The translations under genes and the position numbers were made by a program. 64,000 bases of DNA from Cerrena zonata (lineage: Eukaryota > Basidiomycota > Agaricomycetes > Polyporales > Cerrenaceae), in assembly GCA_038087015.1 (NCBI GenBank), contig JASBNA010000005.1:62001-126000 (forward strand), given 5' to 3'. Position 1 is the stretch's first letter; each line of letters begins with the position of its first letter. Below the pieces are notes generated by a model. It was given only the letters and a program-made list of their open reading frames with translations. It was not told the origin of the DNA and ran no database searches. Shown here one piece after another: positions 1 to 64,000 of this stretch.

Positions 1-363
1 TTGAAAGCAGACGACTTTGGCAAGTAGAGGTCCAGGTCACGCAGACGAACATGGTAGCGGTGAACCGGCACGAAGGTATCACAGAGGTGCAGCATATCAG
101 AGTTGTGTATGAGATCTGTGATGTTTTAAGGGTTTGCGCGGATAGATCCATGTACATGAGGCCATGAGGAGTCGGAGAGGAAGATTCAACTTGACCGTTT
201 TCGGAGATAGGGGAGTTGCAGATCACTTATGTAATCGATCGAGAATTGCTTGATTTGGGACGTGATTTTGGGCTTAACCAGTGGCAGTGGGCTGTACCGT
301 ACTGAGCTCACCACTCCATACAACGACCTCTTCCTCTTTTCCCTCCACGGCCCTCTTACTGTA

Positions 364-3300
364 ATGGAGTCTGTCGTTCCCCCAGAGATCATTGCAGAAC
401 TTACACAAATATTATCAAACCTCGTTCTAGGCGATAATGAGATCAGATCAAAGTAGGCGTGTTATGGTGCCTCTTCATTTCACGTACTCATTCTGCTTGT
501 GATCATTTTAGAGCAGAAAAGGCTGTCAATGAGGCCCTTGAGAACAAACCAGAGCCATACCTGCTCGCTTTGGCTCAGTTTGCTACCTCTGCAGACACCG
601 AAGTGGTTTGTATTATTACTTGTGTGAAATGAGGCGCCACTTACATGGTCACAGATGCGTTCCTTCTCTCTAATTCTCCTACGTCGACTGCTCTTTCGGT
701 CTCCAGTGAACCAGAGAGTACCACTATACGACCGCCTCTCTACAGCCTCTTTGCAAACTTTGGAACGAGTACTCCTTCATTCCCTCGCCCATGAACCTGT
801 GTCGTCGGTCAGACATAGGGCCGTTGACACAGTATGCGATCTCGCGAATAATTCCATGTCCAGGGGACGTCCCTGGCATACTCTACAAGCTCAATCATTC
901 CATATGACCGAAGAGAGTGATACACTCTCGCGAGAATCAGCATATAGGGTCTTCGCAGGCAGTCCAAACCTTATCGTGGATCTCCAAACGGAAAATGTAC
1001 TCGCCGTACTTCAGAAAGGTCTTGAAGATCCCCAAAGTGTCGAGGTAAGAAAGTAATATCCTTGGGACTCCTCTCGCTTAGACCCTTGCTACATAACACC
1101 TGCATCATCCTTTAGGTCCGACATGCGGCACTACGAGCTTCGGTTTCTTTCCTCACGGCCACCGAGAACAATCAACTCGCTCAAGTCATGTCCATTATGT
1201 ACCCTATGCTCAACACTCTACCGTACCTTTCACACTCTCAATTACCCACCTTCCTCTCCACCCTCACTCCACTCGCATCCTCCCACTCACAACTGTTCGC
1301 ACACCACTTGCATAATCTATTGAAATTCCTGCCAGGTCTCATCATACCATCATCAGATCCTGGTCCTACGCCTACTGTCGCACGGCCAAACCCTGCAGGA
1401 GGATCCAGCTTTGTCTTCCCTCCTCCCTCTGCTGACAAAGGCAAGGGTCCTGCCACAGGAGACCTTGGTGATGACGAAGAAGCCGAGGAAGTTCGCAAGG
1501 CGGCTCTGGAATTCATGATCAGTCTAAGTGAAGCTCGTCCCATGATGGTCAAGCGCGTCGATGGTTGGACTTCTGCAATCGTTAGAGGATGTCTTGCTGG
1601 TATGGGAGAAATCCCCGAAGATGAAACCGAAACCTGGTTGGATGCTGACGTAGGTCCTTGGAAACACTCTCACTTTTCTTTCGGTATTTTTACTCAACCC
1701 TTATTCAGCCGGCTGAAGATCCTACGGACGATACATATCCCCATGTGTATGAGCAAGCACTCGATCGGATAGCGTGTGCTCTAGGTGGAAAAGCAGTCCT
1801 CCCTCCGGCCTTCCAGGACATTCCAGGCATGTTGGCAAGCCATGATTGGAGGATGCGGCATGCTGGTCTGGCCGCTATCGCCTCAATCGCTGAAGGTACA
1901 AGCCGGATGATGCAAAATGAATTGGGCAAAATTGTCGAGTACGCGTCTCCAAACCTTCTTGTCAAAACATCGCTCATTACATGGAGTTTAGCTTAGTAAC
2001 GCCGATGTTTGGCGACCCGCACCCCCGCGTTCGCTACGCCGCCTGTCAATGCGTGTAAGTGGCATTTCTTTCTCCTTTTGGTGTTATAGGTAACCCTCAT
2101 ATCCGACAAAATGTATCAGCGGACAACTTTGCACAGATCTTGAAGTATGTCGTCTCCCGATCTGTCAGACGTTTAAAGGAAGTTGTTCACTACCGTGATC
2201 TACACAGGAAATTATCCAAGAACAGTACCACCAACAGCTTCTGAACGTTCTGATAGGAACCTTGGAAGCGCCGGAACCGCGGTATGTTTGTGTCGAGCAT
2301 ATACAGCCTTTGAATCAGGCTTTGACTTTTTGGCAGGGTACATGCACATGCAGCGGCGGCTCTCATCAATTTCTGTGAAGGCGTCGAGCGCGATATCTTG
2401 CTCCCGTATCTGGACCCTATTGTGGAACGTCTACTCAAGCTATTACATCCTGGTGCAAGTGGTGAGGGTAAACAGCCTAAACGATATGTACAGGAACAAG
2501 TGATCACTACGTTGGCAATGGTCGCCGATGCTAGTGAGGCTACCTTCGCGAAGGTAGGTTATTTGGTTTTGAGATTTTCAAATTCCGTCATTGTATAAAA
2601 CTCAAAACCGCATATAATAGCATTATGCGTCAATCATGCCACTGTTGCTGAATGTATTGCAAAATGCCAATAGCTTGGAATATAGGAAACTAAGAGTCAA
2701 GGCTATGGAGTGTGCGGGTCTCATTGGTACGCCCCAAATGTGCTCCCAGTTGCATCACGTTTATTCACATGCGGAAAGCCATTGCTGTTGGACGAGATGT
2801 TTTCAGACCAGATTCAGCCCGTTTCGTAGAATTGCTCATGCATATACAAAGTACGTTTTCTCACGCTAGAATTTCTATTTCGTTTTGTTTCTTATCGACA
2901 TTCATTCGTTGTAGACAGTCCGGTGGACCCTAGCGATACCATGTTAGGACACTACCTCATCGCCACATGGGCGAAGGTTTGTCAAGCCATGGGACCCGAG
3001 TTCGAACCGTATTTACCAGTCGTAATGCCACCATTACTCGTCGCAGCCAGCGCAAAGGCGGATGTGTCGGTATATGGTACGTGTTTCCCATATTCATATT
3101 ATGCGTGGGATTGAAACTCAACAATGTACTATCAATAGATGAGGATGAGTCTGCTGAAGATAAGGATGGTTGGGAAACCATTTCTATGGACGGACACCAA
3201 ATTGGTATCAAGACGTCAGCCATCGAGGAGAAGTGTCAAGCGTTCGAGACTTTGGTTATTTATTGCTCTACTTTGGGCGCACGGTTCGCCCCGTACCTCA

Positions 3301-3894
3301 GTCAGAGTCTGGAACTCGTTCTTCCATCATTACGATTCTATCTTCACGAAGGTGTTCGGGAAGCTTGTGCTCTGTCCGTAACCCCTTATTCATGTTATGA
3401 CTAGTTACTAACTTCCCATTTCTAGTTTGGTTCCCATGCTGCTCGCCTCTGGCAAGGAAAGCGGGACTCTGACTCACCAGATGGTGAACGCATCATTTAC
3501 CCAAGTCATCAATTGCATAACGCTCGAAACCGACATCTCGTTCCTCGCATCTCTCTACAAATGCGTCGCCGACTCACTACGCGTAATCGGTGGTGTATCC
3601 TCTCTTCCTCAAGAAATCCGTGACAGCGCCATCGAAGCTACGAAAAGACAACTACAGTCAATCGCAGATAGGCGAAAGGTCCGAGCGAACATCCCCGCAG
3701 CTGATATCCAAGAAGACAAAGAGGAGATCTCATTGCTCGAGGAGATGGAGGACTTTGCGTTGGAGGATATGGCAAAGATGCTTCAAGCGTTCGAGTCTAA
3801 TCATCCATTGCTCATCGCGATTTCGAGTGTGAGGGAGTTGGGGCTTCATCTAGGGAATTGGGAAGGTAATGATGAAGCGGGTAATGAAGGCTAG
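364..3894 (+). CDS. Importin beta-3 family karyopherin (Kap121/Pse1/IPO5-like)
   Basis: Karyopherin that carries cargo through nuclear pores in a Ran-GTP dependent way. The start at 364 opens [13 protein letters not shown], and the first two introns (453-511 and about 605-654) join it to the frame containing [14 protein letters not shown] and [10 protein letters not shown], the N-terminal importin helices in which partners are listed one HEAT helix pair at a time. Later exons read [19 protein letters not shown] and [20 protein letters not shown], which are typical HEAT repeats, and an acidic loop [19 protein letters not shown] near 3140-3200. About ten short introns are needed. By rough count the protein has about 950 residues, shorter than the usual 1,090 of this family. 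It ends in an acidic tail after [16 protein letters not shown], so the last HEAT repeats may be missing or my exon joins incomplete. The family assignment is firm; the exact Kap member is less so. Confidence 0.85.
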
Positions 3895-4417
3895 ATATTG
3901 TAACTATATTATTTATGTCGCTAGATTGTTGTTGTTGGAGAATCATGAGTCTTATAGTAATCCGAAAGTTCGACCAAACAAGGTGGATAAATGTATTATA
4001 GTAATTTGCAGTTGGCAGGAAAACAATGTGACATTCCGGTCAATACACCGTATCCATGTCGTTTTCCAGGGAATGGAAGCAGGTCATATCTACAATAACA
4101 CAGTCAGAGCTTACCGAATATGGTGAATTATGTATCATATTTGCCGAAGTCCGACATTCACTACAGTAGTTACTTACTGTACAGCCACCATCGCAGTCAC
4201 CGAGAATTTCATGGAACACTTGAGGAAGATAGTCGTTAGATCAAGTGTAGCGTTCCTCAATTCTCGAGGATATCAAACTAGTTTGAGTGATGAACACATT
4301 TCGAATTACTTTCCAATGATCCTGAATCAGAAATATTACAACTATTATACAAAAAAAGCTTCCAGAAACAGCAGTCACGACAAAACACAAATAGAACAAA
4401 GTAGCTTAGATATCCTG
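3895..4417. other. Intergenic, convergent 3' ends
   Basis: Stretch between the importin stop and the vWA stop. It should hold both 3' untranslated regions. I see no further gene; the open frame at 4130-4498 has no recognisable content and overlaps the vWA terminal exon. Confidence 0.5.
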
Positions 4418-6077
4418 TCAGGCTTTAGGTCCAAAATTCGCAGGGCTCGACCGAGCTTGGACCTGCCTCACCATTCTCAATACCTAGACAAATTTTAATC
4501 AGTAAAGATCACATACTCAAACCATAGACGAGTTCCAGTATGTACCTGTTCCTGTTGTATACCCGTAGATGTCACAGATGAAGCAGGAAGGGGAACTGCG
4601 GGAGTAGCGTGCGCTATGGGCATGCTTGGTGCAGTCAGGACAGCTGGTGGAGGCATTCCTCCAAACATAGGTCCCGTCCTCATCCTCTTGGATCCAAATG
4701 GCAATGAACCAATGGAAGAAGCAAATAGACCTGGTGATGAGCTTGATGGACCTGGCATGCTAACTTGTTGGAGACGAGATGTGGTACTCTGAGATAATAT
4801 CCATGAAGTCAGACGTAGACGTTCAACTAATTCAATGACTTTACTCACCGGCGCAATCTTGCCTTTCGCCTCTTGGAGAGACGTAGCACCCATCCATGTG
4901 GTGATATTCTTTGTATTCTCTCGCGAATCAACATAACTATCAGGAACTTCCAGAGAATCGACCTTGACTCCTTGTTGATTGAACTGTTTGTATAGCTTCT
5001 CGGCGTATTCCTCAGCGGAGACGGAACGTGAGCTGAGTTCAGCATCGATGTCACTTGCGTGCGATTTTAGGAGACCTTCTAGAGCTGCTGTTTCAATTGA
5101 CGCTCCTAGAATATAGTCCGGCAAACTATCCGCCGAAAGTAGGGGAAGCATTCGACCACTGAAGGTTCGATTAGACGTTGAATGGGAATGAGTGAAATAA
5201 TAGAGTTCACTTACCCAGTCAAGTCTACTATGGCCTGATAGAACTCGGATGCGTACTAGAAAGACAAGTGAGAATTGTATCACAAATGCAAAGACATATT
5301 CGTTGACGTACACTATACTGTTGACTTAGTGTGGGCTCGCAAGCGATGACATGCTAGAACATGATCGTTATTTCACTTCTTAAGCATTGGATAGGGCGAT
5401 TGTAAGACTTACTAGGACGATTCCACGCTGAGCCATCTGTCTCGTAATGTTTAAAGGGTCTTGACCTATAACGCAGGTTCATCAGAGACATCGTTCCTTT
5501 GCGAGGACATCAGAAATGCATACGATCGGGAGATCCTTGGGGAAAGAAATCCCCAGCCTCTCCAATTCCGTGAGGTGGAGCATCCGTAATAAGGACAACG
5601 ACCTTCATGGCGTCCTCCCTCCAAGGCATGTTCAGCGCCTTACTCATAGCGGCAGCTTGAGCTTCGGGACCATCCCCACCACCCATTGCTCTCAGTGCAC
5701 TCAAGTGGTTTCGGATGGTCTCGATGTTATCTGTGAATCCATAGTCTTTGGCAACCATGGTATAGTCCTGTGGCTCATAGTCTCGGAAAGCAATGAGACC
5801 GAAACGTAGTTTATCTGCATCGATCCGCTGTGACTGTATAATCTTCTGACATATTTTAGCTATCCCGTCTCGAGCAGCGTTGATATATGGACTCTGGCTG
5901 CCTGTCGCATCTTGCAAGAAAACGAGATCGCTGTGGATGTATGGGTATGATCAGACATCGGAACATGAGTATTTCACAATAAGATAAGCAAACCTACAGA
6001 GCGCGAGGGGTCTCTGGGGTACTACTAGTAGGTTCGCCAGTAGTGGGCTTCGTCGTAGCTTCATTGACAGTGACCAT
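4418..6077 (-). CDS. von Willebrand factor A domain protein
   Basis: A vWA-domain protein of the fungal and Dictyostelium alpha-kinase-associated (VwkA-like) type; its role in this organism is unknown. The start at 6077 (MVTVNEATTKPTTG) precedes an intron that joins PRAL to DLVFLQDATGSQSPYI, placing the metal-ion site DxTGS at about residue 35. The domain continues through LRFGLIAFRDYEPQDYT and AMKVVVLITDAPPHGIG, then small exons QDPLNITRQMAQRGIVL and HVIACEPTLSQQYS. The C-terminal half is low-complexity (PGPSSSSPG, MFGGMPPPAVL). I favour a last intron at 4545-4484 that joins QQEQ to VLRMVRQVQARSSPANFGPKA and stops at 4418, instead of reading straight to the stop at 4495, because the extra exon has clean splice borders and coding-like content. 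No kinase domain is seen. Confidence 0.8.
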
Positions 6078-7054
6078 GTTAGAAGGCTTGCTCGGGAGGG
6101 GTAGACAGTTGGGATGAAGGGATTGTGGGATGAAAGAAAGCGCATATCTCGCTCATGTTATATAGTCCATTCCGAGGCAGTGTCGGGACCGAAAGCATAT
6201 ACACATGTCCTGTAATCCTAGTCACCAGTGTGATCCTGCCACCAGGGGTTAGCGAGGTAATAAAGGGGCTCCTTGAGCTGTCAGTGGGCGCAAGTGTAAT
6301 TAAAGCACAGCTTCGAGGTTGCAGCAGAAGTTAACTCGGAATGTAAAATAGCTATCGTAATTGTAAAGGTGATATTAATGCTTTCCTGTTAGTTCTGGAA
6401 GGCTGCACTAGAGTATTCAGAGTTTTTGGGAGAAATTGAATGCAGCGTCAGTTAAGATGTCCGGTGTAGACACAAGTAAGTACAACTTGCTAGGAACGAT
6501 ATTTCGTGACCAGCATTTTCGAGTAAGTCTAAGAGGCGCCGAAGTAGAAATTCTTCGGGGAATGCCGCTTAGACTTCAGCGAGTCACTTGCGAACTTGAA
6601 AGTTTACACATACATCTGCCAGACACTTAACCTGCTGTTGCTTGATCCAAATGAAAATCTTCCATGTTTTTCCACACACGATGACTTCTCAACTAAGCGT
6701 GTTTCCGTAGGAAAGGTTTGCTGATGCAAGCTAACTCGGAGAAGCGTGTATCGTCCGAGTCGGGTCTGTAGGTTCACATCTACCCTTGTATCATGTCGAA
6801 CTATAACGGCTAATTACCAAGTGAGACTAAGAAGTTACTCACGGAGATCTCCACAAAACCCGAGCTGGACTAGTAATGGCGTGGCACACTGGTCATTCCT
6901 AATCTTGGGCACCGACCCTTTCGGACAACACTTTCGAATGGGTGGATCATATATGTTATAGTATGTCGCGTCGATTCGTACGCGGATATGAACGGCTATA
7001 TCTGTCTGTGTATAAAATCCTGCAGAATGCTGCTTCTTCCGTACCAGCTTTCAA
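6078..7054. other. Intergenic, no gene seen
   Basis: About 980 bases upstream of the vWA gene and of the O-methyltransferase fragment. Open frames here (such as 6436-6630) are short, lack splice-compatible extensions and resemble nothing I know. Confidence 0.5.
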
Positions 7055-7379
7055 ATGGCCCACTCCTTCCTTCAACTCGATGAGCTTGTTTCCATTATTT
7101 CCACCTCTGTGGAGAATATTAAAGCTGAATATAGTCTTTTTGGTGATGGTATACCTACACTAGATGACGTGCAGCTTCACTCTTTAGACACAAAACACAC
7201 TTCTGAGAATTTGCAGAGGGCTACTCTCTCCATTCAGAGAGCATGTGCCCAACTCTTGACTCTCGTTGCACCACCCCAGCGTACATTAACAATGGTACGT
7301 ATTCCCTTTACCTTACATTCGGCAAGACCTGAAAATGTACAGAGAGCAATGGACATAGATGATAATTCTTCGCCCGCAG
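7055..7379 (+). pseudogene. O-methyltransferase N-terminal fragment
   Basis: The exon from 7055 reads MAHSFLQLDELVSIISTSV, then NLQRATLSIQRACAQLL and VAPPQRTLTM. This is the dimerisation-type N-terminal helix region common to agaricomycete SAM-dependent O-methyltransferases, which normally run to about 450 residues. A donor GTACGTA follows at about 7292, but the sequence after the next acceptor does not resume the expected methyltransferase exon, and from about 7396 the DNA is the start of the tandem repeat unit. No SAM-binding motif follows. I read it as a gene cut off by the repeat array. The family call is from pattern recognition of a short stretch. Confidence 0.6.
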
Positions 7380-7716
7380 CGCAGTCATTTACGTGTGACC
7401 TTCGCAGCTATACCATGGCGGCTGCCTTGATCGTAGTTCAGACAAATGTTTGAGTTAGACGGGTATGCTCGAACCTTGCGAATTCCCAACAACCTACCAG
7501 TAAGTGCTAGTCCAACAGCCATCTCTCCAATGGCTCATTGAGTCATATACTATGAGTGGAGTCGAGTTAGGTATCTGATCACACATAATAGTATACGTAA
7601 CAAATTTAGGTTCTCCATATCATTGAACAGGTCGAGCACGGGACAGTACAAATTGCGGTACGGGATAAGGAGAATCACTGGGTGCACGGAGGAAGAACAA
7701 CATCTTGTCAAGTCAT

Positions 7717-8775
7717 CTAAGAGCTGGCATCACCTTGAACAACCTTGCCGTATTGTGCGAGAATGTCACGAAGGGCCAACGCGAGGCTAGATGCATCGTC
7801 GATCCCCGCTTTGAATGTCTGAAGGTAAATAAATCAGAATATGCCTCTGTACTTATACTTGGGCTTGAACACACCTCGTCGTCGACTTTCTTGGCGGTGA
7901 GATCCTTCAATTTACCACTCGCGGTACTTGCATCATCGCGGAAACCTTCTAAGGCTGTCTTGAATGTGTTCACCTAGATCAAAAGAGGCATGCCAAGTTA
8001 CTTCGTATCATATGGCTCTATCGTTCCTATAATGCGCTTACATCTTGTGTAATGCTGATAGAAAAAGATGGACATTTAGCGTCTCGATGCTGAGCAATGA
8101 TAAGAGCACACTTAACTTGTCGAAAATGTGTCCAAAATCATCCCCCAACTGAGAGAGATTATACTTATTGAATACATCATGGGCTTTCCCGACGTGATCT
8201 TGAACTTGTCCTGGAAAGTCGGGACCAAAGAGAGCAGACGCTTGGCTGAGACGGGAGATGATTTGAGTGAAAATCTGCAACTCCGTGATTAGTTGGATGT
8301 GCAAGCTAAGCAAAAGCACAAATACCAACAGGAAGGACCTTGTCCGATAGAAGGCTCTTTCTATCCTCAAGAGGGGTTCTATCGTCGTCCAAGCGCTGAA
8401 CATAATTGGACACAAAGTCTGACATATAATCTATTCATACAGATACCCATAGCACCAAAGTATTAGTGGGCATACCGTCCGCGCACTGCCTGAGCCCAAG
8501 CAGTGTGTTCAAAAGGAACCCTCGAGCAGAGTGCTCTTGAAGGACTGTCGGTAAATGGGTTGGGTGTCAGGGCTAAATAAATTAAAAAAAGGAACACGAA
8601 CGGCCAAGAGTGCGTCACAGGCAGACTGCGAGGAAGCAACATCATTCCTCATGTCTGCAGGATTATTGTCGTTGTTAGTAATGGTACCGTATACATCATG
8701 GGCTAACTTGAAGACGATCGTAATGTTGTTACGAGCCCTCTCGACATTGTCAATGATATGCTCTGGGCAAGACAT
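7717..8775 (-). pseudogene. Array family gene, copy 1 (frameshifted)
   Basis: Member of an unrecognised family of about 235-residue proteins predicted to be almost all helix, without signal peptide or membrane segment. Exon 1 starts at 8775 with MSCPEHIIDNVERARNNIT; the alternative upstream methionine lies too close to the TATA box. Later exons give LFGPDFPGQVQDHVGKAHDV and FKTALEGFRDDASTASGKL. In exon 2 the copy has a run of four T where the other copies have a shorter tract, which brings in an immediate TGA (SFKSTLLEGSF then stop), and a second length change precedes the next donor. It is therefore probably a pseudogene, though an unusual splice could bypass the lesion. Function is not known. 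Confidence 0.6.
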
Positions 8776-8855
8776 AGCGTTCTGAAAATGAGATGCACTG
8801 CTAGTAAGAGAGATTGAAGTGAAGTGTGATGCTCTCAGATACGATCGAGACACCG

Positions 8856-8863
8856 TTTATATA
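8856..8863 (-). promoter_or_regulatory. TATA box of copy 1
   Basis: TATATAAA on the minus strand about 80 bp upstream of the chosen start codon. The same box at the same spacing precedes copies 2, 3 and 4, which supports the MSCP start. Confidence 0.6.
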
Positions 8864-9243
8864 CTGCAAAGAATCACATTTTGCATGAAATATCGAGGTT
8901 ACATTTCACGCCCATGGAGTATGGCGTAACAAAGAACCTCTCCAAAGACGTCGCCAAGAAGAGATCCCCGAGACATATGTCGCATGAATGAACGTTATTC
9001 GTAAGCTTTATGTATGGTGAACGCAGATGTGCTATGCAATCCCAGCACGAAATGACAGACCTTATTATCAAGATAGGTTACACAAGTGACTTCATAACTG
9101 GAGCTGGGTACTCGTGATAATCCGAGGATGACGATGGCAAATACACATGAAGCAAAAAGCGTAGTTGAGTGACTGGACGAATGTGCAAAGGTTTGGACGA
9201 TTCCGAGTCCTTCTTGTGGCCTCCTGACGTCAAAAGTAAGCGT

Positions 9244-9590
9244 TTAATGTAGAACGGAGGACAAACAAAAACACACATTCCAATCTTGTTTATGGCATTC
9301 GTCCGACAAGAGAGCTTTGGAGATCCAGTCGATACCATAATAAGAAACGGCAATGCTGTTGAAGCATAGACGTACACACGTGCGAGAAGTCGGATGGTAT
9401 TGCGAGAGCTTCTCATCGGAACCCAAAGTGCGCATCAAGTCATACAGACTCAGAGAAGATGGGAAACTCCGTGTCATTGGAAGTTCGTTCACTTGGTCAC
9501 CTAGCGCTAGGAAATCATGGTATAAATGCTGCAGGAGGGGACCTGGGCATAGGTAGAAGTTCCCCACTTGAGATGAGCCGCACTCTAGAA
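9244..9590 (-). repeat. Second conserved block of the repeat unit (possible old coding remnant)
   Basis: Upstream of each family gene lies a block whose minus-strand reading keeps LALGDQVNEL, FPSSL, LYDL and HPTSRTC in unit 1 (9244-9590) and unit 2 (19052-19401), with decayed forms in unit 3 (about 21760-21960) and unit 4 (about 40010-40240). Frames are broken differently in each copy, so it is not a working gene in most, but similarity at protein level suggests it once coded. I cannot name the family. Confidence 0.35.
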
Positions 9591-10305
9591 AGAAAAAAAA
9601 TAAAAGATATTTAACAGTGGTAGAACGGTAAGTAATGCGGCTAGTGTAAAGAGAAGAAAGATTCCATACGGTTTCGACGGAAAACATCTCTACAGTCTAG
9701 GTGAGCCCATAATCAAATATTGTGCGTGAAGATACTTTGTTATCAAGGGTCCTTCCTGTCGAGGGCCCTCATGACGGTCTTTGACTCAACGGCAAGCAAG
9801 CCGGTAAAGTAAGCGATGACGGCGAATGACCTCAAGAAATCCCCTGATTGATATTTTATTGTAGTCATAAGCTCCCTGGATCGTTGTATGCGGTGAATGC
9901 AACTTGCTAAAATGTAGGAAGGTGGAGACTCACTGACAGTGGTGACGAGTATTCCAAGGAAAAGAAACCCCAGCGTGGAACATCAGTATTTCAATACTTA
10001 GGTATCAGAATGGCCTAATCTCGTTGAGAACCCCGCTCGGTGGATATAAACTGCCAACCTTCTAATTCTCAGCTCGATACCTCACCTGGTCGCTTGTCAA
10101 ACTACCTTACCTGACACGACATGCTTACCATCCCAACTCAAATGAACTCCAATGGAGGAAAGTTTGGCGAATGAACAAGCGACCATCGTGAGTAAATTCA
10201 GAGCCACGTTATTCACGTCACATACGTGTATGCATCCACGTTTGTGACGAGCGCGACATCATGCTCTCGCATTGCCTGAAAGACTATTGATTAGTACGGT
10301 GTGGT

Positions 10306-10592
10306 TGTTGGAATCCACGCGTGCCCGATTAGATAAGATCGGTAAAATGGTCTTTCATGTTTTTACCGTTTTCCCCTCTGCCCTCGTTCCTGGTAGTGTA
10401 CCATATATAAGGCCGTAGTTTACATTGATGTACACTACGCGTTTGACTCGCTACCACCCCGTTTTACCCCCGCTGTTGTCCCTTGACCATAGCAGACAAA
10501 CGCGACCCGAAGCGCCCGCCGTCGATCTTTACAGTGGTTCACCTAGAATCGGGAGCTCGAGCCTATGGCAAGTTATCCTGGGCCATAGAACA
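10306..10592. mobile_element. Possible solo LTR in unit 1
   Basis: A segment beginning TGTTGGAATCC and ending ATAGAACA is present only in unit 1; the other units pass straight from gttgaaa to the acccacttc block. It contains a promoter-like catatataagg at about 10402. TG..CA ends and a TATA suggest a solo LTR, but I cannot find a clear target duplication. Confidence 0.35.
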
Positions 10593-12289
10593 TCCACTTC
10601 ACATTACTTCAGATTGAGTACGCGTCTAAGAGAATGCAAGATAACATTGCGAACAATCATTATAGTACACCGAGAAATAAAAAACAGCACGAACTGATAT
10701 CCACTCCATGCCGACAATGAAAACAAATTGAAAAATGCTCATTGAACCGTCGTGGGCCGCTGCCACCACATATTCCACAAAGCAGACATAGTTCGTCCAG
10801 GTACCCATCTGAATGTGGCCCGACATAAACACTTGTGAATCGTACACGAAAAAGGTCCAAACATACCTAATTGATGGGGCTCTCAGAGAGAATAGAGGGG
10901 TAGATATAGTATCACCTACAACAGCTCAAACTTCAAATTATAGCTTGAAGCCGGGAGAGCCAGATTTATCCTAATCGTGGATAGCTTATTGCTTGAACAT
11001 GTTAGGAAGGGAATGGGATCCCGGGGACGAATGACTTTTGCATCTTAGACTTCTCCAGGTACATATTACTGACCTTCGCAGCTATGTCATGGCTGCCTTG
11101 ATCGTAGTTCAGACAGATGTTTGAGTCAGACGGATGTTTCCGAACCGTGCGAATCTCCAACAATCTGGCAGTTAGTGCTAGTCAGAGTCCTCCAATGGCT
11201 TATTGAGTCATATACCCGCAGTGAAGTCGAGTTAGGTATCTGATCACACATACTAGTATACGTAACAAATTTAAGTTCTCCATATTATTGAACAGGTCGA
11301 GCACGAGACAGTACAAGTCGTGGTACGGGACAAGGAGAGTCACTGGGTGCGCGGGGAAAGGACACATCCTGGCGCAACATCTAAGAGCTGGCGTTAGCTT
11401 CAAGCTCCAACAATACGGCTGAGGTATTGCGCAAGGCGGTCACGAAGGTCCGATGTGAGGCGAGCTGCCTCCAAAATTCCCGCTCGGAATTTCTGAAGGT
11501 AAACAGATCAGGGTATGCCTTACTACTTATACTTGGGCTTGAACACACCTGATTGTCGACATCCTCAGTGACGGGATCCTCCAATTTGCGATTCACGGCA
11601 CTGGCATCATTGCTGAAACATTCCATGGCTGTCTTGAATGCGTTTATCTGAGTTAAAATATATCAGGTTACTCCGTATCGTATGACTCTATCATGCTTAT
11701 GACGCGCTTACATTCTGTGGGATGCTGATAGAAGAAGATGGCCGTTTAGCATATTTATACTCAATGATAATAAGAGCACACTTAACTTGCTGAAAATGAG
11801 TCCAATATCATCGCCCAACTGACCGAGGTCATACTTATTGAATACGTCTTGGGCATCCTTGACGTGAGCAGCAACTTTGTCCGGAAAGTTGGGACCAAAG
11901 AGACCGGCCGCCTGGCCAAGACGAGTGATCATTGGACCGAATGTATTCTACTCCGTAGTTAGTTGAGTATGCAAGCTCAGAGAAATCATAAATACTAACA
12001 GGAAGGACCTCGTCCAATATAATATTCTTCCTATCCTCAAGAGGAGTCCCCTCATTGATCAGGCGTGAGACATCAGTTCCCACAAAGCCTGATATGTTCT
12101 TGTTCAAAGAGACATTCATGAAATTAAAGTAGCAGTGGACATACTGTTCGCCGCTGCCTCAGCCCAAGTAATATGCTCAGAGGAACCCCCGAGCAGATCG
12201 CTCTTGAAGTACTGTCGGCAAAGGGATTTAATGTCAGGGCTATTTCATAAATCAAAGAAAGGAACACGTACGGCCAAGAGAGCGTCGCA

Positions 12290-12294
12290 GGAAG
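12290..12294. other. Copia target site duplication, left
   Basis: The five bases ggaag abut the left LTR and recur at 17714-17718 right after the right LTR. Five base pairs is the usual duplication of Ty1/copia integrases. Confidence 0.85.
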
Positions 12295-12795
12295 TGTTGT
12301 TGTGCACGCAATAGGTAGGGTAGTTAGAGGCAACAAAGACGATAAAATCGATAAGTAGACTAGACGAATACATGGCTTTTTATACTAAATCCGGATGGAT
12401 TTTACGGCCGAAACAAGTAGCAAATAGGACGACGCGGAAAGTGTAAGAAACGCGTCGGAAGACAGACGGGAAAATGGGAGCGAATGGGAATAGAGCAAAC
12501 CAGAGAAAATGGGACAAGAAGATATGAGGAAAGGATTAAGAGAGTCCGAAAGAAAAGGCAGAAGGTATAAGAGGATAAGACGGAAGCAAACCTGAGCACC
12601 TTCCTAATCCGGAATGATCAGGTCCGGATGAGGTCAGCGCTGGCTGCAGCCGGATTCTCAGTGCGGGCGGATGCACCACATCCGGATGCGGGTCATGCCC
12701 GGACGCACATTGTGTCCGGATGTGGATCGTGTGCGGATGCACTACGATACCGGATGGTGCATGCGTCCGGATGCCTCGGACGGTGTATTACAACA
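12295..12795 (-). repeat. Copia 3' LTR (501 bp)
   Basis: Begins tgttg and ends caaca, a perfect 5 bp inverted end. It is followed at 12796-12804 by ctccccctc, which on the coding strand is the polypurine tract GAGGGGGAG expected just before a 3' LTR. Four exact TCCGGATG motifs stand in its U3 end at 12623, 12681, 12715 and 12766. Confidence 0.9.
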
Positions 12796-12802
12796 CTCCC
12801 CC

Positions 12803-15705
12803 TCAACTAGCAGACATGCCAATCGAAGAGGTGAGGAAGAGATGGGTTGGACGAGGAAGTCCTTTGGTGAACATGTCGGCGCAGTTGTTTTTCGTCGAGA
12901 CGTAAGTGACCTTGATATCCCCTTGAGCAACATGATCCCGGACGAAGTGATATCGCATCGAGATGTGTTTTGCGCGAGCATGGAATTGGTTATCGTGTAC
13001 ATAAGCAATTGCAGCCTGGTTGTCGCAGAGGATGAGAGTAGGATCCGGTGACGGAAAACCTAAGTCGGACAGAAGAGCTCGGAACCAAATAGCGTCCTTG
13101 GTAGCATGAGTGAGCGCGACATATTCAGCTTCCATAGTAGAAAGCGCAACGGATGATTGTTTCTTGGAGGACCAAGAGACGGCTCCCCCTGAGATAAGGA
13201 AAACGTATCCGGAGATGGATTTGCGATCGTTGACGTCTTGTCCCCAGTCCGCATCGGTGTAACCGTATAGGGTGGTGTCATTGCTGAGACCATAAGTGAT
13301 GCCAAGTGAGCGGGTGCCATTGAGGTATCGGAGTACACGCTTCGCAGCAGTAATGTGCTCGTGCGTGAAGCAGGAAGTGTACTGAGATAAATTCTGAACA
13401 GCGTGGGAGATGTCCGGACGGGTGGCAATGGCAGCATACATGAGGGAACCAATGACAGCAGCGTAGGGAAAATTCGAGGCGGCTACTGGTGGGGAAGCGT
13501 CGGATGATAGCTTGACATGTGAATCGACAGGGGTGGAAACCGGTGAGGAAGTGAGCATGCCAAAACGTTCCAAGACCTTCATAATGTATGAAGTCTGGTG
13601 GATAGTGATAGTCTTCCGGATGCGGTCGCGTTCAATTTGAAGACCAAGGAAAGTCTTCGCCGGACCGAGATCAGAAATGGTAAGGTGTTTCGCGATTTCA
13701 TCTTTTGCTGCAGGTAGGATAGATGGAGGTGATGCGAGGATGGTAGAGTCGTCGACATGGATGATGACAATGATGAGACCGTCAGAATTTCGGCGTATGT
13801 AGACACAAAAATCTGACTGAAGCCGGGTGTATTGGAGAGTGGTGACGAAAATGTCGTTGAACTTGACATTCCAGACACGGCCCGCTTGCTTAAGTCCGTA
13901 GAGGGCTTTGTGGAGAAGACATGTGCGACCGGATCCGTCTTCGTAACCGGGAGGTTGCCGCATGTAGATAGTTTCATCAAGATCGCCATTGAGGTATGCA
14001 CCTACAACGTCAATCTGATGGATTTCCCAATCGTTTGGAGCAGCGATTGCAAGTAGGGCACGGTAGGATTCGAGTCGCATGACAGGAGCGTAAGTTTCAA
14101 GGAAATCTTGACCGGGTATCTGAGAGAAACCTTGTGCAACAAGACGAGCCTTGTACTTGAGGATAGCGCCATCCGGATCACGTTTGATGTGGAAAACCCA
14201 GCGACATCCGATAGGTTTGCGATCCGGGGGCAGATCCGAAAGCGAGTAGGTACCAAGCTGGTGGAGCTGTGCGATTTCAGAGTCCATCGCCGCCTTCCAT
14301 TCAGGCCAATCCGGACGAGACTGAACTTCTTTAAGAGTACTGGGATCGTCAGTGAGAGGTGTTGAGGAGTCGCTAGCAGCAATGAATAAAGAAGTGTCCG
14401 GTGATGTTGATGGGCCGTCTCTGGGAGGGGGCAGTTGAGCTATTGGGGCGTTACTTGATACGACTTGCCTTCTGCTTGAATGCAGCTTGCTGTAGTCATG
14501 CTTGGTGGTTTGTCGGGAAGAACGTCGAGGAGCCGGAGGTGGAACAGGAGGAACAGGGATAACCGGAGCATTGTCTAGATTTGGAAAAAATACTTCTTGT
14601 GATCCGCGAGTTGCGTCCGCAGAGTGTGGGACATCCGCGTCCGCAGAAGTTTCCGCAGTTGAAGCAGAAGAAGATGTTTCGGGCTTGGGTAGAAGATCAG
14701 AATCCTCCCCCTCAAGACCGGAAACATTTGGAGCAGGAAGGGATGTGGAAGGGTGGGGCGCATATGATGATGGGAAGATAACGTTCCGTGAGGTTAAGAC
14801 TTGCTTGATCCGGGGGACGTAGTAGCGGTAGCCTGACATGTGTTCAGAAATGCCAGTGAAAACATAGCGTTCAGATTGTGGTTCGATTTTCGATCGCCGG
14901 TTTTCAGGTACAAGGACCCAGCAGTGCTGACCAAATTTGTGGACATGTGAGACGTCCGGTACCTTACCCCAGAAGGCTTGGTACGGGGTAATACCATCAA
15001 GAGCACGAGTCGGAGACAAGTTCTTGAGGTAGCAAGCATAGTCAACAGCCTCTTCCCATAGTGAAACCGGAACAGTTGCATCCGCAAGCATTGCGCGGCC
15101 GCGTTCAACCAGAGTACGGTTGAGACGTTCCGCAACACCATTTTGCGAAGAAGAGTAGGGCGCGGTTGTTTCAAGGATGATGCCGTGCTTATCGAGGTAG
15201 TGTTTGAAGTCACCTTCGATGAGTTCCTTTGCATTGTCAACACGAAGGACCTTGAAGGAGCGACCCTTCTGAGTGACGAAGAAGTTGTGATATTTTTCGA
15301 GTGAGGGGAAAGCTTGATTTCGAGTGAGAAGAAAATAGAGTCGAGAATAGCGAGAGCCGAGATCGGTGAAGGAAATATAGTAGCGATGTCGGTGAATAGA
15401 TTGAGTGGTAGCAGGTCCCCATATGTCGCAGACAACAATGTCGCCAACGTCAAGGGTTTTGGAAATGGAAGTGGAAGGGAAAGGTGCTTTGTGGTGCTTT
15501 CCGATGATGCACGACTCGCATTCGAAATCGATAGGGCTAGTGGTGTCGACTTCGAGTCCAGTAACCATTCCCTTCCGGACGAGTTCCTGGAGTTGGCCCT
15601 TATTCAGGTGCCCTAGAGATACATGCCAGTCGTACCAGGTCCGGCTGACACGGACAGAAAAGACTGAACTGGAATAACAGGTATGACATCGAATTCGTAC
15701 AAGTT
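12803..15705 (-). CDS. Copia pol: integrase, reverse transcriptase, RNase H
   Basis: The pol frame is open from about 15705; the first ATG is at 15568 but the domain starts earlier. The integrase zinc site spans DWHVSLGHLN and CESCIIGKHH; the catalytic core shows VCDIWGP, VLRVDNAKE and NGVAERLNRTLVERG. Reverse transcriptase shows KARLVAQGFSQIPGQDF and the active site IIHVDDSTILA. RNase H shows GYTDADWGQDVNDRKS and STMEAEYVALTHA. The frame is intact to the stop at 12803, so the enzyme could still be active. It lies in a different phase from gag; reaching it needs a -1 shift in the overlap 15705-15613. Confidence 0.9.
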
Positions 15706-16983
15706 ATTGTTCTTGACTCCTTGAGTAATCATCTTGTCGCGGTGGTCATCAATAATCTCGATGATATCATCGTGACCATAGTATGCGAGACCAGTACCAT
15801 TGGTGAGGCATCCGAGCGAAATCAAGTGGTGTGAGATGGAGGGAACATGAAGGACGTCGGTGAGGGTGAAAAGACCAGTGCGATGTCCATCACGGCGGAA
15901 GTGAAGCAGGATGGTACCAACACCAAGGACAGCGGCAGATCCTACACCAGAGATAACACGTCCGGGAGTAGGAGTGTACTCATGAAAGAGAGAGCGATCA
16001 GACACAATGTGAGCTTGAGTACCCGTGTCTCCGATCCACTTCTTTTCACTGTGAGGAGGAAGGTCACTCGCAGGAGTGTAGATATTTGCCATAAAGGTAT
16101 AAGACACCTGTTGACCTTGGTCCGGAGGAGGCCGGCAAGCGTTGGAAGATGGAAAACGTGAAGAAGGAGGACGACAACCATTTCCGCGGTTCGGACGAAA
16201 GTTTCCGCGGGAGGGTTGGAAACCCTGTCGCTGAGGCGGACGGTTTCCGTTAAAACCTTGCGATCGGTTTTGGAAATGAGGTGGACCAGGTGGACCAGGT
16301 GGACCTTGCGGACCATGGTTACGACTTCCGTGAACTGCAGGAAAGGAAGTAGCGGATCCGGATCGTGAACGACGTCGGGCATCTTCCTGAAGAAGGCGTC
16401 CGATGAGGGTGGTACTGTTGGAGGACATGGTAGAGAGGTCGATGGAAGAGACGAAGGAATCCCAGGACTCAGGTAGAGCAGTGAGGAGGACTAAGTTGAA
16501 GTCCCTCTCAGAGATAGGATCCTGAAGCAAAGTAAGCTTCTCCTTGCAAGTACGAAGGATACGGATGTGTTCCTCGACTTCAGTACCATCCGGGATCGCG
16601 TACCGGAAGAATTTGCGACGTTCCAGGATGATAGCGATTGGACCTTGGATGTCGAAGACAGTCTTCAAAGAAGACCATGCTTGATGAGCAAACTCGGCAC
16701 CAATGACATAAGTCATCATGGACTGAGAAATCCGAGTCCGGATGGCAGTGAGAGCTTTCGCATCCCTAGACTTCCAAGCAGTAATGGCAGCGACATTCGC
16801 GGTGAGGTCAGCCGCAGCCGCAGTCGCATCAAGGGGAATAGGACAAAGAGTAGTCCCATCCGCATGACCAAAGAGACCAGCTTCGGTAAGGATGTCCTTG
16901 ATCTGGACACTCCAAGTCAGATAGTTATCCGGAGACTTTAGGTGTTCGATACGATAGGAAGGGGATGAAGATGTGTCGATCAT
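15613..16983 (-). CDS. Copia Gag and aspartic protease
   Basis: A 456-residue frame starting at 16983 (MIDTSSSPSYRIEHL). The N-terminal two thirds is copia Gag (KSPDNYLTWSVQIKDIL, SERDFNLVLLTALPESW). A basic glycine-proline-arginine tract follows (GPQGPPGPPGPP, FQPSRGNFRPNRGN), then the protease with KKWIGDTGTQAHIV, whose DTG is the active site. I see no CCHC zinc knuckle; the Arg/Gly-rich tract sits where one would be expected. The frame ends at 15613, while the integrase lies in another phase. Confidence 0.88.
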   Translation of the reverse strand: MIDTSSSPSYRIEHLKSPDNYLTWSVQIKDILTEAGLFGHADGTTLCPIPLDATAAAADLTANVAAITAWKSRDAKALTAIRTRISQSMMTYVIGAEFAHQAWSSLKTVFDIQGPIAIILERRKFFRYAIPDGTEVEEHIRILRTCKEKLTLLQDPISERDFNLVLLTALPESWDSFVSSIDLSTMSSNSTTLIGRLLQEDARRRSRSGSATSFPAVHGSRNHGPQGPPGPPGPPHFQNRSQGFNGNRPPQRQGFQPSRGNFRPNRGNGCRPPSSRFPSSNACRPPPDQGQQVSYTFMANIYTPASDLPPHSEKKWIGDTGTQAHIVSDRSLFHEYTPTPGRVISGVGSAAVLGVGTILLHFRRDGHRTGLFTLTDVLHVPSISHHLISLGCLTNGTGLAYYGHDDIIEIIDDHRDKMITQGVKNNNLYEFDVIPVIPVQSFLSVSAGPGTTGMYL

Positions 16984-17289
16984 GTTGGAATAGTGATGAA
17001 GGACTAGACCGTAGAGAAGGAGTTCATCGAGGGATAGACCGAAAGGACGATGAGGAAGTATAATGATGAGAACGTTTGGCCAAACGATGAAGAGATACTA
17101 TCGTCAAGAGGGAGACGAAAGATCGAGAGGGTGATCACAATGAAGTAAAAGACGTCTGCTATAGCGAGCGTAGAGACGGTAGAGTATCAAGATGCTGTAG
17201 GCAGCGGCGCGCGAGTGTAGAAAGTTTTAAGTCAACTACAGAGGAGTTAGTAAGGGAACTTTTATAAACGAGAGGCGGGGCCCATAACC
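16984..17289 (-). promoter_or_regulatory. Copia leader with primer binding site
   Basis: Untranslated leader between the 5' LTR and gag. The bases right beside the LTR read ggggcccataacc on the plus strand (17277-17289), which matches the anticodon arm of initiator tRNA-Met (CAU anticodon) and not its 3' end. This is the half-tRNA type of primer site known from Drosophila copia and yeast Ty5. Confidence 0.7.
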
Positions 17290-17713
17290 TGTTGTTGTGC
17301 ACGCAATAGGTAGGGTAGTTAGAGGCAACAAAGACGATAAAATCGATAAGTAGACTAGACGAATACATGGCTTTTTATACTAAATCCGGATGGATTTTAC
17401 GGCCGAAACAAGTAGCAAATAGGACGACGCGGAAAGTGTAAGAAACGCGTCGGAAGACAGACGGGAAAATGGGAGCGAATGGGAATAGAGCAAACCAGAG
17501 AAAATGGGACAAGAAGATATGAGGAAAGGATTAAGAGAGTCCGAAAGAAAAGGCAGAAGGTATAAGAGGATAAGACGGAAGCAAACCTGAGCACCTTCCT
17601 AATCCGGAATGATCAGGTCCGGATGAGGTCAGCGCTGGCTGCAGCCGGATTCTCAGTGCGGGCGGATGCACCACATCCGGATGCGGGTCATGCCCGGACG
17701 GTGTATTACAACA
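17290..17713 (-). repeat. Copia 5' LTR (424 bp, internally deleted)
   Basis: Same ends and sequence as the left LTR except for a missing 77 bp segment that in the left copy lies between two cggacg direct repeats. Two of the four TCCGGATG motifs are lost with it. Confidence 0.88.
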
Positions 17714-17718
17714 GGAAG
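17714..17718. other. Copia target site duplication, right
   Basis: ggaag, equal to 12290-12294. Its last three bases, aag, also serve as the left target duplication of the neighbouring MITE. Confidence 0.8.
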
Positions 17719-18433
17719 CACTGGATCGTAGCCCAAATTTTAGGCTTCATAAAAGTAAGGTCAAATTTTATTAAAAGTCTCTTACAAAATATGATTTTAA
17801 GCACCTAACAATTGTCAAAAAATGCAGAATTTCAGCAAAATTTGATGAATCATAAAATCCTTAGCTAATTCAGACTTTTATATCTAATTTTTAGACTTTA
17901 GAAATATTGAATTGTTGCTTATTTTTTATTGGAGAAAAGTTTACTATGCAAAATTCCAAATTTTGATACACTTTTGTTTTTCCAAAAGTGATATAAAATT
18001 TAAACTGCTAATTTAGAATGGTCAGTGTTATTGCATACTTAAATATCTCTATCAGATAGTATAATTGACAGAGACTATGATTTATCAACAATAGTAGTCT
18101 ATATCTTCTCTCTAGGCTCTCTATTTATAACACTTTATTTGGATATATACAATTATATTATGATTTCTAGAGAAATAAAAGTGTATCAAAATTTGAAATT
18201 TTGCATAGTAAACTTTTCTCCAATAAAAAATAAACAAAAATTTAATATTTCTAAAGTCTAAAAATTAGATACAAAAGTCTGAATTAGCTAAGGATTTTAT
18301 GATTCATCAAATTTCGCTAAAATTCTGCATTTTTTGACAATTGTTAGGTGCTTAAAATCATATTTTGTAAGAGACTTTTTATAAAATTTGACCTTACTTT
18401 TATGAAGCCTAAAATTCGGGCCACGATCCAGTG
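17719..18433. mobile_element. CACTG-ended MITE with long inverted repeats
   Basis: A 715 bp AT-rich element. Its ends are cactggatcgt and acgatccagtg, and the inverted repeats extend about 260 bp inward (17719-17977 against 18173-18433) with few mismatches. The 3 bp target duplication aag flanks it (17716-17718 and 18434-18436). CACTG/CACTA ends with 3 bp duplications fit the CACTA (CMC) superfamily. There is no transposase, so it is non-autonomous. It sits in exon 1 of copy 2, exactly beside the copia element. Confidence 0.75.
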
Positions 18434-18664
18434 AAGCTTGCAATGCAGCGACGTCCTTGTTCAGGTCGGGATTGCCGCCGATGTGGATAATGGTATCGTA
18501 AAAATCATGGGCCAGCTTGAAGGCGGTCGTAATGGCGTCAAGAGCCTTCTCGACATCGTCAATGATATGGTCTGGGCAAGACATAGTGTTCTGAAAATGA
18601 GATGCACTGCTAGTAAGAAAGATAGAAGTGAAGTGCGATGCTTTCAGATACCATCGAGACACCG

Positions 18665-18672
18665 TTTATATA
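18665..18672 (-). promoter_or_regulatory. TATA box of copy 2
   Basis: TATATAAA on the minus strand, about 80 bp upstream of the copy 2 start, in the same context as in copies 1 and 4. Confidence 0.6.
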
Positions 18673-20165
18673 CAGCAAAAAATCACATTTTGCATAGAAT
18701 ATCGAGGTAACATTTCACGCCCATGGAGCGTGGCGTAACAAAGAACCTATCCAAGGATGCAGGAATATACGACATCCACCACAAAAGAAGTCGCCAAGAA
18801 GAGATCCCCGAGACATATGTCGCATGAATGAACGTTATTCGTAAGCTTTGCATATGGTGAACGCAGATGTGTTATGCAATACCAGCACGAAGTGACAGAC
18901 CTTATTATAAAGACAGGTTACGAAAGTGACTTCATAACTGGAACTGGGTACTCGTGATGATTAGATAGTGACGGTGGCAAACACACATGAAGCGAAATGC
19001 GTAGTTTAAGTGACTGTACGAAGGTGCAAAGGCTTGGATGATTACGAGAAGTTACAAAGATTCTTTCTTGTGGCCTAACGACGTCAGAAGTAAGCGTTTA
19101 ATATAGAACGGAGAGGACAAACAAAAACACACATTATAATCTTCTTTATGAAGTTCGCTCGACAAGAGAGCTCGCATAATTCGGTCGATATCATGGTAAG
19201 AAACAGCAACGCTGTTGAGGCATATAGACGTGTGCACGTGCGGGAGGTCGGATGGGATTGCGAGAGCATCTTGCCAGCTGAAGCGCACGTCAAGTCATAT
19301 AGAGAAGATGGGAAGCCCACCGAAAGTTCGTTCACTTGATCACCTAGCGCTAGGAGGTAATGGTATAAAGGTAGAAGCTCCCCACTTGAAATGAGCCGCA
19401 AGCTAAGAGGGAAAAAAGGATATTTAACGGTGTTGGAACGGTTAGTGAAGCGGCTAGTGAAGGAAGATTACATATCGTAAGCGTTCTTTGCCCAACATCA
19501 TCCCTCACGCTGCCTGAAAGACCATTGATCATAACGGATGATAATGTTGAAACGAAGACGACCCGTTTCACATCACTTCAGATTGAGTACGCGTCTAAGC
19601 GAATGCAAGATAACATTGCTAACAATCATTATAGTACACCGAAAAACAGAAAACATCACGAACTAAAATACACTCCATGCTGACAACGAAAAAAACGCTC
19701 ACTGAACCGTCCATTCCAGCGCATTGACAAGGATAACAAAACAAAACAAAACACACCGGTCGAATCTACCTCGTCTCTCCTCCCTGCCTCAAAAGTGACG
19801 AAAAAGGAAGGTGCACACTGGCTGGTTCCGAGACTACATGCTACTGACCTTCGCAGCTATGTCATGGCGGCTCCCTTGATCGTAGTTCAGACAAATGTTT
19901 GAGTCAGACGGATATACTCTCGGAACCGTGCGAATCCCCAACAATCTACTAGTTGATGCTAGTTAAACAACCAAACCTCCAATGGCTCATTGAGTCATAT
20001 ACTATGAGTGAAGTCGAGTTAAGTATCTGATCACACATACCAGTATACGTAATAAATTTAAGTTCTCCATATTATTGAACAGGTCGAGCACGAGACAGTA
20101 CAAATCGCGGTACGGGATAAGGAGAATTACTGGGTGCGGAGGATGGACACATCCTGTCAGGACAT

Positions 20166-21228
20166 CTAAGAGCTGGAAGCACTTGGGACAACAGTGGCAT
20201 ATCTTGCAAGAATGTCACGAAGGTCTGACGCGAGGGAAGATGCCTCTATGATTCCCGCATCGAATTCCTAAAAAGAGATAAATCAAGATATGCCTTGCTA
20301 CTTATACTCGGGCTTGAACATACCTTAGTATCGACTTTCTCGGCCGTGAGATCCATCAATTGATTATTCACCTTAGTTGCCTCCTTGCGGAAATAATTGA
20401 AGGTTTCCTTGAATGTGGCCACCTAAATTAAACACATGTCAAGTTATTCTGTCTCATACCCTATCATTCCTATAATGCGCTTACATCCTGTGGGATACTG
20501 ATAGAAAAAAAATAGATGTTTAGTATATCGATACTGAACAATGATAGGAGGTCACTTAACTTGTCAAAAATGAGTCCAATAGCATCCCCCAGTTGTCCGA
20601 GGTCATACTTATTAAATATACTTTGGGCCACCCCGACGTGGTCAGCAACCTCGTCCGGCAAGCTCGGACTATTGAAAGAACCAATCACTAGGTCAAGATG
20701 AGCGACGATTTGACCGAATTTCTACAACCCAGTAATAAGTTGAGAATGCAAGCAAAGAAAGGGTATAAATACTTACATTGGGCAGAACATCTTCTAAGAG
20801 AAATCTCTTCCTTTCCTCGAGAGGAGTGTTATCGTTTGTCAGGGTCCGAACATCATTAGTCACAAATTCTGAAACGTATCTGTTCAGCAGACATCCATGG
20901 CACAAAAGTAGCTACTGAACATACCGTTCGCCACTGAGCTAGCCCAATAAGCTTCGACAGAGGAAGCATGGAGCTGAGTGCTCTTGAAGGACTGTCAGTG
21001 AAGCGATTGAGTATGAAACCCATGTATGCTATAAATCAAGGGAGGAATACCGACAGCCAGAATCTTGTCGCAGGTAGTTTGCAAGGGAGCAACGTCCCTC
21101 CTCAAATCGTCAGGATTATAGTCATTGTTGACAATGGTACTGTATACAGCCTGGGCCACCTTGAAGGCGGTCGTAATGTTGTTACGAGCCCTCTCGACAT
21201 CGTCAATGATATGGTCTGGGCAAGACAT
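20166..21228 (-). CDS. Array family gene, copy 3 (apparently intact)
   Basis: Unrecognised helical protein of about 235 residues. Exon 1 (21228 to about 21055) reads MSCPDHIIDDVERARNNIT to CDKILA. Exon 2 (20991 to about 20925) reads SFKSTQLHASSVEAYWASS. Exon 3 starts after TTTCAG with EFVTNDVRTLTND. Next come FGQIVAHLDLVIGSFN and SIFNKYDLGQLGDAIGLIF, then ATFKETFNYFRKEATKVNN, and the last exon ends LASDLRDILARYATVV with stop at 20166. All introns are 45-70 bp. Every exon is open. No signal peptide, membrane helix or catalytic motif is visible. One donor is a weak GTCGGT. Function unknown; regular spacing of hydrophobic residues suggests a helical bundle. Confidence 0.65.
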
Positions 21229-21308
21229 AGTGTTCTGAAAATGAGTTGCACTAATAGCAAGAGAGATAGAAATGAAGTGCGATGCTTTCAGATACCATCG
21301 AGACACCG

Positions 21309-21316
21309 TTTATATG
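21309..21316 (-). promoter_or_regulatory. TATA box of copy 3
   Basis: CATATAAA on the minus strand, about 80 bp upstream of the start. One base differs from the box of the other copies. Confidence 0.5.
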
Positions 21317-22494
21317 CCGCAAAAAAAATCACATTTTGCGTGGAATATCAGGTTACATTTCACGCCCATGGAGCGTGGCGTTACAAAGAACCTCTCCAAG
21401 GATGCAGGAATACACAACATCCACCAGAAAAGAAGTCGCCAAGAGACATATGATGCAGAAATGAACGTTATTCCTAAGCTTTGCATATGGTCAGCGCAGA
21501 TATGTTATGCAATCGCGGCACGAAATGACAGACCTTATTATAAAGATAGGTTACGCAAGTGACTTTATAACTGGAGCTGGGTACTCGTGATGATCGGATG
21601 GTGACGGTGGCAAACACAAAGCGTAGTTTAAGTGACTGTATGACGGTGCAAAGGCTTGAACGATTACGAGAAGTTACAAAGATTCTTTCTTGTGGCCTAA
21701 CGACGTCAGAAGTAAGCATTTAATGTAGAACGGAGAGGGGGGGGAACACACACTCTCTACTCTTGTTTGTCCGACAAGAGAGCTTGTGCAACCCAGACGA
21801 TACTATGGTAAGAGTTAAGGCGTAGATGTGCGCACGTACGAAAAGTCGGATGGAATTGCGCTTGAATGGGAAGCTCACCGAAAGTTCGTTCACTTGATCA
21901 CCTAGCGTTAGGAGGCGATATTATAAAGGTAGAGCTTCCCCACCTGAGGTGGGCCGCAAGCCAAGAAGAATATTTGACGGTGTTAGAACGGTAAGTGAAG
22001 CGGCCAGTGTAAAGCAAAGGAAGATTGCATACTCATATTCACAGTCAAGGTGAACCCATAATCAAATGTTGTGAGTGAGGATACTTTGCTGTCGAGGCTC
22101 CTTTCTGTCGAGAGCTTCGACCCGACGCAGGCTAGTAAAGTAGTAAGCGACGACGGCGAATTACTTCAAGAAACCTCCTGATTGAAGTTTCCTCGTAGGC
22201 ATAATATCCCTGTATCGTAAGAGCTCTTCACGCAACATCATCGCTCACACTGCTCGAAAGACCATTGATCATAACAGATGGTAGTGTTGAAACAAAGACA
22301 ACCCACTTCGCATCACTTCAGATTGAGTACGCGTCTAAGCGAATGCAAGATAACATTACGAACAATCATTATAGTACACCGAGAAACAAAAAACATCATG
22401 AACCAATATACACTCCATGCCGACAATGAAAAGAAACCTAAAAATGCACATTGAACCGTCGTGGGCCGCTGCCGCCACATATTCCACAAAGCGG

Positions 22495-22502
22495 ACTTAG
22501 TG
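22495..22502. other. Left 8 bp direct repeat of the 15.3 kb element
   Basis: acttagtg. The same eight bases lie at 37808-37815. Joining the flanks leaves one copy in a sequence equivalent to the uninterrupted unit 1/unit 2 junction near 10785-10800. Confidence 0.8.
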
Positions 22503-22773
22503 ACGTAGATTTAGGGCTTGAGGTGTGAGATTTAGAGAGTTCGGGGCTCAAAGTGTGAATAACTTACAGTTGGCGTGAGAAAAAAAATTATATAATCATG
22601 GTCGTACATATGGCATGATTGCTGGCTCAATTGCTGAGCAATCCTATGAGTTCCGTGTGTGGGCGTGTTGACATCAACAACACCAATCTCTCTGACCGTG
22701 TCCAAAGTCTGTGTCAAACTTCACTTCTGTCACAATTCAAGAAACTCTGTGCTTCTCTGTTTCCCAAAGCAAC

Positions 22774-25303
22774 ATGTCCAGCTCTAACAAGCGTCCTGCA
22801 CCCTCAACTGACCGCCCAGAGCCTGAGAATATGTCTATAGCCGAAGCGACCGCTGCTATCACTAAATTCACAAAAACCAAGAAAACACTTAGGAAGAAAC
22901 TTGGAGGAGATGGTATGTAACTCTTATTAATATGTGTGCTATATGAGTTCATATTCTTTCCATATTATAGCCTATCTTGCCAGACTGAAGGAAAGAGTTG
23001 GTATACCAACCGGTGATAACACTACACCTGTCAATCCAGGTATGCCTAATCATCTACTTGAGATGATCCATGAGGTTTCTGACATTTTCATTATAGATAC
23101 AGCTGCTTCTACAACTCAGAATCCTGAAGTGAGTCTAGAAATGATTCTCTGTAAAAATTTGAACAAGGTTTTTTTCACATCTGGACTACATTACCTTGGT
23201 GTTGAAGATTTACATTTCAATGTGTATAGTGTTTATTCTTTACAGTCTAGTTTTCACATTTGCAGAGTCTGTGTATATTTCACATTCTACTGTTACATAT
23301 GTGAATTTTTAACATCCTTTACTTTCATTGTCTGTGATATTTTAACACATCCCATCTATAACCATATTGTGAAGTCTTAACTCTTCTGATATATCTTCAC
23401 ACATGTGTAAAATTAACATACCATCTCCTTCTTAGGTATGTTATTTTTACACACCTCTGTTGTAGCTCCACATATGTGTAAATTTAACATATCATCTCCT
23501 TGTAGGTGTTGTTTTTACACATCCTATCATAACCCACTGTGAAATCTTCACTCTTCTGATACATTTTCACATATGTGTAAAAATAACATACCATCTCCTT
23601 GCAGGTGTTGTTTTTACACACTATGAAACCTTCACTCTTTCCATATACCCCCACACATGTGTAAATTTAACATTTCTACTCTTTGTGGGTGTGAGAAATT
23701 AACTGTTAGATTTCTACATAATCTTTAGAGCTCATATCTGTGTAAAAATTACAGTTTGGTATACCAAACTGTTAGTTTTTAACACCTTACTTTGGGCATT
23801 TGACTTTTTTATTCTGAAGGCTGATCTCAAGTGTGAGAATCCAACTGTTATATTTTGACACCTAAGATATACTAGATGTCAGAATGTCACAGTTATCAGG
23901 GGTACACAACTGTTATTGTTTCACAATACTGAGGCCTTACTATCTATGTGAACTTTTAACACATAGATAGCACAATTGTTGAAACATCACTATAGCTGAT
24001 GTTGCTGTAATATTTTCACAGTAGCTTAGCTGGAATCTGTATTTCTGACAGTTAATCCTTCACAGTAACAATTTAACACTGACTACTGATTAAATTTTAC
24101 AGGTCATTGATTCATCTATCTCTGAAGTTCCAACTCAGGAGAAAACTATTTCACCTGATGAAGGTACTGTTTCACTCTTTAAAAATACTAGACTGCTGCT
24201 GAGTATCTCATCTTAGCTAAAGATATAATAGCTGCATCTATCCCAGCACTTCCTCTCAACAAGTTTGAGAAAGCTTATGTTGCTCTTATAACTGAGCAAG
24301 CTAAAGGCAAGCCCAATGACTTCCTTCTCATTGAGAGGAAGAAAGAGGTAGAAACCACCTGGGCAGTTCTTGACACAGTTGTCAAGAAGATCTGCATCCA
24401 AGAGAAGCTAGACCCTAGCCTAGTTTGGATTGTAGACACTCAGGACTATGCTGCTGGTGTTGAGTGGCTGAAAGAGAAGCTCGGTGTTGTCTTTGAACCA
24501 TCCACAACTATCAGCAAGACAATATCCCCAGAGGTATGTAGATATCAATTTGATCTTATGTTTATTCTCATAACTTACATCTATATCTAGTCTCGGGCTG
24601 AGAAGAGTAAGACCATCCTTATTTAATTATATCAGTTCTGATTATAATTTTTAGAGATCTATTTGAAGAATGACTTGGGCAAGAAAGTTCATTTTGATAG
24701 TCAAGCACGATTGGATGCTAGAAGCGATCCTAAGGCCTGGAAAGCTGTTCTTGAGAGCGGAAAGGACATAGCATTGTATACCTTTGCTAATAGGGTATGT
24801 TTTTCTTGTTTACAAATGTATTTTATTTCTAATGTGTTATTGTATAGACGGGTGAGATGAAATGTCTCACATGTCATATTGGTGGAAGAGGTGGCAACCA
24901 ATCTACCAAAGGTGCTGATATGAGAGGTAGAGGTCCTGGATACCTGACAGGTTGCCAGTGTCCTGAGCACACTGCACTTACAGAGCTCTTCCTAACCAAG
25001 ATTGTTGCTGGAGATTCTGATGTCCCTCAGAGGCTGATTAAGCACAACTCACCTACTGAATTTAACAACCAATCTTTTAGTACAGGTACTTTTGCTATGA
25101 ACCCTGTTAATCTTGCAAGGGTTGAGGGTATGATTTATCAGATTTCTGGATTAACAGTAGATACTATGTTTCTTCCTGAGCTACAGAGGACAAAGGTGTC
25201 AGCTATATGGCTTTTGGAAAAGTTGGAGGGGTTGTTGATAGAATCAGAGGCTGAGGCCAAGGTAGTAGAGGAGATGGTCAAGAAGCTGAAAGCTTCTATC
25301 TAG
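22774..25303 (+). CDS. Unrecognised gene at the left end of the element
   Basis: Starts 270 bp inside the left boundary (MSSSNKRPAPSTDRPEPENM) and reads inward. A short intron joins GGDG to AYLARLKERVG. Another, of about 960 bp (23130 to about 24090), is filled with repetitive motifs. Further exons read ALPLNKFEKAYVALITEQ, VEWLKEKLGVVFEPSTT and DPKAWKAVLESGKDIALYTF. The last exon holds CLTCHIGGRGG and GCQCPEHTAL, a possible zinc site, and ends in a charged helix (EAKVVEEMVKKLKASI). About 480 residues. Convergent with the zinc-finger gene to its right, with about 85 bp between stops. I do not recognise the family; no DDE or recombinase motif is apparent. Confidence 0.6.
23130..24100. repeat. 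Motif-dense tract in the long intron
   Basis: Nearly 1 kb of AT-rich sequence in which ttcaca/tgtgaa, tttaacac and tttttacaca/tgtgtaaa recur every few tens of bases, with three or four imperfect longer copies of cacatatgtgtaaa...accatctcctt...ttttacac (about 23395-23660). A related string, gtgtgagaaattaact, occurs at 23690 and again near 35006 beside the recombinase gene. Confidence 0.6.
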
Positions 25304-25388
25304 AGGTTGTAGTTTAAATTTGTTTCTCTTTCAATACTTTACCAAAATGGTACATACATCTTTTGATTCTCAAGGCTGCATAAACTAC

Positions 25389-27022
25389 CTAAATTACAAG
25401 TGATACATCAACTTTCAGATCTTCTACCATCCAATCTCCAGCTTGTGGTACAGAAACTTTAGCATGACCCTCAGGTTTCTTTACTCTGAAAACCTCATTA
25501 CACTTTTGACCTCTATCCCCTACTATGCCCTGACATCTTGCTTCTAAATATCCTTGCTTCCATGATGTTTTTGACCAGCTCCATACTGAGAAGCACTTGG
25601 GACATTGGATAGGAAGAAATTTGCCATAGGGACGAGTATGCTGCTCCTGCCAGTAATAAATCTTGATACTTTCTGGATTGATGTAAACCAGAGAGGTGTA
25701 GGAACCTATTTCATTAGCAGGGCCTAGAATAGACCCAGCATCCTGTATCTTGTCCCATTGCCGCTCCCCTATAACTGTTCCAATAACATAGGCATTGACA
25801 AATGGGATCAAGTTGATAGTATACAGCTTCAAAGCTGTAAAGGCAAATAACTTGCTGATATGATATCTGATAGATTATATAAGTTATGAGATACTAAGAA
25901 TAATTATTTACTCACTGTCTGGTTATATTTTGCAGTTCACTTAGAGGTTGTTGATACCTTGTGAGAGCACCACATGCACAAAAAAAAATGGTTGTTGTGA
26001 TCTTTTGCAGGATAGTCAATAGACCAGGTGTTATCACTAACATAGAAAACTAGATAAAATAAGACAATGGTAAATGTTGTAGGCAATTTCTCACTTACCT
26101 CTGTGACAGACAGAGAATTAGCCTCACAGTGAAATAAATTACCACTGTTTTTGTCTGAATGAGTGGTAATAAAGAGTAAAATATGTTGAGGCATATTACT
26201 ATCAAGTAACTTAGTGACAAATATATTAAATTACAAATGCACTTACCTCTCTATCTCCAAAGCTAGGTTTTTCATAGCTTCACTATGGCTCCTTTCTGCC
26301 CTCTTAGTATTCAGGTCAAAAATGAACCTGTGATACTTTAGCTTTTCTGGACAGTTTTCATAAATTGGTACCAGTTGACTATAGAGTAGTTCTGCTGGTT
26401 GACCAGCTTGGGGGATTGATATCAACTGAAGTTCAATGATGTACAATGACCTTTTAATCCAAGAATTTGCCCTTCCAGTGTATTCCTGGCAAGCAAATTC
26501 TATAGGTTTGTCAAGAAAGGGCTTGTTATCCTGTGTGTACAGGCCCTTCAAATAGATATATCAATAAGATTAGCAATATTAACAAAAGAGTTTACATTAT
26601 ATGAAACATACAATATAAGGCATGATCTTGTGTAGTTCTCTTTTTTGACAATTCCAGCACTGAAACCTGAGAGATTCCATGACTTCAGGATTTATCTCCT
26701 GGAACTCTGGGATACAGTCATCACAGATAGCCCGAAAACACTCTTGACACTGAATCAGATTTCCACCCTCTGAGCAAAGGGCACAATACTAATAATCTGT
26801 GTTATTTTATACTTCAAAGAACAGAAAGTACACTTACATCTGATCCTTCTATCTCAGAAGTTTCTAGACTTGAAGTAGAGGAAGGAATTCTGGGCCTTTT
26901 CACAGACTGATCTGTGTCAGAATCTTTGGCAACTAATATAAGGTTAATAGTATATCATCTTAAACAAAACCCATCATACCTCTCTTCAAAACAGTTTGGT
27001 GTTGTTCCTGATTCATGGACAT
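25389..27022 (-). CDS. PHD-like zinc-finger protein
   Basis: Start at 27022 (MSMNQEQHQTVLKR). A basic, serine-rich segment (VKRPRIPSSTSSLETSEIEG) precedes a PHD-like finger: CALCSEGGNLIQCQECFRA, then ICDDC and FQCWNCQKREL, giving four CxxC-type pairs at about residues 40-90. Downstream exons read LYTQDNKPFLDKPIEFACQE, HILLFITTHSDKN and a second cysteine pair region IQCPKCFSVWSW. It resembles a multicopy agaricomycete protein family of unknown role that I recall as having a finger of this kind followed by a conserved region. PHD fingers commonly bind histone tails. It is convergent with the gene at the left end of the element. About 450 residues; exon joins in the middle are approximate. Confidence 0.6.
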
Positions 27023-27587
27023 CCTTGCTAGTGATGGTAGTATGAAGAGAGCAGATAATGATGGTCTACTCCTATCAGATTATATCAAATACAATAATTT
27101 CAAATACATATACTATCTCAATCTATTTATTTTATGTTATTTCCTGTTAATGCCATACACGACCAAGCTGTACAATCCACTTGCGACTCGAACACTAGAC
27201 CGATATGCATAGGGTAGAACTGTGTTGGGTTGTACCATTAGCTTCTCAGCGGTAAGGAGAGAGATAAACCCAGACGAAGGGAAAGTGCTCGGGCCTGTGA
27301 AAGCAAACCACGTATCCAACGAGACACACTAGAGTGATACAAGTAATAGTATTCAAATGAAGCTCAAGATGTAGCCTGCCAGCGTTCAAATTTCAAATAT
27401 CAGGATAAGCGAGTACCGCCCGCTAGTTATCCACAGGTATTCATTACGCAGATCATTACACCGAATTTCACACCAGTAACGATAGCAGACAAGCGACATC
27501 ACAGAAATATAATTAATCGCATACACGATGATCCAATCCAAAGTAGTACACAACGAACAAAGCAAAGAACAGCAACAGAAAAGAGAA
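27023..27587. other. Spacer between zinc-finger gene and PPS1
   Basis: Promoter side of the zinc-finger gene and 3' side of PPS1. No gene seen. Confidence 0.5.
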
Positions 27588-30500
27588 TTAATGAAGATAT
27601 TTCTTGTTCAACACATGTACCTCCCTAGCCAAGTACGGCCAATTCAAACACCTCGACAACTCGTACCTCAGTCTCTCTTCATTGTCCCCCGCACATTCCT
27701 TTGCAAGCTTCACTTCCCACCCGAGTAGGTTGTACAACAACCTCATGTTCGGTTGAATGAGAACTGAGAGACGTCGAGAGCGAACGATGAGGTATGCATC
27801 GACGAGAGGAAGGCTCAGATGTTTCATGACGTATGCAATCTAGCAAAGCAAATGAACATCAGTAATGTCCAAGAAGAGAGCAAACGATCAACTCACAGTA
27901 ACAGTAGCACTCCTCGACATGCCCACTCGACAATGAACAAGTACCTTGCCACCTTCCGCCCTCGCACGATCGATCCAATTGCATATCGGTTCGAGCTGAG
28001 GCTCGAGAGTATCGATACCGTCATCGCATACACCCTTGATATCGAGAACCTTGATTCGGCCCTCACGTTCCTCAATCCACAACGAACCTTGCCCGCCTGG
28101 TCCCTTCCCCGGAACGAACTGGCACGCCGAAGAGGTATTGAACGTATGTGAGTGTTCGGCGGATGTTTGAGCATGCAAAGGAGGTGGTACGAGAGCACAT
28201 TCGCCAACGGAGACGACATGCGTGATCCCGAGGGCATGAAGCATGTAGACGTTCGACGCATGGTTCCTAACGCCAACTATCAGCAGATGAAAGACACAAT
28301 GATAAAGAAAAGCACATACAAGTTGCCCAGGTACAGGAACGGCAAGACCCTACTAGGGAAACTACCGTCGAACCTTGGATCGTTGAACCAAGCCTGATGA
28401 TCAGCAAACGAAGGCAAGACACTCATTGTGCTCGCCCTCGGCCGTCTATTTGCCATCTCCATTCCCGAGTTCATCCTAGTCATGTTGCTCTCGGTCGGGA
28501 TAGAGGTACTAAGAGGTGTCGGTCGATCGTCATTGTCGTTCGACGTCCGTCCAAAGAACGCTGAAGGAGGGGGTATGGCAAACGAAACGCTCTGCGCAGG
28601 AGGTCGCCCAATAGGTCTTTCACCGTTCGATGCAGCCATCACAGCTCCAAAGCTCGATCGTCCCCAACTGCCCCCAAAGCCATGATGCCGTTCCTTTTCC
28701 ATCCGGCTTTCGACTCGCTTCAACGACGCAACTTCGTTCTGGTACACGAAGAAACTCCATTTCTTCTCGATTTGAAGCTCTAGATAAGACTCGGGGAGAC
28801 TAAGCCGCCTGTACGCCATGAGCAAGCACAAAGCAAGCGACGACGACTCGGTGTAGCCATCAGCGGAATAGATGAGGATCTTGAGAGGTCGTGTACGAAG
28901 GGGTTGAACCGCGGGTGTCGATTGACGTTGATGAAGGTATGGAGGAATCAGATGTCTCGCAGTGAGAGACGGGACCTGAGAAAACTGCAACGACATCAAT
29001 GGTGGCTGGGAATTCCAACTCGATGTCGAAGCAGGGTACGTCACTGAAGTCGACCGAGTACGTTGATACGAGGGAGCAGAGACGGGCACGGATGACGATG
29101 AGGGTAAGAACGAAGATTGGAATGCACTAGGAGGGGGGAGTGAACTAGGACCAAAGCCAGCAGACGACGCACGATGACGAGGCATCGATTGACGTTGAGA
29201 CCCATTCTCGGTGGTATGTGTGACATGAGTGATCTCAAATGCAAGCAATTCAGAGACGGGTTTAATAAGTGTCTCTAACCAGGTGATGAAAGGAAGTAGA
29301 CTCGGTGTATAGCTGACGGACGAGGGGAATGACAAGTGTACGACGGAAGCGGCATTCGGTGGCGGACGTGGAGGAATAGTGACAGTCTCACCATGAGGAG
29401 TCGTCTCTTCGACGCCGTCCATAGGAACATCTGAACTCGAGCCTGACGCCGCTGAAGGATCACCATGGTGGTAATCCTGTTCAGTCTTTCTCAGACATCG
29501 CTCTACCCATAGCCTCTCGAGCATCGCGAGATGATCCTCTACGGCCCTCATCTGAGCACTAGTCGGAAACGGAGCCAGATCGTCGCATTCGATGCATAGA
29601 TCATAGCCCATCCCCTGAGTGGGGTCGTTTGACTTGAAGTCGAACGTCTCGTCTTCTTGCCCCATCTGGTCGTCGTAGGTATCCTCGTCCATCTGGTAAT
29701 CTTCCTGGTAGGCGGAATACGACGATGACGAGGAGGTTGAAGTAGAGTAATGATGATGGGAGGCTTTCTTGACTCTCCTGAGTCTCTTCATCTCCCTCCT
29801 CGCAATCGCAGCGGTGTCTTCGTCACTGGGTAGAGGGACGTCGCTTGTGTTCCCCATGAAGATTTGGCCGAGGGACGGATCCCAGAGACTCTTGGTCGTG
29901 CTCGCGCTAATCTCATGTAGTCTCTCCTCAGAAGCAGCGGACGAAGGAGTATCGTTACGAGAAGGTGAATTGGCTGGGCGTCGGGGCGTCCGTACACAAG
30001 GGTCGAGAGGGTGATCAGGGGGGAATGCAGTGTAGAGTTCAGAAGCCCTCGTCAAATCCCTCATCTCTTCCTTTTCGCGTTGAGCAAAGTTGACGGTGTT
30101 GGCCCGGAAGAGCTTCTTCCGTGGTCGTCTCTCGTCGTTGTCGACAGGCGAATCACTAGAAGCAGACGCAGGAGAGGCGGGATCACCAACGGTATGTGCG
30201 TCGGTACCGTCGGTATGAGCATGCAGAGCGTTGATGTCCTCGACTCGGGCGACGAGATGTTCGAGATGTTGATAAATGTCTTCGGTTGAGGCATCAAGTA
30301 CAAAGACGTTGTACTTTAGTAATAGGTCAACTTCGGCCTGTTCTTCGGGTGTGAGCGGGAGTGATGAAGAGGATCGTCGGTCTGCAAATAGAAATTAGTG
30401 GAACGGACTTTGAAAGAAACGACTGAAACATACGTTTTGGTCGAGGAGTGGCTCCATCAGCGACATCCTCCCAATCTTCTTCGCCCCTGAGTTGACTGCG

Positions 30501-31199
30501 GGTCCTTTCAACCCAGTCTTGGTACGTTTTCTCGACGGCATCCTTGAACTTCTGGGCGAGTTGCTTGGCGGCTTCGATGTTACCGGTTGGTGAATAGACT
30601 ACGATATCTGAGAGGGTGGCGAATATCGGCTGTAGAGGGATGAATAGAGGACGGTAAAGATGAAAGACAGAGCAACTTACCACTTGGGTACCAAAATTCC
30701 TCAAGCTCATACCATCGGGAACCTTGAGATTTACAAATTCACCCTGCTCCCCGACACTCGAACTCGAGTCGGCTTCAAGATCCATCATATCATCCCTGAT
30801 GGACCTTCCCATATATCTCCTGAGATGATTATATGCGGAAGACGACGGCTTGAGTAATTCATGCGGTCAGAAGCTGGAAGTGAGCAGGGGAAGGGGTAGA
30901 GGAGACTTGGGCGACCGAGCGTCGGTATTAATTCGAGGGGCATCGGTATTGGAAGGTACGAATAACGGAGGGGTTGAGAGCTCGGGCAAGGGTGGAATAG
31001 AAGTGTTGGGCGTTGTGGGAGAGGGGAGGGATGAAGCGTCCGAGTAGGTACTCGAGGTCGATACCGTAGAGGCATGAGAAGGGCGGCGATCGCGAGTATC
31101 GTGATGAGTACGCTCTGAAAATGTGTGAGTACAATTCGGGCACGAGAGAACGAGAGACGGAAATAAGCAAAGACAATACATACCAAAGATGGGATGCAT
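27588..31199 (-). CDS. PPS1: Dual-specificity phosphatase, PPS1-like
   Basis: Large fungal dual-specificity phosphatase related to yeast Pps1, a protein tyrosine/serine/threonine phosphatase linked to S-phase control. The likely start at 31199 (MHPIF) splices to ERTHHDTRDRRPSHAS. The N-terminal half holds FVNLKVPDGMSLRNFGTQ, SDIVVYSPTGNIEAAKQLA and LLLKYNVFVLDASTEDIYQH, then KILIYSADGYTESSSLALCL, a phosphatase-like fold typical of PPS1. The catalytic domain follows (RVLPFLYLGNLY, ALGITHVVSVGE) with the signature HCRVGMSRSATV at about 27898-27936 and LSVLIQPNMRLLYNLLGWEV. Roughly 1,000 residues with few introns, all open. It lies inside the 15.3 kb insertion, so it is cargo there or a second copy of a host gene. 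The N-terminal end is uncertain. Confidence 0.8.
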
Positions 31200-31229
31200 A
31201 CGGGTCTCGTTGCCACTCAGCTCTTTGAC

Positions 31230-31970
31230 ATTCCACAACCCCCTCAATGCCTGCTTGACCTTCTGTCCAAACACCTGTAATGGATCATAATCGCTCTTAG
31301 CAAGTGGCCGATCACCATCCGCATCTTCCAGCTGTTCACCACACTGCTTGAACACAAAAGCAAGTTCCTGACCCCACACAACGGCACTCAACTCCCTCGC
31401 GCTCGCACAAGCTTGGTCCTCCGATCACCGTCTCGTCAAGAATGCACAGATTTCTTGATGTGTGGATACGAGTTGATCCAGGTTTGTGAGGTTTAGTCGG
31501 GGAATATTTCGTCGAGGAGTCGGAGGCGGATTGAGTTTGACATGGGTTTCTGGGATGCTGATTTGATGGAGCAAGATCACAGTCGAGCGGCGATGACACC
31601 TAGATGATCGAGGGCCATCGTCTTCGTGGCGTTGTTGTTCGCAGCCTTAGTCGCAGACTCCAATCCAGAAATATAGAGCCGGATTTCCTCCATTTCGGTT
31701 TTATCGAGAAGAGGGGCGGAGGAGACATCTTTGGAACTGTCTTCGCAACGTAAAGTTGCAGCTTGTATGCGTGATTTCTGGATTTCCCGAGCATCAAGGC
31801 GAACACCGTGAGCCGAAGTTTGGACGAGTTGGAGTAGGAGGGCAGAGACTGTTCGGATAGAACGTCCGTCGCGAAGACGGAACTGGCCGACTTTCTGCTT
31901 GCTCTTGGAATGCTTGATGAGAGACGAGAGGATTTCGATGGGAAGGAGGGAACATCTGAGGCTCCACTTC
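31230..31970 (-). pseudogene. Fragment of cohesin loader Scc2/NIPBL
   Basis: Reading the minus strand with frame changes gives [53 protein letters not shown] and [14 protein letters not shown], then STHQEICAFLTRR and SEDQACASARELSAVVWGQEL. These match the order of an internal segment of Scc2/NIPBL, the HEAT-repeat loader of cohesin. In-frame TGA codons stand at 31577-31579 (after VIAARL) and 31425-31427 (after FLTRR), both where an arginine or glycine codon would be expected. The ends of the 1,900-residue protein are absent. I call it a captured or relic gene fragment lying upstream of PPS1. Confidence 0.6.
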
Positions 31971-33618
31971 CGGGATCATACAATGTGATCCACCTCCGAG
32001 TCTCGTCCTTTGATCGAGGCCGTATGCCATGGTGGCAGCTGAGGGTTTGCTAAAGATATGTTAAGTAGTACCTAGAGACGACAAGATCACCGTAGAGAAA
32101 CGTACCGATCACACACTGTTATGGTCAGTCGGTACTATGAATCAAGCCCATTGGATGCACATTGTTTTAACGATGTAAAATGAGGGCAGACAAGTCTTGA
32201 GACACAAAGAAGTGTTGATCGAGGAGGGAAGAGAAGGGAGGTGAGAAAGCAAGCTGAGGTTGGGATATTAGCATCGGAATGTAGAGAGGAGCTATTGTCA
32301 TGAGGAGGAGAAAAATAGCACTCGCGTAAAGCCAGAGTGCTCTCAGATCGACAGTTGAATGACTCGGAGATGGTTATGCTAGGCGCCCAAAAAAGACACT
32401 GAATCGAAGTGACAACCACAAGGTGTAAAGTCAAAACTAGGATTTGAAAAATGGTTTGGTGCATATCATAGTATCTCATCACCAGCTGTATCAAGTCTCA
32501 GGGCACTAAAATGCTGGGACTGGTGTGCAAATATTCACTCAAGTTACTTATACTCAGCCCGAAACCGTCCCAAAAGAAAGGTTAACCTGCCATGATGCAG
32601 GTTAAACACACGGTAGGGTACCAATTACATTTACCTTGAACTCATAGAAACTTGAATACTAGTTATTGGATTCTCCAAATGGGTCAAATGTAGTACATAT
32701 ACCTCTCATATATAAATACAGACTGGATACCAGTAGCTTGTCCCAAAATAGAGGTTTAAATGTGGAAAGTTGCAACATATGTCATCAAATCTTACTAATG
32801 ATCGGACCGGCCGATCAATGTTCGTGTTGGTCCTTTGCCACGTAACACTCACACTTCCTACCAACCTCCATCTGTATGAGTTTACGGGGCTGCTTGACAC
32901 AAGCAATGATCCATGAGACATGGATTATCTTGTGTACCCTCACCAGGGTTCCTATGACGTAGGGCATGGGTAGCTTCTATACAATCACAGAAGGCGGAAG
33001 TGAGGCTGCCTCATGTTCAGATCATGAGACGGCTATTGAGTCTATTTCTTTTTCTGAGTCCGTTTTTCTTCTTCATTATATGGTAGGTACTATATGATTT
33101 AGTGTTTATTTGTGATTCTATACCAGCATCAAAGTAAGGTCCCACAACCTCAAGTAGGGATAATGGGATCTTGCGTACTATGGAATATCAACTCGCATCT
33201 CCATGTTCCGTATTTTACGGACTTGAAGTAGCTTTTCCATGTGGAAAATAGCTCTGGAGATCCCGAGTTCCGAATCTTATAATATCACATGATCATTTTG
33301 TGTTTGAACTTGAGGAGTCGCACCAGAGCCCTATGGGTTTGGGAGGTCAGACGCTACCAGAAATACATTAGATCTCTCTTTACCAGCAAATAATAGGATT
33401 TCTGCTATTACAGAGATCCTAGTGTATTGCTGGTGGTTGACAGGTACCTGTTTCTTTTTGATACGTCAGAAAAGGCATTGGAGCGTGGTCAGATCTCCCT
33501 ACCTACCTTATTGGATTATCACTGAGGCACATGCTTAAAGTCAAATTGCGTGATATCACATCACAATTCATGTTTGTTTCAAGAATGATAATGAGTATAG
33601 TAAGTAAAGTAACAGCTA
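31971..33618. other. Spacer inside the element
   Basis: About 1.6 kb with no coding sequence that I can support. It includes a hairpin at 33356-33434. Confidence 0.5.
33356..33434. repeat. Short imperfect hairpin
   Basis: accagaaatacattagatctct (33356 on) pairs with agagatcctagtgtattgctggt (ending 33434), arms of about 22 bases with four mismatches around a loop of some 34 bases. It could be a tiny MITE or an RNA hairpin. Confidence 0.45.
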
Positions 33619-34524
33619 TCAGAACCCATACAACCGTCGAAACTCCCGCTTGTTAACACTGAAATGTTGTGGTATAAGAACCCCCGCCACTGAGGATAAG
33701 AGAATAAAATAATGACATACCAATATCCATCTAAGACCAACTCTCGACGTTGACGGGCATATTGAAAAGCATCTACACCTTGTTGCAAAAGATGAATTTC
33801 TTGATGCATGATAGCAGCAAGTCGCCGTTGACCATGGACCATATCGATGTACCGTACAGAGCCCGTTTTTTTGTATGTTTTAGCCCAATCACGTCCATAA
33901 AAAAGTGCCTTTTGAAGTTTCGGCTCAACCTTCATGATATATGGTTGAATCCAGTCGTTTGTAGTATCTCTATAGAACTCAGCTCGTATAGAGTATGCTT
34001 TCAAGTCCCCAAGTTCGTCTACCAGCCTTTTTTCATTGTCTTCCATTGACCACGTTCGTTTAGAATCTATTATACCGGACTTGCAGCAAATATGGTTTTC
34101 AATAATACTTCTGGTCTTTGAGTACAAGTAATAAACGGAGAGAGGAAGAAACACTCACGGTAGATTACCCTCTATCTCATCCCGCTTTTGTTTGCGTAAA
34201 ATCTCTAGTGCTGCTTTTCCTAACTTACGACGAGTGGCACGGCGGACCTGGTTATATTGAATCTGGTATTCTTGACGTGCTTTTGTATTTCTGTATATAA
34301 TCAGACTGGTAAATGACAGTTGACAAAGTGAGAATTCGGACGTACCGAGCATAGTAACTCTGAGTGATACATGTAGACTTCTCCTTACTTGATGGGTTCT
34401 CTGACATCCTATAAAGCTCATTCTGTAATTCAATGCATAACAGCAACAAGGAAAATAGGGTACTAACTGTAGATGAGATTTCGTTAGAAGAGGGAGTTAC
34501 AGATACCAACAATGAGGCGCTCAT
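33619..34524 (-). CDS. Unrecognised gene downstream of the recombinase
   Basis: Candidate model: start at 34524 (MSASLLVSVTPSSNEISST), then NELYRMSENPSSKEKSTC, NTKARQEYQIQYNQVRRATR with GKAALEILRKQKRDEIEGN, RLVDELGDLKAYSIRAEFYR, VEPKLQKALFYGRDWAKTY and MHQEIHLLQQGVDAFQYARQ, ending YGF at 33619. Introns are canonical and short. It is rich in charged helices, perhaps a coiled coil. Same strand as the recombinase and about 600 bp behind it. No family recognised; the start may lie further upstream. Confidence 0.45.
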
Positions 34525-35139
34525 CCCCAAATAGTCCCTAAGATGAGAAAAACACAATGAAAAATATATAATATATTCTACAGGAAGTCACATTCCCTCA
34601 GCTAGTCTTCAGAGGGGAGCTACATGCTGCCCAATATACCACTAGCTTTTGGGAGAACGGTTGAATTGAGACTTCCGATTAGGTTCTCAGAATACTGCAT
34701 AACTGTGGTAAGAAGCATTTTGAACACTCATTCCTATATCCGTACTGAGATCTTGGTGTCAATGTGGTTAGTTTATGGTAAACTCAGCAAATACATTTAT
34801 AGAAAAGTTGAGAACCTCCTCATTTCCTACCGTAGAGTATGGAAAGTGTATATCCAAGATGTCCAGCGCATTACAATTAACATGAGCTTTCTCTTCAATG
34901 TTTATGGCGAGCTAAATCTGAACTAAATTTTGCCTAAATCATATGGTGATATTTCCATAACCCCCTACATACCAGCCATATATTTGCCGTAGATTTAGCA
35001 ACAAGTGTGAGAAATTAACTCTTGATAGTTTGGACTGTTCTTTTGCTTTTCCTCAGTCGTATAAGATACCAAGCCATGCGTACAAGATAGGTTTGAGAAA
35101 GAGAATATATTCATAAAATAAAAAGTGAATCCTAATACA
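34525..35139. other. Spacer between recombinase and next gene
   Basis: AT-rich, no gene seen. Contains aagtgtgagaaattaactc near 35003, a string shared with the motif-dense tract at 23690. Confidence 0.4.
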
Positions 35140-37462
35140 CTATCTCCGATTCCGACTCTTTGTATCACCCCTTGCTTTTCTGGCAGCTCGAATAGAATGC
35201 AGAAGCTTCGTATATTTTCCACGTAGCCCAGGATACTTCTCATCAAAGACCTGCATAGACCCTCCACAATGTACTGAAAACTCGTCGTAAACCTTCTGGA
35301 TCATACTTAACTTCTGTGCTTCAGAACGATACTGGTCTGGTGCGAACTTGACTGCCCAAAGCTTTAATGGTACTTCAAGACCCCGTTTGGAATCACCGTG
35401 ATCCCAATATCGTATGACATCTTCTAGGGTGCGGGTGGTGGGAATACGACCAGGACCTTGAGATTGAGATGCTTGAGTTAGAGAAAGTTGATTCTTCTCA
35501 ACCATGGTAGCAAGGTTAGGAGATGATAGTGGGGAAGTTGAATCAGGTTGTAGAGATAATGACTCTAGAGGATTTGAGCGCGAAGGAGTTGGTCCATCCA
35601 TTAACGTGACAGTTGAAGGGGTACCAAAAATATCAGTAGTATTTCCACCGAGATCATCAACTGGGTGGTTAAGAAAAATGCCTCGAGCTCCCTGACGGGG
35701 AGGGGATTCACGAGAGTGTAGAGAGAGGGCAGGAAGTGCAGGAAGATCTATCATTTGGTATTATATCAATATTTGCTTGACACGATGGTGAAATTGACTT
35801 ACGGTTCAGTTCTGTGACTGTAGGATTCCCACTAGCCATCTTTTGCGGGGTACGCAGGACCAGATCCTCAATCTTGAGATAAAAGGACTCAAGATCCTGC
35901 TTCGTGACATTAGCTTCTGGGTCACCTTCACCCATAAAGGTCTCATGACGGTGGTAAGCTCGACCCCTCATCAGGATATCGCTAAAACCCTCTTCATAGG
36001 CCATCAGCTCATCAAGGAGATATCGCATAATAGTCCCTACCTGTTTCAGATAGACAATATAAAAAAAGAGATATACGATCAATCAACGAAGACTCACATT
36101 CTCATTAGATGACCATCCACCCTACCATTTAACCGCTTTCAAACTCCACTTCCGTGTGGCCCACATAAACTGATACTGGGCCCCACCACGTCGGAAGCAG
36201 TGAGTGGTAAACCTACCGTTCCGGCTACCAAGAACACCAGAGCCATCAACAACTGTATCGAGTAAGTTCTCAATGGCCGTTCTTGAGGTGGGATCACCTA
36301 GTTTGAGTTTACCAGTAGATGCAATCGCAGGAAAGATATAGTCATCAGCATGCAGAGGTCGCCTCATTTTTCCTTCAAGATAGTTGACCCAGGTGGAAAT
36401 ATAAGTAAAGCAGTCGATCTCGGGCATATCTGACTTCAGGGGGATTTGATATTTTTGACCTATGTCATACCGTAGACCTTAGTGGTTTTCATTAAGACAA
36501 TTACAACGTATATACCTTTATTTGGGTCCTTATTTGTTTTCCGAAAGATTAGGGTGAATAGGTGATATTGTTCGCCATCACATGTCTTTTGGTCACGTAG
36601 AAAATGTTTCCCTTGTAGGTTAATCAATTCATCATTTCTACGCATCATTCAGAAAAAAACATAGAAAATCCATAAAACGAACTCCATACCGTGTCCAGAG
36701 TGTAAAAGCAGTTGCTGCAAAGGCCTTGAAATAGAGTATTCGGAGCTCCCCTAGCTGTTTTATGGCATCTGGAGAATCCAACCACAGAAAGATAACTTTG
36801 AGGTCGTTCGGGTGCATTGGCAATGCTTGTGTTGATGTCCCAGTACGTCCATCACGGTTCTTGAGTGACTCATGATATGCCTTGTATTCGATTTGATATA
36901 CAGGGTTACCTTCCCACTTCTCAGTATGTTCATTGAGCCTCCAATGCTCTCCCTGGCAAAGATGCACGCTGTAAAACATTATTATTGAAGCATTAAAAAA
37001 ACTTCGTATTCAAATATATACTTACAGCTCGAAATATTGCTTGAATGCAGACCGGATCCCATCTGCAGTAGGGAAACCTAAATTGTTATGCTCGCACTTA
37101 TATGCTGTATAAAGCCGCAGAGCAGTAGGTGTATTGGTGCCAATGATATCAAATGCCTCACGAAATGCTATCCGCTCCTCACGATCACTCCCTGTTGCAT
37201 TTCCATCATCACGAGCCTCTGTTACCCAATCCTCCAACCATTTTTTCCCAGCCTTGACATAATTGGCATAAGCTTTAGTCGTTCGTGCAGCTTTGTACCA
37301 TTCATCGGTCGTGAGACGACTACTTTGGAGAAGCTGTGTTGTAGATGGTCCCCCATTCCCCATTTGAGAAGGATTACTTGAAGAATCATGCGACAAAGCT
37401 GGGTAAGGAGCATGACGGCGGCGAGATGTTACTTTCTTCGCTGGTGACGTGTCTGCAGGCAT
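35140..37462 (-). pseudogene. Crypton-type tyrosine recombinase with internal stop
   Basis: Start at 37462 (MPADTSPAKK). An N-terminal SAM-like region (RTTKAYANYVKAGKKWLEDW) precedes the catalytic domain. The first catalytic arginine is probably in MMRRNDELINLQGKHF, the HxxR box is in FTTHCFRRGGAQYQF, and the nucleophile tyrosine is probably in TIMRYLLDELMAYEEG. The C-terminal part, ending GLRGKYTKLLHSIRAARKAR, includes VIRYWDHGDSKRGLEVPLKL, like the GCR1-type DNA-binding tail of Cryptons. Between the HxxR box and the tyrosine the frame reads KAVKW, stop (TAG, 36122-36124), GGWSSNEN; relatives have a second tryptophan there, so TGG has become TAG. As it stands the enzyme would lack its nucleophile. 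Introns are canonical. Confidence 0.75.
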
Positions 37463-37807
37463 AGTGGTAGGCAGCTAGGATAAGAGTGGCAGTATTGTGA
37501 GGCACAAGTCCAGGAGGAACGCCATTGCGAACTGTCTGAGGCTAATGCCTGACGAACACCGCACATATCGGAAGTGTGAAGAATTGAAAGTTCAAGTTAA
37601 CCGAGGCGGTTGGTATAAGCTTTAATAGGGCGTCTCTCAAGTGTCAAGTTTAGACAGTTCTCATGGGTCGAATCTAAATGTTCTAAATTAACGCAGCAGC
37701 TAACAGTAGGGTCTATACACTCAGGATCGGAGCTGTTTGTCATTCACAATTCGAAGTGCGTTAAATTCACAGCAGCGTCTAAATTAAATTTCGTATGACT
37801 ATGACCT
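37463..37807. promoter_or_regulatory. Right terminus of the element and recombinase promoter
   Basis: The 345 bp between the recombinase start and the end of the insertion. It holds several ctaaatt/tctaaat strings, among them gcagcgtctaaatt and ctaaattaacgcagcag. The left terminus has gatttag and atttaga close to its end, so short inverted subterminal motifs are possible. Confidence 0.4.
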
Positions 37808-38353
37808 ACTTAGTGCGTCCAGGTACCCATCTGAATGTGGCCCGAAATAAACATTTGTGAAAGGTCTAAGCATACTAGCAACTGATGGGGTTCTCATAGA
37901 GAATAGAGGAGTAGATATAGTATCACCTACAACAGCTCAAACTTCAAGTTATAGCTTGAAGCTGGGATAGCCGGAACGGGATCCCGGGAACGAATGTCCT
38001 TAGCATCTTAGACTTCTCCAGGTACATATAACTGACGTTCGCAGCTATGTCGCGGCCGCTGCCTTGATCCTAGTTCAGACAAATGTTTGAGTCAGGCGGA
38101 TATACCCGAACCGTGTGGATCCCCAACAACCTACCAGTAAGTGCTAGTCCAACAGCCAACTCTCCGATGGCTCATTGAGTCATATACTATGAGTGGAGTC
38201 GAGTTAGGTATCTGATCACACATACTAGTATACGTAACAAATTTAAGGTCTCCATATCATTGAACAGGTCGAGCACGAGTCAGTACAAATCGCGGTACGG
38301 GATAAGGAGAATCACTGGGTGCACAGAGGGAAAACAACATCTTGTCAAGTCAT

Positions 38354-39406
38354 CTAAGAGCTGGCAGCACCTTGGACGACCTTGCCGTATTGGATAAGAG
38401 TGTCACGAAGGGTCGACGCGAGGTTGGATGCCTCCGTAACCCCCGCTTTGAATGTCTGAAAGTAAATAGATCAGAATATTCCTCCCTAATTATGCTTGGG
38501 CTTGAACACACCTCGTTGTCGACTTCCTTGGCGGTGAGATCCTTCAATTTACCACTCACGGTACTTGCGTCAGCGCGGAAACTCTCCAAAGCGGTCTTGA
38601 ATATGTTCACCTAAATCAAAACATGTTAAGTTACCCTGTCTCGCATGACTATCATTCCTATAATGACTCACACCCTGTGGGACACTAATAGAAATAGACG
38701 GACGTTTAGCGCATCAATACTGAACGATAATAAGAGAACACTCAGCTTGTTGTTGAAAATGCTTTCAACATCAACCCCCACCTGAGGGACGCTATACTTC
38801 TTGAATACGCTTTTGGCTGCTTCAGCGTGATCAGCAACTTGTTTTGGAAAGTCGGAGCCAAAGAGATTAGCGGCATCGTCAAGACGGGCGATGATTTGAT
38901 CGAATCTCTGCAACTCCGTAATTAGCTGGGTATGTAAACTAAGAGAAGACGCAAATACTAACAGGAATATCGTCATCCACTATAATAGTCTTCCTAGCCT
39001 CAAGAGGAAGGTTCTCATCAAGCAGGATCTTGACATTTTCGGTCACAAAGCCTGATATGGATCTGGTCAAGCAGAATGCATGACATAAAAGTAGCAGTGA
39101 TCATACCGTCCGCTGCTTTTTGGGCCAAGTCGGTGAGCTCAACGGACTCTTGGAGTTGAGTGCTCTTGAAGGACTGTCGGTAAAGGATTGAGGCGGTGTC
39201 AGAGCTAAATCATAAATTAGAAAAGGGATACAGACGGCTAGGATAGCATCGAGGGAAGATTGCAAGGTAGCAACGTCCTCTTTCATGCCGGCAGGAAAGT
39301 TATTGCCGATGGTGATAATGGCATCGTACAAATCATGGACCGTTTTGAAGGCGGTCGTAATGTTGATACGAGCCCTCTCGACATCGGCTACGATCTGGGA
39401 AGACAT
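38354..39406 (-). CDS. Array family gene, copy 4 (apparently intact)
   Basis: Most diverged copy. Start at 39406 (MSSQIVADVERARINITTAF). Next exons read SFKSTQLQESVELTDLAQKA, then FVTENVKILLDENLPLEARK, RFDQIIARLDDAANLFGSDF and KSVFKKYSVPQVGVDVESIF. The last exons give FKTALESFRADASTVSGKL and FKAGVTEASNLASTLRDTLI, with stop at 38354. All exons are open with canonical spacing. The exon 1 opening differs from the MSCPDH of the other copies. Function is unknown. Confidence 0.65.
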
Positions 39407-39491
39407 ATTGTTATGATCTTGGAGATAAAATGCACTGGTAGTCAGAAAGAAGAGGCGAGGTGCTATGTTCTCAGATACTATAGAGACACCC

Positions 39492-39499
39492 TTTATATA
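39492..39499 (-). promoter_or_regulatory. TATA box of copy 4
   Basis: TATATAAA on the minus strand about 90 bp upstream of the start, same setting as in copies 1 and 2. Confidence 0.6.
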
Positions 39500-40937
39500 C
39501 TGCAAAAAAGCCCATTTTTCATGGAATATTGAGGACACATTTCACACCCATGGACTGTGGCGCAACAAAGAACCCCTCGAGAAATGTTGAGATACACGAC
39601 GTCCACCAGAGAAGACGTTTCCAAGAAGGGATGCCTGAGACATATGGGGCATGAATGAGTGTTATTCGTAAGCTCTGCATATGGTGAACGCAGATGTGTT
39701 ATGCAATCCCAGCACGGAGACATACCTCATGACAATATGACAAAGAGAGGTTATGACTGTGGCTCCATATCTTGAGCTGAGCACTCGTGGATGATGGGAG
39801 TGTGACGGTGGCAAACACACAAGAAGCGAAAGGCGTTGTTTGAGTGATTGTACGAAGGTGCAAAGGTTCGGACGAAGCACTGTGTTACGAGAGATTACAA
39901 AGATTCTCTGCTGTGGCCTAACGACGTCAGAAGTAAGCGTTTAGTGTAGAATGAAGAGGACAAACCCAAGCACACCTTCTACTCATGGTTTATGGTGTTC
40001 GTCCGAAAGAATAGTAAGAAATAGAAACAAAATCAAGACATCGACGTGCACGCGCACAGGAAGTCGGGTGGGGTCGCAAGGGTATGTTCAAGTTGTCAGA
40101 ACCTACAGCGCACATCAAGTCTTGTAGAGAAGATGGAAAGTTCACCAAGAGTTCGGCTTGTCTCGCCTAATAGCGCTGGGAAATCATGAGGAAAATGACC
40201 CCAGGCATAAACAGATCACCGCTCAAGATTATCAGCAACTGTAGAATAAAAAGGGTTCAACGGTGTGACGTGACGGTATGTGAGGTGGTCAGTGTAAACA
40301 TGAGAAAATTAGATATTGAATGGAGATACTTTCCTGTCGAAGTTCCTTTCTATCAAGAGCCCAGGTGACGCTGGGCCACTACTTCAAGAGGTCGTCTGAT
40401 TGATGTTTCCTTCTAGCCATAACATCCTTGTATTATTGTATGCGGTGAATGTAACTGATTTTCTAGAATGTAGAAAGAGACTCACTAACGAGAGGATAGA
40501 CTCGAGTACTTAAAGCGTCAATCCCCACCCCAGCACGGCAGGTTAATCCTATGCATAGTCCTCAGAATGGTCCAATCCAGTTGATAAAGTTCGATGTCGT
40601 GGGAGCACGTCATTGACGTTGCATATGTGCATGCGTCTACGTCTATACGACGAAGGGGACCAAGAACCTGAGTGAGTTCGAAGAAAAGGACACCCGCTTC
40701 ACATCACTTCAGATTGAGTACGCGTCTAAGCGAATGCAAGATAACATTGCGAACAATCATTATAGTACACCGAAAAACAGAAAACATCACGAACTAAAAT
40801 ACACTCCATGCCGACAACGAAAAAAATAATGCTCATTGAACCGTCCATTCCAGCGCATTGACAAGGATAACAAAAACAAAACACACCACGTCGAATCTAA
40901 GGGTAAAAAGAAACGACAAGCCGACCAAATCACACAC

Positions 40938-42567
40938 TTAGTGAGTGGTAGCATTGTTGAAGACCAACAAGTTGGGTGTCTCGTCAGGGAGCGATGTGAG
41001 GACATTCTTCGTCGACAACGCAAGAAGGGCCTTCTTCAACTGCAGGGGAGTCAAAGTGGGCTCATCAGGGATGGGAGCGACAACATCCTCAACCAATCGG
41101 GGAGGAGGGAGGAACGAGGACAACCAGCCGGGCAATGCGCTGTGAGCGACCTTGTACACATCACCGAAGGAGACATGAGATTGCAACGAGAGGAGGGACT
41201 CGGGAGTGAGGTCGGGAGTGAGTTCAGGGTTGAACACCTTGGATGGGTAGAGGGAAAGGAGGTAGGCAAGGAGACCAGCGACGTGAGGGGATGCCATTGA
41301 AGTGCCAGACATGGTGGTGGTAGCGGTGGTGCTGCCAATGTATGTCGACTTGATGTTGAGACCGGGTGCGAAGACATCAACACATTTGCCGAAGTTGGAG
41401 AAGTAGGCACGCTCATCTCCGAGGGTGGAGGCACCGACGGTGACAGCGTTCTCAGCAGCAGCGGGCGAGTAGTTGCAAGCGTCACGGTTGTCGTTACCTG
41501 TGATCAAATGTGTAAGTATGTGAAATAAACAAGGGCGTTAAAGCGGAAACTTACCAGCCGCAACAGCGAAGTGAAGACCGTTCTCAACGGCCTTGTCTAC
41601 GGTGGTGTCGAGAGCTCTCGACTTACCGCCACCGAGGGACATGTTTGCAACGGAACCCTTGTGCTTGGTCTTTCCAGTAGCAGCGAGCTCCTCGCGGGCA
41701 GCTTGGAGTTTAGCCTGAGCGGCTTTCGAAGCGTAGTCAACACCAGCGACGACATCGCTCATGGTTCCACTTCCGTTGCTACCAAGGACCTTGACAGCAA
41801 TGACGTTGGCGGCCTTAGCAACACCGTATTTGGCGGATGCGATGGTACCAGCACAGTGAGTACCATGACCGTTGCCATCCTCATCAACATCGTTCTGAGG
41901 AATGGTAGCGCCCCATGAAGCGCGGCCCTTGAACTCTTCGTGACCGACGTTGATACCGGTATCGATGACGTAAACGTCAACACCTTCACCACCCTTGTCA
42001 TCGAAAAGGTACTTTGTGAATGTCGCGAACGAGAGCTTGTTGCGATGTGAGATACGGGCGAGACCCTATGATAGAGAAAGCACATGTGATGAGATGACGT
42101 TGCTTGAGATAGGAACATATGAATGTGAAGTGACTCACCCAAGGAGCACCGATTTGAGTGGCTGACTCGGTGGTACGGACGATCTGGTCCTTCTCGACGT
42201 AATCGACCTCGGGCATTTGCCTGATGCGCTCAATTGCGTTCTCGCTGAAGAGACCAGCGTAGCCCTTGACATGACCGTTGTATACATGTCGGAGACCGTC
42301 CGAGTCGCTGACAAGAGGGTTCTCTACTTGCGTGAGCTGCAGGAAGTTCATGTGGTTGTCCATCAGCTCTGGAGCGATATCTCGCTTGAGCATGACGATG
42401 TATGAATTGTTCACGGTGCCATGGGGGTGCTGGTCAGCCAGAAGTGGTGCGACAGCGAATGACGATCGTGCAGCAGTGTCATAAGGATGGGTAGAGAGCG
42501 GAGTAGCCTGTACACCCTGGACGAGGGCGACGGCGAGAAGAGAGAGGAAGACGGTAGATGAAGGCAT
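40938..42567 (-). CDS. Subtilisin-like serine protease (S8, proteinase K/cerevisin type)
   Basis: Start at 42567, because [20 protein letters not shown] is a good signal peptide; an upstream in-frame methionine at 42624 would bury it. An inhibitor-I9 propeptide follows ([27 protein letters not shown]). Catalytic aspartate in [11 protein letters not shown], histidine in [13 protein letters not shown], serine in [14 protein letters not shown]; oxyanion region in ANMSLGGG and [12 protein letters not shown]. The triad is complete, so the enzyme should be active as a secreted or vacuolar endopeptidase. Three exons. About 500 residues with a C-terminal extension ([16 protein letters not shown]) beyond the catalytic domain. 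Its 3' flank is repeated in each array unit. Confidence 0.92.
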
Positions 42568-43857
42568 GGTTATCGCTGGTTCGTCCGAGGGTATGCCAAG
42601 GTAGAACACAGTGGTAGGGAGCAAGAGGAGGACCTCGACCGCAGTTCATATCCCAACGCGCATCCTTATTTGGCTCTGTTGTCGTTGTGGCTGGCTTGCC
42701 CCGCGGAAGCACATGCCCCAAGCTGCTTGCTTTTGCTGTACACAGTCCAGCCACCGTCCTGCTTTCTCATTCAAATGCGCTACAAATGACGATGTGTACC
42801 CGTATCCCTCTGACAACAAATATGTTTTCTTCACAAAGCAAAGAGCACTGACCAGCCCCCAATGCGTTTCTCTAACCGCTCAGCCTGTCAAACCTAGCGC
42901 TCTTCGGAACATCCGCTGTATTGCCAGTGTATCAGGCCTCGGAATCAGTCGCCACGAGTGGGGTGGTAGGCTCAGGCTTATCTTCACCCCTTTGTAAGTT
43001 GTCGGAGGTTTCTTGACCAGCACCCGTGGTTACGTTGTTGGCTTGCCGTTTCGTGTGACCGGCATCCCAGAGTGCGACATTGCTTGACCTTCATTCGCAA
43101 TCCTTCGTGCTGATCCCCGTCATTCAATACATTTTGTTGGGATTTTCATGATATTGGATATTGGATATTGGAATCTGGCCGGTACTCTAAGGTTATTCCT
43201 TACACCACCTCCTTTGCCACTGCGTATCGTTGCGTGTATACAGTACTTGCCTTATTCGAACCCTGTCATGCTCGATGTCAGTTCGCCTTCCTTCTCCAGC
43301 CTCCAGTACGTCAAAATATAACGTACGCGACTTGAATTTCCCGCCAACATCTCCAACTCCCTATCAAACCCAAAAAATTAGGTTTGGATCGGACTCGCGG
43401 GAACTCTCAGTATGCTGATGTCCGAAAGCTACGATGTACTTCTCTTCTATCAAAAGTACGCATGAAGATTAGGTATCTCCATTCCGTCTACATCCATTGA
43501 TACTGACAACCTCAACCCCACCGAAAAGGAAACAGACCTATACCATCAGTGTTGAAATCGGCTTGATACTCAACCTTCGATACTCAGGTTTGGACATAGT
43601 CTGATGTCAATTGATGATCTTTGTGCGTTTGACTAACCATTCTAGGAACGCAATACATTCACTACTCCATGAGTTTGCGATACACTCCCCTAACCATCGT
43701 CTCTTAGGACATTACGGGTGCAATGCGGAGAGTCATGAGTGCCTCTTACTTTGCCACGGACGTTCACGATCAAGTTCTCCCGTGAACTCTATCTAACACT
43801 TGGTTATAGTATAAATCTACCATCTATGAGTGGGGCTAGCAGCAAACCCGATCAATC
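42568..43857. other. Divergent intergenic region, subtilase and P450
   Basis: 1.3 kb between divergent start codons. No gene seen. The segment probably holds both promoters. Confidence 0.5.
43810..43816 (+). promoter_or_regulatory. TATA box of the P450 gene
   Basis: TATAAAT 42-48 bp upstream of the P450 start codon. Confidence 0.45.
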
Positions 43858-45845
43858 ATGTCCCCCCTTCTAATTGGCATCCTAGGCATATGTGCTTTCG
43901 TGGTCATTGCTTCTTATTTCAAGAATATAGTGTCTTCTCTCCCTCCAGGCCCGAAGGGTCATTTTCTACTTGGGAATCTTCTCCAAATTCCTGCTGTCGA
44001 ACCATGGATACTGTTCAAAGAATGGTCCAAGATATATGGTACGCCACATTTCATACGATGCATATACTCTCCGGTACGCTGATTCCATGAATGTTCTCTC
44101 TACAGGCGATATCATCTTCATTCGTTTACCAATCCGACCAACCATCATCCTATGCTCAGCAAAAGCCGCCTTCGACCTCCTAGACAAACGCTCCAACATC
44201 TATTCCGACAGACCTCGATCTGTCATGGACGAGCTGTAAGGGCAACTCCCATTAATTTACGTAACTTGCACTAACCAGCACTGTCTCTACTTTGAACAGA
44301 TCCTCGTTGACATTCAACTTTGCAATGATGCGATACACCTCTCGCTGGAGGAGCCATCGACGAATGTTCCACCAATACTTCCACAAAGGGATGACTAAGA
44401 GCTACGAAAGCTTGCAACGACGAGAAGTCCACCGGTTCTTGAAACGAGTCCTAGACACTCCTGAGGGCCTAAACACTGGCCATGAAGTTCGAAAGTAAGT
44501 CCGCACCTCACACCCAACTTCGTCTTCTAACCACTGAGACTTATCGTAGGATATTCAGCGCAATCATCGTCAACACCATCTATGGCATCAACACCACCGG
44601 TGACGAATACGCTCACCTCGCCGAAGTATCTCTGCGGGGATTCAGTGAGTTCCACGTTCCTGGAGCATACTGGGTGGAATATTTCCCCATTCTGCGTCAT
44701 GTCCCCAGTTGGATACCGGGGGTCAAATTCAAAAAGGCTGCAGAATATTATCGGCCTTACGTGGAACAGATGATCAACCAGCCTTTTGATTTAGTCAAAG
44801 GCGCGCTAGTGAGTAGTACTTGCTATTCTGGATTGTTGTCATCTAACTCTGAGGATATGCATAAGGAAAAAGGAACTGCTACACCATCGATTACCGAGTC
44901 TTTATTGAAGAAACTCGAGGCCAAGTATGGTGGTACACCAGAATATCTAGAACACGAAGAAATAGCCAGAAATGCCACCGCGATCGGTTACGGAGCAGGA
45001 GCAGACACCGTAAGCACATATCCTCCCAACCTCCACACTCAAACCCGCTTACTATCCACATACCACCCACAGTCAACCTGCGCAGTCCAAGTATTCCTCA
45101 TCGCCATGGCCTTCAACCCCGAAGTCCAAAAAAGAGCACAAGCAGAGATCCACTCTGTTGTCGGTCCAGGGAGATTACCCAGCTCTGAAGATCGCGAGAA
45201 CTTGCCTTACGTCCAAGCAGCGATTCTAGAGACTCTCAGATGGAAACCTGTCGTGCCATTGGATACCCCGCATGCACTTATTGAAGACGATGAGTATAAC
45301 GGATTCTTTATACCGAAGGATACTGTAGTTCTTGCAGTGAGTGTTGTAAAACGAATAATTATGACTTATAAAATTCTGATTGTTTCTCATTGAATAGAAT
45401 ATATGGTAACCTCTGATTCTCTCTATAACTGTATCGAAGTTCACGATGAGGTCAACAGGGCGATGATGCACGACTCAGAAATGTACCCCGACCCAAGCGC
45501 TTTCAACCCCTCCCGATTCCTAAAAGACGGAAAATTGGACCCAAATATCCTCAGCCCTCTCTCGCTAGCTTTCGGATTCGGCCGACGGTAAGTCCCCTTC
45601 CATCCCCATGCTACTTTCTGACATCTAACATCTATCCCCACACCTCTGCCCCCAAACACAGCATCTGTCCGGGACGTCATTTCAGCGAAGCCTCAATTTA
45701 CCTAACAATCTCATCCATTCTTCAAGTCTTTGACGTCACCTTAGACCCCGACTTCCAAGGTGAAGATGTCCAGATGACGACAGGACTGATTTCGTACGTG
45801 GGACTTTCTGAATTTCGGTTTGTGTTGTTGAATGATGGGTTGTAG
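43858..45845 (+). CDS. Cytochrome P450 monooxygenase
   Basis: Membrane-anchored fungal P450: the N-terminal helix LIGILGICAFVVIASYF is followed by the proline hinge SLPPGPKGHFLLGN. Helix C shows SRWRSHRRMFHQYF, helix I GYGAGADT, helix K ETLRWKPVVPL (ExxR), and the heme loop FGFGRR joined across an intron to ICPGRH, with cysteine as the axial ligand. Eight or so introns of 50-70 bp. Start at 43858, stop at 45845, about 500 residues, normal for the class. The helix I glycine-alanine pair GAGADT fits an active oxygenase. Substrate cannot be told from sequence. It faces away from the subtilase; no obvious pathway neighbour is adjacent. Confidence 0.92.
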
Positions 45846-46392
45846 AGTGCCTACTTCGGTACCTTGTGTCCTCAAGCCCCGATCTCAAACTGCTGAACGA
45901 TTGATACAGGGGTTGTCAGTCTAAGGGTGTCGGGCTAATAGTGTTACCTCGTCTTCTATTGCGTCTAGTTTCTCAGAAACATAGTCAAAACTGTTTACCT
46001 CGAGTCGGAGTCAATATCATGCAGTCCCAGTTGAAAGCATATGGCTCAGGACGCGACATCTAGCCTCGTGTAGTGACACGACCGTACTATAGAACGTATA
46101 TTCTCGTGTACAGTCTTGTCTTTGAACTACCGGAGTATATATGTACAAAGATCGTGGCAAAAGTCTAAAGCATAAACGTTCACCGCCCCTCAATATATGG
46201 GCGGCCCCATGCGCATGCGGTCATCATCTTTTTCTTGCACCGTCATGTTGGCCACCTTGTAACTCGCTCGTTGCACATCCTATTCGCATATACCTACCAA
46301 AATCATATCCCCACATCCATATACCTCTCTCTGGATATCTGCTCTCGAAAACTACCTGTCATTTCAGCGTTCTCGGCTAATTAACAAAAACT
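45846..46392. other. Intergenic, no gene seen
   Basis: 3' side of the P450 and promoter side of the channel gene. Contains gagtatatatgtac near 46133, a possible TATA element too far upstream to be sure of. Confidence 0.4.
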
Positions 46393-48884
46393 ATGTCTAG
46401 CTCTATTCGAAAGAACCAACCGCGTTCGTCTACAGGACATGTTCTGCTGCCAGCAACAAACGCGACCTCTCACCCAGTAATGATACCAATGGTGCCTACC
46501 AAAACACTGCTCAGTTGGACGTTTGGTCGGGGGACCGTGGTACGTGTTTCTATATGCATCCATTCTGGCCTTTCGGTCAACGTTCAATTCTCTTTCAAGA
46601 TTTGGCGTATTTGGCCAGCGGTGTTACTTCATACTGTTTTTGCTGCAGGTGTGTAATAGTATACAACGTTTCAAAGAGCCCAAACCTGAGTGTATATAGC
46701 TGTCATTTCTGTGTCATTAACAACGCGCTTCAAACTCGGAATTCCCAATGTCATGCTGACCCTTCTTGGTACGTCCTTCCAACTCACCCTTCTAAACTTA
46801 TTGCCTTATACTATATCAGGTGTTGTCATTGGTTTCGTGATATCTTATCGAGCCATGTCTGGGTATGACCTCATTGCTTCTGTAATAGAAGACCCTCTTC
46901 AACTGAACTCTATATGACAGCTATGATCGTTACTGGCAGGGCCGATCATACTGGTCTGATGTGATGCGCACCTCAAGAACTTTTGCTCGTTTGATCTGGT
47001 TCCATGTTCCTATGAAGACGGGAACTGTACATGATGACCCTGCGACAACTGACGATGATCACAAAGTTAAGAGAGACAAGAAACGCGAGGTGAGGAGAAT
47101 GATGGCAGAGAAAAGGATGGCATTGGATCTCGTCGAGGCGTGAGTTCATTTCATATTAGCTTCTTATGAACACCGAGGTGACACTTAATAGATTCTCTGT
47201 CGCATTAAAACATCACCTCCGTGGTATGTTCTATGTTTCACATTCCTTGCATATTCTCTGAGTTTCGTTTTAGGCGAGATTGGACTATATTACGAGGATC
47301 TTTACCATCTTGTCCGACCTTTACATGAGGTGCGTTTCCCTTATCCCAACCTGATTGCGCCTGACGTTAAGTTTTTTTCAACTCTTCTGAAGCATGATCA
47401 TCAGCAACACAAACGGTCAAACCAGGATTCGGCCGAAAATACTCAACAAGATCCTTTCTCCACCGAAACTCCCTTCATGGACATTTACACTTCACCCACT
47501 GCCGGCCCCTCGACTCAAACACAATCTATACCAACAACAACGGAGCCTATGCCAAAAATGTCACTATCTGAAACCCCGGTTATACCACCTATTAATGCCT
47601 ACGGAACATTCTCATCTACTTCTAATGCTAACCATCCCAGTAACTCGCATCACCTTGTCGCACACCGTTCACTCTCTACGTCATCCACAGACTCCTCCAT
47701 AAGTACGGATAATGAGAGTAGATTATTACTCCCGAGCCACGTACCCAGGAAGGAAGGAGTCATGAGTAAGGTCTCGGGAGACTTGATACCGTTCGCAAAC
47801 GTATTCGGGTCCTTCGTCAAGGGAATAACGAAGACGAAGAAAAAGGTCTTTGGGAGCGATTTAGAAAACGGACCGGATACCCCCGATGAAGGAAATACCT
47901 TTGTGGACGCAAATGATGTGATTGCGCAGAGGAGGTGGGCCGAGTCCGGTAGGTTCACAATTCTTACTCGATAAAAGATCATGTCTGATTCCTCTCCGCC
48001 TGTTAGGACGTATATCGACTGTCGGATTCACACATGCGAAACATCGACCCCGGATTGCTGGCGGAGGGGACAATACACCTCTTCTCATTACTCGTGCTCT
48101 CACACAGTGGCTTAGCGTTATGGAAGCCCGTGGAACTGTTCCTGGAAATACCCTTGGAGGAATGTTTGGATGTCTCAGGTAACTTTGAAGATAGTCTATC
48201 AGGTCTGGAAAGAATCTTAACTACACCTCTTCCCTTGTAAGTGTCCTCCGTTCGTATCTTTGAGCCAAGTACCTAACCCTCGTCCATGCTAGCGTATTCT
48301 CGAACCATATTCGGTGAGTACTTCCACGTTTACAAAGATGATGACGACTCATGGGTACCGTTTTCGATATCATTTCAGCCAGTATGTACTTGTCTATCTA
48401 AGTTTGAGTTGTATACTAACCATGCGCGTAGCACTGTCTGGATTTACTTATTTTTCCTCCCCTTCCAGCTCGTAGACCTTTTCGAGTGGTACGCTATACC
48501 TGGAGTTGCTATCGCTGCCTTCATTTATCTCGGGTTCGTTGCATCTGGTGAAGAAATCGAACAACCATTCGGTACGTTTCCAATTTTCTCTAAACGACGT
48601 AATCATACTGACTGGATTTCAGGGTATGACGAGGTAATGCATTCCATATCACCACTCAGTGGTCATCCTCTTAACCCGAGCTACCTTAGAACGATTTGGA
48701 TCTTGACATGTTCTGTCGCGAGGTAATTCATGCGGACTTCGAACACTTGAAACGGACGCCGTGCATGAATGTCTTCATTGGGTCTCATCATGATATTGAT
48801 GAGACTCTTGTGGAACCTCCCGAAGCCGTAGCGAAGGGACGAGTCGAAGAGGTGTTTGGTTTGTGTTTATTTCTTCATTTTTGA
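46393..48884 (+). CDS. Bestrophin-like anion channel (UPF0187)
   Basis: Integral membrane protein of the bestrophin/YneE family, which forms chloride-type channels. Exons: MSSSIRKNQPRSS with VPTKTLLSWTFGRGTV; IWRIWPAVLLHTVFA; SVSLTTRFKLGIPNVM; VVIGFVISYRAMSGYDRYW; SYWSDVMRTSRTFARLIWFH; GEIGLYYEDLYHLVRP. After an inserted low-complexity cytosolic loop of about 200 residues (47390-47950, rich in Ser/Thr/Pro) the family sequence resumes: LSVMEARGTVPGNTLGG, FEDSLSGLERILTTPLP, VWIYLFFLPFQLVDLFEWYA and FVASGEEIEQPFG. The end is LDMFCREVIHADFEHLKRTP, stop at 48884. Start chosen as the first methionine before the conserved LLSWTFGRGT. Confidence 0.87.
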
Positions 48885-49207
48885 CAGAAACTGGCAGGCA
48901 CTGATTATTTCGGTAGGTCATGACTAGAGCTGTACATCACGAGTATGGACCACAGAAAATATGAGTTGTATTAGGGAATACTATCGATCGTACTACTGGG
49001 TCTCTGAGATGTCAAAATTAAGCCAACCCGTGCCGCTGCTGTAAACGTTCAATCATGAATTCTGTAATCTGGATTATGAAGTTTAAATTGCAGCCAAAAC
49101 CACTTAGTCTTATTACAGTAACTAGTACTTAGTAACTACCAAGTACTAAGCTTACGGCTGAAATGTCCTACGTACCTTAATACGGTTGTACTACCATATG
49201 GTAACAT
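48885..49207. other. Intergenic, upstream of tRNA
   Basis: No gene seen. Around 49120-49150 a short palindromic string (agtactta..., accaagtactaagc) is present. Confidence 0.4.
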
Positions 49208-49291
49208 GGCCTGGTGGTCTAGTAGTATGATTCCTTCTTAGGGTTTGCAATCATTTGGAGGAGGTCCCGGGTTCAATTCCCGGCCAGGCCC
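49208..49291 (+). tRNA. tRNA-Pro (AGG) with a 12 nt intron
   Basis: Acceptor stem ggcctgg pairs perfectly with ccaggcc, with discriminator base c. D arm gtctagtagtatgat and T arm cccgggttcaattcccgg are canonical and hold the A and B boxes. The anticodon loop reads ttagg followed by about 12 extra bases, and the stem ccttc pairs with ggagg (one G-U), so the anticodon is AGG with an intron at the usual position after base 37. It would decode CCU/CCC proline codons after A-to-I editing. Confidence 0.88.
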
Positions 49292-49309
49292 GTATATTGA
49301 CGCAGGGAC

Positions 49310-49314
49310 TTTTT
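49310..49314 (+). terminator. Pol III terminator of the tRNA gene
   Basis: Run of five T, 19 bases past the tRNA. Confidence 0.6.
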
Positions 49315-50903
49315 ATAAGCTACAAGAGTGAGTACAGGTAAGTACCCGAGCTCTCTCATGATCAGGCCTCAGGCTCATAACCATTGCGGTCAGGACGACC
49401 ATCTTAATTCCGTAGCAATTTTTAGCTTCATTCAGGGATCATACAGCCCGGCAATATTTGGCACAAACCACAACCATCTATTCAACGTCACTTTCGAGAA
49501 TCTTCGTTGTTATCTCTGCAGTTGGCCAGATGGTCTCTGCGGTAATCGCAGCCTAGATGTTTCATATACATATATGCACATGAACTCTTTCTATGTGGAG
49601 AAACTAACAAAATCAAGACGGGTTTCCTCACCATCATCTGTGATAGGTTCGCGGTCCTCGTCGTGAAGGATGTCTCCTGCTCGAAGTACGAATGGTCACC
49701 TGAAAGCCCTTTCCGTCGGAACAGCTGCAATATACCATGAAACGAATCAAGGGGCTTTCGAGTACCGAGCCAATGGTCGGAAGGTTGACAGGTTCTTCTC
49801 ATCAGGAGGTATTCTTGGTGAGGTCCCACCTTTTTTTATCCTCAGCCCATGCGAAGCTCATGTAGAGGTGAGGTGAACTCCCAACTTGGATTTTGACTTT
49901 CACAACGAATTTGAAATGCGATAACCTGATACTCGCTACCTTGTATACTTGATAACACAGGTACCGGCATGAACATTCCTTAGTTGGAGGACTAAACCGA
50001 GGACCAAATCCGGCTATGTGTTGCTTTTCAATCCAGCCCTGCAAGCACCTAGTATGAGAGTCGTTGTGTTCGGACCCGGACTTCCGTTGGAGCACGATAT
50101 TTGTGGCAGCGTGTGACGCATGGATGTGTATTCTTATAATAACATGCTACCGCCTTCTGCTATGTTCGCACTTCGTCTATTCTGAGACACTCTCCTTTGC
50201 ATCCACAACTTGGGAAGCATACTGTATCCTCTCGTTTTCTCTCGTCTTCGCAGCACACCGTGTCTTTCAGGACCTTGTTTTGTAATGTGAGGCTTATCAA
50301 TCCTTCTTGCAGGGCCGAAACGTGTCTTCAAAGTTGCGGCTACTTATACAACACACGACGAGCCTCTGACAAGATGTTGATGAACCACTGCCACCATGTC
50401 CGAAGAATGGGTGATCGCGAGGCTCAATGCGTTGTTGTTAGTCATAAAACAATTACGGTATTCTTAGTAGCCCCCGGCCAACTTGGATGCTGCCTCAAAC
50501 AACGAAGATATAGAAATTCTGTACGGATGCGATCGTTCTTGTAATAAGGCAATATACCGTTCGACTTGATGTTCTAGAGACAACTAATTGACAAAAAGTT
50601 GCAGTTTCCGGCCTTGGCCGCGGCTACCGCGTTTTGACAACATGGTCTTCACTCTCACGCCATCACGCTAACTATGACCTTATACTGATGGATGGGTCTA
50701 TCTTCCTTGGAGGCGTACATCCCCTGAGAGAAAGTAGTTATACAAGTACTTTATCTCGACTACCCTTATGGCACGGGATTCCGGGTATGTTTTCTTAGAA
50801 TCAATCGTCGGTGTCCCGGCGATGCTGAATCATAAACTACGTTGTAAGTCCCCGTTTATTTGTAAAGCTTCTTCCCCTCAACTCATCATAAATATCTGTG
50901 TTC
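49315..50903. other. Intergenic stretch without supported gene
   Basis: About 1.6 kb. Several open frames exist (such as 49670-49876, reading NQGAFEYRANGRKVDRFFSS) but none has joinable neighbours that I recognise. It may contain decayed coding sequence. Confidence 0.4.
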
Positions 50904-50911
50904 TATATAAG
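50904..50911 (+). promoter_or_regulatory. TATA box of the amidohydrolase gene
   Basis: TATATAAG, 42-49 bp upstream of the start codon. Confidence 0.55.
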
Positions 50912-50952
50912 CAAGTCTACAACCCCGCATCATCCATAGGCACAATACTGAC

Positions 50953-52372
50953 ATGAAGATGACGCCGTTTATTGCTATCCTAAACGCCCTCGCTCTACTA
51001 CCGCTCGCTTTAGGACGTCGTCTTTGGAATGATACCGGTGTAGGCACGATAGTGTTTGAAGAAGCATGGACTATACCTTCCCTTGGTGGACCGTAAGTCA
51101 TGATATCCGTTACATATTATGTTCAAGGCTGATTCGAGTCTTCCAGTGCTTCTGTGGGAGCACCGCCGTTTGGTTGGAGACTAATTCTCTATCTCTTAAA
51201 CCAGAATTCCTAAAAACATCTCTATAGGGCAAACGAATGCAGACCTCTTAGCGAACTTACTTGATGTCCACAACCAACGGCTTACTAAAATGGACCAAAA
51301 CGGTATCGATTTTGTTCGTAATCCACTCGTTTTATACATTCGACGTATTCCTCAGAATTACGATTTAGATGGTACTTTCATGCGCTAGCCCGTGCATTCA
51401 AGGTATTTCCGATCCTGACACTGCGAATGCTATGGCCGTAGAAGTGAACAATGAATTGGCCCGCCAAATTTCCAACAATACGCTCCGTTTCGGTGGCTTT
51501 GCAGCTCTGTCTATGCATAATGCCACCGTTGCAGCTCAGGAGTTGAAACGTACTGTTACAGAACTCGGTTTCCTAGGCGGACTAGTCAATGATTACCAGC
51601 AATCCGGCTCCAATAATGGTTGGCTCTATTCCTAACCATGCGAAAGCAGTCTATTTCGATCACTAATATGGGAAATTGACCAGATACTTTGATCTTCTTT
51701 GATCAACCCGAATTTGATATCTTTTGGGAAATGGTCACGGAACTGGACGTACCCATATACTTCCACCCTCGAGTGAACGTGGAACCGATTTCCACATTAC
51801 TTTATGCGCATGCTCCCTGGTTAAAGGCAGCGAGTCAAGAGTTCGCTGTCACCCTCTCCTCACACATTCTTGGATTGTGTACCAATGGGGTATTTGAGTG
51901 AGTCCCTGTTTCGTTTCATGTTTCCTTATAATGAACATCTTTCCCTACGCAGCCGCTTCCCTAACGTGAAAGTCATTGTTGGACATCTTGGGGAGCGAAT
52001 TCCTTCAGATCTCGTACGGATTAACGAGCGTAAGTCTTTTGTCTATTCATATTGTCGATGTCTGTTTACACTTTGCATGGTACAGAACTGAGACGCGAAC
52101 TTGTCATTGGTATGCCAATGCTATTAAACGTAACAAGTTATCTGGGAACGAACCTGTTTGAGACGACATCTGGAAACTTTGCCACCGACTTGCTTCAATT
52201 CCACATGAAGGAAATCGGTCTCGACAGGATTACGTTCTCCATCGATTATCCTTTCGTTCCCATTGAGGAGGCCGCCGAGTGGGTCAATTCATTATCCGCC
52301 ATCTTAACTCCAGAGGAGCACACTGCCCTCAAGAGAGGCAACGCCATCAAATTACTGAAGTTGAATAACTAA
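50953..52372 (+). CDS. Secreted amidohydrolase (ACMSD / dihydroxybenzoate decarboxylase family)
   Basis: Amidohydrolase-2 fold enzyme; relatives decarboxylate aromatic acids such as 2,3-dihydroxybenzoate. The start at 50953 opens with a signal peptide (MKMTPFIAILNALALLPLAL), unusual because most relatives are cytosolic. Then FEEAWTIPSLGG, in the place of the first metal motif, LDVHNQRLTKMDQNGIDF, MVLSCASPCIQGISD, LARQISNNTLRFGGFAALS and ELGFLGGLVNDY. PEFDIFWEMVTELDVPIYFH gives the conserved histidine (YFHPR), FPNVKVIVGHLGERIP the second (GHLGE), and ITFSIDYPFVPIEEA the catalytic aspartate (SIDYPF). The N-terminal HxH of many relatives is replaced by EEA, as in decarboxylases of this class. 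Five or six short introns. It neighbours the UstYa-type gene convergently. Confidence 0.85.
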
Positions 52373-52974
52373 ATCGCTGTAGAGCTCGTCACAGTGTTCT
52401 GTAATCACGAGCATCCGGCCGATATCACTTGATAACTACTAAGTATCTTGTACTCAAGCTCAATTTCGTTATTTCAAGTTGCATTAGGAAATACATGTCG
52501 TGCCCAGTGATACTGGCATATGGGTGATCAGACCGTTCATCTTCTGCCGAGGTTCGTTATCACATTCAAGCAATTGTGTATGCGTTGATCGTCGATAATC
52601 TTTCGTGATGAAATACCCCATCTGAATTAGGTAGCTCATTTTTTGTTCCCTCAAGCTGTCTCAAATTTACTGTTTCAAATCCATACGAGCAGGTACTGCG
52701 TGTCTACTTCTGTGCCACTACCGAAATACTTTCGTTCTGTTCCTGAGCTTGGATGCTATGTCGTTCAATTACTCGGAAATCGCATACATGCTCTAAAAGA
52801 TTTTACATCCAATTACATGTGTTACAATATTGGAGCAGGTCATCTTAACATGTGGCCGCGAAGTCTGACTCGGAAAGTTTGGAGTTGGGATAAAAACGTA
52901 TATTTTCGAGTAAGCCGTGGCAATGTGAGTTTCTTGAAATTAGTAGAAGGATAGGTACCGATTAAGCCCGTATT
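52373..52974. other. Convergent intergenic region
   Basis: 600 bp between the amidohydrolase and UstYa-type stops; no gene seen. Confidence 0.45.
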
Positions 52975-53955
52975 CTACACCCCGTGTATATGTATAGTTT
53001 GGTTGAACTCCTCAATCTTGTGCGCCTTTGCCCATTCCACCACCTTGTCGAAGTTCTTACAAGAATGCACCGTATCCATCCTAGGAACGGCAGTACTCTG
53101 AGCATCGCTCCACTGCCAAACAATCGAGCTGCCATATGGTGAGGTAGCATTAATGTAGATCCTAAGGCACCAATGATCGAGTTACTAACCTGATATCAGC
53201 AGAGCACATCAACGCTTGTCGTATGTTATCAACGCAATGGTCAATATGTTCGGGTAAATCCTCTGGAAGAACACCGCCAATAGCCCCCGTCGCAGGGTCC
53301 CTGTAGTAGCCAGCCCTCAGAGCTCGTCGAATCATATTCTAGGTGAATATGAGTCAGCATCAAACCACGATGGAAAGAGAAAATGACGAACCAGACAGTG
53401 GAGTTGATGAAATACCGATAATGCAACGATATAATTATCCTCATCACCAGGGATAGAAACTGTCTTATTAGGAAGTTGCAAAGCCTGCGCTTTGGGGATC
53501 TTGGATACTCCGAAATCTAGCATATCAAGCGCTTAGAGGTTGTCATTAGTTTCTAGACCCAGGGCTCACCGTTATACAAATCTTCCCAAGCCTTGTCGAC
53601 AGTATCTGACGGCTCTCCCTGGTACATTGTGGTCTGACGACCGACACCCATGCTAAACCGCACAGGGGTGTATTCGATTACATTCTGAGCTGGTGCTGTG
53701 TTTCGTGGTATGAGACAGATGTCAAGATCAGGTTTGAATGTACATACAATAAATTTGCGGAGGATTCGTCTGAGTTTTACGACTCCACAGGATTAACATA
53801 AGGATTAGAATAACTAGAGACTGTGCTGTGACGATCGCCCAGTGGAGAGTATTGCGATACCGGTAACCTCTTCCGGTGGCAAGCTTACTCGACTTATTGT
53901 CGAGGTATTCAGGATCATCGGCGAGTAGGAGAGTGTACCGTTCGTCGAAAGACAT
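52975..53955 (-). CDS. UstYa-type oxidative cyclase candidate (DUF3328)
   Basis: DUF3328 proteins (UstYa/UstYb) make macrocycles in fungal ribosomal peptides such as ustiloxin, asperipin and phomopsin. Start at 53955 (MSFDERYTLLLADDPEYLDN), chosen because it gives a short cytosolic tail before one membrane anchor (AIVTAQSLVILILMLILW). Luminal exons read VIEYTPVRFSMGVGRQTTMY and GEPSDTVDKAWEDLY. They continue with NKTVSIPGDEDNYIVALSVF and the first metal motif HQLHC, then LPEHIDHC with the second HxxHC, and CVDNIRQALMCSADI. The last exon, SSIVWQWSDAQSTAVPR, ends HIHGV at 52975. About 240 residues, normal for the family, with both HxxHC motifs present. It is divergent from the precursor gene across 399 bp. 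Confidence 0.85.
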
Positions 53956-54354
53956 GATAGTAGAGGATGAGGTTTCACGAGTATGCCGATACTTAATCAA
54001 AACAGGAGTTAGCATTCCACGATGTTGATAAATTGACCTCCATCTCGAGGGAATATTAGGGGCCTGTTGGCACGCGTACCCATTATAGGCAATGAGCAGG
54101 CGAGAGTCAACCAACTGTACTGTTAGAAGTTAATTGATCACCGTGGCGGCAAAAGTGAACGAATTGGGTGGAGGTTTTGTGCGATGGTCGTGTGCCGCAG
54201 TCTATTCTGAGTCGGGGGGCAAGAATACGATATGGGATGAGATCTAGATAGGGCAGGATACAGTATAAAGCTTGGCCCCCGGTTGGAGGCAATCACTCAC
54301 CCCAACAGGCGTTCTTGAAGTCTCTATCCACAATCCTCCGCCCTCGCTCTCATC
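53956..54354. promoter_or_regulatory. Shared divergent promoter of UstYa-type and precursor genes
   Basis: 399 bp between the two start codons. On the precursor side TATAAAG stands at 54264-54270, about 85 bp before its ATG. Such spacing would allow co-regulation; this is inferred. Confidence 0.5.
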
Positions 54355-54778
54355 ATGTTCAAGGCCACCTTATCCACGTTCATCTTTGCTGTTTCCTTCG
54401 TCGCTGTCACGGCTATTCCCGTTTCTGAGGTGAGCGTGGCTGCGTTGAACGTTATAACGGAGATATCTGAATGTGTTGTAGCGAGATGTTGGCATTGCGG
54501 ACGGGGGAATCGTCACTCGTACCTCACAGGAAAACGTAATGGAGGTGAGCAGAGCTCAATTACGTACCTATAAACTTACTGATCGTATCCATCTACGACA
54601 GCGTGAGGCCAGCCCTCCGAGCACTGATGAAGTCTTCGGCACGAGGTACGGAATCCTCGAGCGCGAAGTAGCCGACACCCTTGAACGCAAGGACACCGAC
54701 CTATTCTTTGCTCAAAAGTACAATCGCGCCCTTGAACGTAGGGATACAGACCTCTTCTTCGCTCAAAAGTACGACTGA
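54355..54778 (+). CDS. Secreted repeat-core precursor protein, candidate RiPP precursor
   Basis: About 98 residues from three exons. Exon 1 (54355-54429) is a signal peptide ending AVTAIPVSE. Exon 2 reads RDVGIADGGIVTRTSQENVM. Exon 3 starts REASPPSTDEVFG and holds two near-identical units, LERKDTDLFFAQKYN and LERRDTDLFFAQKYD, the second ending at the stop codon. Each core (DTDLFFAQKY plus N or D) follows a basic pair (RK or RR) fit for Kex2-like processing, and carries two Phe and one Tyr, the residues UstYa-type enzymes usually crosslink. A preceding GILEREVADT may be a decayed unit. Both introns have canonical borders. It is not a basidiomycete mating pheromone: it has a signal peptide and lacks a C-terminal CaaX box. 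Confidence 0.75.
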
Positions 54779-55193
54779 ACGTAAGGCCAATACCGTTGCG
54801 GTGTAGAAGGGCTATCAGGGGCGGAGAGGTGTGCTGGACAATGGGATATTAGCAGAAGTGGGTGTTAATGTAGATGAGATATAAATGTTTGAAGCTATCC
54901 GAAACTATGTTATCTGTGTAAGTACTGTCACCTACTGTGACGCACCAATTCGGAACAGCTAGGGTGTCAGTGAAACTTCAATACATCGGGCGCTTCCAAA
55001 TACCGGGTTACTAAATTTGGCAAGGCCGTTGAAAGCTAACATGGACAAATATCGCTGGATACACTCGAGAGAGTGGGAAACCCGGCCAGTCACCGCTACC
55101 ACCACGGCGATCTAGGCGACGAGTCTTTTTATACTACCCTAACCCACTCGAGAACTAATTGATGATCTATGATATCTTTAGGGACTCTTTCTC
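54779..55193. other. Intergenic, no gene seen
   Basis: 3' flank of the precursor gene and upstream side of the F-box gene. Contains tttttatacta near 55124, a possible TATA-like element. Confidence 0.4.
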
Positions 55194-56877
55194 ATGATAG
55201 ATGAACAAACCTCCACGAATGCTACTGAGTCCGGGTCGTCTTCAACATCGAAACCGAATGGAGGTGATACTCCTACCAACTCCACAGTAAAAGTCGAAGA
55301 TTTCATGGACCTTCATCACCAGTCTTCTCTCCTCGAAAGTTCCCGTCGTCATAATATGCTCCTTCCCATCTCAACTCTCCCTCCAGAGATTGTTTGCGAC
55401 ATCCTTCGTTACGTAGCCCAGCAGCGGGAGATCCAGCCATGGGAGTATCCTCCAACCCCCACATACATATGGATTCGTGTAACACACGTCTATCACTACT
55501 GGAGGGTAATTGCACTATCGGACCCCCAATTGTGGAACACCATTGGTCTATACGCAATCGATTTGATGGACGAATTACTGAAACGGGCTGGAAACACACC
55601 TCTGGACCTCACCATCACTAACTTGGAACCTAACTCTACCGCTCGTATTTCTTCGTCAGTTAATAAACTAATGGGGGCTTTGACCAAAGCTCGATGCTTG
55701 AGAATCATGTGCTTACGAAGGAACTCTCACAGTGTCCTGAACCTTCCCGGATGGTCCTTCCGAACCTCCGTGTCCTCTCGGTATTTGGTCAACTGGATAG
55801 TTTTTTTCTCACTTCGATGGTGTCCAAAGCAATATGCCCTTCCCTGACATCCCTTCGTCTCATCAATATGTCCATCCCATGGCATAATGTCGGATTATTT
55901 CTGACCTCCTTGACAGAGCTCGAGATTGTAAGCAACTTTGATCCTCCCTGCCGAGTAGAGAACGCTCTCTTGACCCTCGCAAGATTGCCAAACCTACGCG
56001 TCCTGGCCATCTCTGGTATTAATGACGAGAAACCCGATCGACCACAGCCACTTGTACAGCTACCTCATCTACGAGAACTATCTCTTATCGATCGATAACT
56101 GTACACGAAGCGCCTTATGGAAAGCATCGTATGTCCAGCCAACATCTCTCTCCGTCTCAGAGCCGATTCTTTCGAGCAAAAGTCGGATGACTTTCGTGAT
56201 ACGTTGAAGAGGATCTTAGCTTCTAGGTTGGTTATTCAACACTTGACTTTGAAATTCGCGAGCTCGAAACAAGCATGCGCCTTTTGACTGGATTGCCAGA
56301 CCCACACCACACCCAGACCTATCATCACTTCGCAGTTCAATCTAACGATGCTATTAACACCATCCACGGCGTACTGAACCAGGCCTCTCTTTCGAGCATG
56401 ATATCTCTCAGGTGGAATGTCGTGATCTATTCCCGATGGAGCAGCAACAGCCATTTCCCCCCTCACGTGGTCAGGTTCTATGACTCATTCAATAAATTAG
56501 AAGCTCTAGAATATTTAGAGCTCTTCGGCAGAGATTTGATTGCCATCCTCAGGCATAGGCTTATTAAGTCGCCCAGTGCTCCTGTCAACTTTCCCCAGCT
56601 TCAAACGCTCGAGCTTCATGATTTGGAGGAAGAGTGGTACTATCTTGCAAGGGACCTGGCACATGATTTCAAGCACCTTGGCCACTGTATCAGAAAGGGG
56701 ACCTTGTTGTTTCCGAAACTAGGCAAAATTGTATTCGACAAGGTCGCGGGCTGTGGAGAATTTGAACGAAGGATACTGGTGGATGCGATATGTCTCAGAC
56801 GATCTGTCAGCACTACCGCTGTCAGAATTGAAGTTAACAAGGATAAGACTAGGTACACCTACATCCTACCCGAATAA
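55194..56877 (+). pseudogene. F-box/leucine-rich repeat protein, frame broken
   Basis: Start at 55194. The F-box is LLPISTLPPEIVCDILRYVA followed by THVYHYWRVIALSDPQLWNT, as in the large agaricomycete F-box family of SCF ubiquitin ligase receptors. The frame from 55194 ends at 55847, but leucine-rich-repeat-like sequence continues in another frame from about 55700 (LPNLRVLSVFG, SLTSLRLINMSIPW, RLPNLRVLAISG). A third frame follows about 56100-56280 and a fourth to 56877 (LEALEYLELFGRDL, LQTLELHDLEEEWYYL). I could not find splice sites for all these changes, so at least two frameshifts are likely. It may be a decaying family member. Confidence 0.6.
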
Positions 56878-57695
56878 ATAAACTGGCGAGTTCTACTGTA
56901 TTATCTCAAAATTCAAATGGATACTAACAGTCCCTGTCAAACTAGGATGTTCATATCTTGCAGCTACCCCAACAATAGGCACGGATAGTATGTTGATGAT
57001 TTCCACTGTCATCACGTCCGTAATAATGAACGTTAATGAACAGTTCTGAAGTTCGATCCAATTCTTTTAGTAGTAAATTCAGTATGGTATTATTAGAAAC
57101 CCCGAGTTAATATTAGTAGTACATGTCTACATCTGCCCTATTTGATTTTCCTGCCACCATGTATGTGAACCCCATTTTTGTCGTAATAATCTACGTACCA
57201 TGTGGCAGAGGTTTACAGTTGCCAACAGGCATTAACGTTCATAATTGGAGTTGGCTGGTCCAGTTGGTAACAGGTTATGATGGGTCAAGATCGTCCGAGT
57301 CAGGGTAGGTAACGTAACTTCGCCTCCCGCCCTATGTCGCATAGGTATACCGTGGCTCCGACCTGCGTGTGTCAGATTTCCCTTGCAATATCAACACAAT
57401 CTACACTGGGTAGGGAGCAATGACATCCGAGTCGTAGTCGTAGTCGAGCCCATGCCGACATGTCCGAGATACGGCCCGAGAACATCAAATAATTAATACT
57501 TTGATTTGCGCTATTCCCACGATACACGTGGAGCAAACGCGTACATAGTAACATACAACGCGCGACGACGCGTCCAGAACCTAGTTCCCACTTACTTACC
57601 TAGCAGCAATCCAAATCGTAGTAAGTTATTGGATCCCTGGTCATATTAACCTGCATTGAATGCTGAATGTTTTATATCTAGCACAGGTGCACAAT
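56878..57695. other. Intergenic, no gene seen
   Basis: 800 bp upstream of the helicase; no supported feature. Confidence 0.45.
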
Positions 57696-60600
57696 ATGTC
57701 GCTCAGGCTGGAAACACCACATGCATTTTCTGCATTTCCCTTCCTCCCCTACGAGATACAGCTCAATCTCATGCAGCACCTATACACCTCTATTGAAGAT
57801 AGAATGGTGTCCATAGTGGAGTCTCCCACTGGAACCGTGAGCTACGTGTTTCCAATACTATTCGTATTCTAATATGTCTTCAAATAGGGGAAAACCTTGA
57901 GTTTGTTATGTGCCTCATTGACATGGCTCCATGACGAGCAGGACCGTGTTAGAAGAGGAAGTATAAATGCGTCATCTAACAATAACGGTACGTGTTTGCA
58001 TTCCGTACGCCCTAAAATTTGAATGTCAAATGTACAGCCTGTAGCGCCGGACTGGGTGCTCGCTCAAACTTTGGAACGTAAAAGAAGAGAACTTGAAGCT
58101 GAAGAGCTAGAACGAGTCAATAGACTTCTCAAGGCCAGACAGAAAGAAGCTTCATTGCGAAAAGCTGCACTGAATAAGGCTAAACGAGCGGTACATGACA
58201 TCCACATGCGCTGAAACAGGCTGATCTGAACATCTGTAGAGAATTGCAGATATCAAATCGACTACAGAGTTAGATTTGGAAGACTCGGCATTTCTTCCAG
58301 AAGATGACAGCGCCGTTAACGACGAAGATGATAATATCTCCCCAGAAGTCCGCGCCTTAATGAAACAGTGAGTTCGCTGTCAAACCTATGGGAAAAGTCT
58401 AAAGTTCTCGCATTTGACTCAGACTTGAGAAACCCAAGAAGGTTGAAGAGACAGTCGAACCGACATGCACAAAGGTATACTACGCTTCCCGGACGCATTC
58501 TCAGCTCTCTCAGGTTCTTCACGAACTGAAGAAGTTGAAGATCGACCTCTCTGGTGTACCGGTGCTATCTCTCCACCCCGCGTCCCCTGAACCATCATTA
58601 GGTAGGGCAAAGAGGTCAATATCATGTATCGAAGACGATTCGGATTCCCCGGAGAATATTAGTGTCCGAGCAGTTTCCTTGGGGTCCCGAAAACAGCTCT
58701 GTATAAATGAGCAGCTTAAGACAAAAGCAGGGGATCTTGATGAAGCCTGTAGACAGAGGCTAAGCGGTGGGTCTTTATGGCATATGTGTAGAGGCGGTGA
58801 ATCAATATTAATGTATTATTCAGAAAAAGGTGATAAGAGATGTCAGTTCTTGCCACCCGCCGACGATCCCGTCCAAATGCTCGATTTTCGAGATCAAGTA
58901 TTAGTATGTCCCATTGCATTACTGGATGATTTCATATTGAGAAATATCAATCACAGGCCACACCAAAAGATATTGAAGATCTCGTAGTCTCTGGAAAGAG
59001 TGCACAGATCTGTCCATATTTCGGAACAAGACGTGGTGTACCCCAGGCTCAGGTAAGAACGCTGTTATGATGAATCTTTACCGCCTCATTCCAACTCACT
59101 ATAGTTAGTCTTACTACCGTACAACCTGCTACTTCAACAAGCGGCCAGAGAATCTCTCGGTATTGACTTGAAGGATCAGGTTGTAGTCATCGACGAGGCA
59201 CATAGTACGCGGCTGGTTCGCTTTTAGCTTGAACTCCGAATATAAATTGACACTACTACTTTAGACTTAATATCGACGTTACTTTCGTTGTCGACTGTCC
59301 AGCTGCCTTTACGGACCCTCTCAACGGCGCAGCAACAGCTCTCCATCTATCTCTCCAAATTCAAGCATCGACTGTCAACCCCAAATTCTTTGCATTTGAA
59401 ACGACTTATTAGTCTCTTAGACGCCTTGTTCAAGTCCACAGAAGAGTGGAAAGCTGGTCATTCGAATCAACCTACGAAGAAACTCACCGACGAAGTCTTA
59501 ACATCGAGTGAGCTTCTTCGCAGGCTCGGAAGAAAAGTCGAGGGCATCAACCTGCTCGAGATCGAGTCATATCTCAAGAAGAGCAAAATCGCACGCAAGG
59601 TCTCAGGATACTGTGTCAAGGAGCTTGAGAAGGCCGCCGGAGCAGGTATGTCATACTCATCTAAGCTCTGTTGACATAAATTAACTTTATTCAGACCCCG
59701 TGAAACGCGCGAAGCTGTCTCGGCTTTCCAACACGACACCCCCTTTGCACGCCGTAGAAGGTTTTATCGTAGCTCTGACGGCGACCAGCGACGGTACGTA
59801 CAGTGTTCCTGATGCTCCATATTGCCTCTTCCAATTGAATACGCTGGACCCGGTCTAGATGGTCGAGTGACATTTTCATGCACGGAAGGACAAGTGGAGA
59901 TCAAATATCAACACCTAAATCCGGCAACATACTTTCAAGATGTCGTTAAAACAGCCAGATCCGTCGTACTTGCCGGCGGTACGATGTCCCCCGTAAGTAA
60001 TGTCTCGCCACACCATTTGATTTCCGTCTTAACAGCACACCACTCCAGATTTCAGACGTGACAAACCAGCTATTTTCATGGTTACCCTCGGACAGACTGA
60101 ACACGTTCTCCTGCGGCCACATAATACCAGCGTCCAATTTGCAGACGCTAGTTGTCAAGAAAGGCCCTCGTGGCGGGGACCTGCAGTTCAAATTTGATCG
60201 GCGAAATGACCAGACTTTGGTATGTTCTACCCTGCAAGACTGTCGATAAAATACTAATACCCAACAAATATGATTTGTAGCTGGCTGAACTCGGACAGAT
60301 CATCCTGAACTTTGGAAATGTCGTCCCGAACGGCATGGTAGTCTTCGTCCCGTCGTACAGTTTTCTCAACATGCTGACTACTGCTTGGGAAACCAGCGGC
60401 ATGTTGGGATAAACTCCGGTCGAAAAAGAGGGTGCGACACCTATTTGTGTTTGATCTTTATCTATGTCTCCTGATTCTCATAATCGATCGTATAGGTCTT
60501 TATGGAACCTCAAGATTCCTCGGGGGTAGAACAGGTCCTGAGAGATTATGCCGCAGAGATTCAAGATCCCGTTAGTGTCCGTCCCTCGGAATCCGTCCTG

Positions 60601-61159
60601 ACTGTACTAATCTTCCCATTGTCTAGACCTTTGACTCCGCTACCAGCAAGAAAAGGTCCGGTGCACTTCTTTTTGCAGTGATCGGTGCGAAGCTGTCAGA
60701 GGGTCTTAATTTCACCGACGACTTGGCTCGCGCTGTGGTCATCATAGGTCTCCCTTTTGCCAATCTAGCCTCCACAGAACTGCGAGAGCGGATGCAATAT
60801 GTCAATCGTTTGGAGCAAAGTCGCGGAGTTAAACGAGCACCTGGGGTGAAAGATGCGGCGACTGAACTTTATGAGAATATGTGTATGAACGCAGTCAATC
60901 AGAGTATTGGTGCGTTAGCCCGAGACTATCTCCTGACCTTAAGATTTGAATTGAACTCATACCCCATTTGACAGGTCGTGCGATCCGGCACAAGGACGAT
61001 TGGGCGTCCTTGGTCCTAATTGACGGTCGGTATTCCTCGCCGCGCATCCGCAGCAAGTTACCGAAGTGGATTGGTGAAAGTCTAACCGTAACGGAAACGT
61101 TTGGTGAGGTGATGAGGGAGATGGGCCGTTTCTATCGTGAAAAGAAGACGAAGCCATAG
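57696..61159 (+). CDS. CHL1: DNA helicase Chl1/DDX11 (XPD family, Fe-S)
   Basis: Superfamily 2 5'-3' DNA helicase needed for sister chromatid cohesion and replication fork stability. The start at 57696 opens [20 protein letters not shown]. Walker A is split by an intron (VESPTGT then GKTLSLLC). Motif Ia is [17 protein letters not shown]. Four iron-sulfur cysteines appear in LCINEQL, EACRQR, RCQFLP and QICPYFGTR. Motif II is VVVIDEAH at about 59181-59204. The C-terminal motor reads [42 protein letters not shown] and [20 protein letters not shown]. All key motifs are present. About twelve short introns; roughly 840 residues, the normal size. The model is sound over most of its length, with exact splice sites approximate near 58200 and 58780. 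Confidence 0.9.
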
Positions 61160-62914
61160 ATAGCACACGACCCTAATTCTTCCATTGTGTCAAACGTTGT
61201 TAAAGACTCCGTTGGTTCTGCATGTTTCATAGTATAGTAATAGCATAAATATAGCGTTGCATCGATACAAGTACACATGCCCCAGTCTGAAATGCAAATA
61301 TCATACTCCATTTGCAACGCTACCACCGCTCTTCGATCCCAAGACTTGCCCAGGCTGCCTTTTTGCAATCTTCGCAGCGATCTTGGATAAGATTGAGCAC
61401 CTTTCTATCCTCCACATAGAGCTACATGGGTATATGAATACGTTTTCAAGCAGGGAATCAAGGGTACAAAGTATAGGGACGCACCTTTGGACATTGACAC
61501 ATCTTGTCTGTTGCAGCATGGCCATGGCAGGTGCTCACGCCGCATCTCTTCGATCCACAATCGTTGATGAATCCAGACTCATAGAGCTTCACGTAATGCT
61601 AAAGTGGAACCGACCGATTCAATAGTCAGCTTCCCAGCACAGTACATCGGATATAAGGGTCAGGGCAGCAGCGAAGAGCTTACTTGGCATTTGCGGTGGT
61701 AGTTTCCGAAGCTAAGAACAAGTCAGGGTGTATACAAACATAATGTTAAGTGCTAGACATACCATTCGATTCCACACATGATGTTAAGAAAGAGGAAAAG
61801 TTGGTGGTGGTGGTAGTAGTGGTGTAGGAAAGGTAGGCTAGTTTGAAGGATTTATGTCACAATGCAGGGAGAACTATGTGGAGGGATGTAGTCGAGGTTC
61901 GGAGTGGGTTTGAGGGCCACTTTCTCGGAGGTTCTTATATATCTTGGGGCCGACCATCATGTCAAAGGCGATTCATATACGCCCAAGCACAATAGATTGG
62001 TGATACCACGGATGTGTCTTGGTGAATTGGCGTTTGCCCGAGCGAAAACACTGGAAGACATGCATCTGGGATGACAAGATGCACCGGACACGCGCCTCGG
62101 AAGGGGGGTATGTTTGCAGGGAGGCAACTTTAGGGTCGTGTGATCTGAAAGATTTACGTATGAGCTAAGCGAGATTCGCTCGTGGCGATTGTATTGAGAA
62201 GAGATAGATTGCAGATACCGTATTCTAACTGAATTTCACGAATAGGGCGTGGATTTGAGGGATGGAGGAAATGTCTTGCCGATGTGAAAGCTAGACATGA
62301 TGATCAGTGCTTCGGACTGACTACTTGGCCGGGGTTCCCTTCTTCCTTTGACACGTCCTAGTGAATGTAGAACGAGACACGGTCAGATTGACTTGACAAG
62401 CAATAGAACTGCCCTGTCACAAGGTTATGCCGATTTCAACGAGGGTATACACTATATCCAGGTTCCATTGCAAGCCATCGAACCGATCTGTAAGTTAAGT
62501 ATATACGGCAGCCCCGTGTATCAGCACGCCTGCCTCATGTGAGCCTCAAGTCCGAACAAAGTCATTCCAAGCGCATTGGCGTAGGACGGAGAACAGAGAT
62601 CGTTCCGTCTGCGCACGTTCGCATAGTCAGTGTTGTAAAAAAGTTGATCGTAGTGCCTCGATCGATACATCTGGTAGTGTAACCAATTGAGGTATCTCCG
62701 TAAAGGTAGTATAATCACCCGCAGCGCTCGATTTAGGGACACAGAGACAGCACGAATACGTACAAATTGTGATTAACCGTTGAAACTGCGAAAAGTCCCT
62801 AACCTCTCACCGAGACGAGCTGTCACAGTGCGGTTCGCGCCGTGGTTTGGTCTCTGGATATCTTCTCATCGACAAAAATCCCCGTGGCGTAAGAACCGAC
62901 CCGAGATCATAATT
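61160..62914. other. Intergenic stretch without supported gene
   Basis: About 1.75 kb. On the minus strand a TATATAAG at about 61934-61942 lies some 160 bp upstream of an ATG at 61779 that could splice to a tiny cysteine-bearing peptide (MCGIECFGNYHRKC), but the rest of such a gene is not clear. No other candidate seen. Confidence 0.35.
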
Positions 62915-64000
62915 CTAATCAGTGTAATCATAGAATCCTTTTCCACTCTTTTTGCCTAGCCACTGCGCATCCACCATACGTTCGAGAAGAACGCTTGGCC
63001 GGTACTTCGAGTCACCTGTCCCAGCATAAAGAGTTTGTTGGATGGCAAGACATGTATCCAAACCGATGCTAAGTTCAGGGGAGGCACGTAAAGGTATTTG
63101 AGTGATGTGTCTAGAAGGAAATAAACAACGGAAATGTACTCACAAATCAGCTGATCGAGGAGAATCGAAGGTAAAATTCGGAAAGAGACGTCCAAAGTCA
63201 GTAGGCGAGTGAAGGGAGAGATAACAACGGACCTAGCTGCAAAGGACCCATTGGATGGTTCATTCCTAGCCTGAGTGTTGTGTCGATATCGTCTCGCGTA
63301 GCCACGCCCTGAAGATGATATCATGTGTCATTGATTACAGCTCGAAAAGGCAACTGGGCACAGTAAGAGATCAGAAAATGGCTACACACCTTCTCCAGCC
63401 ACATAATTGCCTGCAAGGTGCGTGTCAATGAAGATTTTATAGAAAACTTCTCTGAAGTAGTATCACACCTCGTTGATAAATGGCATCAAAAGCGCGTTCG
63501 ACACGAAGCCAGGGACATCTTTGGAAGTTGTCACCTCTGAACGTATGAGAGCATTACCATTAGCGACATGAGCGTGTTCAGGTCAAATTTTCAACAGCAT
63601 ACCTTTTCCACACGCAATAGCGAAGGCTCGTGCACGGTCAAGCGTTTCTGTCGACGTTTGTAGAGCGGATATGAGTTCTACTAATTTCTGATGATGGTAC
63701 CTCCAGTCAGTCCAGAGATGCAGCGTGTTCCGGAATGACCGCACGAACCATTACTGGGACAGGGTTGAAGTAATGCAAGCCTGGATCACGGAACGCTTAA
63801 TGTGATGATCACTCGAGCCAACCAATAAAACTCACCGACCACACGACTGGCACTCTTTTTCCCTTTCTCTGAGGACGCAGTCTCGCCTTCAGGAATCGTT
63901 GCTGCCGCAATCTTGGTAATACTGATTGAAGATGTGTTTGATGCGAGAATGGGCTCTGGGCCGAGCTCGGCAGAAAGACTACGGAAGATAGTCTGCTTCA
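62915..64000 (-). CDS. 3-hydroxyacyl-CoA dehydrogenase, 5' end outside window
   Basis: NAD-dependent oxidation of 3-hydroxyacyl-CoA (3-hydroxybutyryl-CoA dehydrogenase type) in fatty acid breakdown. The visible part runs from the end of the nucleotide-binding domain: [20 protein letters not shown] with [19 protein letters not shown], where the SNTSS serine contacts substrate. Then, after an intron, come [74 protein letters not shown] and [20 protein letters not shown]. The end is [12 protein letters not shown], stop at 62915. A dozen residues ([12 protein letters not shown]) are inserted between the serine motif and the histidine region, as in some fungal forms. The Rossmann GxGxxG lies beyond base 64000. 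Confidence 0.88.

Follow-up and report, generated by a model that had tools for sequence, protein, structure and literature searches.

The window, the whole 64,000-nucleotide stretch of DNA analysed from the wood-rotting polypore Cerrena zonata (Polyporales), contains a gene for a repeat-bearing precursor peptide head to head with a gene for a UstYa/DUF3328 oxidase. The features are as follows.

52975..53955, − strand: UstYa/DUF3328 oxidase gene of five exons (53955-53748, 53695-53570, 53516-53392, 53338-53190, 53128-52975), checked against QCA50_004685
53395..53409, − strand: first HxxHC motif, HQLHC
53234..53248, − strand: second HxxHC motif, HIDHC
53956..54354, no strand: shared intergenic region of 399 bp between the two start codons, from gene geometry
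54355..54429, + strand: precursor exon 1 with predicted signal peptide MFKATLSTFIFAVSFVAVTAIPVSE and phase-0 donor GTGAGC; protein identical to QCA50_004686
54482..54544, + strand: precursor exon 2 (RDVGIADGGIVTRTSQENVME), agreeing with QCA50_004686
54602..54778, + strand: precursor exon 3, containing the cores and the stop codon and agreeing with QCA50_004686
54623..54649, + strand: diverged first core TDEVFGTRY, aligning with TDLFFAQKY
54686..54691, + strand: RK dibasic site ahead of core 1
54692..54721, + strand: core 1, DTDLFFAQKY
54737..54742, + strand: RR dibasic site ahead of core 2
54743..54775, + strand: core 2, DTDLFFAQKYD, at the C-terminus

The precursor gene (+ strand, 54355-54778) encodes a product of 104 aa with a hydrophobic N-terminal start. 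The deduced protein is identical to C. zonata QCA50_004686 at NCBI, confirming the secreted, three-exon precursor of the initial annotation. The signal peptide predicted in exon 1 was selected by a relaxed hydropathy scan and missed by a stricter one. The two near-identical units described in that annotation, LERKDTDLFFAQKYN and LERRDTDLFFAQKYD, were each located behind a dibasic site; these sites, one RK and one RR, are the only two in the precursor and lie directly N-terminal to the cores. A third core absent from the initial annotation, TDEVFGTRY, precedes the two TDLFFAQKY cores and is without a dibasic site. Since the differences between the two main repeats are six synonymous and two non-synonymous (pN/pS 0.08), the peptide looks selectively kept. 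The computed MH+ of DTDLFFAQKYD is 1362.6212, or 1360.6056 with one crosslink, and the computed masses for DTDLFFAQKYNRALE are 1830.9021 and, with one crosslink, 1828.8864. Both introns sit just ahead of an arginine (E|R twice), as if the last cores had fused.

The UstYa protein, read from MSFDERY, comprises 253 aa and equals the C-terminal part of QCA50_004685 (273 aa), the splice sites of which are backed by relatives and reproduced in the 253-aa model. The Pfam UstYa profile matched with 168.9 bits (cut-off 25), scored on a 269-aa hand splice with two wrong acceptors. This match, both HxxHC motifs and the head-to-head start codons bear out the earlier identification of a DUF3328 enzyme divergent from the precursor. 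A hydrophobic stretch near the N-terminus is a probable membrane anchor. With MSFDERY taken as the start, 399 bp separate the start codons (the NCBI start lies further upstream), and the region between them is presumed from the gene geometry to be a divergent promoter. No solved structure matched the UstYa profile at E ≤ 1, NCBIfam returned nothing meaningful for the four proteins scanned, and the viral and prokaryote contigs scanned for UstYa gave no match. Tail to tail with the UstYa gene lies an intron-bearing gene (50911-52372, + strand), the last piece of which has a weak Amidohydro_2 match of 23.6 bits, below cut-off.

Related UstYa genes and their precursors

The Pfam UstYa profile gave at least 45 exon matches in the C. 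zonata genome, gene counts derived from them being lower bounds. The window and 20 stretches around UstYa matches outside it were scanned for internal peptide repeats and DNA repeats (positions 48000-60000 of the window in the DNA-repeat scan), revealing repeat precursors adjoining several UstYa genes. With the window UstYa as query, at least nine genes matched over several exons, namely those at C5 (the window), C46:370k, C1:1886k, C1:1964k, C7:214k, C7:217k, C7:221k, C12:603k and C11:867k; for the remaining UstYa genes, matches were weak (no more than about 33 bits per exon) or absent. UstYa relatives occur in Somion occarium, Steccherinum ochraceum, Cristinia sonorae and Panus rudis. A tree built from exon pieces, obtained by a short search with SH-aLRT support only and a long-branch warning, split off 19 other UstYa rows with a support of 99 (C68 and C124 left out) and placed the nine clade genes together with Polyporales genes from Somion, Steccherinum and Panus on one branch with a support of 98. 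The nine C. zonata genes by themselves do not form one branch. Some of the other UstYa genes (19 in the tree; stretches L012-L016, L019-L022, L027, L028, L030 and L031) are in opposed pairs. UstYa matches on C124 and on C11 (stretches L030 and L031 versus L015 and L016) score identically or almost so, perhaps reflecting a second haplotype or a recent duplication.

At each of the nine clade loci, the UstYa gene faces a secreted precursor head to head. At C1:1964k two further precursors follow the first in tandem, bringing the total to 11, of which three are annotated NCBI genes. Three precursors missed by the repeat scan (those of C11:867k and C7:217k, and the third of C1:1964k) were added by scanning, first strictly and then with relaxed settings, for signal exons that have a phase-0 donor. 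The relaxed scan of eight clade stretches (76,438 bp, L025 and L026 overlapping) gave 15 matches at 13 places, 11 of them precursors and two not. Nine of the 11 contain two or more cores by regular expression; those at C7:215k and C7:218k contain none by this means and were recognised by eye. Reading was by eye only for the C7:218k precursor and for the third of the C1:1964k precursors, the latter having two cores out of frame with the start that would need an intron.

The same relaxed scan of 13 stretches with other UstYa genes (124,012 bp), the only control for thresholds chosen after some of the genes had been seen, gave a single match, without a core, and no recognisable precursor lay beside the other UstYa genes in the stretches fetched. 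Since the pairing is head to head in nine of nine cases and absent at the other UstYa loci scanned, chance neighbours are unlikely and the pairing of precursor with UstYa is well supported. These results also support the earlier proposal of a dikaritin-type precursor and UstYa pair in a basidiomycete.

A sequence search of the C. zonata genome revealed no second copy of the window precursor, and a protein search (three candidates) matched only the precursor itself. A profile built from eight of the 11 precursors, omitting C46, C7:218k and the third at C1:1964k, gave three matches with E ≤ 1 out of 6207 candidates, each of them from C. zonata. The only relative seen without a partner is a broken fragment of a C46-type member on contig C53, which has no UstYa match among the matches listed. 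It consists of degraded core exons at C53:158062-158304 (stretch C53:155000-161000) with 77% identity over ~240 bases and is probably a relict.

Core exons and core sequences

The cores lie mostly on separate phase-0 exons in five precursors, and in a sixth as read by eye. One core corresponds to one exon in C7:215k, C7:222k, C12:604k and C11:869k, and by eye in C7:218k; the 17 cores of C46:369k occupy 13 exons with one core and two exons with two. The core-per-exon precursors modelled by script are the following.

L018:1765-3438 (C46:367764-369437): core-per-exon precursor
L026:5932-6780 (C7): core-per-exon precursor
L029:5998-6770 (C12): core-per-exon precursor
L025:6024-6797 (C7): core-per-exon precursor

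In these models of C46, C7:215k, C7:222k and C12, in which tails (L025, L029) and acceptors (L025, L018) were replaced by hand, the introns are 48-79 nt long and all GT-AG. Phase-0 introns were found in all seven genes tested. The exon copies of C7:222k agree at 0.81 over the first 30 nt and 0.61 over the last 12 nt, and those of C46 at 0.72; the agreement of flanking introns is 0.27 and 0.28 in C7:222k, and 0.27 and 0.27 in C46. Since exon copies agree at 0.61-0.81 and the introns flanking them at only 0.27-0.28, the comparison is strong sequence-level evidence that the predicted mini-exons are spliced.

For 25 of the 45 introns, the dibasic Kex2 site arises only when the flanking exons are joined (7/8 in C7:222k, 6/8 in C12, 7/16 in C46, 2/8 in C7:215k and 3/5 in C11). 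Counter to a simple Kex2 rule, however, five C7:215k junctions are Gly|Arg and nine of the 16 in C46 are not dibasic; many core junctions of the sister genes are monobasic.

The cores vary in sequence, with TDLFFAQKY in the window, VDMVFNANY at C1:1886k, VEDFFRPSIW and VDEAFPFHW at C1:1964k, TDESFGIYD at C46, VDDYNYG at C7:222k, VDECNLY at C12 and VNSTFVNSSY at C11. The motif [VTI][DEN]-x2-8-[YW] fits 41 of 44 distinct, hand-listed cores and at least one core in each of the 11 precursors, compared with a mean of 9.8 cores (maximum 19) and 5.7 precursors (maximum 11) in 2000 shuffles; with shuffles reaching up to 11 of 11, this looser motif is less telling per precursor. The stricter [VTI][DEN]xxF-x1-5-[YW] fits 31 of the 44 cores and 7 of the 11 precursors, failing in three at C7 and one at C12, against shuffle means of 0.5 cores (maximum 4) and 0.4 precursors (maximum 4). 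Both motifs were picked from the same cores, so that the shuffles measure order within the cores and provide no independent prediction. The pN/pS of the repeats was 0 to 0.13 in the seven of 11 precursors tested: besides the window, 0.02 at C1:1886k, 0.13 for one precursor at C1:1964k, 0.10 at C46 (15 cores), 0.10 at C7:215k, 0.13 at C7:222k and 0 at C12. By this measure, the cores of these seven are under purifying selection.

In the titles, abstract openings and passages of the open-access literature searched, neither core-per-exon precursors nor split Kex2 sites were found described. We tentatively suggest, as a reading that we hold to be somewhat doubtful, that mushrooms may possess a splice-assembled class of UstYa peptides in which every core has a symmetric phase-0 mini-exon to itself and splicing often creates the Kex2 site. 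In such genes, exon duplication or alternative splicing could add, remove or exchange cores while leaving the reading frame intact, and UstYa partners in basidiomycetes would be undercounted, such exons being missed by gene finders. Separate core exons may thus explain why such precursor genes escape detection, and partners could be sought upstream of clade UstYa genes by looking for a signal exon with short phase-0 exons behind it.

Proposed pathway and relation to known systems

The reading that we favour, with a probability of roughly 0.75, is that the locus is a two-gene dikaritin-type RiPP unit in which the cores are oxidised by the partner UstYa, most likely to an intramolecular crosslink, and the peptides freed by Kex2. 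What the DNA shows directly is the pairing of the genes, their motifs and repeats, the selection acting on the cores, and a family across the genome with a single UstYa clade; the localisation, recognition, crosslink chemistry, order of cleavage and biological role are proposals built on these features. The signal peptide would bring the precursor into the secretory pathway, where the UstYa with its two HxxHC motifs would act on each core. The acidic step [V/T]D common to the cores is probably part of UstYa recognition, and the Phe...Tyr/Trp stretch is the probable target of oxidation, most likely leading to the crosslink within the peptide. Kex2 would cleave at RK and RR, perhaps also at single Arg, and the peptides would then be secreted.

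That UstYa acts on the cores by another oxidation, such as desaturation or hydroxylation, in place of a ring-forming crosslink is an appreciably less probable explanation. UstYa homologues are reported to be necessary for residue desaturation in phomopsin biosynthesis (PMC10512285) and, in cyclochlorotine clusters, to carry out hydroxylation or chlorination (PMC12048977), and several relatives of the window UstYa carry the database name 'Cyclochlorotine biosynthesis protein'. In 41 of the 44 cores, however, a Tyr or Trp is kept and its spacing from the acidic step is limited, which would suit a crosslink. Ordinary linear, Kex2-released peptides of a pheromone-like or signalling kind, with the UstYa gene an incidental neighbour, are unlikely: Vogt 2022 reported linear peptides of Kex2-processed repeat proteins (KEPs) in four mushrooms (PMC9769878), but the head-to-head pairing at every one of the nine clade loci, not seen at other UstYa loci, argues against an incidental neighbour. 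A secreted effector, suggested by the UniRef label 'RxLR effector protein' on QCA50_004686 alone, was rejected as it leaves the repeat cores and UstYa neighbour unexplained and the 104 aa contain no R.LR motif.

A feature reported to define the dikaritin class is a DUF3328/UstYa enzyme with two HxxHC motifs beside the precursor (PMC12048977), and dikaritins have been placed in Ascomycota (PMC9233826; PMC12048977). At the window locus, a UstYa gene with two HxxHC motifs lies beside a precursor with a signal peptide predicted by hydropathy scan and multiple Kex2-separated cores, two plus one diverged in the window and up to 17 at sister loci. The two-gene dikaritin-type unit proposed here shares with ascomycete dikaritins of the asperipin-2a type the signal peptide, Kex2-cut cores, a single DUF3328/UstYa gene beside the precursor and aromatic core residues. 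The one UstYa homologue of the asperipin-2a cluster is proposed to perform oxidative macrocyclisation, and ascomycete UstYa homologues are reported as required for oxidative cyclisation (PMC6514808; PMC7329392). In contrast to that type, C. zonata is a basidiomycete with a different core entered by an acidic [V/T]D, a head-to-head pair, many related loci in one genome and, at five or six of these loci, a core-per-exon architecture. Ustiloxin and phomopsin clusters likewise combine UstYa-family oxidases with a repeat precursor, whereas the window locus has a single UstYa gene. A Pfam scan of 10 window ORFs detected no tyrosinase, S41 peptidase or methyltransferase; at roughly 8-12 kb from the locus, the window encodes a P450 (44.5 kb) and a subtilase (41-42 kb).

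KEPs of Agaricomycetes (Umemura 2020; Vogt 2022) are also secreted repeat precursors with dibasic sites. The peptides detected by Vogt 2022 were reported as linear and minimally modified, and the main text of that paper (PMC9769878) does not mention DUF3328 or UstY. Umemura 2020 defined KEPs, among annotated proteins, by at least three tandem repeats of 8 aa or more between KR, KK, RK or RR (PMC7329392), a limit under which the window precursor falls with one RK and one RR. The core-per-exon precursors of C. zonata, unlike those KEPs, are visible as repeats only after correct splicing; once spliced, the members at C7:222k and C12 would apparently fall within that definition. The same survey, kingdom-wide, placed 103 of 1680 basidiomycete KEPs near DUF3328 genes and suggested that cyclisation may hardly take place in basidiomycetes (PMC7329392). 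Le Marquer 2019 surveyed 250 secretomes (PMC6339444), and 16 UstYa-like genes of Pleurotus, an example of the many UstYa genes that mushrooms carry, have been listed as probably taking part in dikaritin production (eLife 2022, PMC8893723). The existence of UstYa-KEP pairs in basidiomycetes is therefore not in itself new; in C. zonata, at least nine UstYa genes of a single mushroom have their own precursors, in an architecture that may hide such genes.

Elsewhere in the window, a tandem peptide-like repeat (HICVNLTYHLLVGVVFTH) without basic sites was observed at 23362-23699 on the + strand.
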